In this document: piece after piece, positions 1 to 64,000 of the stretch
Layout: every line of letters begins with the position of its first letter
How positions within the stretch are numbered: the first letter of the stretch is position 1
Assembly (NCBI GenBank): GCA_019694875.1
Contig: JAIBBC010000001.1
Location: 1,309,501-1,373,500, forward strand
DNA length: 64,000 nucleotides
Reading direction: 5' to 3'
Origin: Cyclobacteriaceae bacterium
GTDB taxonomy: Bacteria > Bacteroidota > Bacteroidia > Cytophagales > Cyclobacteriaceae
Made by a program: the position numbers and the translations under genes
The notes under the pieces: model-generated
What the model was told of the DNA's origin: nothing
Database searches by the model: none
The model's input: the letters and a program-made list of their open reading frames with translations, nothing else

Positions 1-280
1 GAGTGTTTGCGGGAAGCAGGAACATGTCGCCTTCGTTGATTTTCATGTCAACCGGTTTTCCATCTTCCTGGATGCGGACGTTAATGCTGCCTTCCACCTG
101 ATAGAATAGTTCTTCTGTTTGATTGAAGTGGTAGTCTTTCCGGGCATTGGGTCCGCCCACAATCATCACGATATAATCGCCTGCATCGGCATACAGGTTT
201 TTATTTCCGACAGGAGGCTTCAACAGATCGCGGTTATCGTTGATCCATTGTTTGAGATTGAACGGTTTGCGGATGGCCAT
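1..280 (-). CDS. haao: 3-hydroxyanthranilate 3,4-dioxygenase (C-terminus cut by window edge)
   Basis: The first 93 residues are present; the rest lies beyond the window start. The enzyme opens the ring of 3-hydroxyanthranilate with O2 and Fe(II), giving 2-amino-3-carboxymuconate semialdehyde, the branch point between quinolinate/NAD synthesis and full tryptophan breakdown. The cupin core is visible: an Arg in NARKDYH, the metal ligand His51 and Glu57 in the run DYHFNQTEELFYQ, then EGD and FLLPAN strands, all typical of this family. The start ATG (278-280) begins MAIRKPFNLKQW, as in known homologues. It is co-directional with the thioredoxin-like gene 22 nt upstream and is functionally linked to the aldehyde dehydrogenase at 2197. 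Identification is firm; only the length is unknown. Confidence 0.93.
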   Translation of the reverse strand, partial: MAIRKPFNLKQWINDNRDLLKPPVGNKNLYADAGDYIVMIVGGPNARKDYHFNQTEELFYQVEGSINVRIQEDGKPVDMKINEGDMFLLPANT

Positions 281-302
281 AAAATTCAAAAATATGAGTA
301 AG

Positions 303-1325
303 CTACTTTAATTTTTGTTGAAGAATAACATCAATTTCTTTAATCGTGCGATTGACTTCTAAAATGTTCCCGGTCTCGTCAACCAAATAACTAAAAGGGA
401 TAGCCTGAATGCCAAGTTCATTTATTGTTTTGCTTTCCGTATCCAGCAAATTTTCCCAGGAAAGGCCATCTTTCACGATAGCGTTAAGCCACGCAATTTT
501 ATCCTTATCAATGGAGATACTTATAACGGTGAAATTTTTTCCCTCATATTTATTTTGGAGCTTTATCAAGTCGGGATGCTTCGCTCTGCAGGGCCCACAC
601 CAGGATGCCCAAAAGTCAAACAGGACAATTTTTCCCATAAATGTTTTTGACTTAACAAGCTGCTCGTATTGATTCGGTAATTCGAAAGCGAGAAAACGTT
701 CCCCTCTTCCATACTGCACCATGGTGCTAAGGCCTGTTTTTACCATCCCGATGTCGTAAGTGTGCATTGCGCTTGTGTCGAGTAGGGCATATAATTCTTT
801 GAACTCGGCATAAGAATAGATCGGATTGTTTGTTGCCAAGTCGCCTAAAATCCAGCCTGTTACAGGTGAAGTAGGATTTTGGGTAAACATCCGCTTGAGT
901 TCCATGAAGCGCAGTTCGTTGAAGTCCTCTTTTTCACGATTCTCACTACAGAAGGACCGATAATGGTCAAGAATTTTTTGAGAATAAGAGCCCGAAATAT
1001 TTGTAACGCGATACAGGTTGATCTGCTGATCTTTTTGAATCGTTGTGCTGAAATCGCCTTCCATGGTTATTGCACTGTTTTCTAAAAAGAGCCAAACAAT
1101 ATTGGCGTAAGGTCTTAAGTTCAACCAAGCCTTAACAGGTTTATCGACTCTGCCAATGAACCTGAAAGAGTTGTTTTGTACCAGTGCGCTATCCTTAACT
1201 TTTCCGTAAGACAAATATATATATCCGGAATAGTTCCCACGTATAGTGCCGTTTAAAACGTAACCCCCCTCTGCCAGTGATAGCGTGGCAACTGCAGAAA
1301 ACGCAAGAATCAGAATGAATTTCAT
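303..1325 (-). CDS. TlpA-type thioredoxin-like protein with DUF4369 N-terminus
   Basis: A 340-residue exported thiol-disulfide protein. Residues 1-18 are a signal peptide, about 20-120 match the DUF4369 beta domain common in Bacteroidota, and about 215-340 are a thioredoxin fold with WCGPC (Cys243, Cys246) and a cis-Pro in IQAIPF (Pro310). Proteins of this kind act in the periplasm as thiol reductants, often for cytochrome c maturation; the specific partner here is unknown. The frame stays open upstream to about 1580, but that part overlaps the divergent SDR gene and lacks a signal peptide, so I start at MKFILILAF. It sits between two kynurenine-pathway genes, 22 nt ahead of the dioxygenase and divergent from the SDR gene, so it may share their control. 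Confidence 0.85.
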   Translation of the reverse strand: MKFILILAFSAVATLSLAEGGYVLNGTIRGNYSGYIYLSYGKVKDSALVQNNSFRFIGRVDKPVKAWLNLRPYANIVWLFLENSAITMEGDFSTTIQKDQQINLYRVTNISGSYSQKILDHYRSFCSENREKEDFNELRFMELKRMFTQNPTSPVTGWILGDLATNNPIYSYAEFKELYALLDTSAMHTYDIGMVKTGLSTMVQYGRGERFLAFELPNQYEQLVKSKTFMGKIVLFDFWASWCGPCRAKHPDLIKLQNKYEGKNFTVISISIDKDKIAWLNAIVKDGLSWENLLDTESKTINELGIQAIPFSYLVDETGNILEVNRTIKEIDVILQQKLK

Positions 1326-1361
1326 AAACGTGCCTGACGTTTGGTAACTAACGTGCCAGTT

Positions 1362-1391
1362 AAAATTACAAACGTTTGACGTTGTAATTTT
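1362..1391. promoter_or_regulatory. Inverted repeat in divergent promoter region (operator candidate)
   Basis: Arms AAAATTACAA(A)CGT (1362-1375, one bulged A) and ACGTTGTAATTTT (1379-1391) are 13-bp complements around TTG. The same 88-bp gap holds AACGTGCC twice (1327 and 1350) and ACGTTTG twice (1337 and 1372). It lies between the divergent thioredoxin-like and SDR genes, 22 nt before the SDR start, and fits a repressor or activator site controlling both. The AT-rich right arm running into TTTTTAT could also work as a weak terminator or RNA hairpin. No regulator gene is adjacent in the window. Confidence 0.5.
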
Positions 1392-1413
1392 TATATTTAA
1401 GGAATTATTAAAT

Positions 1414-2193
1414 ATGAATCTTGATTTAACCGGAAAAAGAGCGGTTGTGTGCGGCAGCACGCAAGGCATTGGAAAAGCATCAGCCATTGAACTGGCATTG
1501 ATGGGTGCAGACGTGACCCTGATTGCGCGCGATGAACAAAAACTTAAAGCTGTTGTGCAAGAACTTCCCGGAAACGGCAAGCATAATTATCTGGTGGCAG
1601 ATTTTTCTTCACCGGAAGCATTAAAGCAAAAGATTACAGAGTTCGCAGCGAAAAATGTTGTTCATATTTTGATCAATAACACGGGCGGCCCTCCGGGCGG
1701 ACAAGCCATTGACGCCCAGACAGAGGATTTTGTAAAAGCGTTTTCCAGTCATTTGCTGTGCAATCAAATTCTTGTACAGGCTGTTGTTCCATCAATGAAA
1801 AAGGAAAAATTCGGAAGAATTGTTAACATCATTTCAACATCTGTGAAAATTCCGATTCGCGGATTGGGTGTGTCGAATACCATTCGCGGTGCGGTAGCCA
1901 ACTGGTCGAAAACACTTTCGCTTGAGCTCGCGCCTTTCGGCATTACCGTTAACAATGTACTTCCCGGAGCAACGATGACCGGCCGGCTTGAACAGATCAT
2001 TAATACCAATGCACAGAAAAACGACAAAACGTTTGATGAAGCGAAGGCTGATATGATCCGCGAAATCCCGGCAGGAAGAATTTCCGAAGCGCACGAAGTT
2101 GCAGCTGCGGTGGCATTTCTCGCTTCGCCCGCTGCGAGTTATATCAATGGAATTAACATCCCGGTAGATGGTGGACGCACCGGCAGCTTATAA
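1414..2193 (+). CDS. SDR family oxidoreductase with altered catalytic Tyr/Lys
   Basis: A 259-residue Rossmann protein. The cofactor loop is GSTQGIG (residues 14-20) and the structural NNTGG is at 88-92, both typical of classical short-chain dehydrogenases close to FabG. The active-site spacing S-x12-Y-x3-K is kept, but the residues are Ser141, then Ser154 where Tyr is expected and Arg158 where Lys is expected (SNTIRGAV). That SN-x-x-R variant occurs in a subset of FabG-like SDRs; whether those are active reductases by the usual mechanism is unclear to me. It is followed after 3 nt by the 2-aminomuconate-semialdehyde dehydrogenase, so a role in the lower kynurenine pathway is inferred from context only. 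Start ATG chosen at MNLDLTGKRAVV. Confidence 0.85.
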   Translation: MNLDLTGKRAVVCGSTQGIGKASAIELALMGADVTLIARDEQKLKAVVQELPGNGKHNYLVADFSSPEALKQKITEFAAKNVVHILINNTGGPPGGQAIDAQTEDFVKAFSSHLLCNQILVQAVVPSMKKEKFGRIVNIISTSVKIPIRGLGVSNTIRGAVANWSKTLSLELAPFGITVNNVLPGATMTGRLEQIINTNAQKNDKTFDEAKADMIREIPAGRISEAHEVAAAVAFLASPAASYINGINIPVDGGRTGSL

Positions 2194-2196
2194 GCG

Positions 2197-3639
2197 ATGG
2201 AAAAAATTCTCAACTATATCAACGGAGTTTTAACCGAGCCTTTCAGCGGAACGTATCTCGATAACGTCAATCCTGCGGAAGGGAAAGTTTATAGCCTGAT
2301 TCCTGATTCCGGCAACAAAGATGTTAATCATGCGGTGGAGGCCGCGAGACGGGCCTTTGCGAAATGGTCGGCTACGCCCGCTGAGCAGCGTTCAGCTATC
2401 CTGATAAAAATTGCGGATTTGATTGATCGGGATCTCGACAAGCTTGCGCTTGCGGAAAGTGTCGATCAGGGCAAACCGGTGAAGCTCGCCAGGACAGTCG
2501 ACATTCCGCGTGCTTCCGCAAACATGCGGTTTTATGCTACCGCGATTTTGCACAGTGCATCGGATGCGCATTTCACCGATCAGCAGGCTATCAACTACAC
2601 GCAGTATCAACCCATTGGTGTGGCAGGCTGTATTTCACCCTGGAATCTTCCGTTGTACTTGTTCACATGGAAAATTGCTCCCGCGTTGGCTGCGGGCTGT
2701 ACGGTGGTGGCGAAACCTTCAGAAGTTACACCGATGACCGCATACCTGTTTTCACAATTGTGCATCGAAGCCGGTTTGCCGGAAGGTGTTTTGAATATCA
2801 TTCACGGATTGGGATCAAAAGCCGGTCAGGCAATTATCGAACATCCTGAAGTTGCCGCGATTTCGTTTACAGGCGGAACGGCCACGGGCAAGAAGATAGC
2901 TGCGACCGCTGCACCAATGTTTAAGAAGCTTTCGCTTGAACTGGGTGGAAAGAATCCGAATATCATTTTTGCCGACTGCGATTTTGAAAATGCAGTCAGT
3001 ACCTCCATTCATTCTTCCTTTTCAAACCAGGGTGAGATCTGTTTGTGCGGATCACGAATTTTTGTGGAGCGGCCGTTGTATGAAAAGTTTCTGACTGAAT
3101 TTACATCACGCGCAAGGGCGCTTGCCGTGGGCGATCCGCTTGACGAAAAAACAAAACTCGGGGCGATTGTGTCGGAAGCTCACATGAATAAGATTCTTTC
3201 CTACATTGATCTGGCGAAGAAGGAGGGCGGAACAATCGTGCTGGGCGGCAAGCGAGTTACGGGCACCGGCCGGTGTGCGAACGGATATTTCATTGAACCT
3301 ACGATCATCACAGGTCTCGAACATTTATGCCGCACCAATCAGGAAGAAATCTTTGGACCGGTTGTAACGATTATGCCGTTCGATACCGAGGAGGAAGTGC
3401 TGGAATATGCCAATAGCACAACGTATGGATTGGCGGCAACCATCTGGACGGAGAACCTGAAGCGCGCACATCGGGTGGCAGCGCAGGTGAAAAGCGGAAT
3501 CATTTGGGTGAACTGCTGGCTGTTCCGTGATTTGAGGACCCCGTTTGGCGGAATGAAACAAAGCGGAGTAGGGCGCGAAGGCGGTTTTGAAGCGCTGAAA
3601 TTCTTCACCGAAGAGAAGAATGTGTGCATTAAACTTTAA
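2197..3639 (+). CDS. 2-aminomuconic-6-semialdehyde dehydrogenase (ALDH8-like)
   Basis: A full-length 480-residue NAD-dependent aldehyde dehydrogenase. Seen directly: ISPWNLPLYL substrate/cofactor segment (146-155), SFTGGTATGK nucleotide loop, general-base Glu248 in LELGGKNP, and nucleophile Cys282 in NQGEICLCGSRIFVE. That last stretch, and the short overall length, are characteristic of ALDH8A1/AMSDH enzymes, which oxidise 2-aminomuconate semialdehyde to 2-aminomuconate in tryptophan catabolism. The 3-hydroxyanthranilate dioxygenase 2 kb away makes this assignment strong. The SDR gene precedes it by 3 nt, so the two are probably one transcript. Its stop overlaps by 3 nt the stop of the convergent secreted-protein gene. 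A related hydroxymuconic-semialdehyde dehydrogenase is the main alternative. Confidence 0.9.
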   Translation: MEKILNYINGVLTEPFSGTYLDNVNPAEGKVYSLIPDSGNKDVNHAVEAARRAFAKWSATPAEQRSAILIKIADLIDRDLDKLALAESVDQGKPVKLARTVDIPRASANMRFYATAILHSASDAHFTDQQAINYTQYQPIGVAGCISPWNLPLYLFTWKIAPALAAGCTVVAKPSEVTPMTAYLFSQLCIEAGLPEGVLNIIHGLGSKAGQAIIEHPEVAAISFTGGTATGKKIAATAAPMFKKLSLELGGKNPNIIFADCDFENAVSTSIHSSFSNQGEICLCGSRIFVERPLYEKFLTEFTSRARALAVGDPLDEKTKLGAIVSEAHMNKILSYIDLAKKEGGTIVLGGKRVTGTGRCANGYFIEPTIITGLEHLCRTNQEEIFGPVVTIMPFDTEEEVLEYANSTTYGLAATIWTENLKRAHRVAAQVKSGIIWVNCWLFRDLRTPFGGMKQSGVGREGGFEALKFFTEEKNVCIKL

Positions 3640-4427
3640 TCCTTAATTAGCGTTCGATAGTACTCGAACATCTTCAAAACATCTTCTGTTTTTTCAAAGC
3701 TCAGTTTGTTCGCATACGCCCAGTCATCAATCTGGTAAAAATACGGTTCAGTGTATTGTTGAATAATCACGTCAGTCATTTTTGCAAAGCTCCTGGTCGT
3801 TTTACCATCAATTAAAAGACCGTCACGTTCGCTGTGATACGACAAGAGTAATGGCTGCACGCGGCCACGCTTGTCAAAAATGTATAATGCTTCGCGTTGC
3901 GAATACGTGGTAGAGGGTGGTTTGATGTTAGAGGCATTCCACATTCCGGTAATAACCGAGAAATGTCCGATTGATCCGCCTTGCATCAATACGTTTATAG
4001 GCCCGACAGAATGAAGAACAGCAAATGTTGGGAACTCCATGAGAATCTCGAAGAATTTTCGTTGAACTTTAACGGGTTTCAGGCCCCTTGCCTGCGCGAT
4101 GGAATCTATTCTCGATTTTATGCTTTCAAATCCATATGAGATGAACTTGCGCATCTTGTGTTGCGAACTATCGTAAAAATTGAATCGCAGAACCGTTGAA
4201 GGTGTTAACGATTTCGAGATATCGCCATTTTCAAATTGAAGCAGACTGGTCATTTTGTTATACCGGATCATTCCGTGGAGTTGCTGACCGTCTTCCAGCT
4301 CAACATAACCCTTGCTCCACACAGCGGTTGAATCAATTAGCCGATCTGCCTTCACCTTTTGCGCAAGTATTTCTGCCGAAAGGCTCAGCATAATCTGCAG
4401 GGTAAAGAAAAACACAAATTTTTTCAT
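3636..4427 (-). CDS. Secreted protein of unknown function, paralogue of 5085-5825
   Basis: Encodes 263 residues with a signal peptide (MKKFVFFFTLQIMLSLSAEILAQ). I do not recognise a named family. Shared features with the protein encoded at 5085-5825: an N-terminal W(S)xG-x-(V/I)xLxDGxxLxGxxxYN motif, a following LxFxFYD/FFDT turn, a segment ending EFxxFAVL, and the closing hydrophobic/acidic helix with EYYR or EYDHL. The frame is open 14 codons further upstream, but the chosen ATG (4425-4427) gives a clean signal peptide. It is the last gene of a three-gene unit (paralogue, methyltransferase, this gene); 34 nt separate it from the methyltransferase. A periplasmic or surface location is likely. 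Function unknown. Confidence 0.75.
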   Translation of the reverse strand: MKKFVFFFTLQIMLSLSAEILAQKVKADRLIDSTAVWSKGYVELEDGQQLHGMIRYNKMTSLLQFENGDISKSLTPSTVLRFNFYDSSQHKMRKFISYGFESIKSRIDSIAQARGLKPVKVQRKFFEILMEFPTFAVLHSVGPINVLMQGGSIGHFSVITGMWNASNIKPPSTTYSQREALYIFDKRGRVQPLLLSYHSERDGLLIDGKTTRSFAKMTDVIIQQYTEPYFYQIDDWAYANKLSFEKTEDVLKMFEYYRTLIKD

Positions 4428-4461
4428 GCCTGACGATTGAGGGAAACCGAAATCAGTACGT

Positions 4462-5088
4462 TTAAACAACGCGTTTGTAAACAGAAGATTTTATAAATCC
4501 ACGGTAAAAATTCTGCGATGTAATTTGCTGCAGCCCTGCATTTTTGAGTGCAGACTGCCAATCCGGTAACGTGTTCGCTTCAATGCGGGTTACAACCCTG
4601 AAGAAGGCGTACATGACTTTGGTAAAAAACTTATGCCAGGGTTTTTCAGAAATGAAATCAGTAGCCAGCCAGGTGACATTTGTGGCCAGGTGTGGTTTGA
4701 TTTGTGCAATCACCCGGTCCAGTGTTTTATCGATGAACAGATCGAGATAGAAATTAGTGATCACCACAGAATATGTGTGTGCCGGAATAGTATCTTCTGT
4801 TCCGATAATAAAGTTGACATTTGATAGATTACCGCTTCTTGTTTTTGCGAGTTCAATCATCCGGGGCGATAGATCGATGTAATCGATTGTTACATGTGGA
4901 TGCTTTTGCAGGAGTGATTTTAGGAATTCGCCAGAACCACCGCCCAGGATCAGGATGCGGTCACGTGAGTTGATTAACGATAGAAAACATTCCTGCGATT
5001 GACTGATGCTATTACCGAATACAAGTTTTGAAAGACGTCCGTAAATGGGTGCCAATTGATCAAATCCCGATGCAGTTCGGGATTTCAT
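4462..5088 (-). CDS. Class I SAM-dependent methyltransferase
   Basis: A 208-residue cytosolic protein with the Rossmann methyltransferase signature: motif I LILGGGSGEFL (47-57), acidic residue after beta-2 in IDYIDLSPRMIELAK, and the VVITNFYLDLF motif IV region. The N-terminal SGFDQLAPIYGRLSKLVFGNSI resembles small-molecule or quinone-type methyltransferases, but the substrate cannot be read from sequence. It lies between two paralogous secreted-protein genes and overlaps the upstream one by 4 nt (ATGA-type junction), so the three are probably co-translated. Whether the methyltransferase modifies something exported with these proteins is speculation. Confidence 0.85.
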   Translation of the reverse strand: MKSRTASGFDQLAPIYGRLSKLVFGNSISQSQECFLSLINSRDRILILGGGSGEFLKSLLQKHPHVTIDYIDLSPRMIELAKTRSGNLSNVNFIIGTEDTIPAHTYSVVITNFYLDLFIDKTLDRVIAQIKPHLATNVTWLATDFISEKPWHKFFTKVMYAFFRVVTRIEANTLPDWQSALKNAGLQQITSQNFYRGFIKSSVYKRVV

Positions 5089-5825
5089 AAGCCTTCCGCC
5101 GCCAGCAAGTGGTCGTATTCGTCCAGCACTCTGATTAAGTCACTTTTACGTTTAGGCTTTAGATCATTGTCTTCAATGTATGCGTTAAGTGTTGGCCAGT
5201 ATTCTCCCGTAAAGGTTGAAAGCAGGTTAGCCTTTACTACCTGGGTTTGGCTTTTGTTGTAATCGAGAAGCATTCCATCAACTGTTGTACTTTTTGTCAG
5301 TGTATAAAGTTCGAGCTCGTTATCTTCTCCGAGGAAGAATACTCCTTCTAGTTGGACGATCTTCTTCTTTTTCACGAAGTCGTTTATTACGTCACCAAAA
5401 TCTGACGGTCCTGTGGGAAAGAAAAGAACGGCTTTTGTTAACCGCGAAAGCACCGCGAAGTTTTCGTACTCACGAATGACTTCGAAAAACAGATCACCTT
5501 CTATGCCATCATCTTTTATTTTATAGTGCAGCGTAAGATAGTTACGGGTGCGATTAAGGGCGGTATCAAAAAAAGACAATGCGAGCACATTTGCTTCCTG
5601 GTAAGAGGTCACTTGGCTGTTTTCCTTTTGTTTGTATTGAATAGTACCAAAGTTAGAATTGTAGTACACCAGTCCTTCTAGCACTTTCCCACCATCGAGT
5701 GTGATTTTGCCAGTGCTCCAGGCTGCATTAATCCCAAGATCTTTATTAAGTTTTTTGCCGTTCTGTCCAAACCCCACTACTGTAAACAGAACCCAAAGAA
5801 TCATAATTACTACACACCTTTTCAT
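5085..5825 (-). CDS. Secreted protein of unknown function, paralogue of 3636-4427
   Basis: Encodes 246 residues starting with a signal peptide (MKRCVVIMILWVLFTVVGFG). It aligns along its whole length by eye with the protein at 3636-4427: AAWSTGKITLDGGKVLEGLVYYN against AVWSKGYVELEDGQQLHGMIRYN, then LALSFFDTALNRTRNYL against LRFNFYDSSQHKMRKFI, and ENFAVL against PTFAVL. No known domain name is certain. As the first gene of the three-gene unit it lies 66 nt from the divergent pnuC gene, and its stop overlaps the methyltransferase start. The pair probably arose by duplication and then took in, or grew around, the methyltransferase gene. Confidence 0.75.
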   Translation of the reverse strand: MKRCVVIMILWVLFTVVGFGQNGKKLNKDLGINAAWSTGKITLDGGKVLEGLVYYNSNFGTIQYKQKENSQVTSYQEANVLALSFFDTALNRTRNYLTLHYKIKDDGIEGDLFFEVIREYENFAVLSRLTKAVLFFPTGPSDFGDVINDFVKKKKIVQLEGVFFLGEDNELELYTLTKSTTVDGMLLDYNKSQTQVVKANLLSTFTGEYWPTLNAYIEDNDLKPKRKSDLIRVLDEYDHLLAAEGL

Positions 5826-5891
5826 TAGTTTTCGGAGAATTATAGTTTTTGGAAAAATAGCACAATCCGGTTAAAGTTACTGCGCAGCAAA

Positions 5892-6548
5892 ATGTCTCTG
5901 TTCGATATTCGAAATATCTTTTTTACCATACTCGGCTATGATCTGAGCTATCTTGAATTCTTGGGTGTTATTTCAGGAATTATCGCTGTGTGGCTTTCGG
6001 CACGGGCAAATGTGTGGAGCTGGCCGATTGGAATCATCAATGTCACCCTGTCATTTTTTCTCTTCTATCAGGTTCAGCTCTATCCCGACATGTTCCTGCA
6101 GGTTTTCTTTTTTGTTACCAATCTCATCGGCTGGTGGCGCTGGCTGAATCCGAAAAAAGGTGAAGAAGACAAAAAAGATGAACTGAAAGTAAGCTGGATG
6201 GACCGCAAACAGCTGATCGCTATAACCGGCATCGGAATCGCAGGGACAATCGCGTTTGGATTATTTGCCAGCCGGCTGCATGATTTTTTTCCGATGGTGT
6301 TTACCAAACCGAGCGCCTCACCTTTCTGGGACTCATTTATTACCGTGATGAGCATCGTGGCCACGTATTACATGATTCAGAAAAAAATCGAGTGCTGGTT
6401 GATCTGGATTGCGATCGACATTGTTGCAACGGCACTTTACTACATTCGCGACATCAAATTTTATAGTTTGTTGTATTTGGTGTTAACAATCCTTGCTGCT
6501 TTTGGATTTTATCATTGGCGGAAAGAGTATAAATCATATCCGGCATGA
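5892..6548 (+). CDS. pnuC: Nicotinamide riboside transporter PnuC
   Basis: A 218-residue inner-membrane protein with about seven hydrophobic segments. The run WPIGIINVTLSFFLFYQ followed by TNLIGWWRW is diagnostic of PnuC carriers, which let pyridine (or in some cases thiamine) nucleosides into the cell by facilitated diffusion coupled to phosphorylation. The downstream kinase gene overlaps it by 4 nt, and that enzyme would trap nicotinamide riboside as NMN. No thiamine riboswitch is visible in the short upstream gap, which argues against a PnuT role. Together with the kynurenine genes 2 kb away this makes a small neighbourhood of tryptophan/NAD metabolism. Confidence 0.92.
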   Translation: MSLFDIRNIFFTILGYDLSYLEFLGVISGIIAVWLSARANVWSWPIGIINVTLSFFLFYQVQLYPDMFLQVFFFVTNLIGWWRWLNPKKGEEDKKDELKVSWMDRKQLIAITGIGIAGTIAFGLFASRLHDFFPMVFTKPSASPFWDSFITVMSIVATYYMIQKKIECWLIWIAIDIVATALYYIRDIKFYSLLYLVLTILAAFGFYHWRKEYKSYPA

Positions 6549-7072
6549 TTGATCAGATCAAACTGATGTGTTTCTACGGACCGGAAAGCACGGGTAAATC
6601 GTACTTAGCCTCAAAGCTTGCTGAACGGTACCGTACGGTTTTTGTTCCCGAGGTGTCCCGCGAGTTGATCACCGGAAACAGTTTTAACCGTGAAGACATC
6701 ATTGCCATTGGCCGGGAACAAACAAAACGCGTTTTTACCCAGGCAAAAGTTGCGAACCGCATACTTTTTTGCGATACCGATCTCATCACCACGCAAATTT
6801 ATTCACGCGAATACCTCAAAGTTGTTCCACCCGTATTGTACGAGTTCGAAAAAATGGTAGCGTACGATTTGTACTTTTTCTTCGATATCGATGTGCCTTG
6901 GGTAAGCGATGGCGTCCGCGATCTGGGTTCGGATGAAAACCGGAAGCGCATGCACGCAGTTTTTAAGGATGAGCTCGACCGGAGAGGAATTCGTTACATA
7001 TCGGTGCGTGGTAATTGGGAACAACGCGAGAAAATCGTCACGCAGGCCATTGACCTGATTCTCTCGAAGTAA
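6545..7072 (+). CDS. NadR-like ribosylnicotinamide kinase (AAA P-loop)
   Basis: A 175-residue P-loop kinase. Walker A is GPESTGKS (12-19), followed by FVPEVSRELI and CDTDLITT, the signature of the NadR C-terminal kinase domain, which phosphorylates nicotinamide riboside to NMN. Only the kinase domain is present: no helix-turn-helix and no adenylyltransferase domain as in enterobacterial NadR. Translationally coupled to pnuC by a 4-nt overlap, giving an uptake-and-trap pair. Its stop abuts the stop of the convergent phosphodiesterase gene with no spacer. Confidence 0.88.
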   Translation: MIDQIKLMCFYGPESTGKSYLASKLAERYRTVFVPEVSRELITGNSFNREDIIAIGREQTKRVFTQAKVANRILFCDTDLITTQIYSREYLKVVPPVLYEFEKMVAYDLYFFFDIDVPWVSDGVRDLGSDENRKRMHAVFKDELDRRGIRYISVRGNWEQREKIVTQAIDLILSK

Positions 7073-8011
7073 TCAAAACTCAATGACTTTTCCCTGTTGG
7101 GGGAAAACAAATTTTACACCCAGTACATTTAATTCATCAAGCTGCTTTTTTATTTTTTGTTCCCGGTCTTTGTATGGCTTCATGTGTGTGATCGCAATCG
7201 GGAAATTTTTTAATGCATCTTTTCCACAATAGTTGCTGAGCGCATTTAATTCTTCTGTCAAAAGCCTGGGCGTAAGATGTCCGAACAGCAGATTCTCCGG
7301 CTGGAGGTTATCAAACGACACTTCAATAAAGATTGCTTTCAGTTTTTTATCCCGGATCAGCGGTCCTATTGCTTTCCACAGCTGATTCAGGTTGTCAGAT
7401 TTTTCGATGCGGTCTGAGCCCGTGTCACCCAGGTATAAAATATAGTTCGCTCCATTTCGAACGAGGAAAGCAGTACTCTCATTCGGTGAAACATGACTGA
7501 GTACAAACGGAGTCGCGTAAAGCGATGTGTTTGTGAGTGGAGTTTCTGTTGCGGGGATGAGGGTTTGGTATGTGTATTTATTGAGCGTGGGTTTTTCGCC
7601 TTCGTTGGCAAAGTTCGCCCAGCTTTTCCAGCTAAAGTGTTTTTCCTTCAGAACGGAGAGGCATGATTCGATTCCATAAATGTATTTGGATGAATCTTCA
7701 GGTGCGTTCATGATCAATCCGGCCACATGATCAAAATGCGGATGTGAAATCAGGTAACCCTTCACGTTTTTCCTGAGCCACGAAGTTGCATCTCCCTGCA
7801 GCGTTTTGTTCTCAATAGATTTTTGAATACCTGCGTGCAGTGTTCCTGCATCCAGGCATACGTAATTATTGCTTCCTTTAGCGGCAACCGCATACGATGA
7901 AAGATTGCTTTCATCGGTTCCGCCTTTCACGCCCAGCGGAATTACAGTGAACGATGATTGTGCCCGGCACGCCGTGGTAATTACAAGCAAAAAGAACAGA
8001 AGTCGCTTCAT
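7073..8011 (-). CDS. Class II 3',5'-cyclic-nucleotide phosphodiesterase (MBL fold), exported
   Basis: A 312-residue metallo-hydrolase with an N-terminal signal (MKRLLFFLLVITTACRAQ). The metal motif is SHPHFDHVAGL, preceded by GYLI, which is the hallmark of class II cAMP phosphodiesterases (PDE1/CpdP family) rather than of generic beta-lactamase-fold proteins; further ligands are likely in LGDTGSD, FGHLTP and THMKP. The cysteine at the end of the signal sequence is not in a standard lipobox, so periplasmic secretion and lipidation are both possible. It would break down extracytoplasmic cyclic nucleotides. It starts 3 nt after the sigma factor gene, so it is probably read from the same transcript. 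Confidence 0.85.
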   Translation of the reverse strand: MKRLLFFLLVITTACRAQSSFTVIPLGVKGGTDESNLSSYAVAAKGSNNYVCLDAGTLHAGIQKSIENKTLQGDATSWLRKNVKGYLISHPHFDHVAGLIMNAPEDSSKYIYGIESCLSVLKEKHFSWKSWANFANEGEKPTLNKYTYQTLIPATETPLTNTSLYATPFVLSHVSPNESTAFLVRNGANYILYLGDTGSDRIEKSDNLNQLWKAIGPLIRDKKLKAIFIEVSFDNLQPENLLFGHLTPRLLTEELNALSNYCGKDALKNFPIAITHMKPYKDREQKIKKQLDELNVLGVKFVFPQQGKVIEF

Positions 8012-8014
8012 AGC

Positions 8015-9280
8015 TCAAAGGTAAGGCTCAAGCGTTTCAATTTTGGTTTTCAGTAAATCAATTTCTGATAACGACTTTGTTAACGAGATTGCCTTTTCAT
8101 AGCTCGCTTTTGCGGATTTCTGTTCCTTCAGCCGGGAATAAAAATCACCCAGTGCGGCATAATAAATAGAGTTGCTCTCAAGGCCCTTCACGGTTTTTAA
8201 ATACGCCAGACCCTCTTCTGCACTTTTTCCATACCCGGTTGCAATGGCTTTGTTCAGTTCGATGATCGGATCGGATTTTATCTGCGAAAGCAAATCATAC
8301 AATAATAAAATTTTATTCCAGTCGGTTGTTTCAAAGCTTGTCGCGCGCGCATGCGTTGCAGCAATTGCAGCTTCAAGGTGATATTCGCTCAGTTCTTCTC
8401 CGCTTGTGGCCTGATCTAAATACAAATTGCCCTTATGGATAAGCGCTTTGTTCCACCGGGTGCGATCCTGATGCTGCAGTAAAATGATATTACCTTTTTC
8501 ATCCAGCCGGTTATCGGCCCGCGAAGCCTGGTAACACATCAGCGCAAGCAAGGCATTAACATTTGATGAATGCGTGAGTTTATTTTTCGTCAGCAGCAGG
8601 CAAAGGCGCATGGCCTCTTCGCATAGATCGTGACGGATCAACTTATCGGGATGTGTGGAATTGTATCCTTCGCTGAACAATAAATACAACGTGTGATGAA
8701 CCGTGTCCTGACGATCAGTTATCGTTTTCGGTGAAATAATTTCAAGTTCGATTCCTTCTTCGCGGATTTTTTCGCGGGCGCGGTAAAGTCTTTTCGTGAT
8801 GGTTTCATCGGTGGTTAAGAAGCTGTGCGCAATCTCTGAGATGCTCAATCCGCATAGCGTTTTCAGGATTAGCGCGATCTGTGATTCATACGGAATTGCG
8901 GGATGGCAACACGCAAACATCATTCGTAGCTGACTGTCTTCAATCTCATGATCGAAAAACAATTGACTGATAGCAGGTGAAAGTGTCCATTCCGATTTGA
9001 ATGCCTGCGCAAGTTCTTTTTCAATGTGTGCGTGTGTGGTGCGCTGCCGGACAACATCGATTGCCTTTCGTTTGGCAACGGTGTAAAGCCAGGCGGGAGG
9101 ATTTTCGGGAATACCTTTTACTTTCCAAACGTTCAGCGCCTGAAGCAGGGTGTCCTGAACGATGTCTTCTGCAATGTTTAATTGCTGCAGGCCAACCATC
9201 CGCGTAAGCACGGCAGCCATCTTTCCCGCCTCGTGACGAAAAAGATGACTGACGAGCTGATTAACGGCAGGTTCGGACAT
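8015..9280 (-). CDS. ECF42-type RNA polymerase sigma factor with TPR-like C-terminal extension
   Basis: A 421-residue protein. Residues about 10-85 are sigma region 2 (EDIVQDTLLQAL, NPPAWLYTVAKRKAIDVVRQ), about 115-170 are region 4 (LSISEIAHSFLTTDETITKRLYRAREKIRE), and the remaining roughly 240 residues form the helical, TPR-like extension (SEGYNSTH, DNRLDE, ALIHKGN, EAAIAATHARA) that marks group ECF42. There is no anti-sigma gene next to it; this group is instead linked to DGPF/YCII proteins, and one lies two genes upstream at 9719-10063. It is part of a DGPF - SnoaL - sigma - phosphodiesterase unit read on the minus strand. It probably activates the promoter at 10100-10126. Confidence 0.9.
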   Translation of the reverse strand: MSEPAVNQLVSHLFRHEAGKMAAVLTRMVGLQQLNIAEDIVQDTLLQALNVWKVKGIPENPPAWLYTVAKRKAIDVVRQRTTHAHIEKELAQAFKSEWTLSPAISQLFFDHEIEDSQLRMMFACCHPAIPYESQIALILKTLCGLSISEIAHSFLTTDETITKRLYRAREKIREEGIELEIISPKTITDRQDTVHHTLYLLFSEGYNSTHPDKLIRHDLCEEAMRLCLLLTKNKLTHSSNVNALLALMCYQASRADNRLDEKGNIILLQHQDRTRWNKALIHKGNLYLDQATSGEELSEYHLEAAIAATHARATSFETTDWNKILLLYDLLSQIKSDPIIELNKAIATGYGKSAEEGLAYLKTVKGLESNSIYYAALGDFYSRLKEQKSAKASYEKAISLTKSLSEIDLLKTKIETLEPYL

Positions 9281-9297
9281 TCATAAAAATAGAAATT

Positions 9298-9717
9298 TTA
9301 AAGATCGTAGTAGGTGGCGTCTTTTACGATCAATCCGTTTTCAATCGTCAGAACAGTTACAATCGGCAGCCTAAATGAGGCTCCGTCAGGCCCTGTACCG
9401 GTTGAAACAAATTCAATAACTATTGTTTTTTCATGTGGATACATGGCAATTACGTTATCGTGAATGTCAGGAAACATTTGCTGAAGCTCGTTGTACTTCG
9501 CAACTGTCTCGGATCGTGTTTTGGAAACAAATTCTTTTCCAAACGATGGATCGAGAAACAAGGCGCTATCCGCATACAACGTTGCCATATCTTGCCATCG
9601 GTGTTCGTTGAAATTTTTAAAGAGCTTTTCCGCGATAGCAACATTTTCTCGTGATGACGAAGAAGATGAGCATGTCGCCAATGTCAGCAACAAGCTCAAA
9701 AACACAACCTGCCGCAT
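9298..9717 (-). CDS. SnoaL/NTF2-like lipoprotein
   Basis: A 139-residue small alpha+beta barrel protein. The N-terminus MRQVVFLSLLLTLATCSSSSSS is a lipoprotein signal with Cys16 followed by a serine tether, so the mature protein is probably membrane anchored. The remaining sequence (AIAEKLFKNFNEHRWQDMATLYADSALFLDPSFG ... GLIVKDATYYDL) has the pattern of SnoaL-like polyketide-cyclase/ketosteroid-isomerase folds. Ligand and activity cannot be predicted. It lies between the DGPF protein and the sigma factor, 1 nt and 17 nt apart respectively, so it belongs to the sigma regulon. Confidence 0.8.
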   Translation of the reverse strand: MRQVVFLSLLLTLATCSSSSSSRENVAIAEKLFKNFNEHRWQDMATLYADSALFLDPSFGKEFVSKTRSETVAKYNELQQMFPDIHDNVIAMYPHEKTIVIEFVSTGTGPDGASFRLPIVTVLTIENGLIVKDATYYDL

Positions 9718-9718
9718 A

Positions 9719-10063
9719 TTACATGTTGTCGAACTTCATGACCTCGCGAACCTCAACTGCTCCGCCAAGTTCGAAGTCGGGATATTCTTTCGCGAGTTCG
9801 GTGGCTTCTGCGAGATCTTTTGCTTTTACAACAAAATAGCCACCCACAATTTCCTTACTCTCGGCAAACGGACCGTCTGTAATGGTTTTCTTAGCACCCT
9901 TGATTATTTTTCCTCCCGGTAACAGCGCTTCACCGGAGTCGTAGCGGCCCTGTTGCTGGAGCTTTTGTACCCACGCAAACCACTTATTCATTTGCGCTTC
10001 CTGCTTTTCAGGTGAAAGATGGCTGGCATCGCCTCCGATGAAAATGAACATGTACTTTTCCAT
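9719..10063 (-). CDS. DGPF-domain (YCII-related) protein
   Basis: Encodes 114 residues with the defining TDGPFAESKE motif and the preceding YMFIFIGG strand of YCII-related dimeric ferredoxin-like proteins. Family members accompany ECF42 sigma factors; their biochemical role is unresolved. Two starts are possible. ATG 10087 has AGGAG a few bases upstream, whereas ATG 10063 begins MEKYMFIF like family members and follows the A-rich leader typical of this phylum. The ECF-like promoter at 10100-10126 would start transcription near 10092, placing that AGGAG outside the mRNA, so I favour 10063. It is first in the four-gene minus-strand unit. Confidence 0.85.
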   Translation of the reverse strand: MEKYMFIFIGGDASHLSPEKQEAQMNKWFAWVQKLQQQGRYDSGEALLPGGKIIKGAKKTITDGPFAESKEIVGGYFVVKAKDLAEATELAKEYPDFELGGAVEVREVMKFDNM

Positions 10064-10099
10064 AATTTTTTGAGTTTGATTGAACATAATTTCTCCTAT

Positions 10100-10126
10100 G
10101 ACGGGCGAGCTTTCCCGGCATGGACA
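10100..10126 (-). promoter_or_regulatory. Probable ECF42-dependent promoter
   Basis: On the minus strand TGTCCA (10126-10121) is followed after 17 nt by CGTC (10103-10100), about 37 nt ahead of the DGPF start codon. As I recall the group, ECF42 factors recognise a -35 close to TGTCGA and a CG-containing -10, so this is one mismatch from expectation with standard ECF spacing. It suggests that the sigma factor drives its own operon. Inference from pattern only. Confidence 0.5.
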
Positions 10127-10142
10127 GATTTCTAAAAAATTT

Positions 10143-11411
10143 TTAAGCCTTCCCGACCCGGTGGCCTTTTATTGAGAAATAGAGGATATACAGGTAGCAG
10201 GGCAGCATGATTACAAAGAATACCCATTGAAAATCATACTGGTCTTTCAGGGTCGCAAAAATTTTTGGAATAATCGCGCCTCCCGCGATGCCCATAATCA
10301 AAAGAGCAGAACCTCGTTCGGTAAATCGCCCTAACCCTTCAATTGCCAAGGGCCAGATCGCGGGCCACATCAACGCATTGGCTAACCCTAACGCGGCAAC
10401 AAAACCCACCGACCAGTAACCATGACTTACCAGCGCGGCCGCGGTGAAAATTATTCCAAGCCAGGCCGATATCTTGAGAGCGGTTTGTTGCGAAATAAGT
10501 TTAGGAATAGCGCCCAACCCAATCACATAACCTGCGAGCATCGCGACCAGCGTGAATGATGTGAAGTATTTTGTCTGGTCAGACGAAATGTTAAATCCTT
10601 TACCATATGTACCAATGGCATCGCCCGCCATTACTTCAACGCCTACATAAACGAAAATGCAGAATGCACCCAATAATAAATATGGAAATTGCAGAATGCT
10701 GGTTTTGTTGCGTTGAGTTTTGCCAACCGGCTCTGCATTTACTTCTGATGCTTTAATTTCCGGCAGCGGTGACCGGGTAATCCAGAAGGCAAGCGCCACG
10801 AGGATCACCGCCATGATCATGTAAGGCCAGTAGATGCTGGATGCAAATTCGTTGAGCACTTGTTCCCGCGCAGCGAAGTCGGCCGCGTGTTTTACTTTAT
10901 CTTCCAGTGAACTGACATCTTTCAACACAAAAGCTCCCAATACAATCGGGCTTAGAATACCGGCTGTCTTATTACAAATTCCCATCACGCTGATGCGTTG
11001 AGCTGCACTTTCAATGGGTCCGATGATGCTGATGTAGGGGTTGCATGCGGTTTGCAGAACGGACAAACCAGATCCGATAATAAAAAGTCCGAGTAATGAA
11101 ATGGAATAGTTGCGTTGCGTAGCGAAGTGACCGAAGATGAATGTACCCACAGCCATTACCAGCAGGCCAAGTGCCATACCTTTTTTCATGCCTGTTTTTT
11201 CCAGTATCCACGATGATGGAACAGCGAGGAAAAAATACGCCATGTAAAAGGCGGTTGTTACCCAGAAAGCTTTTGAATCCGTATCGAGATCGAATGCAAG
11301 TTTTACAAATGTGATCAGCGGGCCGTTCAACCACGTCACGAAGCCGAAAATGAAAAACAAAATACCGATTATCGAAACCGACTGAATGTACTGGCGGGAG
11401 TTGTTTTGCAT
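10143..11411 (-). CDS. FucP-like sugar:proton symporter (MFS)
   Basis: A 422-residue, twelve-helix major facilitator protein. Sequences such as FFIFGFVTWLNGPLITFVKLAFDL, SGLSVLQTACNPYISIIGP and the closing GIAGGAIIPKIFA place it in the FHS family with L-fucose (FucP) and glucose/galactose permeases of Bacteroidota. Substrate specificity is not decidable. An ATG 14 codons upstream (11453) is possible, but MQNNSRQYIQSVSIIGILFF is the usual kind of start. It is divergent from the nucleotidyltransferase gene 47 nt away, hinting at a joint sugar uptake and activation role. Confidence 0.85.
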   Translation of the reverse strand: MQNNSRQYIQSVSIIGILFFIFGFVTWLNGPLITFVKLAFDLDTDSKAFWVTTAFYMAYFFLAVPSSWILEKTGMKKGMALGLLVMAVGTFIFGHFATQRNYSISLLGLFIIGSGLSVLQTACNPYISIIGPIESAAQRISVMGICNKTAGILSPIVLGAFVLKDVSSLEDKVKHAADFAAREQVLNEFASSIYWPYMIMAVILVALAFWITRSPLPEIKASEVNAEPVGKTQRNKTSILQFPYLLLGAFCIFVYVGVEVMAGDAIGTYGKGFNISSDQTKYFTSFTLVAMLAGYVIGLGAIPKLISQQTALKISAWLGIIFTAAALVSHGYWSVGFVAALGLANALMWPAIWPLAIEGLGRFTERGSALLIMGIAGGAIIPKIFATLKDQYDFQWVFFVIMLPCYLYILYFSIKGHRVGKA

Positions 11412-11458
11412 AGCAAAAGATTTGTAGCAACTTAGCGAAACAGTTTTACACATAATAT

Positions 11459-12370
11459 ATGAGCAATAAAAAAGACTTGACGTTGCTGGTGCTGGCAGCC
11501 GGGATGGGAAGCCGCTATGGCGGGATCAAACAAATTGATGGTTTCGGGCCGAGCGGTGAAACAATTATGGACTATTCGCTATTCGATGCCATCCGGGCCG
11601 GATTTACAAAAGTTGTTTTTATTGTTCGCGAAGAAATAAAGGAGACCGTAAAAGAAATGTTCCTGCCGCGACTGGAGGGAAAAGTTAAAGTTGAGTTTGT
11701 GATCCAGGCGCTAGATACCAAAGTGCCGAAGGAATTTCAAAACCCTGAACGCACCAAGCCATGGGGAACAGCTCACGCGGTGCTGGTAGCGAAAGATGTT
11801 ATCCATGAACCATTTGCCGTAATTAATGCAGATGATTTTTATGGAAGAAACGCTTTTAAGTCAGTTGCTGACTTTTTCAATGGCGACACAAAAGGCGCGC
11901 ATGCCATGGTGGGCTATACTTTGAAAAATGTTTTGTCGGATAACGGAAGCGTTTCCCGCGGATGCGGTGAACAGGATGCACAGGGCTACCTGAAATCGGT
12001 CGTGGAACGCACCACAATTGTTAAGGAAAACGGAAGGATCATCGCAAAAGAAAAAGATGGTGATATCGTGATGGACCCGAACACACCTACATCCATGAAT
12101 TTCTGGGGTTTTCATGAAACGATCTTCCCGCTGATTGAAAAATTCTTTCTTGAATTTTTGAAAGAAAAATCAAAAGAACCCAAAGCAGAATTCTTTATAC
12201 CGATCATCGGTAACGAAATGATCCGGCAGGGATTGGGTAAGGTAAAAATTTTGGGTGGAGGCGATATCTGGTTTGGGGTCACGTACAAGGAAGATAAAGA
12301 TGAAGTTTCCGGCAAGATTAAAGAGTTGGTGAAGAAAGGAGAATATCCGGATAACCTGTGGAAGAAGTAA
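11459..12370 (+). CDS. Sugar-phosphate nucleotidyltransferase family protein
   Basis: A 303-residue GT-A-like nucleotidyltransferase. The N-terminus LVLAAGMGSRYGGIKQ is the NTP-binding loop, and VINADDFYG supplies the metal-binding Asp pair. The fold is that of RmlA/GalU enzymes, yet it lacks the left-handed helix or other extensions that would identify the product, so the sugar is unknown. It ends 20 nt before a strong hairpin that also serves the convergent ndk gene. Divergent transcription from the FucP-like permease suggests linked function, but that is inference. Confidence 0.8.
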   Translation: MSNKKDLTLLVLAAGMGSRYGGIKQIDGFGPSGETIMDYSLFDAIRAGFTKVVFIVREEIKETVKEMFLPRLEGKVKVEFVIQALDTKVPKEFQNPERTKPWGTAHAVLVAKDVIHEPFAVINADDFYGRNAFKSVADFFNGDTKGAHAMVGYTLKNVLSDNGSVSRGCGEQDAQGYLKSVVERTTIVKENGRIIAKEKDGDIVMDPNTPTSMNFWGFHETIFPLIEKFFLEFLKEKSKEPKAEFFIPIIGNEMIRQGLGKVKILGGGDIWFGVTYKEDKDEVSGKIKELVKKGEYPDNLWKK

Positions 12371-12390
12371 TGACGACTCAGCTTTAAATA

Positions 12391-12423
12391 AAAAACTCCC
12401 GGACGATTTGCCCGGGAGTTTTT
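12391..12423. terminator. Bidirectional intrinsic terminator
   Basis: A perfect 12-bp stem AAAAACTCCCGG / CCGGGAGTTTTT with loop ACGATTTGC lies between two convergent genes (nucleotidyltransferase and ndk). A and T tracts on both sides allow it to work in either direction. Confidence 0.93.
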
Positions 12424-12444
12424 GTTTTCAGAATCAATCAATAC

Positions 12445-12864
12445 CTAGAACTGCTCGAACTTCGAGAAGAAGAAGCTTCCTTCGATACCCGCGTTCTCAT
12501 CACTATCCGAACCATGAATCGCGTTAGCGTCAATTGACTTCGCGAACAAATTGCGGATCGTGCCTTTTTCTGCTTTCGCAGGATCAGTTGCTCCGATCAG
12601 TTTACGGAAATCTTCAACTGCATTTTCTTTCTCAAGGATCATCGGGATGATAAAGCCCGAAGACATATAAGCCGTCAGGTCGTTATAAAACGGACGAGCC
12701 TTGTGAACTTCATAAAACTGTCCGGCCCGCTCTTTGGTGAGCTGGGTTTTCTTCATGGCTACGATACGAAAGCCCGCTTCTTCAATCATTTTGATAATTG
12801 CACCTGAATTTCCCGCGCCCACTGCATCGGGTTTAATCATGGTAAATGTTCTGTTTCCGGCCAT
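12445..12864 (-). CDS. ndk: Nucleoside diphosphate kinase
   Basis: A 139-residue enzyme that passes phosphate from ATP to nucleoside diphosphates. Seen: the opening [11 protein letters not shown], the substrate-binding Lys within MIKPD, and the catalytic histidine in NAIHGSDS. Length is normal for bacterial Ndk. A good TAnnTTTG box lies 30 nt upstream (12894-12901). It faces the nucleotidyltransferase gene across a shared terminator and is divergent from nrnA. Confidence 0.97.
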
Positions 12865-12893
12865 TTTTTAGAGTTTTTTTTCTAATTCGCGGG

Positions 12894-12901
12894 CAAAAAT
12901 A
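12894..12901 (-). promoter_or_regulatory. -7 box of the ndk promoter
   Basis: TATTTTTG on the minus strand matches the Bacteroidota primary-sigma -7 consensus TAnnTTTG, 29 nt upstream of the ndk start. No clear -33 TTTG was found. Confidence 0.6.
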
Positions 12902-12973
12902 GCGTTTCCCTGCATTAATCCTCTAAAAATCTGGTGTTCAAGTCAATAATCCTGAAATGCTGAAAATCCTGAT

Positions 12974-12981
12974 TATTTTTG
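12974..12981 (+). promoter_or_regulatory. -7 box of the nrnA promoter
   Basis: TATTTTTG matches TAnnTTTG and lies 19 nt before the nrnA start codon, in the divergent gap with ndk. The -33 element is not obvious. Confidence 0.55.
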
Positions 12982-13000
12982 CCCCTTCGTAATTGCGGAA

Positions 13001-14014
13001 ATGCAAAATATCCAACTCTTTAAGGCTTTTATGGGTCAAACACGGCAAGTCGTGATTGTTACCCACCATAAGCCTGATGCCGATGCGCTGGGGTCCTCCC
13101 TCGGCCTGGCCGGATATTTAAGGAAGAAGGGGCATTCCGTTACCGTGATCACACCAAGCGACTACCCCGAATTCCTTCACTGGATGCCCGGAAATGCCGG
13201 GGTGCTGGCGCTTGATAAGGGAAATGAGAAGTTGATTCATGACAAGATCAACGCAGCCGAAATTATTTTTTGCCTGGATTTTTCCGCGCTGAAGCGCATT
13301 CAGGACCTGACCGATGTGGTTCGTAATTCAGGTGCTAAAAAAGTGATGATCGATCATCACCTTGATCCCGAAGACTTCGCTGATTTTGTCAAGTGGGAAG
13401 TTAGGTCGGCATCAACTGCACAGTTAATTTTCAATCTAATCCGTGAATTGGGCGATGAGCAATTGATTGATGCAAATATTGCTGATTGTCTGTACGCGGG
13501 ATTGATGACCGACACAGGCAGTTTCCGTCACTCCAACACCCATTATGAAGAATTTGCTGTGGCTGGCGAGCTGGTAAGGCTTGGTGCTGATCCGTCAAAA
13601 GTTTCCAAACTCATTTATGATACCAACACGCTTGAACGTTTGCGGCTTATGGGATTTGTGCTGAGTGAAAAACTAAAAGTGTTGCCGGAATATCGCACAG
13701 CATACATGACACTTTCGGCCGATGAGCTCAAGCGGCTTGGGTCGCAAACGGGTGATACGGAAGGGTTGGTGAATTATGGATTATCGATAAAGGGGATTAA
13801 ACTTTCGGTGATGATTCATGAACGTAAGGACAGTGTTAAACTTTCGTTGCGCTCACTGGGCGATTTTTCAGTAAATGAAATGGCGCGCAGGCATTTTGAA
13901 GGAGGTGGCCATCGCAATGCGTCAGGCGGGAGTTCCTCGCTTTCGCTGGACCAAACGTTGCAAAAATTTTTATCCATTCTGCCGGAATACAAAGAAGAAC
14001 TAAACAGAGACTAA
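13001..14014 (+). CDS. nrnA: DHH-family oligoribonuclease / pAp phosphatase (NrnA-like)
   Basis: A 337-residue DHH phosphoesterase. N-terminal metal motifs are THHKPDADALGSSL and MIDHHLDP, and the C-terminal DHHA1 substrate-binding domain carries GGGHRNASGG. This arrangement is typical of NrnA, which removes nucleotides from very short RNAs and dephosphorylates 3'-phosphoadenosine 5'-phosphate. Two FKBP lipoprotein genes follow (23 nt to the first), an order I recall from other Bacteroidota, where the adjacent FKBP is the gliding protein GldI. Confidence 0.9.
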   Translation: MQNIQLFKAFMGQTRQVVIVTHHKPDADALGSSLGLAGYLRKKGHSVTVITPSDYPEFLHWMPGNAGVLALDKGNEKLIHDKINAAEIIFCLDFSALKRIQDLTDVVRNSGAKKVMIDHHLDPEDFADFVKWEVRSASTAQLIFNLIRELGDEQLIDANIADCLYAGLMTDTGSFRHSNTHYEEFAVAGELVRLGADPSKVSKLIYDTNTLERLRLMGFVLSEKLKVLPEYRTAYMTLSADELKRLGSQTGDTEGLVNYGLSIKGIKLSVMIHERKDSVKLSLRSLGDFSVNEMARRHFEGGGHRNASGGSSSLSLDQTLQKFLSILPEYKEELNRD

Positions 14015-14036
14015 TAAATTTTATAAAACAATAATT

Positions 14037-15026
14037 ATGAGAGTTACAAAAATGCTGATGGGGTTAATGCTTGTTTTGTGTGTTGCCTGCGACAAATCAG
14101 AGAGAGAAACCCCGAGCGGTTTAAAATATAAGCTTGTGAAAGAAGGAACTGGCGCACCTGCTAAAGTGGGCGAGGTGCTGGTCTTTAACTTCGTATTTAA
14201 GGATTCAAAAGATTCAGTATGGCGCAATACCTACGAAGGAGATTTTCCTCCATACATCGTAATGCCGGATACAGCAGGCTCGAAGCAGGAAGATGGTATG
14301 ACTCAGATGCTGCGCGCATTGAAGCCAGGCGACAGCGCTATTGTGAACATCCACATTAAAGACTTTTTCAAGGATATCGTTCGTCAGCCAATTCCGCCAC
14401 AGTTTGATTCAACCCTGACCTTTACGTACCAAATCAAGGCTGAAAAAATCATGAATCGCGACTCATTCCAGATTGAAATGCGAAACCTGGAAATGGCTAA
14501 GACAAAGGAACAGTGGGCGAAAGATTCTGTTGCTATCGAAAACTATCTTGCTAAAAACAACATCAAAGCTCAGCGTACCGAGTCGGGTGTATATTATGCA
14601 ATCACACAACCCGGCAAAGGTGAAAATGGAAAAACAGGCCAGTATGCTTCAGTAAATTATACCGGTTATACGCTTGAGGGCAAATATTTTGACACCAGCG
14701 TAAAAGAGGTAGCGATGAAAAACGGCCTTTATAATGCCGAACGCGAAAAATATCTTCCTTACGCACCCTATGAAGTTACCATCGACAGGAGCGGTGTAAT
14801 AAAAGGATGGCACGAGGCGTTAAAAGTGCTGAACAAAGGTGCAAAGGCAACTATTTTCGTACCATCCGCTCTGGCGTATGGTCCGCAACGCAGAGGTGAG
14901 GTTATTAAGGAAAACGAAGTGTTGGCGTTTGATTTGGAAGTTGTGGATTTGAAAAATGAAAAACCTGAAGCTCCGGCCAATAAACCCGGTTCAGGAAAAG
15001 GCGATAAACGTGGATTCAAAAAGTAA
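14037..15026 (+). CDS. Double-domain FKBP peptidyl-prolyl isomerase lipoprotein (GldI-like candidate)
   Basis: A 329-residue exported protein with a lipoprotein-like N-terminus (LMLVLCVACDKSE). Two FKBP units are visible. The first (about 27-135) is degenerate; the second (about 180-305) keeps the pocket-forming pattern YTGYTLEGKYFDTS, GVIKGWHEAL, FVPSALAYG and FDLEVVDL. It would speed prolyl isomerisation in the periplasm or on the outer-membrane inner leaflet. The tail is short, basic and glycine rich. The order ndk-nrnA-FKBP suggests a GldI relationship, but I cannot confirm orthology. A second double-FKBP gene follows after 4 nt. Confidence 0.85.
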   Translation: MRVTKMLMGLMLVLCVACDKSERETPSGLKYKLVKEGTGAPAKVGEVLVFNFVFKDSKDSVWRNTYEGDFPPYIVMPDTAGSKQEDGMTQMLRALKPGDSAIVNIHIKDFFKDIVRQPIPPQFDSTLTFTYQIKAEKIMNRDSFQIEMRNLEMAKTKEQWAKDSVAIENYLAKNNIKAQRTESGVYYAITQPGKGENGKTGQYASVNYTGYTLEGKYFDTSVKEVAMKNGLYNAEREKYLPYAPYEVTIDRSGVIKGWHEALKVLNKGAKATIFVPSALAYGPQRRGEVIKENEVLAFDLEVVDLKNEKPEAPANKPGSGKGDKRGFKK

Positions 15027-15030
15027 TAAA

Positions 15031-15990
15031 ATGAAAAGTAGATTATTGGGTAGTTTGATTTTGTTGACGGGACTCTCATTTGTACTGGGCTCATGCCTGA
15101 ACGATGACAGCATTACCCCGTATCAACAGTTGCAGAAGGATATCGCAAAGATTGATGCTTACCTCGTGGCAAACCCTCCGGCTGAGTCGGATGTTGTAGT
15201 GCGGGATGCTTCCGGTGTAACCCTGGTTATTACCGATCGTCCGGCTTATGACATCACCGGAACAGAACCGGTGCCCATGCAGCCTACTCCGGAAAACATC
15301 ATTCGGGTAGCTTATGTAGGCCGGTTATTAAACGGAACGCAATTTGACGCAGACGATTCGTACACATTCACGCTCACGAATACAGATGCTAATGGTCAAG
15401 ACGTTATTTCAGGATGGAAGATTGCGCTCGGTATGATGACGGAGGGTATGAAGGCAACCGTTTTCATTCCATCGGGCTTGGCGTACGGATCACGCGGTTC
15501 AGGTTCTATTGGGGCCAACCAGGTGCTTATCTTTGATCTTGACCTGAAAGAAATCGATCGTTCAAACGAAGAGCCTCGCTTTACAACCGATAAAACAAAA
15601 ATATCAGCGTATCTGGAAGGAGTAGAAAATGTAATAGTTCACCCGAACGGCTTCAGCTATATTCTTCAGTCAACGGGATCAGGTCAACGGCCAGACATGT
15701 ATGACGGAGTTAAGGTGAAGTTTACCGGCAAAGTATTAAATGCTGATAATACCGAAACAACCTTTGCTCAGGATGTAACTCAGGGACCTGTTAACATTTT
15801 CAGCAGCCGACCTGCCAACTATATTCATGGCCTTGGTATGGGACTTCAATTAATGCACGAGGGTGATAAAGCAAAGTTTTATCTTCCTTCAGCGTTGGGA
15901 TACGGTCCGGGAACAACTACGGGTGTATCGGCAAATTCGAATCTTGTTTTCGAGATCGAACTTCTTGAAGTAATACCTAATGTAGAATGA
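15031..15990 (+). CDS. Second double-domain FKBP lipoprotein
   Basis: Encodes 319 residues with a classical lipobox (LSFVLGSC). Domain one (about 85-180) has VGRLLNGTQFDADD, ISGWKIALG and FIPSGLAYGSRG; domain two (about 215-318) has VKFTGKVLN, HGLGMGLQLM and YLPSALGYGPG. Both are FKBP-like, so with the preceding gene there are four FKBP units in a row on two lipoproteins. The frame extends 25 codons upstream inside the previous gene, but the ATG at 15031 gives the lipoprotein signal. The stop overlaps the rdgB start by 4 nt. Confidence 0.85.
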   Translation: MKSRLLGSLILLTGLSFVLGSCLNDDSITPYQQLQKDIAKIDAYLVANPPAESDVVVRDASGVTLVITDRPAYDITGTEPVPMQPTPENIIRVAYVGRLLNGTQFDADDSYTFTLTNTDANGQDVISGWKIALGMMTEGMKATVFIPSGLAYGSRGSGSIGANQVLIFDLDLKEIDRSNEEPRFTTDKTKISAYLEGVENVIVHPNGFSYILQSTGSGQRPDMYDGVKVKFTGKVLNADNTETTFAQDVTQGPVNIFSSRPANYIHGLGMGLQLMHEGDKAKFYLPSALGYGPGTTTGVSANSNLVFEIELLEVIPNVE

Positions 15991-16571
15991 AAGCACTCTG
16001 CTTCGCAACGAACAACAATAACAAAACAGAAGAAATCAGGGCCCTGCTTGGGTCCTTTTTTCTGCTTAAGAACCTGAAAGACATTGGGTGTGCTGAGGAA
16101 CTGCCTGAAACGCAGCCCACGATCGAAGGCAATGCTCATCAGAAAGCGCAATATGTTTTCGATAACTACGGCATCGCATGCTTTGCAGATGATACCGGCC
16201 TTGAGGTGGAGGCTTTGAATGGTGAACCCGGAGTTTATTCTGCACGATATGCCGGCAGCCAGCGGAACGATCGTGATAACATGTCACTTTTGCTTTCCCG
16301 GCTCGAAAAAAGCAATAATCGAAAAGCGCGGTTCAAAACTGTGATATCGTGGGTTGAAAATGGTCGAACAGAGAATTTTGAAGGACTCGTTTACGGAACA
16401 ATAATCGACAGTCCGCGTGGATCGAATGGTTTCGGGTACGATCCTGTATTTGTGCCTGACGGATTTGATAAGACCTTTGCCGAAATGGAACTGGCCGAGA
16501 AAAATTTAATCAGCCACCGGGCTATAGCTGTGAAAAAACTGATTAATTTTCTTCGCGGGAAATACGCATGA
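15987..16571 (+). CDS. rdgB: XTP/dITP diphosphatase (RdgB/HAM1)
   Basis: A 194-residue house-cleaning pyrophosphatase that hydrolyses dITP, ITP and XTP. Diagnostic motifs: FATNNNNKTEEI at the N-terminus (nucleotide-binding), FADDTGLEVEALNG with the catalytic Asp, and GFGYDPVFVPDGFDKTFAEM. Overlaps its neighbours on both sides by 4 nt (FKBP upstream, udk downstream), so it is embedded in a co-translated run. Confidence 0.95.
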   Translation: MKALCFATNNNNKTEEIRALLGSFFLLKNLKDIGCAEELPETQPTIEGNAHQKAQYVFDNYGIACFADDTGLEVEALNGEPGVYSARYAGSQRNDRDNMSLLLSRLEKSNNRKARFKTVISWVENGRTENFEGLVYGTIIDSPRGSNGFGYDPVFVPDGFDKTFAEMELAEKNLISHRAIAVKKLINFLRGKYA

Positions 16572-17188
16572 CAAAACCATTCACCATTGGCATTACCGGG
16601 GGCAGCGGATCAGGAAAAACTTTTTTTCTGAAAAACCTGGAAAGCCGTTTCACCGACAGCGAACTCTGTTTGATATCGCAGGATAATTACTACCATCCAC
16701 GCGAGATGCAACAGCACGATGAACGCGGCATCAAAAACTTCGACCTTCCGGAGTCAATTGATTACAAGCAATTTCAGCTCGACATTCAAACATTGAAGCG
16801 TGGAGAAGTGCTGAAGAAAAAAGAGTATACGTTCAATAACCCGAACGCGACTCCGAAAATTCTTGAGTTCAAGCCCGCACCCGTAATTATTGTAGAAGGC
16901 TTGTTCGTGCAGTACTTTCCCGATTTGGAAAAAGAACTTGACCTGAAAATATTCATCGAAGCGAAGGATCACGTCAAGCTCAGCCGCAGAATTAAAAGAG
17001 ACAATGAAGAACGCGGGTACGATCTGGATGATGTTCTGTACCGGTACGAGAATCACGTAATGCCAGTTTATGAAACCCTCATAAAACCCTTGAAACACCG
17101 GGCGGACATCGTTATTCCTAATAACAGCCACTTCAACCGGGCACTCGATTTTCTTACTTTGGCCATTAAAGACAAAATTGCAGGCTAA
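16568..17188 (+). CDS. udk: Uridine kinase
   Basis: A 206-residue P-loop kinase that phosphorylates uridine and cytidine in pyrimidine salvage. Walker A is GGSGSGKT (11-18), then SQDNYYHP, the fold element NFDLPESID, and IIVEGLF. Ends RADIVIPNN, as in Udk. Start ATG overlaps the rdgB stop by 4 nt. The gene closes the run that begins at nrnA; the next gene has its own promoter box. Confidence 0.93.
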   Translation: MTKPFTIGITGGSGSGKTFFLKNLESRFTDSELCLISQDNYYHPREMQQHDERGIKNFDLPESIDYKQFQLDIQTLKRGEVLKKKEYTFNNPNATPKILEFKPAPVIIVEGLFVQYFPDLEKELDLKIFIEAKDHVKLSRRIKRDNEERGYDLDDVLYRYENHVMPVYETLIKPLKHRADIVIPNNSHFNRALDFLTLAIKDKIAG

Positions 17189-17226
17189 TTTTTCCCGGCC
17201 CGACTTTCATTTTTAGCGTATTTCCC

Positions 17227-17234
17227 TACTTTTG
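17227..17234 (+). promoter_or_regulatory. -7 box before the small ORF upstream of secDF
   Basis: TACTTTTG is a full match to TAnnTTTG only 7 nt before the GTG codon at 17242. If used, the transcript would be nearly leaderless, or translation would begin at the internal ATG 17287. Confidence 0.55.
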
Positions 17235-17241
17235 TAGCCCC

Positions 17242-17610
17242 GTGAAAACTTTCGGAAAATATCAATCCTTTACACTCGTGGCCGGTATGCTCACCGCTGC
17301 GGTGATTGTATTTTCCCAGCTTTTCTACTTTCAGGCAGCTACTTATTGCCAGGAAAAGGCACAAACCCAGCAAAAGGAAAAAGAAGCACCGGTAAAAGGC
17401 GGAAAGGAAACCAGCCAGCAGGCGTACATTTCTATTCCTTCTAACACCATCACTTCTATTTCTGCTATTGAACTGAGTGATGGGATTTCGTTTGTACAGG
17501 AAATTCTTTGCGAACCGCGCGAGGACGAAATGGCAACCGAAACACCTGCACTTGCGAACAGATTCTTCTATACGCTGTTTCGCTTCATCATAGCCTCAAA
17601 CGCGCCCTGA
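17242..17610 (+). CDS. Small membrane-anchored or exported protein of unknown function
   Basis: Encodes 122 residues from a GTG start (MKTFGKYQSF), or 107 from ATG 17287. A single hydrophobic stretch (about residues 10-32, LVAGMLTAAVIVFSQLFYF) follows two lysines, then a charged Gln/Lys/Glu-rich linker (CQEKAQTQQKEKEAPVKGGKE) and a Ser/Thr/Ile-rich part with ISFVQEIL. I recognise no family. It lies between udk and secDF with 74 nt to secDF and has its own promoter box, so it may be a standalone gene. A signal-anchor with a periplasmic C-terminus is the simplest reading. Confidence 0.6.
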   Translation: MKTFGKYQSFTLVAGMLTAAVIVFSQLFYFQAATYCQEKAQTQQKEKEAPVKGGKETSQQAYISIPSNTITSISAIELSDGISFVQEILCEPREDEMATETPALANRFFYTLFRFIIASNAP

Positions 17611-17684
17611 TTTTTTTCGCGTAATTCTTTTAGCCTGACATCCGGGCCCTCATTTGTATTTAATCAATTATCAAATTTATAACC

Positions 17685-20618
17685 ATGCAAAACAAAGGAC
17701 TAGTCGTTATTCTAACGGTTGTTATTTCGCTGCTTTGCTTCTACTACCTGTCGTTTACATTAATATCACGCAGTGTGCAGAAGGATGCCGTGGAATACGC
17801 CACCACATCAAAAGGTGAAGTTGATCTCATCAAAAAACAAGCATACCTCGATTCAGTTTGGAACAAGCCTGTATATAACATGCTTGGCATTCGCGAGTAC
17901 ACGTATAAAGAAGTTAAAAACAGCGAGATCAGCCTGGGTCTCGACTTACAAGGCGGTATGCACGTAACGCTTGAAGTTTCTCCGGTTGATATCATTCGCG
18001 GCCTTGCCGGAAATTCAACGGATTCAGCTTTCGTAAAAACGCTTAACAAAACCATTGCTCAGCATAAAACAAGTCAGAAGGCATTTGCTGATTTATTCTT
18101 TGATAACTTCCGCAAGGATTATCCGAACAGAAAATTCGCATCAATTTTCGCTAACGCATCCACCCGCGGCCGCATCAGTCTGCAGGACACCGATGAGCAG
18201 GTAGTAAGTACTGTTAACAAAGAAGTTGAACAGGCGATCGATCGTTCATACACCATCCTTAGCAATCGTCTTGATCAGTTTGGAACCTCACAGCCCAACA
18301 TCCAGCGCCTCATTGGTACAGAACGTATTCAGGTGGAAATTCCGGGTGCTGAAAACCCGCAACGCGTTCGCAAGTTATTGCAGGGTGCAGCACGTCTTGA
18401 ATTCTGGGATGTTGTTGAGCCTAACACGCTCAACAGTTCTTTTATTGCCATGAATGAGCTGTTGGTGAAGGAGCAAAAAGCAAAAGCAAAGAGTGCAACC
18501 GAAACAACGGTGAAGCCTGATCTCTCCAAACAACTCGCTGCACCAAACGACACTTCGTCACTGCAAAATCAACTTAACAATGCTGTTGACAGTGCAGCAG
18601 GTGGCCTCGATTCATTGCAAAAACTGAACGTATCACCGTTGTTTGCCTTGAGCAAGCCGGCAGGTAATTTCCGTTACGAATTGAAAGACACGGCAGAAAT
18701 TAATTCAATCTTAAAACGTCAGGATATTAAGTCGCTGTTACCGCGCAACGTGAAGCCGTACTGGGCAAACAAGGCTGAAAAGTTAGGCAACCTTCCGGAG
18801 GCACTTGAGCTTCACTTCCTCGACATTGGAAGAAACGGGCTGCCTCGCCTGACGGGTGAAGTAATCATTGATGCAAGCAACGGCCTGGATCAGAAGACAC
18901 GCCCGGCAGTGTTCATGCGCATGAATGCAAAGGGCACGCGCGAGTGGGCAAAATGGACCCGTGATGCAGCGCAGAAACACTCACGTATCGCCATCGTGAT
19001 GGATAATTACGTGTATTCAGCGCCCGGTGTAAACGGAGAAATTCCAAACGGAAGCTCTGAGATTGCCGGAAACTTTACTACGGATGAGGCAAAAGATTTG
19101 GCAAGCGTTCTAAAGGCGGGTTCACTTCCTGCACCTACCCGTATTGTTGAATTTACTTCAGTAGGGTCTACCCTCGGTCAGGAAGCTATCACCAACGGCT
19201 TAATTTCAATCGTGGCGGGCTTTATTGTGATTATCATCTTCATGTTTGTGGTGTACAGCAGCGCAGGTTGGGTTGCCGACTTGGCCGTTATCCTCAACTT
19301 GATATTCCTGTTAGGCGTGTTGGCTTCGCTCAACGCTTCGCTCACACTTCCCGGTATTGCAGGTATCCTGCTCTCGTTGGCGATTGCGGTTGATGCGAAC
19401 GTGCTGATCAATGAACGCGTGAAGGAAGATCTGGCCACCGGAAAAGACTTCACTGCTTCAGTACGGGCGGGTTACAAAAACGCATTCTCTGCGATCATTG
19501 ACTCGAACGTTACAACCCTCATCAAAGGTGCTGTGTTGTTGATTTTTGGTTCGGGTTTGATTTATGGTTTCGCGGTAACGCTCGTAATCGGTATTCTCTG
19601 CTCGTTCTTTACCTCGGTGTTCTTTACACGCGTGTTGTTCGAGGCGCTTATTAAACGCAGAAAATCAGTGAGCTTCTCGCAGGCATGGTCGCAGAACCTG
19701 TTCCGCTCCATCAGCATTAACTTCATTGGCAATCGTAAGATTTACTATGCGGTTTCATTGTCGGTGATCGTAGCCGGAATGATTGGGCTTGCCATGAAAG
19801 GCTTGAACTATGGTGTCGATTTCAAAGGCGGACGCAGTTACATCGTTGAATTCGAAAAGCCTGTTGAAGCAAGCGCTATCCGCACAAACCTCACAGCAAC
19901 GTTTGGTTCGGCCCCTGAAGTAAAAACCTACGGTTCTAACCAGCGTTACAAAATCACTACTGATTATTTAGTTGAAGACGATTCAGAAACTGCAACCGTG
20001 CAGGCTGAACAGGCGCTTGAAACCGGGCTTGGTAAATTTGAAGGAAACAAATCGACAGTACTCAGCCCGATTAAAGTCGGTCCAACAATTGCGAACGATA
20101 CAAAACTGTCGGCCATAAAGTCACTTACGGTAGCGGTTGTGTTGATGTTCCTGTACATCCTTATCCGCTTCCGCAGATGGCAGTTTGCTATGGGTACCAT
20201 GATCAGCCTGGTGCACACCGTATTAGTGGTGCTTTCAATCTTTATTCTGTTAGAAAATGTAATGCCATTCTCGCTTGAAATTGATCAGGCGTTTATTGCT
20301 GCAATCCTGACGGTGATTGGTTATTCCATCAACGACAGCGTGGTGGTATTTGACCGGGTGCGTGAGTTCCTCGCGGCCAAGCGCAGCGATGAAGATACGC
20401 CTTCGGTTGTTAACCGTGCGTTGAATGATACGCTCAGCCGTACGCTTATCACAGGTATGTCGACTATTTTCGTAATCATCATCCTGTTCCTGTTTGGCGG
20501 AGAAACCATCAAAGGATTCACCTTTGCCATGCTGATCGGTGTATTGATCGGTACGTATTCATCCTTATGTATCGGTACCCCGGTATTAGTTGACTTGTCG
20601 AAGAAGAACGATAAATAA
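17685..20618 (+). CDS. secDF: Protein translocase subunit SecDF (fused)
   Basis: A 977-residue inner-membrane protein that joins SecD and SecF, as usual in Bacteroidota. The SecD part has the N-terminal helix, the DLQGGMHVTLEV motif, the P1 periplasmic domain with a low-complexity Ala/Ser/Asn insertion near residues 265-300, and six-helix motifs such as AIAVDANVLINERVKED. The SecF part starts near residue 670 with GLNYGVDFKGGRSYIVEF and carries TVIGYSINDSVVVFDRVREFL. It uses the proton gradient to pull preproteins through SecYEG from the periplasmic side. A hairpin terminator follows 20 nt after the stop. Confidence 0.96.
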   Translation: MQNKGLVVILTVVISLLCFYYLSFTLISRSVQKDAVEYATTSKGEVDLIKKQAYLDSVWNKPVYNMLGIREYTYKEVKNSEISLGLDLQGGMHVTLEVSPVDIIRGLAGNSTDSAFVKTLNKTIAQHKTSQKAFADLFFDNFRKDYPNRKFASIFANASTRGRISLQDTDEQVVSTVNKEVEQAIDRSYTILSNRLDQFGTSQPNIQRLIGTERIQVEIPGAENPQRVRKLLQGAARLEFWDVVEPNTLNSSFIAMNELLVKEQKAKAKSATETTVKPDLSKQLAAPNDTSSLQNQLNNAVDSAAGGLDSLQKLNVSPLFALSKPAGNFRYELKDTAEINSILKRQDIKSLLPRNVKPYWANKAEKLGNLPEALELHFLDIGRNGLPRLTGEVIIDASNGLDQKTRPAVFMRMNAKGTREWAKWTRDAAQKHSRIAIVMDNYVYSAPGVNGEIPNGSSEIAGNFTTDEAKDLASVLKAGSLPAPTRIVEFTSVGSTLGQEAITNGLISIVAGFIVIIIFMFVVYSSAGWVADLAVILNLIFLLGVLASLNASLTLPGIAGILLSLAIAVDANVLINERVKEDLATGKDFTASVRAGYKNAFSAIIDSNVTTLIKGAVLLIFGSGLIYGFAVTLVIGILCSFFTSVFFTRVLFEALIKRRKSVSFSQAWSQNLFRSISINFIGNRKIYYAVSLSVIVAGMIGLAMKGLNYGVDFKGGRSYIVEFEKPVEASAIRTNLTATFGSAPEVKTYGSNQRYKITTDYLVEDDSETATVQAEQALETGLGKFEGNKSTVLSPIKVGPTIANDTKLSAIKSLTVAVVLMFLYILIRFRRWQFAMGTMISLVHTVLVVLSIFILLENVMPFSLEIDQAFIAAILTVIGYSINDSVVVFDRVREFLAAKRSDEDTPSVVNRALNDTLSRTLITGMSTIFVIIILFLFGGETIKGFTFAMLIGVLIGTYSSLCIGTPVLVDLSKKNDK

Positions 20619-20638
20619 CACTAAAGCCACTTAAGATT

Positions 20639-20674
20639 AAATGCTCCGGTCTGAAAAGATCGGAGCATTTTTTT
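20639..20674 (+). terminator. Intrinsic terminator of secDF
   Basis: A 14-bp stem (20639-20652 with 20657-20670, one G-T pair) closes on a GAAA tetraloop and is followed by a T tract. Confidence 0.93.
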
Positions 20675-20699
20675 ATATTGGTCTATAAAGCAGTCTTTT

Positions 20700-21140
20700 A
20701 TGGATGAAATCATTGACACACCACAAGTTGAAAGAAGAATCTTTCACTACGCTGGATTCTGGATTCGCGTAGCAGCGTATCTCGTTGACGCGATTTTATT
20801 ATGGGTGGTTGATGTAATTGTCTCCTACAGTTTATATGGCAACTATGGCTTTTTCGATGCCAACTACCTGCAAAGTATAATTTCATTTGTTGTCGCTGTG
20901 ACCTATTTTTCAATGATGGAAAGTTCGGAACGACAAGCTACAATAGGAAAAATGGCTGTAGGGATAAAAGTCGGGAATGAACACGGAAACCGGATATCAT
21001 TTGGCAACGCGGTTGGTCGGTATTTAGCGAAAATTCCTTCCGCAATACTTTTGGCTATCGGATTCCTGATGGTTGCATGGGATGATCGAAAACAAGGCCT
21101 TCACGACAAGCTTGCAGATACCTACGTATTTGAACACTAA
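20700..21140 (+). CDS. RDD family membrane protein
   Basis: A 146-residue protein with three or four membrane segments and the RDD signature: RVAAYLVDAILLWVVD near the N-terminus and WDDRKQGLHDKLADTYV at the end, plus ATIGKMAVGIKV in the middle. RDD proteins are thought to be transporters or membrane organisers; the function here is unknown. It is convergent with the DUF58/MoxR operon, and a second RDD gene stands at the other end of that operon. Confidence 0.85.
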   Translation: MDEIIDTPQVERRIFHYAGFWIRVAAYLVDAILLWVVDVIVSYSLYGNYGFFDANYLQSIISFVVAVTYFSMMESSERQATIGKMAVGIKVGNEHGNRISFGNAVGRYLAKIPSAILLAIGFLMVAWDDRKQGLHDKLADTYVFEH

Positions 21141-21148
21141 GTCGTGAT

Positions 21149-22483
21149 TTAAATCAATCCTCGTGACTTTAATTCAAGGTATTTGTTAATGGTGTTGACG
21201 GTCAGATTTTCCGGCTTGGTGAGGATGCTCATGATGCCGAACTGTTTTAATTGCTGCACGAGCTGCATTTTTTGGTATAAATGATCTTCAGCCGTCACCT
21301 GGGCGTAAACGTCTTCCAGCGTGTAGCTGGGTTTTTTTGAGAAGTCACTGATCTCGGTGTTTTCAAAAAACACAACAACCAGCAAGTGTTGACGGTTCAG
21401 GTTGCGGAGTTGTGGGATCACGCGCTGAAGCGCATATTCGCTCTCGAAGTTTGTGAATAAGAATAACAGGCTTCTGCCTTTGATAAATCTTCTTGCCCCC
21501 ACATACATCAGTTCATAGTTCGCTTCAACGGGCTGTTCTTCTTCGTTGTATAGCGCTTCTAGAATTTTCTTTAGCTGCTGTTTACTGCGCTCGGCTTTTA
21601 TGGCTGTTCCGATCCGGTCTGAAAACGTGAGCAAACCGGATTTGTCCTGCTTTTGTAACACGATGTTTGAAATCACCAGCGAGGCATTAACGGAGTAATC
21701 AAGCAGGCTCAGTCCGCCAAACGGCATGTGCATCACACGACTTCTGTCGAGGAGGCAGTACACTTGTTGTGATTTCTCATCCTCGTACTGGTTAACCATC
21801 AGTTGAGCCCTGCGGCCGGTAGCTTTCCAGTTAATGCTCCGGAAATCATCTCCCGCCACATAATGTTTGATATGCTCAAATTCGTAGCTATGCCCAATCC
21901 GCTGCATCCGCTTGACACCGTATTCAGAGGAGGTTCGGATGAACGACTTCAGCTCAAACCGTTTCATTTGAATGATAGACGGATAAACCGGTATCATTTC
22001 ACCAACTGGAAACGTAATTCTGCGCCTGACCAATCCCAGGTCCGTTCTTACGAAGCAATGCAGATCGCCAAAGAAATACTCTCCCCGCGTTAACGGTTTC
22101 AGTTGATATTCAAATTCCTCCGATTTATTGGCAGCAAGTTTTTTTATCCATTTAAAGTTGCGAACCTGAAATTGTTCAGGCAGCTCGTCAACCACCGCCA
22201 CCGTGAGCGCAACGGATGAGTTGTTCCGGATATTAATTTTAATCGGGTTGTCATCACCCAGCGAAAGCACCTTCGAAACGGCCCGCGTTGCATTCAATGA
22301 AATTCGCGGCCCGTACAGTACCAACGTATCGAAAAGCACCAGCAGTAAAAAAATTAATATACTGGTCAGTGCAACGGGCAATAAAACTTCGAACGGAAAG
22401 GCGAGAACAAGTACTAACAGGATGGCTCCACCCACCCCGAAGAATCGATTATTCAGAAAAAAACTTTTGAATGAAAGTCTCAT
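21149..22483 (-). CDS. DUF58 domain protein (MoxR partner)
   Basis: Encodes 444 residues. Two N-terminal membrane helices (about 15-55) precede an immunoglobulin-like segment and the DUF58/vWA-like region, recognised by HYVAGDDFRSINWKATGRRAQLMVNQYEDE (about 208-237). DUF58 proteins are encoded next to MoxR ATPases and are thought to be their substrates or adaptors, with a metal-binding-like fold facing the cytosol. The start overlaps the moxR stop by 4 nt; this is the last gene of the five-gene operon. Confidence 0.88.
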   Translation of the reverse strand: MRLSFKSFFLNNRFFGVGGAILLVLVLAFPFEVLLPVALTSILIFLLLVLFDTLVLYGPRISLNATRAVSKVLSLGDDNPIKINIRNNSSVALTVAVVDELPEQFQVRNFKWIKKLAANKSEEFEYQLKPLTRGEYFFGDLHCFVRTDLGLVRRRITFPVGEMIPVYPSIIQMKRFELKSFIRTSSEYGVKRMQRIGHSYEFEHIKHYVAGDDFRSINWKATGRRAQLMVNQYEDEKSQQVYCLLDRSRVMHMPFGGLSLLDYSVNASLVISNIVLQKQDKSGLLTFSDRIGTAIKAERSKQQLKKILEALYNEEEQPVEANYELMYVGARRFIKGRSLLFLFTNFESEYALQRVIPQLRNLNRQHLLVVVFFENTEISDFSKKPSYTLEDVYAQVTAEDHLYQKMQLVQQLKQFGIMSILTKPENLTVNTINKYLELKSRGLI

Positions 22484-23469
22484 CTTGGAATTTCGATTCG
22501 CTCGGTTATTTCTTTAATTACATCTTCCGATTCAACCCCTTCCATCTCACGTTCTGCCGTTAAGATGATCCTGTGGTTGAGTACAGGTGCAGCTACATAC
22601 TTAACATCATCGGGCGTAACAAAGTCGCGACCGCTCATGGCTGCAATTGCTTTTGCTGCGCGCATGATGGCGAGTGATGCCCGGGGCGAGGCGCCCAGCG
22701 ACAGATCGCTGTGCGACCGCGTGCTGGCAACAACCTGTGCGATGTAGGAAAGAATCTCGTCCTTGATATGAATTTTCTCAATAATCTGTTGGCAGCGGCT
22801 CATATCAGATTTTGACAAAACGGCTTCGACTGAGCTCATAGCCTTCATGGTAAAATCATCGCGGAAGCGTTTTAACACTTCGGTTTCCTGTTCCACTGTG
22901 AGATAATTCAATTTTATTCGGAACAGAAAACGATCGAGTTGTGCTTCGGGCAACCGGTATGTTCCTTCCTGTTCAATCGGATTTTGCGTGGCAATGATCA
23001 CGAAGGGGAATTCAAGCGTATAGGTGGTGCCGTCAACCGTGATCTGACGCTCTTCCATAACTTCAAACAAGGCCGACTGGGTTTTTGCAGGAGCGCGGTT
23101 GATCTCGTCAACAAGAACAATGTTTCCAAATATGGGACCCCGGTTGAACGTGAACTCAGAAGTTTTCAAATTGAAAACTGATGTTCCGACAACATCGGTA
23201 GGCATAAGATCGGGTGTAAATTGAATACGCGAAAAATCAACCGATAATGTTCGGGCAAGGAGTTTAGCCGTGAGTGTTTTGGCAATTCCGGGAACACCTT
23301 CCAGCAGGATATGGCCACCGGTAAAAATACCGGCCATGATCAGATCAATTGTTTTTTCCTGACCCACCACCAGCTTCCCGACTTCGGTCTTTACTTTTGA
23401 TATGTGTTCGTTCAGCGTGTCAAGATCGTTTTGGAGCGGACTGCTGGTTGATACAATGTTGTCTTCCAT
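22480..23469 (-). CDS. MoxR family AAA+ ATPase
   Basis: A 329-residue AAA+ protein: Walker A LLEGVPGIAKT (55-65), Walker B IVLVDEINRAPAKTQSALFEVMEE, sensor 1 IIATQNPIEQEGTYRLPEAQLDRF, and the lid domain with GASPRASLAIMRAAKA. MoxR ATPases act as chaperones that activate or assemble partner proteins. Here the partners are almost certainly the products of the adjacent DUF58, DUF4350, DUF4129 and SpoIIM-type genes, which run in the same direction with overlaps or gaps of 2 nt. Confidence 0.95.
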   Translation of the reverse strand: MEDNIVSTSSPLQNDLDTLNEHISKVKTEVGKLVVGQEKTIDLIMAGIFTGGHILLEGVPGIAKTLTAKLLARTLSVDFSRIQFTPDLMPTDVVGTSVFNLKTSEFTFNRGPIFGNIVLVDEINRAPAKTQSALFEVMEERQITVDGTTYTLEFPFVIIATQNPIEQEGTYRLPEAQLDRFLFRIKLNYLTVEQETEVLKRFRDDFTMKAMSSVEAVLSKSDMSRCQQIIEKIHIKDEILSYIAQVVASTRSHSDLSLGASPRASLAIMRAAKAIAAMSGRDFVTPDDVKYVAAPVLNHRIILTAEREMEGVESEDVIKEITERIEIPR

Positions 23470-23471
23470 AC

Positions 23472-24710
23472 TTATTTAGCCTTATTGTAAAAATTCTGAA
23501 TTGCGTTGTAGAGATTCGCCAATGGAGCTGAATCAATATCCTGAAAATTATTAATAATCCTGTACTGCTGAAAAATCAAATCAACCTCGGCCTGACTGAC
23601 TTGCGACTTTGCAGCAAGCTTTTCAATAAACGATTGATCGATTGTATGCGTGTGCAGCCCATAGCGGGTTCGGACGGTATGTAAAAAGAATCTCATTTTC
23701 TTCCGGGCCATTTCGCCATTGTTCTTATTTTGAAAATGCAGCGATGAAACCATCTTCAAAAACGCCAGTGACGTGTTTGTCTTTTTCTCAACAACCGGAA
23801 TGAACCGCTGCTGACGCTTGGCTGCAAACAGCACGTACAACAATGCGAGCCCTACCAGCAACCACCAGGCATAACGCAACGCGGGCTGATCCATGATGTA
23901 GTACAGCGGATTGGAATAACTGTTCGGATTGCGATTAAAGGAAAACAAGCTATGATATTCATCCCAGATAATTTTGCGATACGATGTATGGGAGAAAACA
24001 GAGGCAGCATAGTCGACTTTGCCTTCCTGCACCATATAAAAGTTGGTAAATAAGATCGGATCGGTATGGATGAATAAATTCCCTTTGCCAAACGGGATTT
24101 TAAAGAAGTTCACGCGATCCGGTTGAATGAAACCCAGCGGCACAACAGATGAATCTGAATCGCACAATGATTCTTTGTTCAGGTACTGCCACAAGTAATC
24201 AATCTTTTCATTTTTTACCTGGTGCACAAATGTGTACGGCTCGGACACTGAAAATTCGGGATGATAAAAATTAACCTGGATTTCTTCCGAGCTTGTAAAA
24301 GCGAACTCAAGACTCTTCACACACTCTGCCTGGTACAGATCGCGAAGCAGTTTATTAGGCGGATACCGGCAAATAATAAATGCATCGTTTCCGGCAGCAA
24401 TAAACTTTTGAAGCGCCATGCTGCCTAAAGAATCGTCATCCCAACCGTGAGAAAGTGATACATAAGCTGTCTCTGAGATGTGTTCCGCAGAATCGAGGAG
24501 AACCTCTAACGGCTTTTTCTTATTGTGTGTAAAGCCTCCGGTGGCATAGGTGTTTAATAATTCATAGATGTATTTGGTGCCAAAGGGCTGATCGCTTTTG
24601 GACGAATAGGATTCATTCCAATTGTAGCGAGTTTTATTGAGCGTAAAGTACAGGAACGCGAGAACCACGATGCCCAATATTACCAACACAACGATAACCG
24701 GTCTCTTCAT
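23472..24710 (-). CDS. DUF4350 domain-containing membrane protein
   Basis: Encodes 412 residues. One N-terminal helix (about 5-22), an extracytoplasmic domain (DQPFGTKYIYELLNTY ... the DUF4350 pattern, resembling GATase/IFT52-like folds), a second helix near residues 277-296 (WWLLVGLALLYVLFAA), then a basic cytosolic tail. Residues RLPIN are absent; no enzyme motif is visible. It sits between moxR and the DUF4129 gene and overlaps the latter by 4 nt. Role inferred only from the operon. Confidence 0.8.
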   Translation of the reverse strand: MKRPVIVVLVILGIVVLAFLYFTLNKTRYNWNESYSSKSDQPFGTKYIYELLNTYATGGFTHNKKKPLEVLLDSAEHISETAYVSLSHGWDDDSLGSMALQKFIAAGNDAFIICRYPPNKLLRDLYQAECVKSLEFAFTSSEEIQVNFYHPEFSVSEPYTFVHQVKNEKIDYLWQYLNKESLCDSDSSVVPLGFIQPDRVNFFKIPFGKGNLFIHTDPILFTNFYMVQEGKVDYAASVFSHTSYRKIIWDEYHSLFSFNRNPNSYSNPLYYIMDQPALRYAWWLLVGLALLYVLFAAKRQQRFIPVVEKKTNTSLAFLKMVSSLHFQNKNNGEMARKKMRFFLHTVRTRYGLHTHTIDQSFIEKLAAKSQVSQAEVDLIFQQYRIINNFQDIDSAPLANLYNAIQNFYNKAK

Positions 24711-25492
24711 GATCGCTGTGTCTGGTAAAGTATTTTAAAGTTCGACTCCAGTACTTTAAATTCTTCAGCTGATGGAGTTCGTTCGCCATACCAAACGTAT
24801 TCATAGGCGATCATGATCTTTCTGAATTGGCCGCTGATGCCGTTGGAGACAAGTTCATTTGCGTAATCACGGTCGGTTTTGTTTTTCTCCCACCGGATAA
24901 ACCCTTCGCGGTTAAGGTGCTTCAGAAGCTTGAGGTAGTACAAGCGTACTGCGAGGCGCAGGTTATTTTGAGCGAGCGCTTCGCGTAACAGGTTTTCAAG
25001 ATCAAGATCAGCGACATGCTCAGGATTGGTCATATCGGTAAACAGCGCAGACCCCCGCTGAATGTTTCTATTCGGATCCTTCATGGCCTGCTTAATAAAA
25101 AGGTAAATGAGGTAAGCAAGTAAGCCGAAAATTACTGCGTAGCCGATAACCTGAATAATTCTGGGATCGATGGCCATATTCGGCAGGGTACGATTTTGCT
25201 TTTGTTTTTGTTCTTCGGCCTCTTCTGAATATGAAGTGTTACCCACAATTTCTTTCCACTTCTTTTTGTCGAAAGATTCTTTTCGATATGTTTTTTCAAG
25301 CTCCTGTCGGGTTACGGAAAGATCTCCGGGAGCCTGCGTGTATTGAACTTCATAAACAGAATCATAATCAGCAACATATGCTGTATCGAGCACAGCGGAA
25401 TCGAGCGCCTGTTCAAGCGAAAGCGAATCATACGTTTGACCTGAAGCATGAAAACCAGAAAAAAGCAGAACAAACAAGCTAAAGGTTCTCAT
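24707..25492 (-). CDS. DUF4129 domain-containing membrane protein
   Basis: Encodes 261 residues: a signal peptide (MRTFSLFVLLFSGFHASGQ), an acidic Tyr/Asp-rich exported part, one helix near 115-135 (VIGYAVIFGLLAYLIYLFI) and a cytosolic DUF4129 region with LREALAQNNLRLAVRLYYLKLLKHL and YEYVWYGE. DUF4129 occurs with MoxR operons and transglutaminase-like membrane proteins. Overlaps both neighbours by 4 nt, so its synthesis is coupled to them. Confidence 0.82.
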   Translation of the reverse strand: MRTFSLFVLLFSGFHASGQTYDSLSLEQALDSAVLDTAYVADYDSVYEVQYTQAPGDLSVTRQELEKTYRKESFDKKKWKEIVGNTSYSEEAEEQKQKQNRTLPNMAIDPRIIQVIGYAVIFGLLAYLIYLFIKQAMKDPNRNIQRGSALFTDMTNPEHVADLDLENLLREALAQNNLRLAVRLYYLKLLKHLNREGFIRWEKNKTDRDYANELVSNGISGQFRKIMIAYEYVWYGERTPSAEEFKVLESNFKILYQTQRS

Positions 25493-27309
25493 GAGTTTCG
25501 TGCGCGGGATTTTTTGAGAGTTATTTTCGCGATCGACAGTTTCAATTCGTTTGCAAAGGAAATTTCCTGCAGCGAATAGTAAATGAAACTCATGCTTGCG
25601 CAGACCAGCGGTAAGATCAGGTTAAACATAAGAAGCTTAAAGAATATTTCAATCAGGTAGGTGATTTTCTCAATAATACCTTTTTCACCGCTGAGGTTCC
25701 ATGCAACAGCCTCTGTATAAAGGTACATGAGAGGTGAAACGGCCAGAAATAAGAAAACCATGGCGGTAAAGAGAAGTACAACCTGTAACCCGAATACCTG
25801 CCCGAAACCCTGGCCGAGAGCAGTCCATGTCGCCTGAAATGCATCTCGTTTAACAACTCCGAAGGCGATAAAAAATATCAACCCGAAGGAAAGAGCAAGA
25901 AGTGTGTATCCAAAACCACCCCACCAAAAAGGCATTGCAAAGAGTAGTGCGATGATAACAAGGTTCTTTATGAAGGCCTGTATCCTTACGCCAGCCGTGA
26001 TTTCTTTCACACCACTATCTTTCATAATCAGCAGCGATGTTACGGTAGCCAGCCCAGCAGTAGTAAAGCCTGCCACAATTAGTTTAGGCAGTGTGTCAAG
26101 TTTGATTCCAAAAAACATTTCACCTAACCAATATCCCATCGGATCGGTATAGGAGAGGAGGAGTTCTTGTTCGTAGGTAAAGTAGTACACTACAGTTCCG
26201 ATGATACTGAATAAAAGTGTCCAACGAAAAATTAACCCGAAGTTACGCTTGTAAAAATTAAAGCTGTCACCCAGTATCTCCGCCTGATTTTTAATTTTTG
26301 CGTAGTTAATGTGATAGGGCTTGTTGGCCTGCAGTTTGGTTTCGTGCAGCGGTTCCGGGAAACCTTTTTTCATCCGCCACCAGGGGTACACAATAAAATA
26401 TCCAACAATAAATAAAGCCGATAAAATGATCAGCGTAAGCTTGATAAATGCAGGAACCTCGGTGTACCGCGTTAGGAAACTTTCAATAATGCCGGCAATA
26501 ACAAGAATTGGCGCAATACCAAACACGAGCTTCAGCGAACGGACAGCGGATAATTGAAAGGCTTGCAGCCGCGTGTATGTACCGGGGAACAGTAATCCGC
26601 TGCCGAGCGTTAATCCGGCACCCCCAGCAATTACGATAGAAGATATTTCAAGCGTTCCATGCAGCCAAACCGTCATGGCAGATGTAGCCAGTAAATCCTG
26701 CTGAGCGAAGTAATACTGGAAGGTGCCGATCATGATTCCGTTGTAAATCATAATTAACAGCGTGCCAATCGATAAAAAAATTCCCAATACGTAAGTTCTG
26801 AACGCCACTCCAATGTTATTGGTAATAATACTCCAAGCCATTTCAAGCTGATTTTGATCTTTGTAGACGGCCATCGGGTCTCCCTTTTTGATATTCTCCT
26901 TGGTCATTTCCATGTATTGGTCGCCCATGATATAGGCTGGAAAATTTTCATCCCTGGCGGTAGAGAGTACCCCAATTGCCGCGGCCAGCAGGAACACAGC
27001 GAGTGATATCAAAAGCTCTTTCCGACAGTAGATCACAATCTGCGGAAGCTCACTAATCCAGAAATTCTTGAAATGATTTTTATTGTCTCTTCGTTTGTTC
27101 GACAGAACCGAAAAGAAGTTCCGCGCAATGTTGTTCAGGTAAACCCGTACCGAGCGGTTCTTATAGTAGGTTTGAGAATAACTTAAATCGTCAACAACCT
27201 GCGTAAAAAGTGTACTCAGCTTTTCAGGATCTTTATTTTCGCCCTCCAATAATTGTTCTGATTGGAGCCACTTTTCCTTATTTTGCCTGACAAACCGGGT
27301 TTCTTTCAT
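25489..27309 (-). CDS. SpoIIM-like (DUF95) multi-pass membrane protein with extra C-terminal half
   Basis: A 606-residue protein, first in the MoxR operon. The N-terminal half (to about residue 310) is the stage II sporulation protein M/DUF95 domain: MKETRFVRQNKEKWLQSEQLL, then AFRTYVLGIFLSIGTLLIMIYNGIMIGTF and HGTLEISSIVIAGGAGLTLG with its conserved His-Glu. The C-terminal half (about 345-600) adds several more helices of a type I do not recognise; single-domain SpoIIM proteins are about half this length. It is probably the membrane centre of the MoxR system and has no link to sporulation in this phylum. The promoter must lie in the 31-nt gap shared with the divergent RDD gene. Confidence 0.85.
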   Translation of the reverse strand: MKETRFVRQNKEKWLQSEQLLEGENKDPEKLSTLFTQVVDDLSYSQTYYKNRSVRVYLNNIARNFFSVLSNKRRDNKNHFKNFWISELPQIVIYCRKELLISLAVFLLAAAIGVLSTARDENFPAYIMGDQYMEMTKENIKKGDPMAVYKDQNQLEMAWSIITNNIGVAFRTYVLGIFLSIGTLLIMIYNGIMIGTFQYYFAQQDLLATSAMTVWLHGTLEISSIVIAGGAGLTLGSGLLFPGTYTRLQAFQLSAVRSLKLVFGIAPILVIAGIIESFLTRYTEVPAFIKLTLIILSALFIVGYFIVYPWWRMKKGFPEPLHETKLQANKPYHINYAKIKNQAEILGDSFNFYKRNFGLIFRWTLLFSIIGTVVYYFTYEQELLLSYTDPMGYWLGEMFFGIKLDTLPKLIVAGFTTAGLATVTSLLIMKDSGVKEITAGVRIQAFIKNLVIIALLFAMPFWWGGFGYTLLALSFGLIFFIAFGVVKRDAFQATWTALGQGFGQVFGLQVVLLFTAMVFLFLAVSPLMYLYTEAVAWNLSGEKGIIEKITYLIEIFFKLLMFNLILPLVCASMSFIYYSLQEISFANELKLSIAKITLKKSRARNS

Positions 27310-27340
27310 ACAAAGTGAAAGTATTTCTTTTTACACCGAA

Positions 27341-28072
27341 ATGAAAAGCATTGAAATAAAAACCGCACAAAATGTTCGGCTTGAGTACGAGTTGGCCAGC
27401 TTGCGCGAACGGATACTCGCCTTTTTGCTGGATTTACTCGCCATGGGATTGGCTACCCTTGTGCTTTCGTTGATTTTTAATGGTATTCTGGGTGTTACCG
27501 GCACGCTTGAAATTGTAACATCAATCATTACCGGATCGGTGATATTATTTTATTCGCTGGCGTTGGAATACTTCAATAACGGACAAAGTGTGGGTAAAAA
27601 ACTCATGAAAATTCAGGTGATAAAAATCACGGGTGACAAGGCTACGTTCTACGATTATTTTGGCCGGTGGATTTTCCGTATGCTGGATATCTATTTTTCG
27701 TTCGGAGCAATTGCTTCTATATTGATTGCCTCTTCATCACGCGCACAGCGTATCGGTGATATTGTATCGAACACTTCGGTTATCAAGCTGGAATCTTCCG
27801 TATACCTTTCGCTCAACGATATCCTGAAAATTCAGTCACGCGAAACGTATCAACCGGTGTATGCGCAAGCCAAACACCTTGCCGAAGATGATGTTATCCT
27901 GATCAAGAGCACAATTGATCGTTTTAAAAAGTATAATAACCATGCGCACGCTGAAGCTGTGGACCAGTTGACCGATCGTATCAAATCTGTTCTTGAGATT
28001 CGCGACTCAATACCTGATAATGTCAAATTCCTTCAGACGGTAATTAACGATTATATCGTGCTTACTCGATAG
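27341..28072 (+). CDS. RDD family membrane protein (larger, MoxR-cluster type)
   Basis: Encodes 243 residues. RDD pattern: LASLRERILAFLLDLLAMG, then YFNNGQSVGKKLMKIQVI and AQRIGDIVSNTSVIKL, followed by an unusual soluble helical tail of about 100 residues (YQPVYAQAKHLAEDD ... YIVLTR). Divergent from and 31 nt from the SpoIIM gene; RDD genes are regular members of MoxR/SpoIIM clusters. Its 3' end overlaps the gldH 3' end by 11 nt in convergent orientation. Confidence 0.87.
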   Translation: MKSIEIKTAQNVRLEYELASLRERILAFLLDLLAMGLATLVLSLIFNGILGVTGTLEIVTSIITGSVILFYSLALEYFNNGQSVGKKLMKIQVIKITGDKATFYDYFGRWIFRMLDIYFSFGAIASILIASSSRAQRIGDIVSNTSVIKLESSVYLSLNDILKIQSRETYQPVYAQAKHLAEDDVILIKSTIDRFKKYNNHAHAEAVDQLTDRIKSVLEIRDSIPDNVKFLQTVINDYIVLTR

Positions 28073-28535
28073 AAGCAGTCTCCAGCCGGAAACCTACTGC
28101 GTGAATGCCGGCAAGCGTATCCGTTCGCATAAACTGCTCGAATTTCATGCTGTATTTGCCGGGTTTGTTAAACTTGAATTTTTTAAGAACAGGCACCTGT
28201 TGATCGTACACATCGCCCAGACCGCTGCTGCCAAAGGGCTTTCCTGTTTTTTCTTCAAACAAAAATGCGCTGATCAGATTTTTTGAAACAGAGGTGCCGG
28301 TTGAATCCTGCAGGGAATAGTTTATAAAAATTCGTGAGTATGGATACTTGACCGAGTTACGGATGTTGCAATACAAATTGTATGTCTTCACCGTGTCGGT
28401 AATATCAAAGTCGAACACCGGCTGATCGGAGACAATCCAGGCGCGCTCTTCAAAATCATGATTCTTTTCATATAACCGGCTGCGATCACAGCCTGATAGG
28501 AATACGATCAGCAAAAGAAAAAAGAGTATTCTCAT
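28062..28535 (-). CDS. gldH: Gliding motility lipoprotein GldH
   Basis: A 157-residue lipoprotein (lipobox LSGC, Cys16) with the GldH pattern RSRLYEKNHDFEERAWIVSDQPVFDFDI and KKFKFNKPGKYSMKFEQFMR. GldH is needed for surface gliding and type IX secretion in Flavobacterium johnsoniae; many non-motile Bacteroidota also keep it. The gene overlaps ricT by 4 nt, an arrangement conserved in the phylum. Confidence 0.9.
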   Translation of the reverse strand: MRILFFLLLIVFLSGCDRSRLYEKNHDFEERAWIVSDQPVFDFDITDTVKTYNLYCNIRNSVKYPYSRIFINYSLQDSTGTSVSKNLISAFLFEEKTGKPFGSSGLGDVYDQQVPVLKKFKFNKPGKYSMKFEQFMRTDTLAGIHAVGFRLETASIE

Positions 28536-29959
28536 GAATCGGTACGGGGTTGTCCGCCCTCAGGATTTTGGTTGCGGTTTGGGTTATTCGGATTGTTTTG
28601 ATTCCGGTTTTTGTTCGGATTTTGGTTTCGCTGCTGATTCTGATTGCCCTGCTTGTTCCGGTTCGGGTTCTGTTGGTTCTGATTGCGATTCGGGTTCTGC
28701 TGATTTTGGTTCCGGTTCTGATTTTGTCCTTGTCCCTGACCGCGATTTTGATTTTGCCCCTGGCCCTGCGGACGATTGGTATTTGGATTTTGACCCTGAG
28801 TGCGGTTCGGGTTTTGATTTTGAGCCTGACCTTGCTGACCCTGATTATCGCGGTTTCCTTTCTTCTTCTTTTTCTTCTTTTTCGACTTATCGCGGAATTT
28901 CTGATCCATCCGTTCGAGGTCGCTGTTCAGTTTCTGTACCGGAATCTTTTCCGCCAGTACATCATCCTGAAGCGTGGCGGGTTTCTTTCCTGCGCGGTTC
29001 ATTTCCAGGATATGATTCACCCGGTCAACATTCAACGGATACCACGTATTCTCTTCGTTAAAACCGAACCACATGATTTTGCGGAAAATGTCAGTCTTCT
29101 GCAGCTTGGCTTCACCGGCTTCGGTTAACAGGGGGTTTTCAATTTTTGGAATATCCTGCAGCGCTTCCATGTAGGTTTCCAGCTCGTAGTTCAGGCAGCA
29201 TTTTAATCTGCCACACTGGCCTGAAAGTTTGCTGGGATTGAGCGATAAATTCTGATAGCGCGCTGCGCTGGTAGCAACGTTTTTAAAATCGCTCAGCCAG
29301 GTTGAACAGCATAATTCGCGTCCGCAAACACCGATCCCGCCCAAGCGGCCCGCTTCCTGCCGCAGACTGATCTGCCGCATTTCAACCCTAATTCTAAACT
29401 CTGTTGCCAGACGTTTGATTAACTCACGAAAGTCAACGCGATCATCCGCAGAATAGAAAAATGTTGCTTTGGTATTGTCGGCCTGATATTCAATGTCCGA
29501 TAATTTCATCGGCAATTTTATCTCACGCAGAATTTCGCGTGTGCGATACAGTGTTGGCATTTCGCGCTTCTTCACCTCTTCATATTTCTCGAGGTCTTTT
29601 TGATGCGCGAGACGGTAAATTTTTTTGATTTCAGAATCGTTGGCAATCTTTTTCTTCTGCATTTGCAAACGAACGAGTTCGCCCTGAAGCGATACATGCC
29701 CCAGGTGATGACCATTCGGTACTTCAACTACCACCGCATCGCCTGTGGTGAGGTTAAAGTTTTCAGCATTTCTGAAAAATTCTTTCCGTCCGTTCTTAAA
29801 CCGGACTTCAACAACTTCAAACGAAGAAGAGGAAGGCATTTCCATGTTCGACAGCCAGTCGAATACATTCATTTTATTACAGCCACCTGTTTGACAGGCG
29901 CCATTATTTTTACAGCCGGCAACTTTGCCGCTTTTCGATGTTCCGCACGCGCAACCCAT
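28532..29959 (-). CDS. ricT: PSP1/RicT-like iron-sulfur regulatory protein with Asn/Gln-rich tail
   Basis: A 475-residue cytosolic protein. Residues 1-30 hold five cysteines (C3, C5, C16, C22, C27), an extension not found in Bacillus YaaT as far as I recall. The PSP1 core (about 45-290) carries GVCGRELCCSTWL and CGRLKCCLNYE, the Cys clusters of RicT, which with RicA/RicF affects RNase Y and phosphorelay in Bacillus; a role here is unproven. Residues 360-367 are eight lysines, and 368-475 are almost only Asn, Gln, Arg, Gly and Pro. The tail probably binds RNA or phase-separates (inference). Operon with gldH. Confidence 0.88.
   Translation of the reverse strand: MGCACGTSKSGKVAGCKNNGACQTGGCNKMNVFDWLSNMEMPSSSSFEVVEVRFKNGRKEFFRNAENFNLTTGDAVVVEVPNGHHLGHVSLQGELVRLQMQKKKIANDSEIKKIYRLAHQKDLEKYEEVKKREMPTLYRTREILREIKLPMKLSDIEYQADNTKATFFYSADDRVDFRELIKRLATEFRIRVEMRQISLRQEAGRLGGIGVCGRELCCSTWLSDFKNVATSAARYQNLSLNPSKLSGQCGRLKCCLNYELETYMEALQDIPKIENPLLTEAGEAKLQKTDIFRKIMWFGFNEENTWYPLNVDRVNHILEMNRAGKKPATLQDDVLAEKIPVQKLNSDLERMDQKFRDKSKKKKKKKKGNRDNQGQQGQAQNQNPNRTQGQNPNTNRPQGQGQNQNRGQGQGQNQNRNQNQQNPNRNQNQQNPNRNKQGNQNQQRNQNPNKNRNQNNPNNPNRNQNPEGGQPRTDS
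28535..28858 (-). repeat. Low-complexity repeat coding for the N/Q/R/G/P tail of RicT
   Basis: About 108 codons dominated by Asn and Gln with short recurring units such as NQNQQNPNR (twice in tandem), GQNQNR and NRNQN. The reverse strand stays open here in several frames only because of this bias. Such tracts slip easily, so length variation between strains is likely. Confidence 0.85.
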
Positions 29960-29960
29960 G

Positions 29961-30329
29961 TTAATAAATCACAATAAGATCTAAATCTTTAAATTGTTCA
30001 AAACCCTTATCGAAGGTTAGGAGGGGAATGTCAAGGTGCATTGCACTAGCAGCAATGATGGCGTCCGGAAGTTTTACTTTGTGTTTCTGTCGCAGTTGGA
30101 TGGAGAGTTCTTTAACGGGATTCGTGATACCGATTATTGAACAATCACTCAACATATTTTTGAAGTAGTTCTTTTGAGGTGAGGTTATTTTGTGCCACCC
30201 CAGCAGTTCTATTTCGGATATAATGGAAACAAAAAGATTATTACTTTCCAGATATTGATCTACTCCACTTTTTCCTTCGGCCAGGTTAATTAAAACATTG
30301 GTATCTACAAAAAGGTCAATTCCATTCAT
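29961..30329 (-). CDS. PIN-domain (VapC-like) toxin
   Basis: Encodes 122 residues: the PIN acidic residues are seen in LFVDTNVLINL, a mid Glu in SIISEIELLGW, KLPDAIIAASA and LTFDKGFEQF. Enzymes of this fold are Mg-dependent RNases, usually toxins that cut tRNA or rRNA. I start at MNGIDLFVD, because the frame upstream (11 codons) is shared with the antitoxin reading frame. The gene lies 1 nt after ricT's start region and is preceded by a 57-codon antitoxin gene that overlaps its start by 14 nt. Confidence 0.85.
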   Translation of the reverse strand: MNGIDLFVDTNVLINLAEGKSGVDQYLESNNLFVSIISEIELLGWHKITSPQKNYFKNMLSDCSIIGITNPVKELSIQLRQKHKVKLPDAIIAASAMHLDIPLLTFDKGFEQFKDLDLIVIY

Positions 30330-30489
30330 TTCGAACCTTTTTTTGATACGCTTCTCCATCAAGCGCCCTCACCAGTTTTCCGAAGTATTTTTTTGCATTA
30401 AAGCCTGTGCTGGCAGGCTTGCCGGAAAGTTTTTTCAGCTCTTGCCGAATTTTAGTAGATGAAGCTTTTTTGGAAATCTTAATTACCAT
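30316..30489 (-). CDS. Small antitoxin of the PIN-toxin pair
   Basis: Encodes 57 residues: starts MVIKISKKASS, contains a basic stretch and GFNAKKYFGKLVRALDGEAY, and ends KVRNEWN. The ending resembles small Bacteroidota antitoxins paired with VapC, of the FDAKKxxGKxxxxxDxxxYQKxxRDEW type; I know no established family name. Its ATG lies inside the last codons of purD (11-nt overlap), and its stop overlaps the toxin start by 14 nt. It is too short for many gene finders. Probably translated by reinitiation after purD. Confidence 0.75.
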   Translation of the reverse strand: MVIKISKKASSTKIRQELKKLSGKPASTGFNAKKYFGKLVRALDGEAYQKKVRNEWN

Positions 30490-31786
30490 GACGACTTGTT
30501 TCTGATTCTAAAGTTAACAAATCCAGCCCAATATCTTTCCTGAAATATAGTCCATCCCACCCAAGGATAGAAGCACCCCGATAGGCTTTTTCACGTGCTG
30601 TGGCAAGATCGGCTCCCATTGCCATCATGGAGATCACGCGACCGCCATCCGTCAACACTGAATTTTGATTCTTTTTGGTTCCGGCATGAAACGCCACGGC
30701 ATCCGACACCTTCTCCAAACCTGAAATGACTTTCCCTTTCTCGTAATCTCCGGGATATCCCCCCGACACCATCGAAAGTGTAACGGCATACTCGGGATGA
30801 GTTTCAATTGAAATATCTCTTAACGCTCCGGTGGCAGCAGCGTACAACAACGATACGATGTCTGTTTTAATTCTGGGAAGTACAACCTGCGTTTCCGGAT
30901 CGCCCATCCGTGCATTGTATTCGATTACGAATGGTTCTCCGTCAACATTCATTAATCCTATGAAGATAAATCCTTTGTAGGCAATGCCTTCTTTTGCGAG
31001 GCCATCGATTGTAGGCTTGATAACCTTTTCTTCAACTTTCTTCAGGAAAACTTTATCGGCAAATACCACCGGAGAAACGGCACCCATGCCGCCCGTGTTC
31101 GGGCCGGTATCGTGATCGCCAATGCGTTTATAGTCTTTCGCTTCGGGGAGAATTACATAATCTTTTCCATCCGTTAACACAAACACGGAAACTTCAATGC
31201 CTTTCAGAAATTCTTCGATTAACACTTTTGCGCTGGCGTCACCAAACTTCTTATCGACCAGCATCTCTTTGATCACTTCTTTTGCTTCGACTTTGTCTTC
31301 GGTGATGATTACTCCCTTACCGGCAGCAAGGCCGTCTGCTTTCAGCACGATGGGAGGCGTGCACAAATCGATGTACGTGAAAGATTCATTAACCGTTTCC
31401 GGGAAAAATGTTTTCGCTTTTGCAGTCGGCACGTTGTTACGCACCATAAACTGCTTCGAGAAATCTTTACTCCCCTCAAGCTGCGCCCCGGTTTTACCCG
31501 GACCAACCATGGCAATATTTTTCAATTTCACATCGCTTTCGAAGTAGTCACGAATACCCTTTACCAGCGGAACTTCCGGCCCAACAACCACAAGCTCGAT
31601 GTTATTATCAAGACAAAACTGGCCCAGCTTGGCGAAATCGTCTACAGCGATCGCTACATTCTCGGCCACGGTACCCGTACCCGCGTTACCGGGGGCTACA
31701 AAAAGCTTATCGCACTGTTTGCTTTGCTTGATTTTCCACGCGAACGCATGCTCACGGCCGCCATTTCCAATGATCAGGATATTCAT
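30479..31786 (-). CDS. purD: Phosphoribosylamine-glycine ligase
   Basis: A 435-residue ATP-grasp enzyme, the second step of purine synthesis. Seen: ILIIGNGGREHAFAWK, FVAPGNAGTG, the ATP-grasp core VLKADGLAAGKGV, VIEEFLKG region and MGAVSP, and EYNARMGDPETQ with its metal-binding Glu and Asn. ATG 31786 is preferred over the one at 31795 because the -7 box at 31793-31800 would lie within the latter. That makes the mRNA start almost at the codon. The downstream end carries the antitoxin start. Confidence 0.95.
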   Translation of the reverse strand: MNILIIGNGGREHAFAWKIKQSKQCDKLFVAPGNAGTGTVAENVAIAVDDFAKLGQFCLDNNIELVVVGPEVPLVKGIRDYFESDVKLKNIAMVGPGKTGAQLEGSKDFSKQFMVRNNVPTAKAKTFFPETVNESFTYIDLCTPPIVLKADGLAAGKGVIITEDKVEAKEVIKEMLVDKKFGDASAKVLIEEFLKGIEVSVFVLTDGKDYVILPEAKDYKRIGDHDTGPNTGGMGAVSPVVFADKVFLKKVEEKVIKPTIDGLAKEGIAYKGFIFIGLMNVDGEPFVIEYNARMGDPETQVVLPRIKTDIVSLLYAAATGALRDISIETHPEYAVTLSMVSGGYPGDYEKGKVISGLEKVSDAVAFHAGTKKNQNSVLTDGGRVISMMAMGADLATAREKAYRGASILGWDGLYFRKDIGLDLLTLESETSRHGN

Positions 31787-31792
31787 AAGACG

Positions 31793-31800
31793 CAAAGATA
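31793..31800 (-). promoter_or_regulatory. -7 box of the purD promoter
   Basis: TATCTTTG on the minus strand, a full TAnnTTTG match, 6 nt before the purD ATG, and directly after the recQ terminator. It implies a very short or absent 5' leader. Confidence 0.6.
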
Positions 31801-31812
31801 AGCGTAAATAAA

Positions 31813-31842
31813 AAAGTCACCCCGAAACTTCAGGGTGACTTT
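31813..31842 (-). terminator. Intrinsic terminator of recQ
   Basis: Read on the minus strand: stem AAAGTCACCC / GGGTGACTTT with a 10-nt loop, then a T run. It lies between the recQ stop and the purD promoter. Confidence 0.9.
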
Positions 31843-31890
31843 CTGATTTTTAAAAACTGTAATTGACCTGGTCTGCGTCTCACCGACCGT

Positions 31891-34083
31891 TTAATGGGCG
31901 TGCTCGCTCATAAACTGTACCCGGATCAGACGGATGTCTTCTTCCGAATAATCCGAAAGACTCTCATCATTTAACGCTGCATCCAGGCTATCCGTATCGG
32001 CATTCATAAAATAATCATGAATGTCGTCCTGCTTGCTCTTATCCAGGATGTCGTCCAGGTAATACGTAAGGTTAAGCTTGGTGCCTGAATAACTGATGTT
32101 TTCTATTTCCGTCAGCAATTCGTTGAAAGTAAGGCCGGCAGTCTGAGCAATCTCTTCAAGATCAATCTTCTTGTCGATTTGCTGGATGATCAGAATTTTG
32201 GTTTTCGATTTATTAACCGAGGTCTTCACCACAATTTCCGAAGCCGTTTCAATGTCGTTGTCGTCAACGTACTTCTTAATCAGCTCCAAAAACTCCTTCC
32301 CAAACTTATTCACTTTACCCATGCCCACACCGTTAACCTGCGCGAGGTCTTCTTTGGTGGTCGGGAATGTAGTAGCCATCTCTTCCAAAGACGGATCCTG
32401 AAAGATTACGTACGGAGGCAAATCTTTCTGCTTGGCAACCTTCTTGCGAAGATCTTTCAGCATCTCGAAAAGCTTGTCGTCATACGCTTTGGTATTGGCC
32501 GGAGCGCGTTCGGTTGATACTTCTTCGTTCTCCACATCCGTGGTGAAGTCGTGATCGCGTGCCATTTCAACTGCATGCGGTTTTTTCAGGAACGCTTCAC
32601 CGCGCGCAGTCATTTTCAGCACGCCAATGTTTTCGATGTCTTTCTCCAGCAACTGGAAGATCAAGGTTTGGCGGATAACAGATTTCCAGAAGTCGGCATC
32701 CTGATCTTTTCCTTTACCATAAATCGGCAGGCTGAAGTGTCCGTAGCTTTTTACGTATTCGTCTTCTAAACCACGTAACACATGCACGAGGTGGCCGAGC
32801 CCGAAGCGTTCATTAGTTTGCTTTACGGCCTGCAACACCATGGCTGCATACTCCATGCCATCGAAGCGTTCGCGCGGATGCACGCAGTTATCGCACATGC
32901 CGCAATTGTCTTCCTTATACTCTTCCCCGAAATAGTGCAGCAATTGTTTTCTGCGACATACCGGTGACTCGGCATAGAATTCCATTTCCTGCAAAAGGAT
33001 GCGGGCGTTCTCGCGTTCCTGTACGGATTTATCTTTGTTGAATTTCTCAAGCTTGTTCAGGTCATTATGACTGTAGAACATGAGGCAATGGCCTTCAAGG
33101 CCATCACGACCGGAGCGACCTGTTTCCTGGTAATAGCCTTCAAGCGATTTAGGAACATCGTAATGAACTACAAACCGAACATCCGGCTTGTCGATACCCA
33201 TTCCGAATGCAATGGTGGCTACTATAATGTCAACTTCTTCGTTGAGAAAGTTGTCCTGATTTCGTTCGCGCACTTCCGGATCAAGGCCCGCATGATACGG
33301 TGCGGCTTTAAAACCATTCACCTGTAACAGTTGTGCGATCTCCTCCACTTTCTTCCGGCTCAGGCAGTATATAATTCCTGACTTGCCTTTATGCTGACGC
33401 AGGAAGTGAATGAGTTGCTTTTTTGTTTCTTTCTTTGGCCGAACCTCGTAGTATAAATTCTTACGGTTGAACGATGACATGAACACGTCAGCGTCTTCCA
33501 TTTGTAAATTCTTTTGAATATCAAGCTGCACTTTCGGAGTTGCGGTAGCTGTCAAGGCTACGATGGGCAGGTTTCCGAACTGCTGAATAATTGATTTTAT
33601 TCTTCGGTATTCCGGACGGAAATCGTGTCCCCACTCAGAAATACAGTGGGCTTCATCAATCGCTACAAACGATACGTTTACTTTTTTTAAGAACTCGATG
33701 TTTTCTTCTTTGTTCATCGATTCAGGTGCTACATACAACAACTTCACGATGCTGTTCATGCAGTCCTTCTTTAACCGGGTAATTTCTCCTTTTGAAAGCG
33801 TTGAATTTAAAAAGCGTGCGTTAACTCCGTATGCGTTTAACTGATCCACCTGATTTTTCATCAGCGCGATCAAGGGCGAAATAACAATTGCCAGGCCGTC
33901 ATTCATCAATGCGGGAAGCTGGTAGCAAAGTGACTTACCCGCCCCGGTAGGCATAATCACAAACGTGTTTTTGCCATCCAGCACGTTGCGAATTACCGTT
34001 TCTTGGTTTCCGCGAAACTGGCTGTAGCCAAAAACTTCTTTCAGCTTTACTTTTAACGCATCTTTCTCTTCAACCAACATCAT
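31891..34083 (-). CDS. recQ: ATP-dependent DNA helicase RecQ
   Basis: A 730-residue superfamily 2 helicase. Motifs in order: VIMPTGAGKSLCYQLP (Walker A), VAIDEAHCISEWGHDFRPEY (DEAH), TATATP, YYQETGRSGRDG (motif VI), then the zinc-binding cysteines CRRKQLLHYFGEEY/CGMCDNC, the RQC winged helix, and an HRDC-type region near 530-600 (LPPYVIFQDPSLEEMATTFPTT). A further acidic C-terminal segment ends at SEHAH. Unwinds DNA 3' to 5' in repair and fork restart. Divergent from the isomerase gene across 73 nt. Confidence 0.96.
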   Translation of the reverse strand: MMLVEEKDALKVKLKEVFGYSQFRGNQETVIRNVLDGKNTFVIMPTGAGKSLCYQLPALMNDGLAIVISPLIALMKNQVDQLNAYGVNARFLNSTLSKGEITRLKKDCMNSIVKLLYVAPESMNKEENIEFLKKVNVSFVAIDEAHCISEWGHDFRPEYRRIKSIIQQFGNLPIVALTATATPKVQLDIQKNLQMEDADVFMSSFNRKNLYYEVRPKKETKKQLIHFLRQHKGKSGIIYCLSRKKVEEIAQLLQVNGFKAAPYHAGLDPEVRERNQDNFLNEEVDIIVATIAFGMGIDKPDVRFVVHYDVPKSLEGYYQETGRSGRDGLEGHCLMFYSHNDLNKLEKFNKDKSVQERENARILLQEMEFYAESPVCRRKQLLHYFGEEYKEDNCGMCDNCVHPRERFDGMEYAAMVLQAVKQTNERFGLGHLVHVLRGLEDEYVKSYGHFSLPIYGKGKDQDADFWKSVIRQTLIFQLLEKDIENIGVLKMTARGEAFLKKPHAVEMARDHDFTTDVENEEVSTERAPANTKAYDDKLFEMLKDLRKKVAKQKDLPPYVIFQDPSLEEMATTFPTTKEDLAQVNGVGMGKVNKFGKEFLELIKKYVDDNDIETASEIVVKTSVNKSKTKILIIQQIDKKIDLEEIAQTAGLTFNELLTEIENISYSGTKLNLTYYLDDILDKSKQDDIHDYFMNADTDSLDAALNDESLSDYSEEDIRLIRVQFMSEHAH

Positions 34084-34117
34084 ATTGCTTTCCTAACAGT
34101 AGTAAGTGTCAAATCTT

Positions 34118-34125
34118 TATCTTTG
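34118..34125 (+). promoter_or_regulatory. -7 box of the arabinose-5-phosphate isomerase promoter
   Basis: TATCTTTG, a full TAnnTTTG match, 31 nt before the TTG start at 34157. Confidence 0.55.
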
Positions 34126-34156
34126 CAGAGTAGAATAGTCTAATTCTCTAAGAACA

Positions 34157-35125
34157 TTGAATATAACAAAAAATATCAAAAAAATTGCGAGGGATGTCTT
34201 AAAAAATGAATCCGAAGCAATTGAAAAATTAGCGCAGTACATCGATGACAACTTTGAAGCTTGTGTGCAGGAAATTTATTCTGCAAAAGGCCGGGTTGTC
34301 ATTACAGGAATTGGCAAAAGCGCAATTATTGCAAATAAAATTGTGGCCACACTAAATTCCACCGGAACACCTTCGCTATTCATGCATGCAGCGGATGCAA
34401 TTCATGGCGATTTGGGGATGATCCAGCAGGATGACATTGTGATCTGTATCTCAAAAAGCGGCAATACTCCTGAGATCAAAGTACTGGTTCCCCTTCTGAA
34501 ACGGAGAGGTTCGAAACTTGTTGCACTCGTGAGCAATGTAAGTTCATACCTGGCGCAGCAAGCCGATTATGTACTGAATGCGACAATCGGAGAAGAAGCT
34601 TGTCCGAATAACCTGGCACCAACAACCAGCACTACCGCCCATCTTGCGTTAGGAGATGCGCTTGCAGTTTGCCTGCTTGAGTTAAGAAATTTTACAAGTG
34701 AAGATTTTGCGAAGTATCATCCGGGCGGTGCATTGGGCAAACAACTGTATCTGAAAGTATCGGATGTATTTGTTAACAACCAGTTTCCGATTGTCAAGCC
34801 AAATGCCCCATTAAAAGACGTTATTCTTGAAATTTCTTCGAAGCGACTGGGATGCACTGCTGTAGCGGAAAATGATCGCGTACTGCTTGGAATTATTACG
34901 GATGGCGATCTTCGGAGAATGCTTCAGAAGGATGTTAATATTGGCACTATTACGGCATCGGATATCATGACCAAAAACCCGAAAAGCATTGCCAGGGATG
35001 AATTTGCTGTTAAGGCCCTGCATCTGATGCAGGAAAAAAGCATTACACAATTAGTGGTGATGGAGGGCAATAAAGTGGAAGGTTTTATACATTTACATGA
35101 CCTTCTGAAAGAAGGCATTGTCTAG
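34157..35125 (+). CDS. Arabinose-5-phosphate isomerase (KpsF/GutQ family)
   Basis: Encodes 322 residues: an N-terminal SIS sugar-isomerase domain (GRVVITGIGKSAIIANKIVATLNSTG, HGDLGMI, ISKSGNTPE, PTTSTT) followed by two CBS domains (about 205-322; LGIITDGDLRRML, IMTKNPKSI). It turns ribulose-5-phosphate into arabinose-5-phosphate, the first step to Kdo for lipopolysaccharide. The start codon is TTG; no ATG in frame near it gives the full SIS domain. The mannose-1-phosphate guanylyltransferase gene follows 26 nt later. Confidence 0.92.
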   Translation: MNITKNIKKIARDVLKNESEAIEKLAQYIDDNFEACVQEIYSAKGRVVITGIGKSAIIANKIVATLNSTGTPSLFMHAADAIHGDLGMIQQDDIVICISKSGNTPEIKVLVPLLKRRGSKLVALVSNVSSYLAQQADYVLNATIGEEACPNNLAPTTSTTAHLALGDALAVCLLELRNFTSEDFAKYHPGGALGKQLYLKVSDVFVNNQFPIVKPNAPLKDVILEISSKRLGCTAVAENDRVLLGIITDGDLRRMLQKDVNIGTITASDIMTKNPKSIARDEFAVKALHLMQEKSITQLVVMEGNKVEGFIHLHDLLKEGIV

Positions 35126-35151
35126 GCTTTAATTACGGGCTGTTTCAGCAT

Positions 35152-36243
35152 TTGCCGGTGGAGAAAAACAAAAATTTGTACGTAGTGCTAATGGCAGGCG
35201 GGGTAGGTGTGAGGTTTTGGCCCTACAGTCGTAACTCGATGCCCAAGCAGTTTCTGGATGTTCTTGGAACAGGTAAAACACTGTTGCGTTCGACCTACGA
35301 AAGGTTTTTATCGATTTGCCTTCCCGAAAACATTTATGCCGTAACCAATCAGGAGCACGCACACCTCGTACGGCAACAGATACCGGAGATGAATCCGGAG
35401 CAGATTCTGGCAGAGCCGATGCGAAAGAACACCGCACCGTGCATTGCGTATGCGAGTTATCGCATCAACAAGCTGAATAAAGATGCAGTGATTGTAGTCA
35501 GTCCTGCTGATCACCTCATTTTGAAAGAAGAAGAATTCCGCGAGATTATTTTAAAGGCAGCCGACATTGCAAAAACGCAAGACAAGCTGTTGACACTCGG
35601 CATTACGCCCACGCGCCCGGAAACCGGTTACGGATACATCCAGTTTATTCCGGACAAGAAAGTGGCCAAGAAGGTTAAGACCTTTACGGAAAAACCCGAG
35701 TTGTCGCTGGCCAAGAAATTTTTAGAGAGCGGTGACTTCGTATGGAACTCCGGAATTTTTATCTGGGGAGTTCAGGCAATTATCAAGTCGCTCGAAGAAC
35801 ACCAGATGGAAATGGCGGAAGTTTTTGAAGAGTGTGTCCCGGCATTGGGAACTCCGGCAGAAGCAGAAGCAGTTGAGAATGCATACGCTCAGTGTAAAAG
35901 TGTTTCCATCGATTATGGAATCATGGAAAAGGCAACGAATGTTTTTGTTTGCCTCGGAAATTTTACGTGGAGCGATTTGGGTTCGTGGAGTTCCATCCAT
36001 GAACTTTCCTCGAAAGACAGTCATAATAATTCGGTAACCGGAAAAACACTTCTGTACGATACGCGCAACTCCATCATCCGTTCCGATACGCCCGGCAAGC
36101 TCATCGTTGCACAGGGATTAAACGGTTATCTCGTAGCCGAATTCGGAAACGTCATCATTGTATGTGAAAAAGATAAAGAAGATCAATTCCGCAAGTTTGT
36201 AACCGATCTGAAGGCGATGCAAGGCGGGGGAGAGTTTCTTTAA
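35152..36243 (+). CDS. manC: Mannose-1-phosphate guanylyltransferase
   Basis: A 363-residue enzyme making GDP-mannose from GTP and mannose-1-phosphate. Seen: VVLMAGGVGVRFWPYSRNSMPKQ (nucleotide-binding loop), VVSPADHLI (metal), ETGYGYIQ, FTEKP, FVWNSGIFIW, and DYGIMEKA. It lacks the C-terminal phosphomannose isomerase domain, as is usual in this phylum. The start is TTG 35152 or GTG 35158; both are weak. A second, short copy of its 3' end is found at 37362-37409. It supplies precursor for the glycan cluster at 44.6-57.8 kb and for mannose or fucose sugars elsewhere. Confidence 0.93.
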   Translation: MPVEKNKNLYVVLMAGGVGVRFWPYSRNSMPKQFLDVLGTGKTLLRSTYERFLSICLPENIYAVTNQEHAHLVRQQIPEMNPEQILAEPMRKNTAPCIAYASYRINKLNKDAVIVVSPADHLILKEEEFREIILKAADIAKTQDKLLTLGITPTRPETGYGYIQFIPDKKVAKKVKTFTEKPELSLAKKFLESGDFVWNSGIFIWGVQAIIKSLEEHQMEMAEVFEECVPALGTPAEAEAVENAYAQCKSVSIDYGIMEKATNVFVCLGNFTWSDLGSWSSIHELSSKDSHNNSVTGKTLLYDTRNSIIRSDTPGKLIVAQGLNGYLVAEFGNVIIVCEKDKEDQFRKFVTDLKAMQGGGEFL

Positions 36244-36273
36244 TTTCATACTTAAGAACCCTTATAACTATAT

Positions 36274-37275
36274 ATGAAAAAATTTAGTGCAGTTTGTTTA
36301 GTGATTTTAGCGTTTACAACTTTTGTTTCTTGTGGTGACGATGAAAATTCTGTGAGTATTCCGAAAGTGACAACGGGTGAGATTACCGATGTGACAGAAT
36401 CTTCTGTTCATATCTCGGCTGAAATCTCAGACAATGGTAATGCCAAGATAATAGAGCGAGGATTTGTTTATAGCAGTGTGGTGAGTGAGCCAACGCTTAT
36501 TAACGAAAAGGTCGTGTCTGAAGATACTGAGAATGTTTTCAATAGCATGCTTGACGAACTTGAGCCTGAAACCACTTATCACATAAGAGCCTATGCAACA
36601 AATAAGAGAGGTACCGGCTATGGCGAAAGTATATCTTTTACAACCGAAAAACCTGGGCCAACAACCAATGGCTTGGTTGCCTACTACAATTTTGAGGATA
36701 ATACAAATGATCAGTTTGGAAACAATGATGCTGTGCCGGGAGGTGGCGCCATGTTAACGTATTCATTTGTCAATGAATTGCGCGAAAAGGCAGTTAATTT
36801 TTCTGTTGCTGACGCAAATTATGCAGTTATTGACAATACCTTCGATTTTGAGAATAAGACCATTTGCTTTTGGGTTAAGGCCGATGTTATTACCGACAAT
36901 ATTATGGTCCCTTTTGTATCGGATAACCCGAATAAACAATTTGGACTTGTAGGGATGTACGTCATGCGGGATGCAGGCCAGAAGGTTTTTCTTCTTAACG
37001 TAGGCGGCAATCCAGTGACCTTTCCTGCAACGGAAGGAGTCTGGTATCATATCACTATGGTCGGTGCGGCAAAATCTTACAAATACTACATTAATGGATC
37101 GTTAATGGCTCAAGGAACTTTTGACACATACCTGAAGTCATCCAACGGTGTTGAAGATACGATTATTGGATCGTCAAGAATTTTTAATCTTTTCTTTTCG
37201 GGGTCGATGGATAACTTAAGAATTTATAGCAGAGCATTGAGTGCTGAGGAAATTGCAATTATTGCTTCTTATTAA
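36274..37275 (+). CDS. LamG-type lipoprotein with an fibronectin-like N-terminal part
   Basis: Encodes 333 residues. Lipoprotein signal with FVSCGDD; residues about 30-130 form a beta domain with the fibronectin III-like YHIRAYATNKRGTGYGESISFTT ending; about 140-333 are a concanavalin-like LamG/laminin G fold (GLVAYYNFEDNTNDQFGNND ... KYYINGSLMAQGTF ... MDNLRIYSRALSAEEI). Such proteins bind surface or external polysaccharides. The next gene but one at 37444 encodes a shorter paralogue without the middle domain. No TAnnTTTG box is visible in the 30-nt gap before it, so it may be read from the manC transcript. Confidence 0.85.
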   Translation: MKKFSAVCLVILAFTTFVSCGDDENSVSIPKVTTGEITDVTESSVHISAEISDNGNAKIIERGFVYSSVVSEPTLINEKVVSEDTENVFNSMLDELEPETTYHIRAYATNKRGTGYGESISFTTEKPGPTTNGLVAYYNFEDNTNDQFGNNDAVPGGGAMLTYSFVNELREKAVNFSVADANYAVIDNTFDFENKTICFWVKADVITDNIMVPFVSDNPNKQFGLVGMYVMRDAGQKVFLLNVGGNPVTFPATEGVWYHITMVGAAKSYKYYINGSLMAQGTFDTYLKSSNGVEDTIIGSSRIFNLFFSGSMDNLRIYSRALSAEEIAIIASY

Positions 37276-37277
37276 AG

Positions 37278-37361
37278 AGTTTTTTCTGGCGCACCACTTC
37301 ATAAATGGCAACACCGGTTGCGAATGAAACATTTAACGATTCGATTTTCCCTTTATTGGAA
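37278..37361 (-). pseudogene. Fossil 3' end of a second rlmB
   Basis: On the minus strand it reads KGKIESLNVSFATGVAIYE VVRQ, matching the end of RlmB (RGKIESLNVSVATGVAVYE VVRQ). Of the 24 compared codons, 8 differ silently and 3 change the residue. The upstream (5') part is missing: the match ends near 37361, where frame is lost within a few bases. It lies exactly downstream of the first LamG gene, as intact rlmB lies downstream of the second. Not a functional gene. Confidence 0.85.
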
Positions 37362-37409
37362 TTTGTCATCGATCTGAAGGCGATGAAAGGCGGGGAAGAG
37401 CTTCTTTAA
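37362..37409 (+). pseudogene. Fossil 3' end of a second manC
   Basis: Reads FVIDLKAMKGGEELL stop, matching the end of ManC, FVTDLKAMQGGGEFL stop, including the stop codon. Sixteen codons: four change residues and one is silent. It joins the rlmB fossil directly at a shared TTTG and stands 34 nt before the second LamG gene, just as intact manC stands 30 nt before the first. Confidence 0.85.
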
Positions 37410-37412
37410 GTT

Positions 37413-37420
37413 TACCTTTG
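37413..37420 (+). promoter_or_regulatory. -7 box of the second LamG lipoprotein promoter
   Basis: TACCTTTG, a full TAnnTTTG match, 23 nt before the ATG. The corresponding position before the first LamG gene lacks a full match. Confidence 0.55.
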
Positions 37421-37443
37421 TCTTTTGTAATTATTAAACATCT

Positions 37444-38136
37444 ATGAAAAGAATTTGTTTATCCAGCTTCATTATTTTAGTAACTATTTTTTCGTGCTCC
37501 GAGAACGATAATAAAGACAATGATCTTCAAGCTCCTTCAGACGGCCTGGTTGCCTACTACAATTTTAACGGAAATTCGCTGGACCGTGAAGGATCAAACG
37601 ATGGTACGGATACCAATGTCACCTATACGTTTAGGGATGATGAGAATAAGGAGGCTGCTCATTTTGCTGGCGATAATAGCTTTGTTGACCTCCCGGATGA
37701 TTTTGATTTCGAGGATAAAACAATTGCATTAAGTTTTTCAGCTGAAAGTATATCTCCTACACGTTCAGTGCTCTACGGTTCAGATCATAACAATTTGGAA
37801 TTTGGACTGACTGTTATGACTTTAATTGACAATGGCGGGAATAAAACCCTTGATTTAAACGTATCCAATGAAGTAGTGTCGATACCTGTATCGGAGAACA
37901 CATGGTACAATGTGATTATGATCTCAGACAGCAAAACCTACCGGTATTATGTTAACGGAACATTAGTTGGCTCGGGGACATTCGCGAATTACATCCATTC
38001 AGGGAATGGAGACGCGTTTGCAACGATCGGTCGCGCAAGAGTTCCAGTTCTCTTTTATGATGGACTGGTCGATAACGTGAGAATATATAACCGTGCTTTG
38101 ACTGAAGAAGAGGTGGAGATACTAGCGGACTTTTAA
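37444..38136 (+). CDS. LamG-type lipoprotein, shorter paralogue
   Basis: Encodes 230 residues. Lipoprotein signal (FSCSEND), then directly the LamG-like domain: GLVAYYNFNGNSLDREGSNDG, HFAGDNSFVDLPDDFDFEDKTIALSF, YRYYVNGTLVGSGTF, LVDNVRIYNRALTEEEVEI. It aligns with the C-terminal two thirds of the protein at 36274-37275 and lacks that protein's fibronectin-like region. Its stop overlaps the stop of convergent rlmB by 3 nt. The two copies arose with the duplication recorded by the fossil junction between them. Confidence 0.87.
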   Translation: MKRICLSSFIILVTIFSCSENDNKDNDLQAPSDGLVAYYNFNGNSLDREGSNDGTDTNVTYTFRDDENKEAAHFAGDNSFVDLPDDFDFEDKTIALSFSAESISPTRSVLYGSDHNNLEFGLTVMTLIDNGGNKTLDLNVSNEVVSIPVSENTWYNVIMISDSKTYRYYVNGTLVGSGTFANYIHSGNGDAFATIGRARVPVLFYDGLVDNVRIYNRALTEEEVEILADF

Positions 38137-38873
38137 ATGAGTTTCTGACGTACCACCTCATAAACCGCAACACCCGTAGCCACCGAAACATTTAACGATT
38201 CGATTTTTCCTCTCATGGGAATTTTGACGAGCACATCAGACTCCCGTAACAAGAAGTCTGAAATCCCGTCTTCTTCCGATCCCATGATCAATGCTACCGG
38301 CTGGTCAAATTTTACTTCGTAAATATCTTTCTCGGCTTTTTCGGTGCAGGCAACTACCATGATACCGTTGTCGCGAAGAAATTTTAACGTCTTCTTCAAA
38401 TCCGGCTCACGACAAACGGGTAAATGATTTAACGCACCTGCAGAGGTTTTCATGGCATCGCTCGTGATGGGTGCATTGCCCTTGTCGCCAATAATGATCC
38501 CGGTAACTCCGGCACACTCTGCTGTGCGGGCTATGGCCCCGAAATTTCGGACATCGGTTACCCGGTCAAGCACAATAAAGAAGGGTTCGCGACCCTCCGA
38601 ATAAGCAAAATCAATCAAGTCATTAACCTGTGAATAGCTGATGGCCGAGAGCATGCACACCACGCCCTGGTGATTTTTCGTGGTTAATCGATTTAGTTTT
38701 TCCTGGGGTACGTACGTAATGGGTACGTTATGTTCGCGTGCAACACCTGTGAGTTCGCGAATCAGATCATTGTTTAATCCGGTTTGAACAAGAATTTTTT
38801 CGATTTGCTTGCCGGCACGGATCGCTTCAATAACCGCGCGTGTGCCATAAATCATGTCGGTGTTGGAAATCAT
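38133..38873 (-). CDS. rlmB: 23S rRNA (guanosine-2'-O)-methyltransferase RlmB-like
   Basis: A 246-residue SpoU-type (SPOUT) methyltransferase. N-terminal L30e-like domain (YGTRAVIEAIRAG) then FFIVLDRVTDVRNFGAIARTAECAG (motif 1), ALIMGSEEDGISDFLL (motif 2) and IPMRGKIESLNVSVATGVAVYE (motif 3, trefoil knot). It methylates a ribose in 23S rRNA (G2251 in E. coli). The gene is single and intact; a 3' fossil copy lies at 37278-37361. Confidence 0.93.
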   Translation of the reverse strand: MISNTDMIYGTRAVIEAIRAGKQIEKILVQTGLNNDLIRELTGVAREHNVPITYVPQEKLNRLTTKNHQGVVCMLSAISYSQVNDLIDFAYSEGREPFFIVLDRVTDVRNFGAIARTAECAGVTGIIIGDKGNAPITSDAMKTSAGALNHLPVCREPDLKKTLKFLRDNGIMVVACTEKAEKDIYEVKFDQPVALIMGSEEDGISDFLLRESDVLVKIPMRGKIESLNVSVATGVAVYEVVRQKLI

Positions 38874-38905
38874 AGCTGCAAAGCTACGATTAAATGACGA
38901 ATGAC

Positions 38906-40078
38906 TTAAAACCGGGCTTTACGCCACAAGTCGATCATCTGGTACCAGTCGGTAGCAAAACCTTTCTGACGGATCAGTACAAAATTGTCCGGGTCAAAAA
39001 TGGTGGCAGACTTTACAAACTGAAAACGCTCTTTGAGATTTTCATTTCTATACTCCCAAACTTCGCGATCGTCAAACAGGTAAACCTCATCGGGAATGCC
39101 ATAGATGATATAGATCATGCCGCGGTCGGTTTTCCAGCCCTCTTTGTATGAGCTGAAATATTGATTAGCGGCTTCCACCCGTTTGAAATAATTGCGCATA
39201 AAAATTCGAGCCCGTTCGGTATTGCCGGTAATGCTCAATATAATCTGGTCGAATTTCTTTTTATCGTTACCCGCAAGTTTGATCTTTTCGTACTCCTGCT
39301 TGGTGCAAACATAAATGAGCGGTCCGGCAAGGCTTTCAAGTTTACCCAGCTTCGGATAATCATCCTCCACCCGGAAGGCAATTCCGGCAGCGGATGCAGT
39401 GTCCTGTTGCACCAGGTATAAACCAGTTCGGCTCAACGTTGTCTGCGCCTGGGGGTCGATAAAAAATACTGAATCAGGCTTAATCGTTTTGGCCACACGT
39501 GCCTGTGCCGTTGAGAAAGCTGGTGCTCCGGCCGGGAATGCATCTTCATAGTAAGAAACCTGCAAAGGGCTGGCGCCTGTAAAACCGTGAAACGCGACAG
39601 GTTTACCCCGCTTAACGAATGACTCTCCGATTATATCATTTCCGGTAGTCGCATAAATTGATTCAGCGGTTGGCAGTTGTTTGTAAAAAAGAAATGCCCA
39701 CGACTTCTTCCCTTCAACAATACTCACCTTTGTGACAACAATGTTTTGGTCGGGGTCACCGGTAAATTTTATTGCACCCGCTTTACGCGAGGCAGAATTT
39801 TCCAGCACCATTGGTGTTCCTGTTTTCGCTACGCCCGATTTCTCGGATGGAGATTTTCGCAACTCCCAACTCAGGTTAAAATCGTTGTAATGCCTTGCAG
39901 TATCGTTGAGCTTGAGGTCATAAAAAACCGTGTACGTATCGGATTCTTTCACAACATCCCACGTGAGGGAGAAAATTTCGTCCGGGTTATACAGGTATCT
40001 GAAATTCATATTTCGTAACACCTGTGCCTGCAGTCCGGTGCTGACAAGCATAAACAGTATTGGAGCGAACTTCTTCAT
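38906..40078 (-). CDS. GWxTD domain-containing exported protein
   Basis: Encodes 390 residues: signal peptide (MKKFAPILFMLVSTGLQAQ), beta-rich middle, and the C-terminal GWxTD domain (SSYKEGWKTDRGMIYIIYGIPDEVYLFDD, near 320-350). Such proteins are common in Bacteroidota and Acidobacteria and have no known activity. The frame remains open 41 codons upstream through the promoter region of the divergent methyltransferase gene, so the inner ATG with a signal peptide is chosen. It follows rlmB after 32 nt on the opposite-facing side of the divergent gene pair. Confidence 0.87.
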   Translation of the reverse strand: MKKFAPILFMLVSTGLQAQVLRNMNFRYLYNPDEIFSLTWDVVKESDTYTVFYDLKLNDTARHYNDFNLSWELRKSPSEKSGVAKTGTPMVLENSASRKAGAIKFTGDPDQNIVVTKVSIVEGKKSWAFLFYKQLPTAESIYATTGNDIIGESFVKRGKPVAFHGFTGASPLQVSYYEDAFPAGAPAFSTAQARVAKTIKPDSVFFIDPQAQTTLSRTGLYLVQQDTASAAGIAFRVEDDYPKLGKLESLAGPLIYVCTKQEYEKIKLAGNDKKKFDQIILSITGNTERARIFMRNYFKRVEAANQYFSSYKEGWKTDRGMIYIIYGIPDEVYLFDDREVWEYRNENLKERFQFVKSATIFDPDNFVLIRQKGFATDWYQMIDLWRKARF

Positions 40079-40100
40079 CGTACTTAAATTAAAGCCGTTT

Positions 40101-40131
40101 CGGAATATTCCGGAGCATTCGGTTATTTTTG
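40101..40131 (+). promoter_or_regulatory. -7 box and 12-bp palindrome before a methyltransferase gene
   Basis: TATTTTTG at 40124-40131 matches TAnnTTTG and is 17 nt before the ATG. The perfect palindrome CGGAATATTCCG (40101-40112) lies just upstream, between where -33 and -7 fall, a typical repressor position. It is also in the leader of the divergent GWxTD gene. Confidence 0.5.
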
Positions 40132-40148
40132 CGGCTCGGCTCGGAATT

Positions 40149-40928
40149 ATGGCGAAAATATACACAACCGAAATTACTTCGGAGAACATCCCATCGGACA
40201 ATCCATTGCATCAACGATTATTTAAAGCATATGTTGTGGCGGAACAGTATGTTCATGGCGATGTGCTGGAGGTTGGCTGTGGCGAAGGACGGGGAGTGGA
40301 GTTGCTGATGAGCAAGTCTGACTCGTTTACTGCGGTCGATAAAATTGAGGAGGCTCTTGTTGAACTGCGGAAGCGGTTTCCGGCCGGAAAATTTATCAGC
40401 ATGAATATTCCTCCGCTGGGCGGTTTAGCTGACGACAGCTACGATTGCGTGGTAAGCTTCCAAGTGATTGAGCACATAAAAAATGATGTGCTTTACTTAA
40501 AGGAAATAAACCGCGTATTAAAACCGGGCGGGATTGCCTTGTTAACCACCCCGAACCGGAAAATGTCGCTTTCGAGAAATCCGTGGCACATCCGGGAATA
40601 CCTGGCGCATGAGTTAAAAGCTTTGGCTGCCGGAATTTTTTCCACCGCGGAAATGAAGGGGATTACCGGTAACGAAAAAGTGATGGCGTATTATGAACAG
40701 AACAAAAAATCCGTTCAGCGCATCATGAAGTGGGATATCCTCCGACTGCAATGGAATTTACCTGCTTGGATGCTCCGGGCTCCGTATGAATTTTTAAACC
40801 GCAGAAACCGTAACAAGTTGCAAACAGGCGATGATGCTCTCGTGAAAGGCATCCGGCACGAAGATTATCGGGTAACTGATGATGCTGACAACGCGCTTGA
40901 CTTGTTATTAATCGTAACCAAGAAATAG
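40149..40928 (+). CDS. Class I SAM-dependent methyltransferase
   Basis: Encodes 259 residues. Motif I VLEVGCGEGRGVELL, then VDKIEEAL (acidic end of beta-2), YDCVVSFQVIEHI (motif for beta-4) and NRVLKPGGIALLTTPNRK, the standard UbiE/Methyltransf_11 order. The substrate is unknown. The upstream frame is open much further, but it is on top of the GWxTD gene's signal region, so I start at MAKIYTTEI. It ends before a terminator shared with the DUF2723 gene. Confidence 0.85.
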   Translation: MAKIYTTEITSENIPSDNPLHQRLFKAYVVAEQYVHGDVLEVGCGEGRGVELLMSKSDSFTAVDKIEEALVELRKRFPAGKFISMNIPPLGGLADDSYDCVVSFQVIEHIKNDVLYLKEINRVLKPGGIALLTTPNRKMSLSRNPWHIREYLAHELKALAAGIFSTAEMKGITGNEKVMAYYEQNKKSVQRIMKWDILRLQWNLPAWMLRAPYEFLNRRNRNKLQTGDDALVKGIRHEDYRVTDDADNALDLLLIVTKK

Positions 40929-40940
40929 GAACAATAAAAA

Positions 40941-40963
40941 AAGCCGGCTGTTAACCGGCTTTC
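40941..40963. terminator. Bidirectional intrinsic terminator
   Basis: Stem AAAGCCGG / CCGGCTTT with loop CTGTTAA, flanked by an A run on one side and T-rich sequence on the other, between two convergent genes. Confidence 0.88.
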
Positions 40964-40983
40964 TTGTTCTTTTCAGGAAATCA

Positions 40984-43920
40984 TTATTCGCCTGCCGACT
41001 GGAATATGCCGGCATTCTTTTGATAGGCGTCTTCAAATTTCTTCGCCAGCTCAGGCTCTCCATACTTATAGAGTACGCGTTGCAGTTCACTGAGCACCAC
41101 AATGGCATTGTACGTATCGTTTCCGAAGTTACGCTTGCTGATGTTAAACTCAGCCATGTCAATCATTCGGTTACCAAGTTTCGTTGCTACTTCAATTGCC
41201 TTTTCTTTTTCTCCTACTTCAAACAGACTTTCAACATTGCGCGCATTACTTACATCATACGGAATAGACGAGTTCGGCATCATCGTCAGGCTATACAGAA
41301 GTAGTTCGCGCGCTTTGTCCTTTTCACCTTTTACCAGCAGTGCATCGGTAACCTCGTTTACTGTGCCACGATGGTTCAAAACAAAGTTCCGATAGTCTTC
41401 GCTGTAGTAAACGGTTGAATCCTGCAATCCGCGGAAGCGGAATTTTTTCATCACATTGTTATAGGCTACCTCAGTATTTACGAGGCGGTTGGCCGGATCG
41501 GGATTGCGCACAGGAAGAATACGGAATGTGTTTCCTTCCATTACCACGTATGGGCGAAGGTCAACATTGAACTGGTCGAGTGAAGTATAGTTCACATATA
41601 CCGGACGTTTCCAGTTATTTGTCAGCAACACATCAAGTAAGGCAAGGTCTTTCTTTTCAAGCGCCCGACCCTTCAGGCGCAACACCATCTTGGGAACAAT
41701 CAGGCTGTCGAGTTCTGCCGGAACAATTCCGGAAGCTTTAACCTGATCAACATCCACATCCAGGATAATATTTTTGGAAGGAATAATGTTGGCATCCGGA
41801 TAAAGTCTCAATGCCTTGTCATCTTTCGCCAGCAGGTTTATGTATTCCTTCAGGCTCATGTTCGGGATTTTCAGATCCTCGAACGGCAGATAATCGTTAG
41901 GACCGCCCTGCAGATAGTTTGTGGCACTGAGTGTGTATGGCAACGGCTCTGACTCATAGTGCTTGCGCATGCTTTGCTCGATGTACCAGTCGGTGTTGTA
42001 GTAACTTAGAACCACTACACGCATGTCGGTACGAACCCCTTCCACTTCCTGTGCATACCATAACGGGAACGTGTCATTGTCTCCGCCCGTGAAAAGTATC
42101 GCATTCGGGGCACATGATTCCAGGTAATTCACTGCAGAGTCTACCGAGAAGTAGCGATTGGCGCGGTTATGATCATCCCAACCTTGCTGAGCCATGATGG
42201 CCGGAGCTGTTAAACCGATGAGTGTGGCGGCAACGAATGCCATCTTAGGTTTAATGAAGTTTGCAAGTGCTTTTCCTAGGCCGATCACCGCAAGGCCAAT
42301 CCAGATACAGTACGCGTAATAAGACGCAGCATAAATGTAATCGCGTTCACGCGGTTCGGCCGCAGGTCCGTTCAGGTAAACAACCAGTGCAACTCCTGTA
42401 AGAATAAACAGCAACCCAACTACAAAAGCATTTTTCCCGTCCTGCACGAGTTGGAAATACATCCCTATCAATCCCAATATGAATGGAATCATAAAGAAGT
42501 TATTGTGTCCTTTGTTGGCGAGTGACGCAGGAATTTTTTCTCCCCATGCGCCTGGCCCTATCCAGTCTGCACCCTGCTCGTCACTTTCGCGCCCTGCAAA
42601 GTTCCAAAGGAAATAACGGCCATACATCCAGCCGATCTGGTGCTTGAACATGAAGCGCAGGTTGTCGCTGAAGGTTGGTTTTTGTCCTTCGCGCAGGTTT
42701 AATATCTGTCTGTACTGCCGCACTTGTGCCGGATCAGTACTGTAAATGCGGGGCAGAATGGTTTGCTGACCCGGTTCGTACACCAGCTCTCTTTTATAGT
42801 CGGAGATTTCGTACTTGTCTTTTCCTTTCCGGTACTCAGGATCTCCTTTTTTGATGTCGATCAACTGAGCGGTAAAATACTGTCCATATAATAAAGGTCT
42901 GCTGCCGTACTGTTCACGTTTCAGATAGCTTACAAAGCTCATGACATCTGACGGATCGTTTTCATCGATTGGTGTATCGTAGTTCGAGCGGATTACGATG
43001 ATAGCGTACGATGCGTAACCAATTAGAATAAAGGCTGATGAAAGCAATAACGTGTTGAGTACAGGTTTTGCGTTTCGTTGTGTGAAACGTATTCCCCAAA
43101 TCAATCCTGCAATAATCAACAGGCCAAAGAAAGCAGCGCCTGATCCGAAGGGCAAACCTATCGAGTTCACGAAGAACAATTCGAAACGGCCCGCAATGGA
43201 TGGTAAACCGGGAATAATCAAGTCGTTGATAAGTAAGATCAATGCTCCGCTGATGAGCAACGTTGAAACTATACCCCAGGTAGTAGGTTTGTATTTTTTG
43301 AAGTAGAAGATTAACCCTAATGCAGGCAAGGTTACCAGGTTCAGCAAGTGCACGCCAATTGAAAGACCAATCATGTAAAAGATCAGAATCAGCCAGCGAT
43401 TCGCTTTCGATTCGTCTTCGATAACATCCCACTTCAGCATGGCCCATACAACGAATGCCGTGAAGAAGGAAGACATCGCATAAACTTCGGCCTCAACAGC
43501 TGAGAACCAGAACGAATCGGAGAATGTATACGCCAATGCGCCTACGGCTCCGGCACCCATTAGCAGCCACGTGTGCGACTCAAGCTCGGTTTCATTAGAA
43601 ACTTTCAAAAGTTTACGGCCGAACAATACGATCGACCAGAATAAAAACAGGATAGTAAAAGCGCTTGATAAAACACTGGTAAAGTTGATCCAGTAAGCCA
43701 CCTGCGTTACATCGCCAAATGAAAGAAAGGAGAATAACCTGCCGATCAACAGGAACAGCGGTGCACCCGGAGGGTGCGGTACTTCGAGCTTGTACGACAC
43801 CGCAATGAATTCACCACAGTCCCAGTAACTACCGGTTTCTTCCATGGTGAGCCAATACACTGCCAGGGCGATCAAAAAAATGATCCAGCCGGTGATGTTA
43901 TTCGTCTTCTGAAAATTCAT
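40984..43920 (-). CDS. DUF2723 multi-pass membrane protein
   Basis: A 978-residue protein. The N-terminal half has about a dozen helices beginning WIIFLIALAVYWLTMEETGSYWDCGEFI and HPPGAPLFLLIGRLFS, the signature of DUF2723, a family related to GT-C/protein O-mannosyltransferases with an acidic residue (Asp/Glu in DCGEF) in the first outside loop. The C-terminal part is a periplasmic domain (FTGGDNDTFPLWYAQEVEGVRTD) and a helical end. It may transfer a sugar from a lipid carrier to proteins or glycans; that activity is family-based inference. A near-match -7 box (TATTTTCG) lies upstream. Confidence 0.87.
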   Translation of the reverse strand: MNFQKTNNITGWIIFLIALAVYWLTMEETGSYWDCGEFIAVSYKLEVPHPPGAPLFLLIGRLFSFLSFGDVTQVAYWINFTSVLSSAFTILFLFWSIVLFGRKLLKVSNETELESHTWLLMGAGAVGALAYTFSDSFWFSAVEAEVYAMSSFFTAFVVWAMLKWDVIEDESKANRWLILIFYMIGLSIGVHLLNLVTLPALGLIFYFKKYKPTTWGIVSTLLISGALILLINDLIIPGLPSIAGRFELFFVNSIGLPFGSGAAFFGLLIIAGLIWGIRFTQRNAKPVLNTLLLSSAFILIGYASYAIIVIRSNYDTPIDENDPSDVMSFVSYLKREQYGSRPLLYGQYFTAQLIDIKKGDPEYRKGKDKYEISDYKRELVYEPGQQTILPRIYSTDPAQVRQYRQILNLREGQKPTFSDNLRFMFKHQIGWMYGRYFLWNFAGRESDEQGADWIGPGAWGEKIPASLANKGHNNFFMIPFILGLIGMYFQLVQDGKNAFVVGLLFILTGVALVVYLNGPAAEPRERDYIYAASYYAYCIWIGLAVIGLGKALANFIKPKMAFVAATLIGLTAPAIMAQQGWDDHNRANRYFSVDSAVNYLESCAPNAILFTGGDNDTFPLWYAQEVEGVRTDMRVVVLSYYNTDWYIEQSMRKHYESEPLPYTLSATNYLQGGPNDYLPFEDLKIPNMSLKEYINLLAKDDKALRLYPDANIIPSKNIILDVDVDQVKASGIVPAELDSLIVPKMVLRLKGRALEKKDLALLDVLLTNNWKRPVYVNYTSLDQFNVDLRPYVVMEGNTFRILPVRNPDPANRLVNTEVAYNNVMKKFRFRGLQDSTVYYSEDYRNFVLNHRGTVNEVTDALLVKGEKDKARELLLYSLTMMPNSSIPYDVSNARNVESLFEVGEKEKAIEVATKLGNRMIDMAEFNISKRNFGNDTYNAIVVLSELQRVLYKYGEPELAKKFEDAYQKNAGIFQSAGE

Positions 43921-44019
43921 GAAAAGCTTTTTTTGCAGGATTAAGGGGCGAAAATAAGCAATAATGTCAAGAGTCCACAGCTTGAGGCTATGGTCGGCCG
44001 GGGCCGAGTAATAACGGAA

Positions 44020-44652
44020 TTATTTGTAAACTATTACGTAAAAACCCAGCCAAAGCAGGAACAGGAATACGTATGAACTGAGCACAATGAACCACACCAC
44101 CTTTTTGTCTTTGCGTGCATAGTGATGGATACCGGCAACAAGCGCGAAGCAATACGCGATCTCGAACAGGTTTAGCGCCCGCAGGGGATAAGCCCATTTG
44201 TGATCAATCGAGTAATAGTCGAAAAAGTGCATCAGCGAAAGCGGATAAAAAGCTCCAATGTCTGTGTACGTGGGATCAGTCTCGATAAAAAAGAAGTAAA
44301 AGATTTTGATCACTTCGGGGATCAGGAAAATGAACTCGGCACCAATTACTACACCCCAGCATTGTGCGAACGTGACGCGGTAGCCATACGAAAAGCAGCC
44401 GATCCAGATCACGAACGCGATCACGGTAAACTTCCAGAAATAGACGAGCGGAATGGAGAGAAACTGAATCATGCTGAGCACCTTCAGTACGAATCCCTCG
44501 GGCCGGTCCTGGAGAAACTCGAAGGCAGCGGTCTCATACTCGATAAAGGTTTTTTTGAAGTACAACAGGAAAAGCGTGAGCACGCACAGTAAAACGAATA
44601 ACAGCCTTTTGTCTGTAGCGAATATTGACTTAGTTTCGTTGTTGGATTGCAT
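44020..44652 (-). CDS. Multi-pass membrane protein of unknown function
   Basis: A 210-residue protein with about five to six helices (LLFVLLCVLTLFLLYF, PLVYFWKFTVIAFVIWIGCFSYGY, GVVIGAEFIFLIPEVIKIFYFFFI, IVLSSYVFLFLLWLGFYVIV). The hydrophilic loop with FLQDRPEGF and the region DPTYTDIGAFYPLSL are distinctive, but I do not recognise a family. It is divergent from the TPR-protein gene with only 30 nt between the start codons, so a shared promoter region and related roles are plausible. Function unknown. Confidence 0.75.
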   Translation of the reverse strand: MQSNNETKSIFATDKRLLFVLLCVLTLFLLYFKKTFIEYETAAFEFLQDRPEGFVLKVLSMIQFLSIPLVYFWKFTVIAFVIWIGCFSYGYRVTFAQCWGVVIGAEFIFLIPEVIKIFYFFFIETDPTYTDIGAFYPLSLMHFFDYYSIDHKWAYPLRALNLFEIAYCFALVAGIHHYARKDKKVVWFIVLSSYVFLFLLWLGFYVIVYK

Positions 44653-44682
44653 AAAAAGGCAGGGAAAGCGTTGTACTGGTCT

Positions 44683-45903
44683 ATGGTTAGGTTTTCAAAG
44701 ATATTGTTGTCGAGGTATTTTTTACTGGCTCTTCTGTTTCAGTTGGTCGCTGTTTTTGCGGTTCAGGCACAAAAGACTGCCAAAAAAGATACGACTATTA
44801 TTTTGCTGAACGACCTCACGGTGCAGCTTCAGTGTTCCCAGGCGTTAAACGACCTCTATAATTTTAAGTTTGACAAGGCTGAGGAAAATTTCCGCAGCCT
44901 GCGACAGCAATATCGCTGGCATCCGCTGCCGTACTTTTTGATGGGCCTGATCGAGTGGTGGAAGATCATGCCAAATACAAAAGATACTTCACACGACAAA
45001 CGATTCCTGTCGTACATGGATAGCACAATCACCATTGCCGAAAATCTGTACGACAATTATTCAGAGTATAAAATTGAGGCCGCGTTCTTTCTTTCGGCTG
45101 CTTATGGATTTAAAGGCCGGCTGTATTCCGATGAAGAAAGACGCAACTGGACGAAGGCCGCTTCCGCGGGAAAAGATGCACTTGATTATCTTGAGGAAAG
45201 TAAAACCAAACAAGATCTGAGTCCCGAGCTATTATTCGGTGATGCGCTATTCAATTATTTTTCTGTTTGGGTACCTGAAAATTATCCTGCCCTGAAAATT
45301 GTTTTATGGATGTTTCCGAAAGGAGATAAGGCGCTCGGGTTAAAGCAACTAAAAGAAGTTTCATACAATGCATTCTACACGCGCACCGAAGCAATGGTTT
45401 GGCTCATGCGTATTCTCAACAGCTATGAAAACGATCAGCCGCGTGCATACGACATCAGCAAGTATTTGTACGAGACTTATCCCGACAATCCGTTCTTCCA
45501 CCGGTATTACGCCCGCATTTTATACTCGATGGGAAGATTTTCGGTAGCGGAACCGGTTTGCCTGAATATCCTTGAACGCATCGATAGCGCACAACTTGGC
45601 TATGAGGCTACCAGCGGCAGGTATGCAGCGTTCTTCCTCGGACAGATTTATGAAACACATAAAAAGTATGAGGATGCGAAGAAGTACTATAAGCTTTGCA
45701 TCCGGTTCGCGGATGAAATTGACGCGGGTGAAACAGGGTATGCATTATATTCCCTGATTGCACTGGGTGAAATTGCGGAAAAGGAAGGGAAGAAAGCGGA
45801 AGCAAAAAAGTATTTCAAGGAAGTTAAGAAGAAGTCGGGCCGGAAGGATGAGGCGTTTAAAACGGCCAAGCAGCGGCTGAAAAAACTCGAAAAAGGCGAC
45901 TAA
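44683..45903 (+). CDS. Exported TPR-repeat protein
   Basis: Encodes 406 residues. A signal-type N-terminus (MVRFSKILLSRYFLLALLFQLVAVFAVQAQ) and then helical repeats including LYNFKFDKAEENFRSL, FFLSAAYGFKGRLY, FFLGQIYETHKKYEDAKKYYKLCIRF and IALGEIAEKEGKKAEAKKYFKEV, typical TPR pairs. TTG at 44647 is in frame, but lies inside the start of the divergent gene, so ATG 44683 is chosen. It begins the plus-strand run of the glycan cluster, overlapping the next start (TAATG). It may act as a scaffold; exact role unknown. Confidence 0.8.
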   Translation: MVRFSKILLSRYFLLALLFQLVAVFAVQAQKTAKKDTTIILLNDLTVQLQCSQALNDLYNFKFDKAEENFRSLRQQYRWHPLPYFLMGLIEWWKIMPNTKDTSHDKRFLSYMDSTITIAENLYDNYSEYKIEAAFFLSAAYGFKGRLYSDEERRNWTKAASAGKDALDYLEESKTKQDLSPELLFGDALFNYFSVWVPENYPALKIVLWMFPKGDKALGLKQLKEVSYNAFYTRTEAMVWLMRILNSYENDQPRAYDISKYLYETYPDNPFFHRYYARILYSMGRFSVAEPVCLNILERIDSAQLGYEATSGRYAAFFLGQIYETHKKYEDAKKYYKLCIRFADEIDAGETGYALYSLIALGEIAEKEGKKAEAKKYFKEVKKKSGRKDEAFKTAKQRLKKLEKGD

Positions 45904-46883
45904 TGAATCTTCAGGAGGGTCTTGTAAAAAAAACGATCCGTGCGGTGGGTATGCTCGCTCCGGTGTTTGATTGGCTGTTCTTACCCTTTACGTTACTGGC
46001 GGCAGTTTGGTTTAGAGTGGTTCGCTATTGGGGAATGCGCAAGATGCCGGCTACAAAAACTGTGTTTTTAAAGCTGGGTGTTTTTCCGATCGTTAATCAC
46101 TATTACGAACCGTTGTTTGATTATCGCCAACTGAGTTCGCGAAAACGTGAAAGCAAACTCAACTACAACGATGCCGAACAACTCAGTTTTCTTTCGAAAC
46201 TCACATTCGACACTGAGCTAAACACCGTGCTTGCGGCCCAGCAAGGCGACTGGAAGTTTCATTTTAATAATGGTTCGTTCGAAGACAAAGACGCACGCGC
46301 ATATTATTCTTTAATCCGTCAGAACAAACCGTCCCGAATTTTAGAAGTTGGCAGCGGTTATTCAACGCTTGTTGCGTTGGCAGGCATCGCGAAAAATAAA
46401 CTGGAAAATCCATCTTATTCGTGCGAGATGACCTGCATTGAGCCCTACGAAATGCCGCGGCTTGAAAAATTGCCCGTCACATTGATTCGTAAGAAAATAG
46501 AAGACATTGATCCGGCAGTTTTTGCTTCCCTTCAGGAAAATGATATCCTTTTTATCGACTCATCGCACATCATCCGGCCTGGTGGTGATGTCAATTACCT
46601 GTTTCTGTCAGTCGTGCCTTATTTGAAGAAAGGTGTATGGGTGCATGTTCACGATATTTTCCTTCCGGAAGATTATCCATTGAGCTGGCTTCGCGATGAA
46701 TTCAGGATGTGGAATGAGCAGTATCTTCTGGAGGCGTTGTTAACAGGAAACAACGACCTTGAAATTATGTTCGCGCTGAACTATCTGTACGTCAACCATC
46801 GGGATCAACTGGAAGCTGCTTTTCCGGGGAATCCCAGCGGCCCTGACAAGAAACCAGGATCCTTCTGGATCAGAAAAAGATAG
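45903..46883 (+). CDS. Class I SAM-dependent methyltransferase (Methyltransf_24 type)
   Basis: Encodes 326 residues. A hydrophobic helix near residues 20-42 is followed by a methyltransferase fold: RILEVGSGYSTLVAL (motif I), CIEPYEMPRLEKLPV, and DILFIDSSHIIRPGGDVNYL (beta-4, Asp). The closing GVWVHVHDIFLPEDYP is typical of the FkbM/Methyltransf_24 clan. Sugar or glycan methylation is inferred from its place in the glycan cluster. The ATG overlaps the preceding stop codon. Confidence 0.85.
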   Translation: MNLQEGLVKKTIRAVGMLAPVFDWLFLPFTLLAAVWFRVVRYWGMRKMPATKTVFLKLGVFPIVNHYYEPLFDYRQLSSRKRESKLNYNDAEQLSFLSKLTFDTELNTVLAAQQGDWKFHFNNGSFEDKDARAYYSLIRQNKPSRILEVGSGYSTLVALAGIAKNKLENPSYSCEMTCIEPYEMPRLEKLPVTLIRKKIEDIDPAVFASLQENDILFIDSSHIIRPGGDVNYLFLSVVPYLKKGVWVHVHDIFLPEDYPLSWLRDEFRMWNEQYLLEALLTGNNDLEIMFALNYLYVNHRDQLEAAFPGNPSGPDKKPGSFWIRKR

Positions 46884-46886
46884 TCT

Positions 46887-48209
46887 ATGGAGCTCCGCGA
46901 TTTTCTGGTAACGCCCATTCTTATCATGTTTGTTTACATCACGGCCTATATCGTAAGGCCATACGTTACAAACGAGCTCACCCGTAAGTATTTCTTTTGG
47001 GCATTAACTGTTCGTATCGCAGGGGCTTTGTTTTTAGGCATTCTGTACCAGTTCTACTATTCGGGTGGCGATACCTTTAATTACCATACGCACGGAAGCC
47101 GGGTAATCTGGAATGCATTTATGGAAAGCCCTTCCGATGGCTTGTCACTTATTTTTTCCTCGGGCGAGGATCAGCAAATCGCCTATAAGTATTCATCGCA
47201 AATTTTGTTTTGGGGCGACCCGGGTTCCTACTTTATCGTGAGGCTTGCGGCAATTTTCGATCTGTTTACATTCTCCACGTATTCAGCAACAGCCATCTTG
47301 TTTGCGCTGCTCAACTTTACCGGCATGTGGATGTTCTTTACGGTGTTTGCTAAACAATTTCCAAATCAACGAAAGTGGATTGCGCTTGCAGTATTATTTA
47401 TTCCATCCGTTGTGTTTTGGGGTTCGGGCATCCTGAAGGATTCGGTTGTGCTGGCCTGTATTGGTATGCTTACGTACTGTGTTAAGAAACTCCTGATCGA
47501 CAGGCAATTCAAATTGTTATACTTTGTTATTCTGATCGCTGCAGTTATTGTTATTTATCAGGTTAAGATTTACGTACTGCTCTGCTTTTTGCCAGCCATG
47601 TTGCTGTGGATTTACGCCAGTGAGTTTTACAAGATTAAATCAACCGTGCTGAAGGCGCTTCTTATTCCGTTTGTGCTTGCGCTGATCGTTGTTTCCGGAT
47701 TTTATGCAATTGTTAAAATCGGTGAAGACGATAAACGGTATGCGCTTGAAAACATCACGCGCACCGCCCGTATTACTGCGTACGACATTGGATTTTATAC
47801 CGGGAAAAATGCAGGTAGCGGGTATTCGCTTGGAGAGCTGGATGATTCGTTCACGGGAATGTTGAAGCTTGCTCCGGCTGCAGTGAATGTGTCATTGTTC
47901 AGGCCGTACCTGTGGGAGGTACGAAACCCGCTGATGGCTTTGTCGGCAGTGGAAAGCTTTGTGCTGATGATTTTAACGCTCTATATTTTAATGAAGAAGC
48001 GGTCGCTGTTTTTCCGGGCGCTGGGCGATCCAAATGTTTTGTTTTGCCTGGTGCTTAGCATTACGTTCGCGTTCGCAGTGGGTGTATCAACTTTCAACTT
48101 CGGAACACTGGCCCGCTATAAAATTCCGTTGTTGCCTTTTTATGCGCTTGCGCTGATCCTGATCTATCACTATCAGCGTCCTCAGCCGAAGGAAGAAGAA
48201 AACGGATAG
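46887..48209 (+). CDS. Multi-pass membrane protein, glycan polymerase-like
   Basis: A 440-residue protein with about ten helices. A large extracytoplasmic loop lies between the first helices (FYYSGGDTFNYHTHGSRVIW, with HGSR and the loop DGLSLIFSSGEDQQ), and LFRPYLWEVRNPLMALSAVESF is in a later loop. Position within a glycosyltransferase cluster, size and topology fit a Wzy-like polymerase or other GT-C protein, yet no family signature was recognised. The gene starts 3 nt after the previous stop. Confidence 0.65.
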   Translation: MELRDFLVTPILIMFVYITAYIVRPYVTNELTRKYFFWALTVRIAGALFLGILYQFYYSGGDTFNYHTHGSRVIWNAFMESPSDGLSLIFSSGEDQQIAYKYSSQILFWGDPGSYFIVRLAAIFDLFTFSTYSATAILFALLNFTGMWMFFTVFAKQFPNQRKWIALAVLFIPSVVFWGSGILKDSVVLACIGMLTYCVKKLLIDRQFKLLYFVILIAAVIVIYQVKIYVLLCFLPAMLLWIYASEFYKIKSTVLKALLIPFVLALIVVSGFYAIVKIGEDDKRYALENITRTARITAYDIGFYTGKNAGSGYSLGELDDSFTGMLKLAPAAVNVSLFRPYLWEVRNPLMALSAVESFVLMILTLYILMKKRSLFFRALGDPNVLFCLVLSITFAFAVGVSTFNFGTLARYKIPLLPFYALALILIYHYQRPQPKEEENG

Positions 48210-48210
48210 A

Positions 48211-49284
48211 TTAACTAAACAGCTGCAGGAAATTAGCAGCGTTCGATTTCACCGAATATTCGGCTTCAACCTTCTCACGGCCCTTTTTACCCATGGCTTC
48301 CCGCAATTTCTGATCGGCCATCAGCCGTTCCAGCTTTTCGATCCATTCGTTTTTCGTAGTGGCAAGAAACCCGGTAACTCCATTGTCAACAATTTCTGAA
48401 TTGACTCCAACCGGTGAAATAACACAAGGAACTCCCAGTGCCATGTACTGCAACGCTTTAAAACCGCATTTGCCTTTTGCCCAGATGTCATCTGTAAGTG
48501 GCATCACACCAATATCGAGCTTTAACAGGTCCGGAATTTCAGTTGATTTATTCCAGGGAATAAATTCAAGCGAGTGCAATTTCAAATCCGGCTTTTTGTT
48601 GGCGATTACCAAAAAGCGAACCTGTCCCGGAAATTTTTGCTCAAGCGATTGAAAGATTGGCTCCAGAAAGTCGAGATATTTTAACGTTGAATGCGTGCCC
48701 GTCCAGCCGATCGTAATTCGCGAATCTCTTTGAACAGGATACAATGTCGGGTTGTGTAAATGTTCCGTGTCGATGGTGGTTGGATTGAATACAACATTTT
48801 TATTGTACTGTCTGGCGTACGAACACAGAAACTCATTGCCGCAACTTACCTGGGTGCTCCAGCGACAAATTGAACTCACCTTACGATGCCACTTTAACCA
48901 GCCCGCGATCTTGTTTTCCGCAGATGTATTGGGAAGCCAGATGGCGTCATCGAAATCATAGATTATTTTTTTGCCGGACAGGTATGCGATCCACTCGAAG
49001 ATGGGCGGTCCCAGCGGCATCGCTTCACGATGGATAAAAATAAAGTCGTATGAGCTTAAGGTGAATACCGATGCTATCCTTCTGAATATTCCCCGCACGA
49101 AGCCCATAAGTTTTTGAAACGTTTTTCCCGGCAGGTATAAGATTTTCCAGGATTGGTCATCCCAAAATGTTGAAAGCTTGTATTGAATGCCGTTCTGCGA
49201 AAGCAGGGAAAGGTATTGTTCGAACCTGAAGCGCTGCGAGGGCGATTCAGCTTTTGGATAGGGAACCCAGAACAAAACCTTCAT
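48211..49284 (-). CDS. Glycosyltransferase (GT4-like), antisense within the cluster
   Basis: A 357-residue GT-B protein: MKVLFWVPYPKAESPSQRFRFEQY, then YDFDDAIWLPNTS, IGWTGTHSTLKYL, WAKGKCGFKALQYMALGVPCVISPVG and NGVTGFLA, the donor-site pattern of family 4. Donor and acceptor are unknown. The gene faces against the plus-strand run, with its own promoter box at 49304-49311. Its stop is 1 nt from the polymerase-like gene's stop region. Glycan assembly role is inferred from neighbours. Confidence 0.88.
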   Translation of the reverse strand: MKVLFWVPYPKAESPSQRFRFEQYLSLLSQNGIQYKLSTFWDDQSWKILYLPGKTFQKLMGFVRGIFRRIASVFTLSSYDFIFIHREAMPLGPPIFEWIAYLSGKKIIYDFDDAIWLPNTSAENKIAGWLKWHRKVSSICRWSTQVSCGNEFLCSYARQYNKNVVFNPTTIDTEHLHNPTLYPVQRDSRITIGWTGTHSTLKYLDFLEPIFQSLEQKFPGQVRFLVIANKKPDLKLHSLEFIPWNKSTEIPDLLKLDIGVMPLTDDIWAKGKCGFKALQYMALGVPCVISPVGVNSEIVDNGVTGFLATTKNEWIEKLERLMADQKLREAMGKKGREKVEAEYSVKSNAANFLQLFS

Positions 49285-49303
49285 GATTTAAAGTGTTACC
49301 TTG

Positions 49304-49311
49304 CAAAGGTA
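49304..49311 (-). promoter_or_regulatory. -7 box of the antisense glycosyltransferase promoter
   Basis: TACCTTTG on the minus strand, a full TAnnTTTG match, 19 nt before its start. The sequence is nearly symmetrical (ACCTTgcaAAGGT) and gives a weaker -7-like box on the plus strand too. Confidence 0.6.
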
Positions 49312-49330
49312 TTTAATCGTTAAGAATAGA

Positions 49331-50488
49331 TTGAAAATTCTTCTGGCCGTGGAAACTCTCTACCCGGGCGGGGCTGAAATGTTCGTGCTCAGGCTGGCTT
49401 CAGCGCTCAGCACACAGCATGAAGTGATTTTGTTCCGCGTTTACCCGGAAGCGGTTGATGACACGCTCGTGGCGCGACACCCGGGTTTGTTTACACTCGC
49501 GTGGCCCCAGGTACCGTTTGACAAACTTTGGCGGAAGATCGATCGGGCCATCAGACTTGCTTCCATTGATTTTTCGTTTCGGGAATTGTGGGCCAGGCGT
49601 TCACTCAAACGACTGATCAATACATTCAAACCGGATGTCATTCACAGCAATCAGATAAAAGTCGACTATCTGATGGCGCAGGTTGTGGAGCACGAAGCGT
49701 TTGTTATTACCCTGCATGGTGATTATAAAACGTTTGGTGAGCTGAAGGCCAACAACCGAAGTATTCTGAACGTTAGCAAAAAACTCGAAACCATCGCATC
49801 GAAAAGACCTGCGTTTGTATATATCTCGGAAACGCAACGTGCTTACATCGAATCAAAAAATCTCGGGGCAACATCGCTGACAAAAATCTATAACGGTTAT
49901 CCAAACGTGACGGTGCAGGCTGACCGAGGTAATGTTTTTACGTTTGGTATGATTGCCCGTGGAATAAAAGAGAAGGGTTGGCAGATTGCCATCGATGCTT
50001 TTTTGAAGGTGCATGAGCAATTTCCGAACACGCAATTGCTGCTGGCCGGAGACAGCGACTACATACAAAGCCTTCAGTCAAAATATTCATCGCATCAAAA
50101 CATCCGGTTTGCGGGACAGGTAGCCGACCCGCTTGCATGGATATCACAGCTACATGTTGGACTGTTGCCGAGTTATTATTCTTCCGAGAGTTTACCAACT
50201 TCGGTGATTGAGTATTTACTGGCCGGAATTCCGGTTCTTGCCAGCAATGCAGGTGAAATTGAGCAAATGATCTCTACGCCAGAAGGTTCGGCAGGAAAGA
50301 CGTTCAGGATTCATCAAAATAACTCAGATGCTGAAGCGCTGGCTGTCGAAATGAAAAAATATCTGGCCGACAATCATCTATACCAGCAACATTGTGAGCG
50401 TGCCCGCGAAGCTTTTAAGAAATTTGATATGCAAACGTGCGTGGAGGCCTATGAAAATCTTTACCGTACCGAATTGATTAAACGATGA
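49331..50488 (+). CDS. Glycosyltransferase family 4 protein
   Basis: Encodes 385 residues from TTG 49331 (KILLAVETLYPGGAEMFVLRLASAL). TTG 49301 in frame is possible, but would place the first strand ten residues in. GT-B features: FGMIARGIKEKGWQIAIDAF, LLAGDSDYIQSL, FAGQVADPLAWI, LLPSYYSSESLPTSVIEYLLAGIPVLASNAGEI, the last being the EX7E-type nucleotide-sugar site. Exact linkage unknown. Next gene overlaps its stop by 4 nt. Confidence 0.85.
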   Translation: MKILLAVETLYPGGAEMFVLRLASALSTQHEVILFRVYPEAVDDTLVARHPGLFTLAWPQVPFDKLWRKIDRAIRLASIDFSFRELWARRSLKRLINTFKPDVIHSNQIKVDYLMAQVVEHEAFVITLHGDYKTFGELKANNRSILNVSKKLETIASKRPAFVYISETQRAYIESKNLGATSLTKIYNGYPNVTVQADRGNVFTFGMIARGIKEKGWQIAIDAFLKVHEQFPNTQLLLAGDSDYIQSLQSKYSSHQNIRFAGQVADPLAWISQLHVGLLPSYYSSESLPTSVIEYLLAGIPVLASNAGEIEQMISTPEGSAGKTFRIHQNNSDAEALAVEMKKYLADNHLYQQHCERAREAFKKFDMQTCVEAYENLYRTELIKR

Positions 50489-51207
50489 GCGTAAAACAAT
50501 CCTTACAGAAACTGGCACTGTATCGCTGGGCGGTCGATACGCTATATTCGGTTGTAATCAATCCCTATCGTGCGTGGCAGATTCGCAACCGGCATAAAAA
50601 TCTTTCCGGAGAAAATGAGAAAGAGATTTTTAAGAGCATTTACGAGTCAAACACCTGGGGCGACAGTGAATCGGCAAGCGGAACAGGGTCGTCATTAAAA
50701 GCAACCGATCATCTGCGCATTCAACTTCCTGCACTGCTGAAGAAATATAACATTTACAGCATGCTCGATTTGCCTTCCGGTGATTTTAACTGGATGCGTT
50801 CGATTGATCTTCTAAATATTCAATACACAGGTGCCGATATTGTACCGGAAATTGTTGAGCGCAATCAGGCGTATGCTGATAACCATCGGAAATTTGTTGT
50901 ACTTAATTTGATTGAAGATCAGTTGCCGGCAAGTGATTTGATTCTGGTGCGCGACTGTTTGGTTCACCTTCCGTTTGAACAGGCGTTGAGAGCCATAGAA
51001 AATATTAAGCACAGCCCGATTCAATATCTTTTGGTTACGCAATTTGCGGGTTCAAAAAACGAGGATATTCCGATGGGCCGCTGGCGTCCTCTCGATTTAT
51101 GTGCTGCGCCATTTTTGTTTCCGGCACCGCTTGAAGTAATTTCGGAGAACCTGCCGGGTAAGTTTAAAAATAAGAGCCTCGCGCTGTGGCGGGTAAAAGA
51201 TTTGTGA
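50485..51207 (+). CDS. Class I SAM-dependent methyltransferase
   Basis: Encodes 240 residues. A helical N-terminus with YRAWQIRNRHKN precedes SMLDLPSGDFNWMRSI (motif I variant with DLPSGDF), YTGADIVPEIVERNQ, and LILVRDCLVHLPFEQALRAI. This DLPSGDF-type resembles a methyltransferase group found in polysaccharide clusters. The 4-nt overlap with the upstream glycosyltransferase couples them. Confidence 0.82.
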   Translation: MSVKQSLQKLALYRWAVDTLYSVVINPYRAWQIRNRHKNLSGENEKEIFKSIYESNTWGDSESASGTGSSLKATDHLRIQLPALLKKYNIYSMLDLPSGDFNWMRSIDLLNIQYTGADIVPEIVERNQAYADNHRKFVVLNLIEDQLPASDLILVRDCLVHLPFEQALRAIENIKHSPIQYLLVTQFAGSKNEDIPMGRWRPLDLCAAPFLFPAPLEVISENLPGKFKNKSLALWRVKDL

Positions 51208-51208
51208 T

Positions 51209-52090
51209 ATGCGGTTTGCCATTCGTGATGACGATACAAACTTTTTTACGTCTCCGGGGGAGATCGAGTTTTGCTATAAAGAAACGTGGGATGTGTGTCC
51301 GCCTTCACTGTCGGTAATCCCCTTCGTTCAGGGCAACTGGCGGGTATGGCAGGACGAATTTTATGCAACCGGAAAAATAACCGATTGGGCTTCGTGGGAA
51401 AATGATAACGAAGTTCATCCGATCCATGAAAACCGCAAACTAGTTGAGTTTTTAAAAGATAAAGTCAATGAAGGCAAAATTGCATTGACGATGCATGGGG
51501 TAAATCACCGCAACACAGACAAGCACCGAAAACCCCTTGCTAACAACCTGGTTCAGTATGCAGAGTTTTATACTGATCAGGATCTGACTGCCAAACTCAG
51601 AGAAGGAAAAGCATATCTTGAAGAACTTTTCAACCAGCCGTTTACCGTTTTTACGCCTCCGCAGAATGCAATCACAACAGAAGGATATAAGGCGATTGTT
51701 AATAACAACCTCGGCCTGGTAGGTGGAGGACTTTCTTTTTTATCGCGTCAAAAAACGCCACGCTGGTTTTGGGAGTTCATGATGTGGAGTTTCTTCCGGG
51801 GATCAAACCGTAATCAGTACTATCCCTATGTCATCAACCTCGGAAAGCGCAAGGAAATTATGGTGCATTTCCCGTTACAGGAGGTAACTCGCTTGGAGAG
51901 CCTCATTAAAGCCTTCGACTTTGTAAAAGCCATGAACGGGGATTTTATATTATCCACTCACTATCATGGTTTCCCGGTTCAGCATCGCACATACAGAAAG
52001 AAAAACATGAAATATGTATATGACGAGTTTTTCGACTACGTACAAAAAAGCGATGTGGAGTTTTGTTCGGTGAATCAAATGCTTTCATAA
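51209..52090 (+). CDS. Polysaccharide deacetylase-like protein (DUF2334 type)
   Basis: Encodes 293 residues. Starts MRFAIRDDDTNFFT, where RDDD is the metal-site acid triad of the DUF2334/NodB-like barrel, and continues TMHGVNHRN (His pair) and STHYHGFPVQHRTYR. The barrel is not a textbook deacetylase, but catalytic-type residues are kept. It could deacetylate glycan residues or be a related hydrolase; substrate unknown. Lies one base after the methyltransferase gene. Confidence 0.75.
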   Translation: MRFAIRDDDTNFFTSPGEIEFCYKETWDVCPPSLSVIPFVQGNWRVWQDEFYATGKITDWASWENDNEVHPIHENRKLVEFLKDKVNEGKIALTMHGVNHRNTDKHRKPLANNLVQYAEFYTDQDLTAKLREGKAYLEELFNQPFTVFTPPQNAITTEGYKAIVNNNLGLVGGGLSFLSRQKTPRWFWEFMMWSFFRGSNRNQYYPYVINLGKRKEIMVHFPLQEVTRLESLIKAFDFVKAMNGDFILSTHYHGFPVQHRTYRKKNMKYVYDEFFDYVQKSDVEFCSVNQMLS

Positions 52091-52098
52091 ATCGCGAA

Positions 52099-53265
52099 GT
52101 GTATTTATTCATTTCATTTCAATCGCTTACATCAGCCGGTGCGGGGGGCACAGGAAAGATCGCGTATGAAGTAGCCCGGGATTTGTTTGATAAAAAGCAG
52201 CCCGTTAAACTCATCGTATCCGCAAAAGGAAAGTTTACGACAACATTTCCTTCTGCGCCCGTGAGTGTTTGGTCGCGGTATTACCTTTTTCTACTCAACA
52301 AGCTCATCGCGCCCTGGCTTAAGCCTTATCAAAAGCGGCACCTGGAAGAAAAGATTTTCGATTTCTTCTGCAGCTTTCACATTCAGCGCGATCAGAAACT
52401 TGTTTTTACGACAACGCCCTTTATTCCGCGAACATTAAAGAAGGCAAAACAACTCGGTATCCCAGTTGTGTTTTTTCCCGGTACACCGGAAGAAAATCAT
52501 ATCGCTGAGCTTGTTACCCGAGAAGCTAACCACTGGAACGTAAAAGCTCAGGATGTTTACACCTATCAGCCCCGACTTGCTGTTTACAACAAAGGGATGT
52601 CTCTTGTGGATGATGTAATTTGTCATTCATCGGTTATCGAATCAACCTACAAGAAAAATTGGCCGGGAAAGAAATTTATTTCGTGCGCGGGGTTGTTAAA
52701 GCCGGTTTCAATTAATCATGAAGAAGCGACTCCGAGTGCATCATTCACCGTTTTGTATGCGGCTCACACGGTATGGCTTAAGGGATTGCAGTATTTACTA
52801 AAGGCATGGAGTGAAGTATCAGTAGACGGAGAATTACTGGTTGTCGGAAGTATCGACCCAACAGTTCAGCGAGTAATTGACCGCGAATTCAGCTCGCTGA
52901 AAAATGTATCGTTTACGGGTGCCGTTTCGGGGATTGATGCTTACGTTAAACGTTCAACCGTGTTGATTTGCCCAAGTTTGATTGATGGCGGACCGGTGAC
53001 TGTAATGGAAGCGATGCGGTATGCCGTTCCGTCTATATTGACAAGCATGTGTGGAATAAAGGATTTTATTCGTGAAGGCGAGACAGGCTGGATCATTGAA
53101 GCCGGAAATTCAAAAGAACTGGCCGCGCGTATAAAATGGTGTTACGAGAATCCCCTGGCCACACGCGAGGTTGGTCGTGCAGCGCAAACCATGCTTAACC
53201 AATACGATTTTAAGGACTTTATTGAAAATATTGCTTCAGAAACACTTGCTTTGCGGAATCTATGA
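52099..53265 (+). CDS. Glycosyltransferase (GT4/GT1-like)
   Basis: Encodes 388 residues with the GT-B pattern: GAGGTGKIAYEVARDLF near the start, LYAAHTVWLKGLQYLLKAW, LLVVGSIDP, CPSLIDGGPVTVMEAMRYAVPSILTSMCGI and GETGWII. I choose GTG 52099, just after the previous stop. A TTG at 52063 in frame would overlap it by 28 nt. Specificity is unknown. The ATG of the FkbM-type gene overlaps its stop. Confidence 0.82.
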   Translation: MYLFISFQSLTSAGAGGTGKIAYEVARDLFDKKQPVKLIVSAKGKFTTTFPSAPVSVWSRYYLFLLNKLIAPWLKPYQKRHLEEKIFDFFCSFHIQRDQKLVFTTTPFIPRTLKKAKQLGIPVVFFPGTPEENHIAELVTREANHWNVKAQDVYTYQPRLAVYNKGMSLVDDVICHSSVIESTYKKNWPGKKFISCAGLLKPVSINHEEATPSASFTVLYAAHTVWLKGLQYLLKAWSEVSVDGELLVVGSIDPTVQRVIDREFSSLKNVSFTGAVSGIDAYVKRSTVLICPSLIDGGPVTVMEAMRYAVPSILTSMCGIKDFIREGETGWIIEAGNSKELAARIKWCYENPLATREVGRAAQTMLNQYDFKDFIENIASETLALRNL

Positions 53266-54029
53266 TAGGGAAACTCCGGGCACTTTATTTATTGGCATTA
53301 AAAAAGCTTCTGGGCCAAAAGGTCACCGTATTAACAGTGATGAAGGGTCCGCTGAAGGGCTATCGTTGGCAGTTCACCGGCCGCACGAATAACGAAATGA
53401 TTCTCGGAACATGGGAACCTGAAATGCAGGATATTTTTTCGAGATACATTAAATCCGGTAATGTTGTGTATGATTTAGGCGCTCATCAGGGATTTCTCAC
53501 TGCGCTGGCAGGTAAACTGGTGGGCGACAAAGGCAATGTATACTCCTTTGAACCCTTTCCTTACAATTTTCAATTTCTGAGCGAGAACATTAATCTCAAT
53601 GAGCCTCGCAACATTACGTTGTTTCAGGCAGCCGTTTCCGATAAAGCCGGTACGCTTGAATTTTCGAACTCGATTCACGATACAGCTAATACGTACCTGA
53701 AGCAGTCACCGGAATTTAACGAGAACCTGTTGCAGGTAAAGGCTGTCAGCCTCGATGGACTGATTGATAACAAAACTATCCGGCCTCCTGATTTTATCAA
53801 GATTGATGTGGAAGGTGCTGAATGGGACGTACTGCAGGGCTCGCAGAAATTATTTTCATCCCATAATCCCGTTGTTTATCTTGAAACACACAACGTTCAC
53901 AACGCGGGTGTCGATCAGCAGTGTCTTGATTGGTTTGATGCACAGGGATACAAAATCACCGAAACCATCGCCATCAGACCTAACCGTGAAATGTGTTCGT
54001 ACGTGCTGACGCGAGATAAAAATTCATAA
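53262..54029 (+). CDS. FkbM family methyltransferase
   Basis: A 255-residue protein: VVYDLGAHQGFLTALAGKLVG (motif I), VYSFEPFPYNFQFLSENI, and PPDFIKIDVEGAEWDVLQGS, all typical of FkbM-type O-methyltransferases that act on sugars and polyketides. In this cluster it probably methylates a glycan residue. The 4-nt ATGA overlap with the glycosyltransferase gene indicates translational coupling. Confidence 0.9.
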   Translation: MIGKLRALYLLALKKLLGQKVTVLTVMKGPLKGYRWQFTGRTNNEMILGTWEPEMQDIFSRYIKSGNVVYDLGAHQGFLTALAGKLVGDKGNVYSFEPFPYNFQFLSENINLNEPRNITLFQAAVSDKAGTLEFSNSIHDTANTYLKQSPEFNENLLQVKAVSLDGLIDNKTIRPPDFIKIDVEGAEWDVLQGSQKLFSSHNPVVYLETHNVHNAGVDQQCLDWFDAQGYKITETIAIRPNREMCSYVLTRDKNS

Positions 54030-54043
54030 CTAAAAGTTTCTTT

Positions 54044-55483
54044 TTGGCTGATACGGTTAACCATGCTGCCGGCTTTCGCTGGACAATCATCGGGCAGGTT
54101 GTCGGGCAGGGCGCGTTGCTGGCTGGCTCTATACTATTGAGCCGGGCACTCGGCCCTTCCGACTTTGGACTGTTTGCTATGGTATCGGTTATCGGAAGTA
54201 TTTCCGGGATTATCGTCAGCTTTGGCGTTACACATGCTATCGTTCAGCAGCAAAAGCTGAGTCAGGTTCAGCTGTCGTCATTGTTTTGGTTCAATCTTGC
54301 GCTCGGTATTTTGTTTACAGCGCTTTTTTTTCTGGGCGCACCGTTACTGGCTGCATTCTATGATCAGCCTGAACTGGTAACTGTAAGCCGTTGGTATAGC
54401 GTTGTTCCGTTACTCACTGCATTCGCAAACGTACCAGCCGGGGTTCTTACGCGCGATTTAAATTATAAAAGTCAGGCTATTGCGGTAATTATTGCTGTTG
54501 CAGTTTCGTATGCAGTGAGTTTGTTCTCGGTATTTCAGGGTGCGGGCGTGCTGGCATTCGTGATTCAGGCGGCATTGTATCAGGCTGTGCTGGCAATTAT
54601 TAATTTCATTTGGTCGCGGTGGCTCCCTTCTGTCACGTTCAGCGCGTCATCCATCATTCCTGTAAAGAAATTTTCTGTTCCGTTGCTCGGAAGTCAGGTA
54701 ATTGACTTCTTGTTTTTCAACCTGGATGTGCTGCTGGCAGGGAAATTTTTAGGCAATCGCGAACTCGGTGTGTACGGTCGCGCGAACGCGCTGGTTATGC
54801 TTCCTGCGAACAACGTAGGACAGTTACTGGCTAAGAGTTTCTTCCCAATTTTTTCTGCGAATCAGCAACAACCCAAAGTTCTTACCGATTACTATCTGCG
54901 GTCGACAAAAGTTTTGTTGATGCTGGTGTTACCAGCGCTTGCGTTGCTGGCGTTTATTGCGCACGATCTGATCTTGTTTCTGCTGGGCAAAGACTGGCTT
55001 GATTCAGCTGATCTGGTAGTGTTGCTGGCGGGCCTCGGAATTTTTGGTACAGTCAACACATTCAACGATTCGCTCATTATATCACAAGGCAGAAGCAAGC
55101 TGTTGTTAAAAATCACGATAGCGGATAAGGCCATTCTTGCAATTAGTTTGTTCGTTGGACTAAAATATGGCATTGCCGGTTTAGCGATTGCAAAGGTATT
55201 TGCTGTTGTACTGGCTTCGGTTCCGCGCGGATTTGTTGTACTCCGGCTCACCAATATCAACTTTTTTGATTTTGTGAAGCGCTTCAACGCGGTGCTGATT
55301 GCTTTGATTGCGATGGTGCTGGCGGAACTCGGGTTAATCATGATTTCAGGTCAGCTACCATTATTTTTGAGACTTATTGTGACAACCATTCCGGCTGCGG
55401 GAATTTATGCGGCAATTTTGTTTCTCATGAAAGAACCTGCACTTGACGATTTAAAGAAGCTCTTCAGGTTTAATAAAAAATGA
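54044..55483 (+). CDS. Lipid-linked oligosaccharide flippase (MOP/Wzx family)
   Basis: A 479-residue, 12 to 14 helix protein of the polysaccharide exporter family. Features are FRWTIIGQVVGQGALLAGSILLSRALGPSDFGLFAM at the start and FNLDVLLAGKFLGNRELGVYGRANAL in the middle. It would move the lipid-linked glycan across the inner membrane for polymerisation or transfer. Start is TTG (54044), 14 nt after the FkbM gene; there is no nearby ATG that keeps the first helix. Next glycosyltransferase gene overlaps it by 4 nt. Confidence 0.9.
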   Translation: MADTVNHAAGFRWTIIGQVVGQGALLAGSILLSRALGPSDFGLFAMVSVIGSISGIIVSFGVTHAIVQQQKLSQVQLSSLFWFNLALGILFTALFFLGAPLLAAFYDQPELVTVSRWYSVVPLLTAFANVPAGVLTRDLNYKSQAIAVIIAVAVSYAVSLFSVFQGAGVLAFVIQAALYQAVLAIINFIWSRWLPSVTFSASSIIPVKKFSVPLLGSQVIDFLFFNLDVLLAGKFLGNRELGVYGRANALVMLPANNVGQLLAKSFFPIFSANQQQPKVLTDYYLRSTKVLLMLVLPALALLAFIAHDLILFLLGKDWLDSADLVVLLAGLGIFGTVNTFNDSLIISQGRSKLLLKITIADKAILAISLFVGLKYGIAGLAIAKVFAVVLASVPRGFVVLRLTNINFFDFVKRFNAVLIALIAMVLAELGLIMISGQLPLFLRLIVTTIPAAGIYAAILFLMKEPALDDLKKLFRFNKK

Positions 55484-56688
55484 AACGGAAGAAGATTTTA
55501 ATGATTGCCCCTGATTTGGGTTATGGCGGCGCTGAAAAATCTTTTTCGCGTTGGGCTGATTTGTTTTCGGAAGAGCATGACGTAACGCTTGTGGTGTTCA
55601 ATACGGCTTCCGAGAATGTTTATGTCCCGAGTCACAAGCTGATTTCATTGAATGTTCCGGCCGGAAGAAATCTGATTTCAAAAATTTGGTTTTTCGTTCA
55701 GCGCGTTACCCGGCTTCGCAAAATAAAAAAGCAATTTAGCCCCGATGTTGCCATCAGTTTCCTGGAAGGGGCGGACTATGTAAACGTGCTGTCGAAGCAA
55801 TCGGAAAAAGTGGTGCTTAGCATTCGCGGATCGAAGCAGTATGATTCAAACATCAGCGGACTGATCGGCTGGTTTCGGCACAAGGTACTGATGCCGTATT
55901 TGTACAATCGTGCCGATCTGATCACGGTAGTAAGTAAAGGAATTGAAATTGAACTGCGCGAATTCTACCAGGTAAAAAATACAGTTCCCATTCAGGTTAT
56001 TTATAATTTTTATGATACTCTGAATCTGAAAAAGTCGGGCAGCGAGCCCCTGTCAGAAGGGTGGGAGAATTTGCTGAACAATAATGAAATCATGATTTGC
56101 GTAGGGCGACTGGCCCGGCAGAAAAATTATCCGTTCATCATCCGGGTGTTCGCGAAATTGAAAAAGCTCCGCCCTCAATTGAAGCTCGTGATTTTGGGAG
56201 GCGGTCAGTTGGAGCCGTTGATTACATTGTCGCACAAGCTGGGGCTCTCAACTTTTTCAACAGGCGATAAATTCACAACCGATAGAGACATTTACTTTGC
56301 TGGTATGGTTAAAAACCCTCACGCTTATGTGTCGCGTGCTTCGCTGTTTGTTCTTCCTTCCTTATTTGAAGGTTTCCCAAATTCGCTGGCAGAAGCCATG
56401 GCGGTTGAAACAGTATCCGCAGCAGCGAACTGCCCGTACGGACCGGCTGAAATTTTTGATCAGGCAATTCAGGAAATTCAAGAACCTAAATTTCTTGATT
56501 TTGGATTGTTGCTTCCCACAAGCGAGGAGCGCGAAAACGATCAACTTGAATCATTGTGGGCAACCGCTCTGATCGAGGCACTGAAAAACGATTCCTGGCG
56601 CGCACGGGTGATGCAAAACGCTGCTGCACGCTTAACGGAGTTTAATGTGCAGAAGTTTAGATCAAGCTGGAGCGAGATGCTCAATTGA
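55480..56688 (+). CDS. Glycosyltransferase family 4 protein
   Basis: Encodes 402 residues: ILMIAPDLGYGGAEKSFSRWADLF (glycine-rich acceptor side), CVGRLARQKNYPFIIRVFAKL, LVILGGGQLEPLI, FAGMVKNPHAYV and FVLPSLFEGFPNSLAEAMAVETVSAA, matching the GT4 donor site. Linked by a 4-nt overlap to the flippase gene and by a TGATG-type junction to the next glycosyltransferase. Confidence 0.9.
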   Translation: MKRKKILMIAPDLGYGGAEKSFSRWADLFSEEHDVTLVVFNTASENVYVPSHKLISLNVPAGRNLISKIWFFVQRVTRLRKIKKQFSPDVAISFLEGADYVNVLSKQSEKVVLSIRGSKQYDSNISGLIGWFRHKVLMPYLYNRADLITVVSKGIEIELREFYQVKNTVPIQVIYNFYDTLNLKKSGSEPLSEGWENLLNNNEIMICVGRLARQKNYPFIIRVFAKLKKLRPQLKLVILGGGQLEPLITLSHKLGLSTFSTGDKFTTDRDIYFAGMVKNPHAYVSRASLFVLPSLFEGFPNSLAEAMAVETVSAAANCPYGPAEIFDQAIQEIQEPKFLDFGLLLPTSEERENDQLESLWATALIEALKNDSWRARVMQNAAARLTEFNVQKFRSSWSEMLN

Positions 56689-57800
56689 TGGGTGCAAAGA
56701 AGAACATATTGATTATTGACAACTCAACCGGTTGGACAGGCGCGTTCAAATCAGTTGTTACCGTAGCACAGCATTTGTCGGGTTCGTACAATTTTCATTT
56801 CTGCATCCCGAAACAATCCACCAACAGGCAATTTCTCACGGAAAAGAATATTCCGGTTGTTGAATTGAATTTCATTGAAGTCAGCAGGCGATTGCCCGTG
56901 CTTTTTTATTTGCCGCAGCTTTTGATCAATTCGTTACGGATTCGCACTTATTGCAGGCGAAACAATATTGAAGTAATTCATGTAAACGACATTTATAATC
57001 TGACAGGCGCAGTTGTTAAACGTTTTAATTCAAAAATTAAATTAATCCATCACATCCGGTTGCTGGAATCATCGTACGCGCGATCGTTATATAAAACATG
57101 GATCAAAATCATCGCGAGGTATGCGGACCATCTTGTGGCTGTTTCACAGATTGCACGAACGGATGCTGCCCGTTATACACAAAAACCGGTTGATGTTATC
57201 CATGATTGTATTGAAGGCGCACCGGCCCTTGTAAAGCGAAACTATTCCGATAACGTTGTATTTTTATATCTCGCAAATTACATCCCCGGCAAGGGGCACG
57301 ATGTTGCCCTCAAAAGTTTTTCAACAGTATTCCGTCAGACCCCGAACGTCAGAATGATTATGGCGGGTGGTGACTTGGGTGTTCCGGCCAACAAAGTTTA
57401 CAAGCAGTCTCTCGCTGAGTCGATTTCGAAACTTGATCTTTCGGACGCGGTGGAGCTCCGCGGTTTTGAACCTGACATTCAAAAGGCCATGAGCGAGTGC
57501 GATGTGTTCTTGAATTTTTCGGCTTCCGAATCTTTTTCAATGACGTGCCTGGAGGCGATTATGAATGGAAAGCCGGTAATTGCAACGGCCAGTGGCGGCC
57601 CTTCCGAAATTGTAAAGCACAACTACTGTGGAATTATCATTCCTGTCGGAGATGTTGATGCGGCATCGGAAGCGATGTTACAATTGTCAACCGATGCGTA
57701 TAAACGTGACTATTTTGGCAAAAATGCGTTACGGCAGGCGGCAGAGAAGTTTAACCTTGACATTGAAGCATCGAAGCTTTCGGCTCTGTACAATGCGTAA
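56688..57800 (+). CDS. Glycosyltransferase family 4 protein
   Basis: Encodes 370 residues from ATG 56688 (MGAKKNILIIDNSTGWTGAF). GT4 elements: LYLANYIPGKGHDVALKSF, MIMAGGDLGV, LRGFEPDIQKAMSECDVFLNFSASESFSMTCLEAIMNGKPVIATASGGPSEIV. TTG three bases upstream is also possible. Its stop overlaps the start of the T9SS-exported protein gene by 8 nt, so the glycan cluster continues translationally into that cargo gene. Confidence 0.9.
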   Translation: MGAKKNILIIDNSTGWTGAFKSVVTVAQHLSGSYNFHFCIPKQSTNRQFLTEKNIPVVELNFIEVSRRLPVLFYLPQLLINSLRIRTYCRRNNIEVIHVNDIYNLTGAVVKRFNSKIKLIHHIRLLESSYARSLYKTWIKIIARYADHLVAVSQIARTDAARYTQKPVDVIHDCIEGAPALVKRNYSDNVVFLYLANYIPGKGHDVALKSFSTVFRQTPNVRMIMAGGDLGVPANKVYKQSLAESISKLDLSDAVELRGFEPDIQKAMSECDVFLNFSASESFSMTCLEAIMNGKPVIATASGGPSEIVKHNYCGIIIPVGDVDAASEAMLQLSTDAYKRDYFGKNALRQAAEKFNLDIEASKLSALYNA

Positions 57801-60800
57801 ATTTTTAACCGGGGGATTATTCTTTTTGTTGATGGTCGCACATCAGTATGCGACAGCGCAGTGTGCGGCTTCATTTGATGTCGATCCGTCTGTTTGCAGT
57901 AATTCAAACCTTACATTCAACAATATCACAGCAGGAGCAACCTCGTATGAATGGGATTTTTGTTCCGGAGATTTAGCTAACACGCCTGCGGCTCAGAGTG
58001 CTGTTTCTTCTTCACTGCTGTTTCGTGCGCGTTCGGTAAAGGTTAAGCGGGAGGCTTCGGGAAATTATGTTGGGTTCGCGTTGAGCGAGCCCAATGGTCA
58101 GCTTATCCGCATGAATTTTGGAAACAGTTTGCTGAACACGCCTTCGCTCACGAACCTTGGAAATTTTTCAAACAATATTGAACGCGCGTGGGGCTTTACG
58201 CTGTATGAAGAAAATGGCAACTGGTATTGCTTTGTTCCGGATTTTGCGGACGGATCGCTGATCAAACTTTCATTTGGATCAAGCCTGCTGTCAGCACCTG
58301 TAATGCAAAACCTGGGAAATTTCAGCGGAGCATTAAAGTTCCCTGGCGGTATGTCGATTGTTAGTGAGGGAGGAAATGTATTTGGATTTGTGTGCAATGC
58401 CGGACCAGGCGCTTCTGAAGTATTAAAGCTTGATTTCGGAAACTCAGTAAATAACGCGCCTGCTGCTTCTGTCATTTCTGTGCCGGGTGGAAATTTTCTG
58501 ATGGACATCTCATTTATCAAAGAATGCGATGAATGGATTGCACTCGCCACGTCCTTCGATAACCGGAAGGTTTTTTATCTCGACTTCATCACGGGCCTTG
58601 CGAATTCACCCACTGTCGGTGAGTTAAACTTGCCAAACTTGCAATTCAACCCGTGCGCTATTTCCGTTCAGCGCGAAGGCGGAAACTACTATGCATTTAC
58701 TCAGCATATTGATGGCTGGGTATTCCGGATTGATTTCGGAACCAGCATTCTTGATCATACAGGTGTTGAAACTAACCTGGGCACGCTCGGAATTTCAAGT
58801 TCCAACTTTGCGCTGGATATCATTCACGAAGGTTCCGACTGGTACGGATTTTCTATTGACCTAAGTGGTTCCGTAACGCCCGGTGAGGGCAGGTTGATGC
58901 GATTGCATTTCCCCGACACGTGTAATGTAAACATCAAGACTTTCGTTGGTCAAACACCGCCCATCATTCATTACACTTCACCTGGTACATATACCATAGC
59001 ACTCACAACTCAAATCGCTGCAGGTTCCATCGGAACGATCTCCAAACCTGTGGTTGTCTCGGCATTGCCCGCGCCTGACATCGATTTCACTTCGCAGAAC
59101 ATTTGCGTTAATCATGATGTGTTGTTCGCGTCTCAAAACGTTTCGGGAAATATCAACACATATGCATGGACGTTCGGTGACGGTGGTAATTCAGCATTGG
59201 ACAACCCAACGTATCAGTATACGTCAACCGGAACAATCAATCCGAAACTTACCGTCACGGCAACAAATGGCTGCCAGAATTATGCAACCAAGGCAATCAC
59301 TATTTATAACCAGCCCGTTGCAAATTTCACCGCTCCGGCTGCAAGTCCGCTGTGTACCAATCAAAACCTTCTCTTTACTAACACAACTCCTGACATTGGA
59401 ATTACACCAACATGGGACTGGAGCATTGATGGTGTGCAGACTGCTGCCACGAAAGATTTAAGCCACGCATTTACCTCTACGGCAACTCAACAGGTTACCC
59501 TCACGGCATCTATTCCTGGCTGCCAGACACAAAAGAATACCTCGATCAATAGTTTGGTAGCCGGACCGTTGGTATCTTTTACCGTAACCGGAAGATGTGA
59601 GGACAGTCCGGTTTCTTTTGCAAACAACTCTTCAGGCTCTGTAACGGGATATCAATGGAACTTTGGCGATGGTCAAACTTCTGTTTCAACAAGTCCTGTA
59701 AATACATTCGGCAGTCCCGGAATGTTTAATGTTATTCTCATAGCATCCAATGCTGCGGGTTGTAATAACTCGGCTTCACAACAACTCACAATCTACTCCG
59801 CTCCACAGGTAAACTTTGCGGCATTGGCTCCGCCTTTTTCCTGCAGTGGTACCACAACACAGTTTAATGATCTCACTCCGCCTCCGTCTGACAGCAACCT
59901 GAGTTCATGGCTTTGGAATTTTGGGGATTCAGGAAGTCCGTCTAATACTTCGACACAAAAGAATGCACAGCACATGTATGCCACTGCAGGTGATTATAAC
60001 GTCTCGCTAACGGTCACCTCCAATTTTTCCTGCAGCACAACCCTTCAAAAGGCCGTTACAATCTATCAGACACCGACAATAGATTTCGCCCGCTCTGCAT
60101 TGTGTGAAGATTCAGGCGTTACGTTTAGTGATGCAACTCCAGGTCATACGGCATGGAACTGGCAGATTGGTTCTTCTTTCTATACAACCGAAAATGCAAC
60201 GCATATTTTTTCTAATCCGGGAACATTCAATGTCACACTATCCGCTACCGCATCAAACAATTGCATCGGTGCGACTACCAAACCGGTAACCATTGCACCG
60301 AAGCTGGCGGTTGATTTTTCGTCCACGAAAACCTGTGTTAATCAGGACACCCAATTTACTAACCTGACAGACGATTCTACCGATCCAATCACCGCGGTCC
60401 AATGGGATTTTGGTGGTTTGGGTACCGCTTTGTCAGATCCTGCAACTTTTCGCTTCGTTGACATCGGAACAGCGAATGTTACACTTACCGTAACGACCAC
60501 TTCAGGTTGTCAATATCCGATAACCAAGGCGATTGGAATTACAAGCGGGCCGCTGGCCGCCTTTACGGTTGATCCGAATTTGGGTGAAGCTCCATTGGTA
60601 GTTTCATTCACCAACACATCATTAAACGCTAACAACTTTACATGGAAGTTTGGTGATAGCGCGGAGTCAACCAGCATTATTCAGTCCCCTTCTTTCACCT
60701 ACACGACCGCTGGGGATTATACGGTAACGTTGATTGCAACTGACGTAAATAATTGTGCGGATACAACCCGGCAGTTGATTCAGGCATTGCAACTGCCTGA

Positions 60801-61050
60801 AGTAACCAATCCCTACCCCAACCCCGGACCCGGTAAATTTTTTATCGAATGGAATACCGCTAAGGCAACGCCAACGGTGGTTGCGATAACGGATGCCACC
60901 GGACGCCAAATCCGGGAATTCGAGATCGCGGCCGAAGCCGGCCGTAACCGGTACGTTCTGGATATTACCGGTGAGCAGCCCGGACTCTACATCCTCACGA
61001 TCAGGTATTTGAAAAACGTCAAGACATACCGTTTGATGGTTGCCGAATAA
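57793..61050 (+). CDS. T9SS-exported multi-PKD surface protein with inserted repeat block
   Basis: Encodes 1085 residues. Signal peptide 1-23 (ending ATAQ). A PKD-like half domain (to TSYEWDFCSGD, about 54-60), a block of six repeats (about 104-376), the missing PKD half (SPGTYTIALTT, about 395-406), then seven PKD-type domains with WTFGDGGNS, WNFGDGQTS, WNFGDSGSP and WKFGDSAES motifs and conserved Cys. About residues 1000-1085 are the T9SS sorting domain (PYPNPGPGKFFIEW ... GLYILTIRY). It should be exported by T9SS and attached to the surface. The upstream frame is open for 55 codons but overlaps the last glycosyltransferase gene. Confidence 0.88.
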   Translation: MRKFLTGGLFFLLMVAHQYATAQCAASFDVDPSVCSNSNLTFNNITAGATSYEWDFCSGDLANTPAAQSAVSSSLLFRARSVKVKREASGNYVGFALSEPNGQLIRMNFGNSLLNTPSLTNLGNFSNNIERAWGFTLYEENGNWYCFVPDFADGSLIKLSFGSSLLSAPVMQNLGNFSGALKFPGGMSIVSEGGNVFGFVCNAGPGASEVLKLDFGNSVNNAPAASVISVPGGNFLMDISFIKECDEWIALATSFDNRKVFYLDFITGLANSPTVGELNLPNLQFNPCAISVQREGGNYYAFTQHIDGWVFRIDFGTSILDHTGVETNLGTLGISSSNFALDIIHEGSDWYGFSIDLSGSVTPGEGRLMRLHFPDTCNVNIKTFVGQTPPIIHYTSPGTYTIALTTQIAAGSIGTISKPVVVSALPAPDIDFTSQNICVNHDVLFASQNVSGNINTYAWTFGDGGNSALDNPTYQYTSTGTINPKLTVTATNGCQNYATKAITIYNQPVANFTAPAASPLCTNQNLLFTNTTPDIGITPTWDWSIDGVQTAATKDLSHAFTSTATQQVTLTASIPGCQTQKNTSINSLVAGPLVSFTVTGRCEDSPVSFANNSSGSVTGYQWNFGDGQTSVSTSPVNTFGSPGMFNVILIASNAAGCNNSASQQLTIYSAPQVNFAALAPPFSCSGTTTQFNDLTPPPSDSNLSSWLWNFGDSGSPSNTSTQKNAQHMYATAGDYNVSLTVTSNFSCSTTLQKAVTIYQTPTIDFARSALCEDSGVTFSDATPGHTAWNWQIGSSFYTTENATHIFSNPGTFNVTLSATASNNCIGATTKPVTIAPKLAVDFSSTKTCVNQDTQFTNLTDDSTDPITAVQWDFGGLGTALSDPATFRFVDIGTANVTLTVTTTSGCQYPITKAIGITSGPLAAFTVDPNLGEAPLVVSFTNTSLNANNFTWKFGDSAESTSIIQSPSFTYTTAGDYTVTLIATDVNNCADTTRQLIQALQLPEVTNPYPNPGPGKFFIEWNTAKATPTVVAITDATGRQIREFEIAAEAGRNRYVLDITGEQPGLYILTIRYLKNVKTYRLMVAE
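58102..58920 (+). repeat. Six degenerate repeats, beta-propeller-like, inside the surface protein
   Basis: Units of about 50-58 codons each begin with (L/V)xx(L/I)xFGxS...P. Copies: LIRMNFGNSLLNTP, LIKLSFGSSLLSAP, VLKLDFGNSVNNAP, VFYLDFITGLANSP, VFRIDFGTSILDHT, then LMRLHFP. The first two copies also share the downstream words NLGNFS. Repeat number and length fit a six-bladed propeller; fold is inferred. Confidence 0.75.
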
Positions 61051-61086
61051 ACCTTCTGGCTCTAAAATTTTCTCAAGGCTTTTTCC

Positions 61087-61094
61087 TATTTTTG
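61087..61094 (+). promoter_or_regulatory. -7 box of the Lrp-family gene promoter
   Basis: TATTTTTG, a full TAnnTTTG match, directly followed by the palindrome at 61095-61109. ATG lies 32 nt downstream. Confidence 0.65.
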
Positions 61095-61109
61095 CCAAAT
61101 AATATTTGG
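61095..61109. promoter_or_regulatory. Perfect 15-bp palindrome, probable autoregulatory operator
   Basis: CCAAATA-A-TATTTGG (7+1+7) starts right after the -7 box, so a bound protein would cover the transcription start. The adjacent gene encodes an Lrp/AsnC regulator, and such regulators commonly bind AT-rich, roughly 15-bp dyads at their own promoters. Confidence 0.65.
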
Positions 61110-61126
61110 TAACCAGCCTGTACCCC

Positions 61127-61603
61127 ATGAAAACTATTAAGCTTGACGCCACCGACCGGAAAATTCTGGAGTTGCTCCAGAAGAACTCAAACATCACGAA
61201 TGCCTTGCTGGCCAAAGAGATTGGATTGTCACCGGCTCCAACGCTTGAGCGGGTAAACAAGCTTGAAGCAGCCGGTATTATTAAAAGCTATCATGCGGTA
61301 GTTGACGGCAGCCTGATCGGTTTGGGTGTTAGCACGTTTGTGATGGCTTCGCTGAAAGGTCACAACAAAGACAACATCGAAAAATTTGTAAGCGCCATTC
61401 AAAAGATTGAGGAGGTTGTTGAGTGTCACCACATTACAGGTGCAGGCGACTTTATTTTACGGATTGTTTGTGCCGACATTGCTGCATACCAGCAATTGAT
61501 GTTGGAAAAAGTTTCTAACATTGACGTGGTGGATGGCCTGCAGTCGATGGTGATCTTATCAACCTTCAAAGACAGCAAGGTGTATCCGATACCCAATGCA
61601 TAG
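61127..61603 (+). CDS. Lrp/AsnC family transcriptional regulator
   Basis: A 158-residue protein: an N-terminal winged helix-turn-helix (LDATDRKILELLQKNSNITNALLAKEIGLSPAPTLERVNKLEAAGII) and a C-terminal RAM/AsnC effector domain (HITGAGDFILRIVC). Family members are octameric, sense amino acids and control their metabolism. ATG 61127 is chosen; seven codons upstream would reach into the operator. It is followed by a phosphoribosyltransferase gene 2 nt later, so both could be in one transcript. Confidence 0.92.
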   Translation: MKTIKLDATDRKILELLQKNSNITNALLAKEIGLSPAPTLERVNKLEAAGIIKSYHAVVDGSLIGLGVSTFVMASLKGHNKDNIEKFVSAIQKIEEVVECHHITGAGDFILRIVCADIAAYQQLMLEKVSNIDVVDGLQSMVILSTFKDSKVYPIPNA

Positions 61604-61605
61604 TC

Positions 61606-62109
61606 ATGGTAGCTGATAAAAATTTAATTCTCGATGCCGCGCAGGTGAAGCAGAAGATCCGCAGAATGGCGTTCGAGATTTACGAGAACAATTTTAAGGA
61701 GAAAAGTCTTGTCATTGCCGGTATTGACGGTCAGGGATATGTGCTTGCAAAACTTCTGGCTAAGGAAGTTGAAACCGTTGCCGGGATTGAAGTAACACTG
61801 GTTAAAGTAACGCTCGACAAGCTTGCCCCTCAGCAGGGCGAAGTAACGCTGGATTGTGACATCAAAGCGGTAAAGAAAAAGTGTATTGTGATGGTGGATG
61901 ATGTGCTGAACACGGGTCGCACGCTGGCGTACGGGTTAAAACCCTTCCTGGATACCGAAGTAAAAAAAATCGAAACGGCCGTTCTGGTGAACAGAAGTCA
62001 TACGCTGTTTCCAATCTATCCGCAATACACAGGCTATGAACTGTCTACCACAATTAAAGATCATGTGGTGGTTATGCTGGGCAAAGACGCAGCTGTCTAT
62101 TTGAAGTAA
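61606..62109 (+). CDS. Phosphoribosyltransferase family protein (PyrR-like)
   Basis: A 167-residue PRTase with the PRPP-binding loop IVMVDDVLNTGRT and N-terminal LILDAAQVKQKIRRMAFEIYEN. It resembles PyrR and hypoxanthine-type enzymes, but the sequence does not fix base specificity. Directly downstream of the Lrp-family gene (2 nt), 34 nt before panB. Confidence 0.82.
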   Translation: MVADKNLILDAAQVKQKIRRMAFEIYENNFKEKSLVIAGIDGQGYVLAKLLAKEVETVAGIEVTLVKVTLDKLAPQQGEVTLDCDIKAVKKKCIVMVDDVLNTGRTLAYGLKPFLDTEVKKIETAVLVNRSHTLFPIYPQYTGYELSTTIKDHVVVMLGKDAAVYLK

Positions 62110-62143
62110 ATCGGCAATCAAAATTTTAAAATCTTAAATCGGA

Positions 62144-62965
62144 ATGTCTGTTCATCGCTCGCAGAACGAAAAAAAGATCACTACGCATCAGCTCCAGGAG
62201 ATGAAGAACCGGGGCGAGAAGATTGCGATGCTCACGGCCTACGATTACAGCATGGCGCGGATTATTGACGATGCCGGTATTGATGTAATCCTGGTGGGTG
62301 ATTCTGCCTCCAACGTCATGGCGGGTAACACAACCACGTTGCCGATTACACTCGACCAGATGATTTATCACGCTTCAGGCGTAGTACGTGCTGTAAAGCG
62401 CTCGCTGGTGGTGGTTGACTTACCGTTTGGAACCTACCAGGGAAATTCAAGCGAGGCCTTGCGTTCGGCTATCCGGATTATGAAAGAATCGGGCGCACAT
62501 GCAGTGAAGATGGAGGGCGGCAGTGAGATTAAAGAATCGGTTGACCGGATTTTAAGTGCCGGGATTCCTGTAATGGGCCATCTGGGATTGACACCTCAAT
62601 CGATCTATAAATTTGGTACGTATACGGTTCGCGCGAAAGAAGAAGCGGAGGCGAAAAAACTTCAGGAAGACGCGCGTTTGCTCCAGCAATGCGGATGTTT
62701 TGCTATCGTACTCGAAAAAATTCCGGCCGAACTTGCCAAAAGGGTGTCTAAAGAACTGCTTATCCCAACCATTGGCATAGGGGCAGGGCCTGACACGGAT
62801 GGCCAGGTGCTGGTTATGCAGGATATGCTGGGTATCAACAAAGATTTTAAACCGCGTTTCCTGCGGCTTTATGCTGACCTGCACACGAGCATTACCGAGG
62901 CCGTGAGCAACTACGTGAGTGACGTAAAGGCAAAAGATTTTCCGAACGAAGAGGAGAAGTATTGA
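62144..62965 (+). CDS. panB: 3-methyl-2-oxobutanoate hydroxymethyltransferase
   Basis: A 273-residue (alpha/beta)8 enzyme that adds a hydroxymethyl group from methylene-THF to alpha-ketoisovalerate, the first step of pantothenate synthesis. Seen: [33 protein letters not shown], metal Asp in [25 protein letters not shown] and [22 protein letters not shown]. Its substrate is a valine precursor, which fits control by the Lrp-type regulator two genes upstream. Confidence 0.95.
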
Positions 62966-62979
62966 TTAAGGTTTGTGAT

Positions 62980-63855
62980 CTAATACGACACGGTGATTCC
63001 GAATTTGGCTGCAAGCGGGGTTCTCCTCCCGTCCCGGCTAACCAAATCTACTGTTGACCATGAGGTTCCAAAAAACTTTTCGAAAGTGTCCGAAGTTTTT
63101 GCGTCAGTAAATTGTACATAAATTTTTACAGGTGAATTCTTCCTTCCGTAGGGTATGAACGAGCCTTGTTCGTTATAGTATCCGATAAAGTCAATGCCTA
63201 TAAAAAAGCCCTCTGGTGGAAAAGTAATTTCGAGGGACGTCAAATTGAGATTGATTTTCTTTTCTCGTTTGCCAAGTTGCATTGCTACATTCTTTTCCAG
63301 TATGTCTTTACCTGGCATTCCACTATCATTCGTATAAATGTGAAGCAGCAGAACAGCGTTAAACTTTTGGTCTTTGTAAGGTTGCTCAACACAAAAAGTA
63401 ATTGTTTCCAGTACCCCGGTTTCGTTGCGTGGATTGGTAAATAACTTCGCGTATTGATTAGAACCACCCGCAATCATAATGGTTTTCGCTTTGGCATCAC
63501 CAAGCGAGTTTTTTTCCCTTTTTCGGTGAGCAATCACTTTCACTTCTTCGAGCGCAGTGATTTCTTCCTCGAGAAAGATATTGGTATCCGAAAAATCAAC
63601 GCGAACCGTTAATTTTTTATAACCGACTGAACTGAAAACTAACGTATCAGTTTCCTTAACGGATATTGAAAATACTCCGTTCACGTTGGTAACGGTTCCA
63701 TTTGGGGTGTGGAGCACGCCAATTGTAACAAATGGTATTGGTTCTCTTGTGCCGGCCTTGTAAGCAACTCCAGACAGTGGCTGAGTTTGCCCGAAACAGG
63801 ACAAACTCACTGATAAAAAGACAATAGTGCTAGTTATTGACTGGATCGGGGCCAT
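62980..63855 (-). CDS. Exported carboxypeptidase-regulatory-like domain protein
   Basis: Encodes 291 residues: N-terminal hydrophobic signal (IVFLSVSLSCFGQ), then a CarboxypepD_reg-like beta domain (LSGVAYKAGTREPIPFVTIGVL ... GVFSISVKETDTLVFSSVGYKKLTV), of the kind found at the start of TonB-dependent receptors and alone. The rest is not recognised, with no plug or barrel. ATG 63855 is preferred to GTG 63864. Its start overlaps the previous gene by 26 nt, so synthesis is coupled to it. Confidence 0.8.
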   Translation of the reverse strand: MAPIQSITSTIVFLSVSLSCFGQTQPLSGVAYKAGTREPIPFVTIGVLHTPNGTVTNVNGVFSISVKETDTLVFSSVGYKKLTVRVDFSDTNIFLEEEITALEEVKVIAHRKREKNSLGDAKAKTIMIAGGSNQYAKLFTNPRNETGVLETITFCVEQPYKDQKFNAVLLLHIYTNDSGMPGKDILEKNVAMQLGKREKKINLNLTSLEITFPPEGFFIGIDFIGYYNEQGSFIPYGRKNSPVKIYVQFTDAKTSDTFEKFFGTSWSTVDLVSRDGRRTPLAAKFGITVSY

Positions 63856-64000
63856 TGTTATCACAGTCTACAATTACATCAACAGTTCGTGTTTTCCATG
63901 TTATTCCTAGTAAACGCCACTCTTGTGTATGAACATGGTGCATGCAGCCTCTTTCATCCGAATACGTGTATCCGTCATCAACATCATTCCAACCGGTTTT
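63830..64000 (-). CDS. C-terminal fragment of an unknown protein (cut by window end)
   Basis: The last 56 codons of a minus-strand gene that enters from beyond 64000; the frame is open to the window edge and ends with TAG at 63830-63832. The peptide is Trp, Asp and His rich: GWNDVDDGYTYSDERGCMHHV ... VDVIVDCDNNGPDP. No family was recognised. It overlaps the next gene's start, which indicates translational coupling. Confidence 0.55.
   Translation of the reverse strand, partial: KTGWNDVDDGYTYSDERGCMHHVHTQEWRLLGITWKTRTVDVIVDCDNNGPDPVNN

Follow-up and report, generated by a model that had tools for sequence, protein, structure and literature searches.

Introduction

How can the space between two adjacent lipoprotein genes come to hold the ends of the two genes that flank the pair? 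The question is raised by a locus of a Cyclobacteriaceae bacterium, contained in a 64,000-nt stretch of DNA (hereafter, the window) that belongs to a 4.68-Mb genome in 5 contigs. Based on open reading frames and Pfam matches, the gene order is recQ (−; named by eye from the sequence), a kpsF-like gene (+), manC (+), LamG1 (+), LamG2 (+), and rlmB (−), with the rlmB stop codon overlapping that of LamG2. The two LamG genes, the only large plus-strand frames with a family match between manC and rlmB, are separated by a 168-bp gap. Within it lies a 128-base stretch made of the leftover ends of both neighboring genes, rlmB and manC, referred to here as rlmB' and manC' (Table 1).

The intact manC has an orthologue of 95% amino acid identity in the congener G002, the nearest relative in the comparison, used throughout as a reference for divergence. 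LamG1 carries an extra fn3-like region relative to LamG2, matched at 3.1e-4 and 21.3 bits, below the Pfam cut-off of 25, and its lipoprotein signal was judged by eye. A search of positions 36150-38300 found no terminator-like site.

Illegitimate, additive integration of DNA from relatives is best known from laboratory selection. If the locus arose in this way, one small scar reveals both how closely related the donor was and how long ago the join formed, and it records how a one-gene slot may become a two-gene slot without losing either flanking gene.

Table 1. Coordinates of the genes, gene ends, and join at the manC-rlmB locus, in positions of the window.
Feature	Position	Strand	Evidence
manC, mannose-1-phosphate guanylyltransferase, intact left flank	35152-36243	+	Pfam NTP_transferase 1.2e-39
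LamG1, probable lipoprotein, fn3-like and Laminin_G_3 domains, 333 aa	36274-37275	+	PF13385 8.7e-21; ORF
LamG1 3' end, contiguous with rlmB' in the alignment to the LamG2 3' end (38071-38136)	37210-37275	+	73% over 157 columns, E 5e-17
rlmB' fossil, second rlmB 3' end, one-base deletion	37283-37364 (82 nt)	−	83%, E 2.8e-17
rlmB'/manC' join, 3-nt overlap TTT	37362-37364		Sequence
manC' fossil, second manC end: last 15 codons and stop	37362-37410 (49 nt)	+	90% over 48 nt, E 1.4e-11
LamG2, probable lipoprotein, Laminin_G_3 domain, 230 aa	37444-38136	+	PF13385 6.6e-21
rlmB, SpoU-family rRNA 2'-O-methyltransferase, intact right flank	38133-38873	−	PF00588 1.5e-41, PF08032 3.5e-19; ORF

Two Fossil Gene Ends and Their Join

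A sequence-only reading of the window had placed second 3' ends of rlmB and manC between the LamG genes, and both are recovered far beyond chance when the segment 37279-37410 is used as a query against the whole 4.68-Mb genome, which is the search behind the fossil E-values in Table 1. In a self-comparison of the window, the two fossil pairs are the only repeat pairs reported at E ≤ 1e-4. The novel joint, rlmB'/manC', unites non-homologous sequences across a 3-nt overlap. The same reading had located the break at a shared TTTG (37362-37365) and taken it as a sign of short-homology joining. An overlap is indeed present, but the bases common to both parents are TTT and not TTTG, since intact rlmB carries a fourth T at that position, leaving the G to manC alone. 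Since at least 3 shared bases have a ~5% chance of occurring at a random join (assuming equal base frequencies), the overlap is weak evidence of microhomology joining.

Opposite Substitution Signatures in rlmB' and manC'

The two fossils differ from their intact counterparts in opposite ways. Aligned to intact rlmB, rlmB' shows 13 substitutions in 77 bases, distributed 2/1/10 over the three codon positions, and one deleted base. Once this deletion is placed, 25 of the 26 codons are comparable, with 9 silent changes, 3 replacements, and 1 gapped codon; the earlier count of 8 silent and 3 replacement changes in 24 codons is therefore right for the replacements and slightly low for the other two figures. 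manC', on the other hand, carries 5 substitutions in 48 bases, at codon positions 2/2/1, and changes the residue in 4 of 16 codons, exactly as first counted, with 1 silent change. Fourfold sites are identical to the intact gene in 5 of 13 cases for rlmB' and in 5 of 6 for manC', whereas positions 1 and 2 differ at 3 of 50 sites in rlmB' and at 4 of 32 in manC'. For comparison, the whole genes of this genome and G002 are identical at 43 of 107 fourfold sites in rlmB and at 66 of 146 in manC; in fossil-length segments, the corresponding values are 8 of 14 and 4 of 7.

Judged by these sites, the two rlmB ends are about as diverged as the genes of two species, and coding constraint acted for most of that time. 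This pattern, with mainly silent differences, supports the proposal that purifying selection acted on rlmB' before the cut. manC' looks like a native manC copy that has been drifting: it is 90% identical to the manC of its own genome, compared to 77% for G002 and 79% for the next best match, G008. The sequence-only reading held that fossils grouping with the intact copies of this genome at near-identity would speak against a foreign donor; manC' does group with the intact copy, although 90% falls short of near-identity. The implied common history of the two fossils does not survive the comparison, as manC' looks native and rlmB' looks foreign. The differences within the rlmB segment number 13 between rlmB' and this genome, 15 between rlmB' and G002, and 13 between this genome and G002. 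Because these three sequences form a near star, no donor can be named, and the best description of the source of rlmB' is a relative roughly as distant as G002.

A Likelihood Model for the Age of the Fossils

The contrast was formalized in a model where fourfold sites diverge on both branches, while positions 1 and 2 change on the fossil branch mainly after the join; sites are independent, and the form is simply binomial. The likelihood is 1.4e-5 for a single native duplication, 1.5e-3 when manC' arises at the join but rlmB' is taken to be older, and 4.2e-4 when both fossils are equally old. Over 12 settings of alignment and constraint, the older-rlmB' model gains 2.9 to 5.5 units of lnL over the single duplication, and of 1000 parametric bootstrap replicates under single duplication, run in the main setting, 3 attain a statistic as large as the observed one. 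Both results favor the locus of a diverged relative over a recent native tandem duplication, as had been argued from the sequence. The latter is expected to leave all duplicated parts equally diverged, and they are not.

At an omega of 0.03, the model with both fossils equally old is 3.6 times less likely than the preferred one. With the constraint at 0.1, it comes near the preferred model in two of four alignments, is equal to it in another (gains of 3.74 for the preferred model and 3.73 for the equally old one), and is slightly better in the remaining one, which is 1 of the 12 settings (3.35 versus 3.06). The fitted depth, in substitutions per silent site per branch, is about 0.1 for manC' and about 0.5-0.6 for rlmB' and LamG, values that are lower bounds because silent sites are near saturation. 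The whole argument is carried by ~130 fossil bases.

LamG1 and LamG2 as Probable Alleles of One Slot

The similarity continues from rlmB' into the last 66 bases of LamG1, generating an alignment of 37210-37364 with 38071-38224 (73%) that runs through the last LamG codons and stop into the stop region and end of rlmB. Because this homology crosses the LamG-rlmB boundary, both LamG copies have one common LamG/rlmB junction, which two independent insertions would hardly share. Together with the two fossils and their order, the junction upholds the original idea that a manC-LamG-rlmB segment joined another version of itself.

The LamG genes themselves are 54% identical at the nucleotide level, agree at 12 of 30 fourfold sites, and encode proteins of 40% identity (92 of 230 aligned residues). 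Their depth, near 0.6, is like that of the rlmB pair and far above the ~0.1 allowed by manC'. Among 196 family genomes, LamG1 and LamG2 are mutual best matches, at about 147 and 149 bits, followed by matches of 85 bits for LamG1 (in its fn3-like part) and 99 bits for LamG2. In a phylogenetic tree of 25 LamG domains (loci L066-L103 minus L079; hits of at least 150 aligned positions, reduced from 29 to 25 by dropping identical rows), they are sisters with a support of 99/98, in a bootstrap that is not fully settled. Since they are mutual best matches and sisters with a common LamG/rlmB junction, LamG1 and LamG2 look like diverged alleles of one ancestral LamG gene, that is, versions of the gene of one slot.

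A 33-nt block found at the start of both LamG domains (36670-36702 versus 37543-37575) is 85% identical, in genes mostly near 50%; it may be a short tract of gene conversion or a motif under strong conservation.

The manC-rlmB Gap in Related Genomes

We compared this locus in 17 genomes of the genus, including the present one. manC adjoins rlmB in 15 of them, and LamG genes lie in between only here; the other two, G009 and G012, have a best rlmB match at the level of a paralogue (E about 3e-24). Measured between the ends of protein matches, the gap is ≤ 50 bp in 8 of the 15 genomes, 109 bp in G006, 174 bp in G002, and > 1 kb in five: this genome, G004, G007, G010, and G011. The last four carry unrelated cargo. 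In G004 it consists of an ABC ATPase, a hydrophobic protein (by eye a permease), a small HTH protein, and one protein that no Pfam family matches; G007 has a beta-barrel protein of the outer membrane plus a small protein, G010 a protein with a GAF domain, and G011 a response-regulator/AraC-type protein. Because of this varied cargo in four congeners, the convergent manC/rlmB gap behaves as a variable slot. The cargo-bearing gaps lie at L038:5208-8120, L036:6458-8204, L042:4411-6544, and L185:3780-4799.

No match to LamG was found at this site in the 14 other genus genomes, and none of the 14 has a second intact manC or rlmB there; such a copy would have counted against a foreign donor in the sequence-only reading. 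Likewise, fossil manC or rlmB ends were found in 0 of the 6 other genomes whose gap is ≥ 90 bp (best E 0.014, over 12 nt). The 174-bp gap of G002 gave no convincing match to the window or to Pfam; it is open in one frame with hydrophobic stretches (L032:8821-8991) and is perhaps what remains of another cargo gene.

Two smaller features of these loci concern the flanking genes. In G016, G015, and G008 (L040, L041, L043), the RlmB C-terminus reads IRNS, encoded by short repeats of the ACGAATT type, through which the protein has apparently been extended. The kpsF-like neighbor is matched only partly or weakly in G007, G001, G015, G010, and G011 (L036, L037, L041, L042, L185), which suggests that the gene was truncated or replaced beside manC in those five congeners.

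The search for a donor, or for a locus still in the single-LamG state, was extended beyond this site. A donor was not found by fossil DNA in the 17 genus genomes, this one included, or by the LamG1 3' end joined to rlmB' in 390 family genomes. The LamG1 and LamG2 proteins retrieved no single-LamG locus from 196 family genomes each, 6 of them of this genus, and of the 80 loci kept from an RlmB scan of species-representative contigs, the 18 examined (L104-L121) contained no LamG match at E 1e-4. Thus, neither an only-LamG1 nor an only-LamG2 state of this site was found in the genomes searched.

A Proposed Additive Exchange and Its Alternatives

The explanation that we favor, and consider rather probable, is an additive integration of LamG-rlmB' DNA from a relative, by one homologous crossover and one end-joining. 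The recipient would have started as manC-LamG2-rlmB, and DNA from a related lineage, bearing the same slot with LamG1 beside its own rlmB, would have entered the cell. On one side, homologous recombination would have occurred at the manC end or the LamG start; on the other, the donor rlmB 3' end would have been joined without real homology, at the 3-nt overlap, into the 3' end of the recipient manC. The product, manC-LamG1-rlmB'/manC'-LamG2-rlmB, would hold both alleles in the slot instead of one, with both flanking genes intact because only their duplicated ends were cut. Two routes could lead there: (a) end-to-end closure of a donor fragment, giving a circle of some 1.2 kb that integrated through one crossover, or (b) homology-facilitated illegitimate recombination (HFIR) involving the sister chromosome.

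The direction, with LamG1 as newcomer, as well as the route, the uptake of DNA, and the occurrence of a single event, are what we infer. That LamG1 is the newcomer has moderate evidence in sequence, because manC' is native-like; that the added DNA came from another lineage is indicated, in a model built on ~130 bases, by a silent divergence of rlmB' like that seen between species, together with its conserved replacement sites. The two manC ends are ~90% alike, their alignment stops 2-3 nt after the stop codon, and the crossover point could not be placed. With a crossover farther upstream in manC, the donor would be expected to have supplied the intact manC end; given the closeness of manC' to that end, the crossover would need to have been very near the manC end. 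Neither intact manC nor intact rlmB shows a mosaic break that could be placed. In this genome, proteins of the ComEC, DprA, and Ku families are matched above cut-off (the ComEC and DprA profiles also match 10 and 11 of 14 control genomes), and homologues of this kind would permit DNA uptake and end joining.

The closest competitor, which we regard as unlikely, begins with a native tandem duplication of manC'-LamG-rlmB' at the short overlap, after which ordinary homologous recombination with DNA from a relative replaced one of the LamG-rlmB units, the right-hand one, which includes the intact 3' end of rlmB, being the easiest candidate. Such a history would produce an identical layout, with a native manC' set against a diverged rlmB pair, and PMC5361080 describes homologous recombination in other species as orders of magnitude commoner than illegitimate recombination, but it requires two events. 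Toward its 3' end, the intact rlmB reaches its lowest identity to G002 (73% at 38200-38299; 76.7, 80.0, and 72.2% in the last three windows of that comparison), a possible sign that the newcomer is the intact end, yet its distances to other congeners show no matching shift there. Additive exchange in the reverse direction, with LamG1-rlmB' native and manC'-LamG2-rlmB 3' end from a donor, seems to us quite doubtful. It would fit the symmetry of the layout, and in most settings the model in which the fossils have the same age equals the preferred one or falls only slightly behind it. However, manC' agrees with the intact manC at 5 of 6 fourfold sites, and its identity to the other genomes compared does not exceed 79%, below the 90% to its own.

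We hold it very improbable that a recent native tandem duplication by unequal crossover was simply followed by drift of the fossils and fast evolution of LamG. This scenario has the simplest layout and would account for the 3-nt overlap at the join, but the rlmB' differences are mainly silent, and the depth at LamG silent sites far exceeds what manC' permits; when modeled, it was disfavored, with an 18- to 250-fold lower likelihood across the 12 settings. Integrative elements can duplicate gene 3' ends, and a mobile element with an attachment site in a gene 3' end could in principle have integrated here and left displaced gene ends. Direct manC-end repeats flank LamG1-rlmB' (36196-36246 and 37362-37412), and four congeners hold other cargo in the same gap, but such flanking repeats are expected from additive exchange too. 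Moreover, the repeat units are the exact coding ends of two different genes fused together, the slot holds no large plus-strand frame with a family match besides the LamG genes, and the six other genomes with a gap ≥ 90 bp lack fossil ends, so that we give this origin hardly any credence.

Relation to Known Systems

It is tempting, though doubtful on present evidence, to see the manC/rlmB gap as a standing exchange slot, with the gene ends serving as homology anchors and rival lipoprotein alleles being collected by failed replacement. If this is true, Bacteroidota lipoprotein arrays grow by the accident proposed for Vibrio immunity-gene arrays, and fused ends of flanking genes are a readable clock of each addition. 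No description of fused flanking-gene ends was found in the open-licence PMC literature, judged from titles and abstract openings.

In E. coli, 56 of 60 clones examined by PCR had a partial duplication of the target after circularized DNA had integrated through one crossover (PMC3240628). The present locus is alike in that self-closing DNA would produce a partial duplication of a homologous target, although the E. coli system is a laboratory conjugation with a plasmid, and here we deal with an inferred natural event between diverged lineages. HFIR (PMC3240628, PMC2884548) resembles the proposed event in combining one homologous and one illegitimate end; in its strict form, it was rare in the E. 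coli study and was predicted to delete the target (PMC3240628). Because recipient sequence is duplicated here and not deleted, a sister chromosome or a circle is needed. The same mechanism has been proposed for small variable segments in E. coli (PMC2884548). In Streptococcus pneumoniae, donor DNA promotes tandem duplication through interchromatid integration, giving merodiploids (PMC3784515); these events are mainly repeat-mediated and about 100-900 kb in size, as opposed to about 1.2 kb and a non-homologous join here, and small duplications without flanking repeats are mentioned in the same source.

A parallel in layout is found with the effector-immunity arrays of the Vibrio T6SS, where a new allele is added before the old one and older parts are retained, as proposed here, and where the authors liken the mechanism of module addition to HFIR (PMC5361080, PMC9711863). 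In the Vibrio arrays, the old effector is displaced, whereas both LamG genes stay open, and the remnants at the present locus are, unlike those in Vibrio, the ends of flanking genes on both sides of the join. The mechanism itself is familiar from laboratory work and from the proposals made for Vibrio T6SS arrays, and the scar described here is most simply read as a well-preserved natural example of it, particular in that the ends of both flanking genes survive side by side with opposite substitution signatures.
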